Assembly: GCA_001871075.1 (NCBI GenBank)
Contig: MNUP01000081.1
Span: 1,537-9,810 of the forward strand
DNA length: 8,274 nt
Reading direction: 5' to 3'
Source of the DNA: Candidatus Desantisbacteria bacterium CG1_02_49_89
GTDB lineage: Bacteria; Desantisbacteria; UBA1551
The first letter of the stretch is position 1. Each line of letters starts with the position of its first letter. Of this stretch, positions 1-8,274 are shown one piece after another. The notes beneath the pieces are model-generated. The model had not been told where the DNA came from. It ran no database searches and saw nothing but the letters and a program-made list of their open reading frames with translations. The position numbers and the translations under genes are program-made.

Positions 1-47
1 GGACGGTCTATTTTCCATTTTCTATTTTCAGGCAGATAACTTCCAGT

Positions 48-76
48 TTGAAATCAACAGAGTCCCGATGTAACAT
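48..76 (+). promoter_or_regulatory. Possible sigma70-type promoter of the toxin-antitoxin-like pair
   Basis: TTGAAA at 48-53 (5 of 6 matches to the -35 consensus) is followed after exactly 17 nt by TAACAT at 71-76 (4 of 6 to the -10 consensus). Transcription would begin near 83, about 18 nt before the ATG at 101. The -10 hexamer starts in the loop and runs into the right arm of the perfect palindrome at 62-82, an arrangement expected for an autoregulated operon. This is inference from consensus matching in AT-rich DNA, where chance matches are common. Confidence 0.35.
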
Positions 77-82
77 CGGGAC
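62..82. repeat. Perfect inverted repeat, possible operator
   Basis: The arms GTCCCGATG (62-70) and CATCGGGAC (74-82) are perfectly complementary and are separated by TAA. No T-run follows, so it is not a standard intrinsic terminator. Its overlap with the candidate -10 box and its position 18 nt before a small gene suggest an operator. It could equally be one more of the palindromic intergenic hairpins scattered through this window. Confidence 0.5.
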
Positions 83-100
83 AAATAACAGGAGGAAGAA

Positions 101-265
101 ATGAACAAATATAGCATAGAAAAAGAGGTAAAAAGGGTATTGGGCACAAAATTCAAGAGTCTGAGTAAAGAAGACAAGGTCACATTAAAGAAGTATGATA
201 AATATGACCAGAGCAAAGGTCCTGTTGTCAAAAACATAGTTCAGGAAGAATGTTGGTATAAATAA
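101..265 (+). CDS. Small 54-aa protein, possible antitoxin
   Basis: This is a short, highly charged protein rich in Lys and Glu, starting MNKYSIEKEVKRVLG and ending ECWYK. I do not recognise its family. The start is supported by a strong Shine-Dalgarno sequence, AGGAGGA, at about 90-96 just before ATG 101. Its stop codon TAA (263-265) directly abuts the ATG of the PIN-domain gene at 266 with no gap, so the two are very likely co-transcribed and may be translationally coupled. A small charged gene immediately upstream of a PIN nuclease gene is the usual antitoxin position in VapBC-like modules, and that context is the only basis for the antitoxin suggestion. No AbrB, RHH or Phd motif is obvious. 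It is AT-rich like its neighbour, unlike the downstream housekeeping genes. Confidence 0.55.
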   Translation: MNKYSIEKEVKRVLGTKFKSLSKEDKVTLKKYDKYDQSKGPVVKNIVQEECWYK

Positions 266-913
266 ATGGAAAAATATCTTCTGGATGCTTCAGTTACGGC
301 TGATTTCTTCAGGCCCAAAAGTGCCTGGAGTACGTATTCAAGGCCATATAAGGCCTATAGAAAACTTTATTCAAAATTATTATCTGAAACATTGAATAAA
401 AAATCTATTATTTTCATACCTTCTTTTTGTATAGCCTAAGTTAAAAATACTTTAGCTAAATGGTACCATAGGGGCAAAATAATTTCTAAGGAGCAACTGG
501 AAACTGGTGTAAATTTATTTTTAAATTGTGTCCAAGATCGTAAATATTTCTATTCATATGATTTAAACCGCTATCATAATATTAATAGCGACATCGTTAT
601 TCCTATTGAGCACACAACGAATACTGAATTTCAAGTTTCGGGATTACCAATTGGTGCCCCTCAAGCTGATGTTGAAAGAGCATTAAGAACTATAGACCCA
701 CATGATTCAATTAGCAGGCATTATTTGAGCACTTTCGATATTTTAATATTATCAATGGGGATTGAATTAAAGAAAATTCATGGCACTGAGATAAATTTAT
801 TGACATGCGATAAAAGATTAATTTTAGTATGCCAGCAGAAACCAGACATATTTCCCAGACCTTTCAACTGCACTTGGTTTGAGGTTGGGAAAACCTTAAA
901 AAAATTGCCTTAA
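266..913 (+). pseudogene. PIN-domain (VapC-like) nuclease gene interrupted by one in-frame stop
   Basis: One frame from ATG 266 to TAA 911-913 reads as a 215-codon PIN-domain protein with a single internal TAA at codon 58 (437-439). Before it are MEKYLLDASVTADFF, with the first PIN acidic residue at D7, and IPSFCIA. After it the frame continues VKNTLAKWYH and later STFDILILSMG (D158) and LLTCDKRL (D182), matching the third and fourth PIN acidic positions. The missing codon falls where PIN proteins carry the conserved second acid (hydrophobic-A-E-V pattern), so a GAA to TAA change is the simplest explanation. PIN proteins are Mg-dependent ribonucleases, often toxins. As written the gene yields a 57-residue fragment or, from TTG 725, a C-terminal stub, and neither should be active. 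At 215 aa it is longer than a typical VapC (about 130-140). A sequencing error is possible. Confidence 0.75.
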
Positions 914-922
914 AAAATTTCT

Positions 923-997
923 GGCGCGTTAGTCTAACGGTTAGGACGCCGCCCTCTCAAGGCGGTGATACGAGTTCGACTCTCGTACGCGCTACCA
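923..997 (+). tRNA. tRNA-Glu (anticodon CUC), CCA encoded
   Basis: A full cloverleaf can be drawn. The acceptor stem is GGCGCGT (923-929) with ACGCGCT (987-993). The anticodon stem is CCGCC/GGCGG (949-953, 961-965) around the loop CTCTCAA, giving anticodon CTC at 956-958. The variable region has 4 nt. The T arm is ACGAG-TTCGACT-CTCGT (970-986), followed by discriminator A994 and encoded CCA (995-997). The CCGCC/GGCGG anticodon stem and the short variable loop match bacterial tRNA-Glu. The first acceptor pair is G-U rather than G-C. The gene lies 9 nt after the PIN pseudogene stop, and I see no convincing promoter of its own. Confidence 0.95.
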
Positions 998-1036
998 TAA
1001 ATACAGTGAGTAGTGAGAAGTCAAAAAAGATAGTTA

Positions 1037-1102
1037 GACACAGATTTTTTGCTTCGCAACATTCATTGTGGGCTACGTCGATAAACGACGAATTCCACTG
1101 AT
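1037..1102 (+). repeat. Left flanking repeat of the GxxExxY gene, split by a small element
   Basis: GACACAGATTT (1037-1047) and TTCCACTGAT (1093-1102) together reconstitute the reverse complement of the uninterrupted 19-nt sequence at 1491-1509 on the far side of the GxxExxY gene. About 45 nt of unrelated hairpin-forming sequence sits between the two halves. The adjacent bases CACAGATGA include the gene's start codon, so the coding region begins directly out of the repeat. Confidence 0.7.
1047..1097 (+). repeat. Small hairpin element, copy 1 of 2 (conserved ends, variable centre)
   Basis: The layout is TTTTGC, a TTC loop, GCAACATTC (1056-1064), a 24-nt centre, then CGAATTCCA (1089-1097). The same ends, in the same order and with the same 24-nt spacing, occur at 4654-4708, but the centres do not align. 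TTGC/GCAA forms a short hairpin at the left end, and the right part contains CGTCG-ATAAA-CGACG (1076-1090). The element interrupts the left flanking repeat of the next gene. Insertion is inferred from that interruption. Confidence 0.6.
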
Positions 1103-1110
1103 GGCCACAG

Positions 1111-1488
1111 ATGAAAGAAAAATATCTTTACTCTGAAATAACAAAAGAGATAATTGGCGGAGCATATGAAGTATTTAATAATTTAGGATTTGGATTCCTG
1201 GAAAAGGTATATGAAAATGCGCTTGTATTGGAATTGAAGAAACGAAAATTAAATGTTAATCAGCAATTTCCGATAAACGTTTATTATAAAAATGAAATCG
1301 TGGGGGAATATATCGCTGATTTGATTATTGAGAAAAAGGTTATAGCTGAAATAAAAGCAATAAGTAAATTAGAGGAAATTCAGGAGGTACAGCTGGTGAA
1401 TTACCTGAAAGCAACCAAAATAGAGATCGGATTACTTGTTAATTTTGGAAAAAGATTGGAAATTAAAAGAAGAATATTTAACAAGTGA
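1111..1488 (+). CDS. GxxExxY family protein (PD-(D/E)XK nuclease-like)
   Basis: This 125-aa protein has the signature G28-x-x-E31-x-x-Y34 within GFGFLEKVYENAL, preceded by LYSEITKEIIGGAYEVFNNLG. The later segment GEYIADLIIEKKVIAEIKA contains D70 and E80-x-K82, matching a PD-(D/E)XK nuclease-like core, and QLVNYLKAT followed by IGLLVNFG is the typical C-terminal block. Length is normal for the family and all core residues are present, so it appears intact. The biological role of the family is not settled. No clear Shine-Dalgarno precedes ATG 1111, which lies inside an intergenic repeat (CACAGATGA). Inverted copies of that repeat bracket the gene (1037-1102 and 1491-1509). Low GC compared with the genes from 1536 on suggests acquisition, perhaps as a small repeat-bounded cassette. 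Confidence 0.88.
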   Translation: MKEKYLYSEITKEIIGGAYEVFNNLGFGFLEKVYENALVLELKKRKLNVNQQFPINVYYKNEIVGEYIADLIIEKKVIAEIKAISKLEEIQEVQLVNYLKATKIEIGLLVNFGKRLEIKRRIFNK

Positions 1489-1490
1489 AT

Positions 1491-1509
1491 ATCAGTGGAA
1501 ATCTGTGTC
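1491..1509 (-). repeat. Right flanking repeat of the GxxExxY gene
   Basis: ATCAGTGGAAATCTGTGTC starts 2 nt after the GxxExxY stop codon. Its reverse complement matches the two halves found at 1037-1047 and 1093-1102, so the gene lies between inverted copies. The core ACACAGATT belongs to the CACAGATTAC-like repeat class also seen at 2922-3067. Confidence 0.7.
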
Positions 1510-1535
1510 GAAAATTTAAATAGAGGTGGTGCGAT

Positions 1536-2915
1536 ATGGAGAAAAAAGAATTTCTGAAGAGCGTAAGTTTATTTTCGGACCTGAACGACGCGCAGCTGGA
1601 ACAGGTGGCCGGCGTTGTCAAAGAAAAAACCTGTAAAATAAACGAGGTGATCTTTGAGGAGGGAACGCCGGGGGACGCCCTCTATCTGGTAACCGACGGT
1701 TCGGTCAGGATAGCGCAGAGGGTGACCAAGAAAAGGGAGGCGCTTTCTTTTTTGAGGAAGGGGGACTTCTTCGGGGAAATGGCGCTTTTCGAGGATGCCC
1801 CGCGTTCGGCCACGGTTACGGCGGTCGAGAATTCGGCTTTCCTTGTTTTTTCGAAGGATGATTTCAACGCCGTTCTGGATTCCAGCCCGGACGTCGCCGC
1901 AAGGATCCTGAGGGCAATGATAAAGATCATGTCCTCGAGGCTGCGCATAACAGACAGGCAGGTCAGGCGCAACCTTATACTCTCAAGGGGCTATATCTGG
2001 TCTTCTCCGGTGATAGTCGGGGGCACCATTTACCTGGGTTCAGACGACCATTTTGTTTACGCCCTTGATACCGGCACGGGCCGCCTTAACTGGAAAGTCG
2101 AAACCGGCAATGACGTATGCTCAACGGTATGCTACGCCAACGATATGGCTTACGTCGGTTCGGATGACCATCACATGTACGCGCTTGATTCGAAAAGCGG
2201 GCTCATACTGTGGAAGTTTCCCACAGAAGGAAGGGTCCGTTCATCGCCATGGGTGAAGGGCAACTCAGTGTTTTTCGGTTCAGAGGACAGGAATATCTAC
2301 GCGGTTGACGTGTCAGGCAAGCTTGTGTGGAAATACGAGACAGGCGATAAAGTGCTTTCCTCGCCGATAGTGAGCACTCATTACCTTTATATAGGTTCAA
2401 CCGACCATCACATCTACGCACTCGACATCACCAACGGGGTCCTGATATGGAAGTTTTCAACCGGCGGGGATATACTTTCATCCCCGACGATCGGGGGAGA
2501 AACAATATACATAGGTTCGGATGACAGCAGCCTGTACGCGCTGGACGCGGCAGGCGGCGGCCTGAGGTGGAAGTTCAAGACCGACGACAAGATCACGGCG
2601 ACGCCCGCTTATGCCAAGGGGAAAGTTTATGTCGGTTCGCACGACCATTTCATATATGCCCTCAACGGGGAGAACGGGAACCTGCTATGGAGGTACGAGA
2701 CCGGGGACAGCATAACGACCTCGGCCACCGTGATAAGCGACAAGGTCTTTTTCGGTTCTTTTGACGGAAGCGTTTACGTGCTGAGCGCCGCGAAAGGGGA
2801 GCTTATCAAGAAATACCAGACCGAGGATTTTGTTTCAACGACACCCGCGATATTCGGCGGCCAGATATATGTCATTTCGTTTGATCACAACATGTATGTG
2901 TTCGAAGTCCCTTAA
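1536..2915 (+). CDS. Cyclic-nucleotide-binding domain fused to PQQ-like beta-propeller
   Basis: This 459-aa protein has two parts. Residues about 8-135 form a Crp-type cyclic-nucleotide-binding domain, with the phosphate-binding cassette FGEMALFEDAPRSATV (79-94) keeping the ribose-contacting Glu (E81) and phosphate-contacting Arg (R90). No helix-turn-helix follows. Residues about 152-459 are seven full repeats and one partial repeat of 38-40 aa built on SSP..., Y(V/I)GS-D---YALD and W(K/R)--TG, as in PQQ/BamB-like propellers. The last repeat lacks its W strand, and RGYIW at 151-155 may supply it, closing an eight-bladed ring (inference). There is no signal peptide or membrane segment, so it is probably cytoplasmic, unlike most propellers of this type. 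A Shine-Dalgarno GAGGTGG at 1523-1529 supports ATG 1536. It could be a cAMP- or cGMP-controlled scaffold; partner and ligand are unknown. Confidence 0.9.
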   Translation: MEKKEFLKSVSLFSDLNDAQLEQVAGVVKEKTCKINEVIFEEGTPGDALYLVTDGSVRIAQRVTKKREALSFLRKGDFFGEMALFEDAPRSATVTAVENSAFLVFSKDDFNAVLDSSPDVAARILRAMIKIMSSRLRITDRQVRRNLILSRGYIWSSPVIVGGTIYLGSDDHFVYALDTGTGRLNWKVETGNDVCSTVCYANDMAYVGSDDHHMYALDSKSGLILWKFPTEGRVRSSPWVKGNSVFFGSEDRNIYAVDVSGKLVWKYETGDKVLSSPIVSTHYLYIGSTDHHIYALDITNGVLIWKFSTGGDILSSPTIGGETIYIGSDDSSLYALDAAGGGLRWKFKTDDKITATPAYAKGKVYVGSHDHFIYALNGENGNLLWRYETGDSITTSATVISDKVFFGSFDGSVYVLSAAKGELIKKYQTEDFVSTTPAIFGGQIYVISFDHNMYVFEVP

Positions 2916-2921
2916 AAAGAT

Positions 2922-3067
2922 GATTACACAGATTACGAAAAACGATTACCCCTGCCGCTTTCTCATGAAAGCAAGAGGCAGGGGTCCTTTAGGGACACAG
3001 ATTAGAATGGCAGCAAGATCCCATAGGTTTTAATCGGTGTAATCTCGAAGTTGAAATCGGTGTAATC
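2922..3067. repeat. Repeat block with nested hairpin, bounded by inverted GATTACAC-GATTA units
   Basis: GATTACACAGATTA (2922-2935) on the left is matched, inverted and with one difference, by TAATCGGTGTAATC on the right. The 13-nt AATCGGTGTAATC occurs twice (3032-3044 and 3055-3067). Between the inverted units lies a strong two-tier hairpin: outer stem ACCCCTGCC/GGCAGGGGT (2948-2956 with 2977-2985), inner stem GCTTTC/GAAAGC (2957-2962 with 2967-2972), loop TCAT and a 3' bulge AAGA. A further GACACAGATTA lies at 2994-3004. No T-tract follows the hairpin, so a REP-like or mRNA-structure role fits better than termination. No gene is seen here. Confidence 0.7.
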
Positions 3068-3080
3068 ATGTTTCACATAA

Positions 3081-3086
3081 GAGGAG
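3081..3086 (+). promoter_or_regulatory. Ribosome binding site fixing the arginine decarboxylase start
   Basis: GAGGAG ends 5 nt before ATG 3092. The longer in-frame ATG at 3068 lies at the end of the AATCGGTGTAATC repeat and has no Shine-Dalgarno, so 3092 is the better start. Confidence 0.75.
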
Positions 3087-3091
3087 AAAGA

Positions 3092-3559
3092 ATGATAATC
3101 AAGACACCAACGAAGTTTTTTCTGGTTTCCGGGATCGGTGAAGGGAACACCCCGCTGACGGCTTTTGACAAAGCGCTTCTCAACGCGGGGGTAGCGAATA
3201 CGAACCTGCTCAAGGTTACGAGCATCCTGCCGCCCTCCTGCAAAGAGGTCAGGCCCTTCAGGCTGCCTTTCGGAGCCATTGTGCCGGTGGTCTACGCGCT
3301 GAAAATAAGTTCCACGAAAGACGAGCTTATAACAGCCACGGTGGGCATGGGAATACCCCAGGATGGGAAAAAACCGGGATTGATCATGGAATATTCGTGC
3401 ATAGGCGGCAGGAAGGAATCGGAAAGGATCCTGTGCGAAATGGTCGAAGAAGGATTCGCGAACAGGAAAGAAAAACTGAAGAAGATCAAGCTGGCGTCAG
3501 CTGAATGCAGGGTGAAAAGGACCGGCGCCGCATGCGCTGTAGTAGTCCTGTGGGATTGA
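3092..3559 (+). CDS. Pyruvoyl-dependent arginine decarboxylase
   Basis: This 155-aa protein (from ATG 3092) would decarboxylate arginine to agmatine and CO2 in the cytoplasm, using a pyruvoyl group made by self-cleavage instead of PLP. It shows the family pattern KFFLVSGIGEGNTPLTAFDKAL, then NLLKVTSILPP, with the expected cleavage before S44, whose residue would become the pyruvoyl group. GLIMEYSCIGG follows, with E100 in the place of the catalytic acid (E109 of the Methanocaldococcus jannaschii enzyme, from memory), and the end is TGAACAVVVLW. The residue before the processed Ser is Thr (T43), where the M. jannaschii enzyme has Ser-Ser. Length is normal and all core blocks are present. Downstream SpeE- and SpeB-like genes complete a route from arginine to spermidine, supporting arginine rather than a related amino acid as substrate. 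Two similar nested hairpins flank the gene. Confidence 0.93.
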   Translation: MIIKTPTKFFLVSGIGEGNTPLTAFDKALLNAGVANTNLLKVTSILPPSCKEVRPFRLPFGAIVPVVYALKISSTKDELITATVGMGIPQDGKKPGLIMEYSCIGGRKESERILCEMVEEGFANRKEKLKKIKLASAECRVKRTGAACAVVVLWD

Positions 3560-3578
3560 TGTCATAAATATACAAGTC

Positions 3579-3655
3579 AAAAGTCAAAATGCATCCCCCC
3601 TTGCCCTGAATGGGCAAGCAGGGGGGATTTCGCTACCAGCTCAAAAAGTCAAAAT
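3579..3655. repeat. Nested GC-rich hairpin between 12-nt direct repeats
   Basis: AAAAGTCAAAAT occurs identically at 3579-3590 and 3644-3655. Between the copies is a two-tier hairpin at 3593-3628: outer stem ATCCCCCC/GGGGGGAT, inner stem TTGCCC/GGGCAA (3601-3606 with 3612-3617), loop TGAAT and a 3' bulge GCA. The plan (outer stem, inner 6-bp stem, bulge on the 3' side) is the same as at 2948-2985, although the sequences differ. TTT follows the stem, but there is no real T-tract. The direct repeats could be an insertion footprint or simply part of the AGTCAAA-like tandem motifs common in these spacers. Confidence 0.65.
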
Positions 3656-3691
3656 TAAGGAATTTTCTTCTGAAATTTTAGTTTGAAACTC

Positions 3692-3722
3692 TGATACTAT
3701 GATACTATGACACTATGACACT
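3692..3722 (-). repeat. Tandem 8-nt units TGATACTA / TGACACTA
   Basis: Units run TGATACTA (3692-3699), TGATACTA (3700-3707), TGACACTA (3708-3715) and TGACACT (3716-3722). Their reverse complement is the heptamer AGTATCA/AGTGTCA found in tandem after the SpeB, FecR and beta-barrel genes, so this is the same motif in the other orientation. It ends 6 nt before the first possible ATG (3729) of the SpeE-like gene. Confidence 0.75.
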
Positions 3723-3730
3723 TTTATCAT

Positions 3731-3735
3731 GGAGG
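3731..3735 (+). promoter_or_regulatory. Ribosome binding site fixing the SpeE-like start
   Basis: GGAGG ends 5 nt before ATG 3741. It overlaps the G of the longer in-frame ATG at 3729, which itself has only repeat sequence upstream. Start 3741 gives MDLWFYEKH, matching the usual spermidine synthase N-terminus. Confidence 0.75.
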
Positions 3736-3740
3736 ACTGG

Positions 3741-4577
3741 ATGGACTTGTGGTTTTACGAGAAACACATACCCGGAACAGGCATTACGCTGAATGTCAAG
3801 GATATCCTTTACCATAAGAGGAGCAGGTATCAGGACGTAGCGATCGTGGATACCGCGGATTTCGGCAGGATGATGGTCATAGACGGCATGGTTATGCTGA
3901 CCGAAAGAGATGAGTTTGTCTATCACGACATGCTTACCCACGTTCCGCTTTTTGTGCACCCGAAGGCGGAAAACGTGCTTGTCATAGGAGGGGGGGACGG
4001 GGGAACTGTAAGGGAACTGGTCAAACACAGGAATATAAAAAAAATAACAATGGTGGAGATTGACAGAGATGTCATAAAAGCATCCCTGAAATATCTTCCT
4101 TCCCTGAGCCGCAGTCTTAAGAACCGCCGGGTCCGCCTTATAATAGATGACGGGCTCAAATACGTCCGTAGGCACAGGAACAGCTTTGACGTGATAATAC
4201 TTGATTCTTCAGACCCCGTTGGCCCGGCAAAAGGGCTTTTTTCCCTGAAATTCTTCAGGGACATCTACAAATGCCTTAAGAAGGACGGGATAATGGTAGC
4301 TCAGACCGAATCCCCCTTCATGTATGAAAAAGTGATAAGGGAAACATACCGCGTGCTGAGAAGGGTTTTTCCGGTAGCGCGTATGTATTACGCCCCCATA
4401 CCCACATATCCGTCAGGAGTCTGGAGTTTCGCCTTTGCAGGCAAAAGGTATGATCCGGTCATGAATTTTGACATTAAGCGGGCGGTAAAAAGGGGTTTCA
4501 AGACAAAGTATTACAACGAAGACGTGCACAGGGGCGCGTTCATGCTCCCCGAATTCATGAAAAATCTTATAAGATAA
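3741..4577 (+). CDS. speE: Polyamine aminopropyltransferase (spermidine synthase family)
   Basis: This 278-aa protein would transfer the aminopropyl group of decarboxylated S-adenosylmethionine to a diamine, giving spermidine (from putrescine) or N1-aminopropylagmatine (from agmatine). An N-terminal beta domain MDLWFYEKHIPG (1-12) through FGRMMVIDGMVMLTERDEFVYHDM (41-64) precedes a Rossmann methyltransferase-like domain. That domain carries GGGDGG (83-88), VEID (105-108) for the ribose, DDG (136-138), the catalytic DSSDPVGP (155-162), QTESPF (188-193) and YPSG (223-226). All signature blocks are intact and the length is normal for bacterial SpeE. It lies between the arginine decarboxylase and ureohydrolase genes on the same strand, separated from each by about 160-180 nt of repeats, so an operon is likely but unproven. 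Sequence alone does not decide between putrescine and agmatine as acceptor. S-adenosylmethionine decarboxylase is absent from the window. Confidence 0.92.
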   Translation: MDLWFYEKHIPGTGITLNVKDILYHKRSRYQDVAIVDTADFGRMMVIDGMVMLTERDEFVYHDMLTHVPLFVHPKAENVLVIGGGDGGTVRELVKHRNIKKITMVEIDRDVIKASLKYLPSLSRSLKNRRVRLIIDDGLKYVRRHRNSFDVIILDSSDPVGPAKGLFSLKFFRDIYKCLKKDGIMVAQTESPFMYEKVIRETYRVLRRVFPVARMYYAPIPTYPSGVWSFAFAGKRYDPVMNFDIKRAVKRGFKTKYYNEDVHRGAFMLPEFMKNLIR

Positions 4578-4604
4578 ACCACGGAGGCACGGAGACACAG
4601 AGAA
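4578..4604 (+). repeat. CACGGAGACACAGAG-type dispersed repeat
   Basis: Immediately after the SpeE-like stop lies a 27-nt sequence beginning ACCACGGAGG and ending GACACAGAGAA. It matches the reverse complement of 7397-7423 at 25 of 27 positions, so the window carries an inverted pair about 2.8 kb apart. Similar strings are, from memory, widespread in spacers of several uncultivated bacterial groups. Confidence 0.75.
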
Positions 4605-4633
4605 TTGCTTTAAATATATTCCTTGCTTTTGAT

Positions 4634-4654
4634 TCATAACTCATAATTCATAAT
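4634..4654 (+). repeat. Tandem 7-nt units TCATAAY
   Basis: Units are TCATAAC (4634-4640), TCATAAT (4641-4647) and TCATAAT (4648-4654). The same unit occurs inverted at 5585-5612. This repeat runs directly into copy 2 of the small hairpin element, and CCATAATTC resumes after that element, as if the element had landed within the repeat. Confidence 0.7.
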
Positions 4655-4708
4655 TTTGCCCTTTGGGCAACATTCTCGTGCTGTTTTACCGAGTGTTTTC
4701 GAATTCCA
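4654..4708 (+). repeat. Small hairpin element, copy 2 of 2 (conserved ends, variable centre)
   Basis: The layout is TTTTGC, CCTTTGG, GCAACATTC (4667-4675), a 24-nt centre, then CGAATTCCA (4700-4708). The left end folds as TTGCCC-TTT-GGGCAA (4656-4670). The centre has its own dyad, CTCG (4675-4678) with CGAG (4690-4693), extended by AACA (4669-4672) with TGTT (4694-4697). The outer segments match copy 1 at 1047-1097 exactly, with identical spacing, while the centres differ. Confidence 0.6.
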
Positions 4709-4738
4709 TAATTCTTAAATTAACATCGAGAGCAAACA

Positions 4739-5539
4739 GTGAAAAAGATAACTATATTCGGGTGTCCTTTTGACAGGACATCATCATGTAAAAAAGGTTC
4801 GCGTTTTGCCCCCCGTGAAATAAGGCGGATCATGAATGACGTTGAAGATTATTCGCCTTATTTTGACCGGGATCTGAGGGATATAAAGTTCCGGGATGAC
4901 GGGGACCTTGATATTTCAAGAATGCCTATGGAAAAAGCGCTGCAGGTTATAGAAAGCAAGGCCAGGGATATTCTAAAGGAAGGGGGCCTGCCTTTCGCGC
5001 TGGGAGGAGAGCATACTGTCAGCGTGGGTGCCGTAAGGGCGCTTAAAAGCAGGCACGCGGACCTGAAGGTTATCTGCCTGGACGCGCACTGCGACCTTAA
5101 GGATTCTTACTACGGCCAGAAAATGTGCCATGCGACAGCCTCAAGGCGGATGATGGACCTGGTCGGCGAGAGATCGCTTTTCATTTTCGGCGCAAGGTCA
5201 GGCGTAAGGGAGGAGTTTGAATTCGCAAGGAAAAGGAAAATGGCCTTTGATTTTTCCGCGGCACTGCTGGGGAAAGTCGTCAGATCTGTTTCCGGAAGTC
5301 CCGTGTATATTTCGGTTGACCTGGATGTTTTTGACCCGGGTGTTTTCCCCGGGACAGGCGTTGCCGAGCCGGGAGGCATAGGCCTGCCGGACTTCATCAA
5401 GGCACTAAAGCTTTTTTCGGATTTGAATATTGCGGGGATGGACGCGGTGGAACTCTCGCCTCCCTGCGACCCAAGCGAAGCTTCAACTTTTCTTGCCGCG
5501 ACCGCTGTAAGGGAAATGCTGCTGATGGCAGGCAGCTGA
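4739..5539 (+). CDS. speB: Agmatinase / ureohydrolase family protein
   Basis: This 266-aa enzyme of the arginase-agmatinase family would hydrolyse agmatine to putrescine and urea, or N1-aminopropylagmatine to spermidine and urea, using a binuclear Mn centre. All six metal ligands are visible: GGEH (H92), DAHCD (D115, H117, D119) and SVDLDVFDP (D194, D196). Further family blocks are FGCPFD near the N-terminus, FAPREIR (23-29), ARSGVREEF and PGTGVAEPGGI (204-214), and VELSPP. Cys118 replaces the more usual small or hydroxyl residue of DAHxD. The predicted start is GTG 4739 with a weak GAGAG (4728-4732) Shine-Dalgarno, and the protein then begins MKKITIFGCPFD, as expected. It closes the polyamine cluster begun by the arginine decarboxylase. 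An arginase role is possible, but a decarboxylase and an aminopropyltransferase next door favour agmatine or aminopropylagmatine. Confidence 0.92.
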   Translation: MKKITIFGCPFDRTSSCKKGSRFAPREIRRIMNDVEDYSPYFDRDLRDIKFRDDGDLDISRMPMEKALQVIESKARDILKEGGLPFALGGEHTVSVGAVRALKSRHADLKVICLDAHCDLKDSYYGQKMCHATASRRMMDLVGERSLFIFGARSGVREEFEFARKRKMAFDFSAALLGKVVRSVSGSPVYISVDLDVFDPGVFPGTGVAEPGGIGLPDFIKALKLFSDLNIAGMDAVELSPPCDPSEASTFLAATAVREMLLMAGS

Positions 5540-5551
5540 TTACCTGAAAAC

Positions 5552-5574
5552 AGTATCAAGAGTCAAGTATCAAG
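5552..5574 (+). repeat. Tandem heptamers AGTATCA / AGAGTCA
   Basis: Units are AGTATCA (5552-5558), AGAGTCA (5559-5565) and AGTATCA (5566-5572), followed by AG. This is the same heptamer family as 7351-7378 and 8224-8246, again shortly after a stop codon and in the + orientation. Confidence 0.7.
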
Positions 5575-5584
5575 TTTAGCCTCA

Positions 5585-5612
5585 ATTATGAATTATGAGT
5601 TATGAATTATGA
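5585..5612 (-). repeat. Tandem 7-nt units RTTATGA
   Basis: There are four units: ATTATGA (5585-5591), ATTATGA (5592-5598), GTTATGA (5599-5605) and ATTATGA (5606-5612). They are the reverse complement of the TCATAAY units at 4634-4654, so this family also occurs in both orientations around the SpeB-like gene. Confidence 0.75.
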
Positions 5613-5635
5613 ATCAACAGCATAGATTTTTATTG

Positions 5636-5679
5636 TCCCGAAGGGATCCCTTTGGGATAACTCAGGGCTTCAGCCCTGA
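5636..5679. repeat. Two adjacent GC-rich hairpins
   Basis: The first hairpin pairs TCCCGAAGGGA (5636-5646) with TCCCTTTGGGA (5647-5657), with one wobble and almost no loop. The second pairs TCAGGGC (5662-5668) with GCCCTGA (5673-5679) around TTCA. Neither is followed by a T-tract. They lie in the 260-nt spacer between the SpeB-like and FecR genes, which otherwise holds only short repeats and possible promoter sequence. Confidence 0.65.
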
Positions 5680-5690
5680 TGTATCTAAAC

Positions 5691-5720
5691 AGTGTTCACC
5701 TGTGTTCACCCGTGGTTTAT
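5691..5720 (-). repeat. Short TGTTCACC tandem repeat ending in CGTGGTTTAT
   Basis: The 10-nt units AGTGTTCACC (5691-5700) and TGTGTTCACC (5701-5710) are followed by CGTGGTTTAT. On the other strand this reads as a CCACGGGTGAACAC-type sequence, akin to but distinct from the CACGGAGACAC repeats at 4578 and 7397. Confidence 0.55.
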
Positions 5721-5740
5721 TAAAGTAGCTTAAATAAACC
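5714..5740. promoter_or_regulatory. AT-rich palindrome upstream of the FecR-domain gene
   Basis: GGTTTATTAAAG (5714-5725) pairs with CTTAAATAAACC (5729-5740) around TAG: a 12-bp dyad with a single A-A mismatch, followed by TTTT. It lies about 60 nt before the FecR-domain start. It could be an operator or a weak terminator of upstream transcription, and the sequence does not decide between these. Confidence 0.4.
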
Positions 5741-5741
5741 T

Positions 5742-5770
5742 TTTAAAGAATAATAGCATCTAACTATATA
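5742..5770 (+). promoter_or_regulatory. Weak candidate promoter for the FecR-domain gene
   Basis: TTTAAA (5742-5747), a 17-nt spacer and TATATA (5765-5770) sit 30 nt before the start codon and just after the palindrome at 5714-5740. Both boxes match consensus at only 4 of 6 positions in very AT-rich DNA, so this is a guess based on position. Confidence 0.25.
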
Positions 5771-5799
5771 GGAGCCGATTTCTTCTCGAAGGAGGTAAA

Positions 5800-7344
5800 A
5801 TGAGAAAATTAGCGGGTATCCTGGTTTTATCCGGTATCATGTTGTTATGCATATTGGCAAATGCCGCGGAAAGGGCCGCCGTGATCACGCTGGTCAAAGG
5901 GACCGTTGAAGTGCAGAAATCTGGGGAAAACTCCTGGAAAAAAGCCGCGGTCAAAATGGAGTTGAAAGTAAACGACAAGGTATCCACGAAAAAAGGTTCC
6001 AGGTGCGAGCTTGCCCTTGATGATGGGACCGTGTTAAAACTGCGCGAGAATTCACTAATGCAGATCAACGAGATGAGTGAGGAAAATGAGACCAGGAAAA
6101 AATCATCCGTGCTCAAGCTGATAACAGGCAAGCTCTGGGCTAAAGCTGAGCCTCAGGGCGGTTCAAAATTTGAAGTTGTTACGCCTGCTGCCATAGTGGG
6201 CATCCGCGGGACGGAATTCGCGATAATCGTTCTTCTGGACGGGGGCAGCGAAGTGCTCGTGTTCAAGGGAAGCGTTGAGATAAAGACTTTGCAAGAAGCC
6301 ATACAGGAGATAAAAACAACCCTTGTGGAAGCCGGAAAGGCACTCGGCATCAAAGCCAGCGGTGAAGAAGGCTTTGTCAGGGAACTGACCCCGCAGGAAC
6401 AGCAGGACTGGCAGAAGTTTATAGAGGGCAAGAAGATCTACATCATTAACCCGGTCACAGATGACGAAAGGGACGGCCTTAAAAAGGACATAGCCAAGGC
6501 GAAAAAGAATTTCTTTGAGAACCGCAAGTTCGCCTACGCGGTAAGGGACGCGGACCTTTCAGCGGGCAAAACTGTTCTTGACCACGAGAAAAGGGTGACA
6601 AGGGTCCAGCAGTACCTTATGCGGCCTTCCCCGACAATCTTAAGATTTTTAAACCTGAATTTCAGGCCGGGCCAGACCGAGCAATGGGCATTCCATTACT
6701 GGCAGAACGACTGGTATTTCACGAACCCGCTGCCACCATCGCTTATTGGTATGATAGCGTCCTTAGCGGATCCCAGGGCTAATATCCTTATTAAGAGAGA
6801 GTCGCTTTTTGCCAATAACGCGCCTGACAAGAGCAGGGACGAATTACTTATCGGATGGGATGTTAATTACAACCAGAATGAGGGCAACTATTTTAAATTC
6901 AACAAAACGCCTATTAGTTTTGACGTGAACCATATAAGCACTGAGGGAGAACCGCAGATAGACCTGGTTTTGGAAATGTCTGATCAAAGGTTTTCCAGCA
7001 TAGGCAGAGTGTATTTTACTGACGGCACAGCAGGTACCGGCGTAGCTGGAACGATGGATTTAGGGATGTATATAATAAACAACGCGGGAAACGTCCTGGG
7101 AGCGGGTAATTTTCAAAGCGCGGATGCCTCTAAACTATTTGAATGGAGGAACAACATCAACTTTGAAATGGTTCTGGACCTCAGGAGCATGTCCAACATT
7201 AAGGCGCTTAAGAACGGCGGGGTCATAGACGTTGTGATAATTCCGGACATCATTTACGCCGGCATTGATAAAATTTTGGGTGATATAGGGCAGATAATGA
7301 TCCAGTTCGAGAACCAGAACACCGGCGGGCCGTCGGGCAGTTGA
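5800..7344 (+). CDS. Exported FecR-domain protein with unrecognised C-terminal region
   Basis: This 514-aa protein has a Sec signal peptide (MRKLAG, then a hydrophobic stretch, likely cut after ANA at residue 22), so the mature protein is extracytoplasmic. Residues about 28-162 are a FecR-like domain: ITLVKGTVEVQ, W46, LKVNDKVST, CELALDDGTVLKLRENS and the hallmark VVTPAAIVGIRGTEF (126-140). Residues about 163-270 are charged and probably helical. Residues about 271-503 look beta-rich (e.g. WAFHYWQNDWYF, IDVVIIPDIIY), and I recognise no family. Stand-alone exported FecR domains, without the cytoplasmic anti-sigma helix of classical FecR, are common in some bacteria and their role is usually unknown; no sigma factor gene is seen nearby. 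A very strong Shine-Dalgarno AAGGAGGT (5789-5796) supports ATG 5800. A probable outer-membrane protein gene follows after about 110 nt. Confidence 0.88.
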   Translation: MRKLAGILVLSGIMLLCILANAAERAAVITLVKGTVEVQKSGENSWKKAAVKMELKVNDKVSTKKGSRCELALDDGTVLKLRENSLMQINEMSEENETRKKSSVLKLITGKLWAKAEPQGGSKFEVVTPAAIVGIRGTEFAIIVLLDGGSEVLVFKGSVEIKTLQEAIQEIKTTLVEAGKALGIKASGEEGFVRELTPQEQQDWQKFIEGKKIYIINPVTDDERDGLKKDIAKAKKNFFENRKFAYAVRDADLSAGKTVLDHEKRVTRVQQYLMRPSPTILRFLNLNFRPGQTEQWAFHYWQNDWYFTNPLPPSLIGMIASLADPRANILIKRESLFANNAPDKSRDELLIGWDVNYNQNEGNYFKFNKTPISFDVNHISTEGEPQIDLVLEMSDQRFSSIGRVYFTDGTAGTGVAGTMDLGMYIINNAGNVLGAGNFQSADASKLFEWRNNINFEMVLDLRSMSNIKALKNGGVIDVVIIPDIIYAGIDKILGDIGQIMIQFENQNTGGPSGS

Positions 7345-7350
7345 TGATTC

Positions 7351-7380
7351 AGTGTCAAGTGTCAAGTGTCAAGAGTCAAG
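7351..7380 (+). repeat. Tandem heptamers AGTGTCA x3 plus AGAGTCA
   Basis: AGTGTCA occurs at 7351-7357, 7358-7364 and 7365-7371, followed by AGAGTCA at 7372-7378 and AG. It starts 7 nt after the FecR-domain stop codon and is the most regular example of the heptamer family in the window. Confidence 0.8.
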
Positions 7381-7396
7381 TTTGAAGCTAAAATAT

Positions 7397-7423
7397 TTCT
7401 CTGTGTCTCCGTGTCTCTGTGGT
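7397..7423 (-). repeat. CACGGAGACACAGAG-type repeat, inverted copy
   Basis: On the minus strand this 27-nt sequence matches 4578-4604 at 25 positions. On the plus strand it reads TTCTCTGTGTCTCCGTGTC and onward. It lies 33 nt upstream of the chosen start of the beta-barrel protein gene, between the heptamer repeat and the ribosome binding site. Confidence 0.75.
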
Positions 7424-7445
7424 AATTTTTATAGAAATTTAATAT

Positions 7446-7449
7446 GGAG
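7446..7449 (+). promoter_or_regulatory. Ribosome binding site fixing the beta-barrel protein start
   Basis: GGAG lies 6 nt before ATG 7456. The earlier in-frame ATG at 7444 overlaps this site and has no Shine-Dalgarno of its own. Starting at 7456 also gives a normal signal peptide (MRRN then hydrophobic). Confidence 0.7.
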
Positions 7450-7455
7450 AAAGAT

Positions 7456-8220
7456 ATGAGAAGAAATTTAACAGCGTGCTTTTTCCTTTTTGTTTTATTA
7501 TTGTTGCCGGCCGGAAGGCTGGGGGCGCAGGATATGAGTTCAATACCATCCTGGGCTATAGAGCTTCTTTCTGACATGGCCCTATATCCTGACCAGTATG
7601 TGATGGGCATCGGCAACGCGGCCACGCCGACCCCCATCGTTGTCTCTCCTGAAAAAAGGTTCCAGGCAAACGTTATTTTCTGCCCGCTCGTCGGTTTTAT
7701 ACCCGCTGTCGGAGCTGTCGGTTTCGATATGAAGTTCAATCTTATACCTGAAGAGGAAGTAATGCCGGAACTGACCCTTGGCGGAGGGTACTGGAACTGG
7801 TACCTTTTAAGCGCGGTGAAAGCGGCAAGCAAAGGCCAGATCGATATGACCATGTGGGGGTATAACCTCAGCGCCATGATCACCAAGACCACGGCGGAGA
7901 AGATACGCTACCATATCGGCGTCCAGTACAGCAAGACAGACGGAGGCGTTGCCGTAAATATGTCAGGCGGGGGCACAATCCCCATGCCTTTTCCTACCTC
8001 CATTTCTATGAAGACCGAGAAATTCGACCTGCTTACCGGCGTCAGCTACGCGCTCACGGACAAGAACAACGCGTATTTTCTGATAGGTTACGATTGTATG
8101 CGTTCCGAAGTTTTCGAAAGGATCGGTTTTGTTTTCGGAGGGTTCGTCGTGCAGGTTGGTATGTATCCCAGCAGCAAGTTCGCGATAATACCGTCGCTTG
8201 AGTGGGCGATCATCTTTTAA
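7456..8220 (+). CDS. Exported probable outer-membrane beta-barrel protein
   Basis: This 254-aa protein is not recognised by family. MRRNLTACFFLFVLLLLPAG with RLGA then QD indicates a signal peptide cut after residue 24. The rest alternates polar and hydrophobic residues in short strands with Gly/aromatic content (LGGGYWNWYLLSAV, YHIGVQYSK, FDLLTGVSYAL, AYFLIGYD, FGGFVVQVGMY). The chain ends SLEWAIIF, with a terminal Phe typical of the C-terminal strand recognised by the outer-membrane assembly machinery. Roughly 8-10 strands would fit the length. This supports an outer-membrane location (inference); substrate and function are unknown. It follows the exported FecR-domain gene after about 110 nt of repeats, so the two may act in the same envelope process, but no motif proves this. 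Confidence 0.75.
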   Translation: MRRNLTACFFLFVLLLLPAGRLGAQDMSSIPSWAIELLSDMALYPDQYVMGIGNAATPTPIVVSPEKRFQANVIFCPLVGFIPAVGAVGFDMKFNLIPEEEVMPELTLGGGYWNWYLLSAVKAASKGQIDMTMWGYNLSAMITKTTAEKIRYHIGVQYSKTDGGVAVNMSGGGTIPMPFPTSISMKTEKFDLLTGVSYALTDKNNAYFLIGYDCMRSEVFERIGFVFGGFVVQVGMYPSSKFAIIPSLEWAIIF

Positions 8221-8223
8221 AAC

Positions 8224-8246
8224 AGTGTCAAAGTATCAGAGTATCG
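8224..8246 (+). repeat. Degenerate AGTRTCA tandem units
   Basis: AGTGTCA (8224-8230), AGTATCA (8232-8238) and AGTATCG (8240-8246) are spaced by 8 nt, like the inverted set at 3692-3722. They begin 3 nt after the beta-barrel gene's stop codon. Confidence 0.65.
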
Positions 8247-8250
8247 TAGG

Positions 8251-8268
8251 GCAAGCCTTTAGGCTTGC
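8251..8268. repeat. GC-rich hairpin at the window end
   Basis: GCAAGCC (8251-8257) pairs with GGCTTGC (8262-8268) around TTTA. The window ends 6 nt later and no T-tract is visible, so terminator function cannot be judged. Confidence 0.6.
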
Positions 8269-8274
8269 GATCAG

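Follow-up and report, generated by a model that had tools for sequence, protein, structure and literature searches.

A candidate very small mobile repeat of 47–51 nucleotides between tandem array units in Candidatus Desantisbacteria bacterium CG1_02_49_89

The DNA studied here raises the question of why two short segments of one contig contain the same conserved ends around different cores, and what kind of element they represent. The window, i.e. the whole stretch of 8,274 nucleotides that was analysed, corresponds to positions 1,537–9,810 of the forward strand of contig MNUP01000081.1 of Candidatus Desantisbacteria bacterium CG1_02_49_89 (GCA_001871075.1). The two copies, here called the B copy (copy 1) and the A copy (copy 2), were found to contain the TTTGC block at 1048–1052 and 4655–4659, the GCAACATTC block at 1056–1064 and 4667–4675, and the CGAATTCCA block at 1089–1097 and 4700–4708, respectively. 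The shared blocks were in the same order and the gap between the last two was exactly 24 nucleotides in each copy, as the original prediction had described. Two 9-mers shared in collinear order were found at five offsets in the window; in 100 dinucleotide shuffles such offsets numbered 0.01 on average and never more than 1. The count of five takes in other repeats of the window as well. The minimal element was TTTGC...GAATT, and the CCA that follows GAATT belonged mostly to the array. The features of the two copies were as follows.

1037–1047, forward strand: left array flank GACACAGATTT of the B copy; matches half of the uninterrupted array at 1491–1509
1048–1094, forward strand: B-type element TTTGC...GAATT, 47 nucleotides; pattern and covariance-model matches, boundaries from the empty site
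1049–1059, forward strand: hairpin 1 of the B copy, TTGC-TTC-GCAA; DNA folding, pairing kept despite stem changes among copies
1076–1090, forward strand: hairpin 2 of the B copy, CGTCG-ATAAA-CGACG; folding, kept in most B copies
1095–1110, forward strand: right array flank CCACTGATGGCCACAG of the B copy; its first 8 nucleotides equal the other half of the uninterrupted array
1491–1509, reverse strand: inverted, uninterrupted copy GACACAGATTTCCACTGAT (the empty site); equals the joined B-copy flanks exactly
4631–4654, forward strand: left tandem array of the A copy, TTCATAA/TCATAAT units; read from the sequence, with the inverted uninterrupted copy at 5584–5607
4655–4705, forward strand: A-type element TTTGCCC...GAATT, 51 nucleotides; pattern and covariance-model matches
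4656–4670, forward strand: hairpin 1 of the A copy, TTGCCC-TTT-GGGCAA; folding and stem variants
4671–4697, forward strand: hairpin 2 region of the A copy, CATTC...GAGTG with a G-T pair; RNA folding
4706–4714, forward strand: right array unit CCATAATTC of the A copy; read from the sequence
5584–5607, reverse strand: uninterrupted copy of the A-copy array; 24 nucleotides, 100% complementary to 4632–4655

The B copy splits a CACAGATT repeat, and the sequence without the element was found in the same window. The left flank GACACAGATTT (1037–1047) joined to CCACTGAT (1095–1102) is the exact reverse complement of the 19 nucleotides at 1491–1509, which form a paralogous array on the far side of the same gene, so that the empty counterpart comes from the same genome and not from another strain. 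A shared TT leaves an ambiguity of 2 nucleotides at the ends of the B copy, and a longer target duplication is therefore excluded at that site. The A copy was located inside a TCATAAY tandem whose uninterrupted array is present at 5584–5607. Both placements had been claimed beforehand and were correct, and the suggested search for empty sites thus yielded an exact counterpart within the genome. The gene between the inverted CACAGATT arrays of 1037–1509 is of the GxxExxY-type PDDEXK_3 kind (1111–1488), like a gene carried between array arms; 1536–2915 encodes a cyclic-nucleotide-binding domain fused to a PQQ-type beta-propeller. The region 3068–5539 contains a polyamine cluster (pyruvoyl-dependent arginine decarboxylase, spermidine synthase and an arginase-family, agmatinase-like gene), and the A copy is inserted between its last two genes.

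Further copies were found throughout the source genome (2.48 Mb). The proposed pattern GCAACATTC-N20–30-CGAATTCCA gave 13 exact matches, with 0 for the reversed-pattern control, and a relaxed pattern with a loosened right end gave 16 copies. A covariance model built from these 16 aligned copies matched 33 places at E<0.01, followed by a doubtful 34th (L061). The 33 copies were about 47–55 nucleotides long, without coding capacity, and nearly all were located between open reading frames (ORFs); in three cases there was a marginal overlap with an ORF that is short or weak. The source-genome copies scored 37–75 bits, except for L060 (28.7) and the doubtful L061 (22.7). The pattern scan of about 85,000 GTDB species gave 12 matches, of which a single one was cyanobacterial, and that of the IMG/VR viral sequences gave 32; by the model all scored at most 28 bits, the former being chance-like on inspection and the latter at chance level. 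In one other genome of the phylum, the covariance model found no family copy. The A/B element is, judged from these sequence searches, a real family that is apparently restricted to one lineage. The 33 copies and the zero controls rule out chance similarity of the two window copies, and it is scarcely credible that they owe their likeness to chance or are a piece of a larger unrelated repeat: the A copies do lie in a bigger mosaic of array and REP sequence, but the flanks diverge right outside TTTGC...GAATT into different arrays.

The copies fall into subfamily A, to which window copy 2 belongs, and subfamily B, to which window copy 1 belongs, and the second hairpins of the two are built differently. 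A typical subfamily A sequence is TTTGCCCTTCGGGCAACATTCTCGTGTGGTTTTGCAGAATGTTTTCGAATT, and the subfamily B sequence is TTTGCTTCGCAACATTCTTTGTGGGCTACGTCGATAAACGACGAATT. The cores had been described as unrelated and of fixed length. The first claim holds only in part, since intermediates such as L012/L039 and L028/L042 bridge the A and B cores in the 16-copy alignment; the core is 24 nucleotides long in both window copies, but 23–25 nucleotides across the family, so that the spacing varies. Hairpin 1 begins one base inside the left end of the element and pairs in 33 of 34 copies, with the stems TTGC, TTGCC, TTGCCC/TTGCCT, TTC or TTGAACT and a mostly constant TTC loop. Compensatory stems were TTGC/GCAA, TTGCCC/GGGCAA and, in the doubtful L061, TTGAACT/AGTTCAA. 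Hairpin 2 lies near the right end. Most A copies form its arms from AACATTCT/AGAATGTT or CATTCT/AGAATG (core CATTC/GAATG), and most B copies from (C)GTCG/CGAC(G); in L056, inspection gave the left arm ATATTC and the right arm TATATT, against ACATTC and GAATGT in A copies. As single-stranded DNA, the B copy of the window folds into its two hairpins whichever strand is taken (z about −2.1), and the folding of the element is equally compatible with a DNA hairpin and with RNA. TTTGC at one end and GAATT at the other do not form an inverted repeat, and terminal inverted repeats are absent.

The maintained pairing of the hairpins is also what would be expected of a structured RNA (a leader, regulatory or terminator element) under selection in intergenic regions, the second possibility that had been named at the outset, then with a variable core. 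Eight of the 11 A copies are co-oriented with both neighbouring genes (orientation 8 vs 2), and A copies are often found 20–40 nucleotides from the start of the downstream ORF. This orientation bias is, however, not independent evidence, since the A copies share a larger composite, and the B copies show no bias (8 vs 7 in gene orientation) and no conserved T run. Copies occur in a single lineage, beside loci that are unrelated to one another. Against Rfam 15, the sole window match above the gathering score was a tRNA, with none at the element. The lack of an Rfam match and the unrelated neighbours make a conserved regulatory RNA unlikely, and the structured-RNA explanation as a whole is disfavoured to the point of being highly improbable.

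Most copies were found to sit between short tandem repeat units, in one orientation and register, and the orientation relative to the array unit was identical in all array copies listed. The host arrays consist of CACGAATT or CACGGATT units with two free spacer bases, of CAGTGATT/CGGTGATT, of CACAGATT, of CATAATT or of AATTTAAAATT, and the approximate junction of insertion is (G)AT(T)N^NCA. The spacing of CACGRATT units is 2 nucleotides when empty vs 49 when filled, with the 47-nucleotide element between the two spacer bases. In the CACG arrays the B copies differ by 0–4 per 47 bases, and their spread is therefore recent. Four copies (L040, L042, L058 and L059) were without a recognisable array. 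Arrays of the CACGRATT-NN type were also found in three genomes of other phyla (G025, G094 and G133; L195–L209), with 25 matches of host arrays in G025 and 13 in G094, and none in G001, a genome of the same order. The arrays therefore exist independently of the element.

The bases beside the element in CACG arrays were G...G in 7 of 9 copies, whereas GG occurred in 0 of 100 uninterrupted spacers and G at the first spacer position in 1 of 100 (Fisher p about 1e-8). Either these junction bases are carried by the element or there is selection of the target; simple insertion into a random array leaves them unexplained. A base-pairing guide model (GAATTG flank with CAACATTC) was dropped, as it fits the G...G copies only.

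The G...G junction bases travel with 7 of 9 copies in CACG arrays, which favours the rival view that the element arose once per array type and, without an enzyme of its own, passed from one array to another through template switching, slippage or gene conversion. Such copying would need no transposase to explain why register and orientation are fixed, and the at least 144 matches of CACGRATT-NN-CACGRATT in the source genome supply the homology. It would also make B copies group by array type, as they do (permutation p about 0.001). A composite of an upstream CTCAGGG REP and array is common to eight A copies, which points to multiplication within something larger, and all five copies of an unrelated hairpin element are placed in almost the same position. 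However, the same element is found in differing unit sequences and in the four non-array places, which homologous copying cannot bring about. Near-identical elements are present in copies flanked on both sides by CACGGATT and in copies flanked on both sides by CACGAATT, and the array positions of the window A copy and of L001 differ from that of the common composite. Copying between arrays as the whole explanation is possible, but we regard it as unlikely.

We consider that the element is probably a non-autonomous, very small dispersed mobile repeat of 47–51 nucleotides without coding function, a reading drawn from sequence comparison and in line with the first possibility in the original prediction, a small non-autonomous mobile element. 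It is supported because there are about 33 dispersed copies, an exact empty site within the genome, several unrelated arrays entered in one register and orientation, and near-identical recent copies. The element would be recognised as a folded single strand, and a HUH/Y1 transposase acting in trans would join it at the junction between array units, the tandem arrays serving as landing pads; recombination between arrays may help its spread within one array type. It is more likely that insertion by a trans-acting enzyme was the founding event and that array recombination added to the spread.

Ten Y1_Tnp matches were found in the source genome. The A/B element flanked 0 of the 10 loci (within about 1.5 kb), in a genome that is 93.5% complete and from which a gene may be missing. 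Searches with the left end only and with the right end only detected partial copies of both kinds, but no transposase gene between ends. Since no Y1 locus is flanked by the A/B element and no two-ended copy surrounds a transposase, we infer the enzyme, which would most plausibly be a HUH/Y1 transposase of the IS200/IS605-REP type. One Y1 pair (contig C23; L080, L081) is flanked by CTCAGGG...CCCTGA palindromes, and this palindrome also precedes most A copies. The ten Y1_Tnp matches, one pair of them with REPs on its flanks, make it plausible that the host cell can mobilise hairpins as single strands. In the window, 5659–5680 contains the CTCAGGGCTTCAGCCCTGA palindrome, which flanks the Y1 transposase pair on C23 and is likely of their REP family. 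Other Y1 loci were located between GGGGAC-type inverted repeats, which match the GGGGWSAS terminal repeats described for TIR-associated tyrosine transposases (PMC3733652).

Two candidates for a parent element were rejected. The left-end-only copy at C3:29576 (L084) does not continue beyond the left block, and about 350 nucleotides of contig follow it, whereas at C13:1743 the downstream ORF is, by eye, unlike the Y1 transposases of the genome. At about 1743–1840 of the reverse strand of this C13 region (L233, C13:1–8400), a left-hairpin fragment and a right-hairpin piece are split by GATTACAGTGATT array units, and this rearranged copy adjoins a lone GGGGACGGGTTC repeat.

Among described systems, the closest kind appears to be the cyanobacterial small dispersed repeats (SDRs), the comparison being made by description. 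The SDRs that Elhai et al. described in 2008 from Nostoc and its relatives are reportedly tiny, non-coding and hairpin-forming, are located within tandem heptamer arrays and have a recent, lineage-confined spread; they are said to be about 21–27 nucleotides long with one array sequence as target. The A/B element is likewise very small, dispersed, non-coding and hairpin-forming, in tandem arrays and in one lineage. It differs in its length of 47–51 nucleotides, about twice that of SDRs, its two hairpins and its several array targets, and its sequence is probably unrelated and comes from a different phylum. SDR5 inserts precisely between fixed nucleotides of the repeated target HIP1 (PMC4390886). 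The host arrays are of the same kind as STRR heptamers and the short tandem direct repeats between genes known as TAACTGA arrays (PMC4679880), which correspond to the landing pads and not to the element.

The REP/REPIN sequences with RAYT (TnpA-REP) are short hairpin repeats between genes, and their presumed mode of movement is in trans, as single-stranded DNA (PMC3116915, PMC2817692, PMC8266576). The A/B element is similarly a short intergenic hairpin, and its host genome encodes Y1 transposases, in one case clearly associated with a REP. Unlike REP/REPIN, it has no inverted doublets, flanks no transposase and is locked in its insertion to tandem arrays. An unpaired GTAG/CGTC tag at the foot of the hairpin was not found: GTAG was absent from the 16-copy alignment, and the CGTC of B copies lies inside the stem. 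PATEs and miniature IS200/IS605 derivatives contain hairpins near both ends, have neither terminal inverted repeats nor clear target duplication, and insert after a fixed tetra- or pentanucleotide. The A/B element resembles them in its subterminal hairpins, in the absence of terminal inverted repeats and target site duplication and in its fixed orientation and target, but it has no parent with matching ends and inserts between array units. A MITE of a DDE transposon was rejected, as terminal inverted repeats are lacking and the empty site allows at most 2 nucleotides of ambiguity for a target duplication. An integron attC site was also rejected, no R boxes being recognisable by eye.

A second hairpin element of 47 nucleotides, CCCCTGCCGCTTTCTCATGAAAGCAAGAGGCAGGGGTCCTTTAGGGA, unrelated to A/B, was found at 2949–2995 before a CACAGATT unit. 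It has five copies in the genome, and 5 of 5 stand directly before a CAGTGATT, CACAGATT or CGGTGATT unit, which suggests a preference for array junctions shared by more than one hairpin element. One copy is located inside a GGGGAC-flanked Y1 transposase element on C13. A wider proposal, which we offer as rather speculative and doubtful, is that the arrays are general landing pads, to whose unit junctions unrelated hairpins of about 47 nucleotides are delivered in fixed register and orientation by a dedicated enzyme or an RNA-templated route. If this were true, array spacer and element would be interchangeable modules.

Elements of fewer than 60 nucleotides are near the lower limit of mobile DNA, and how such elements move has been a question ever since the SDRs were described. 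By the description of SDRs and on sequence grounds, there is a reasonably good chance that the A/B family is another example of this smallest known kind of mobile DNA. It would stand independently of the SDRs, being from a distant phylum, and it combines exact boundaries and a clear empty site with a strict register in tandem arrays, a division into two subfamilies and recent copies that are nearly identical. The element is a defined substrate for testing single-strand transposases against array recombination as the agent of spread, and it offers a reason why tandem arrays and hairpins may co-occur in the intergenic regions of some uncultured bacteria.
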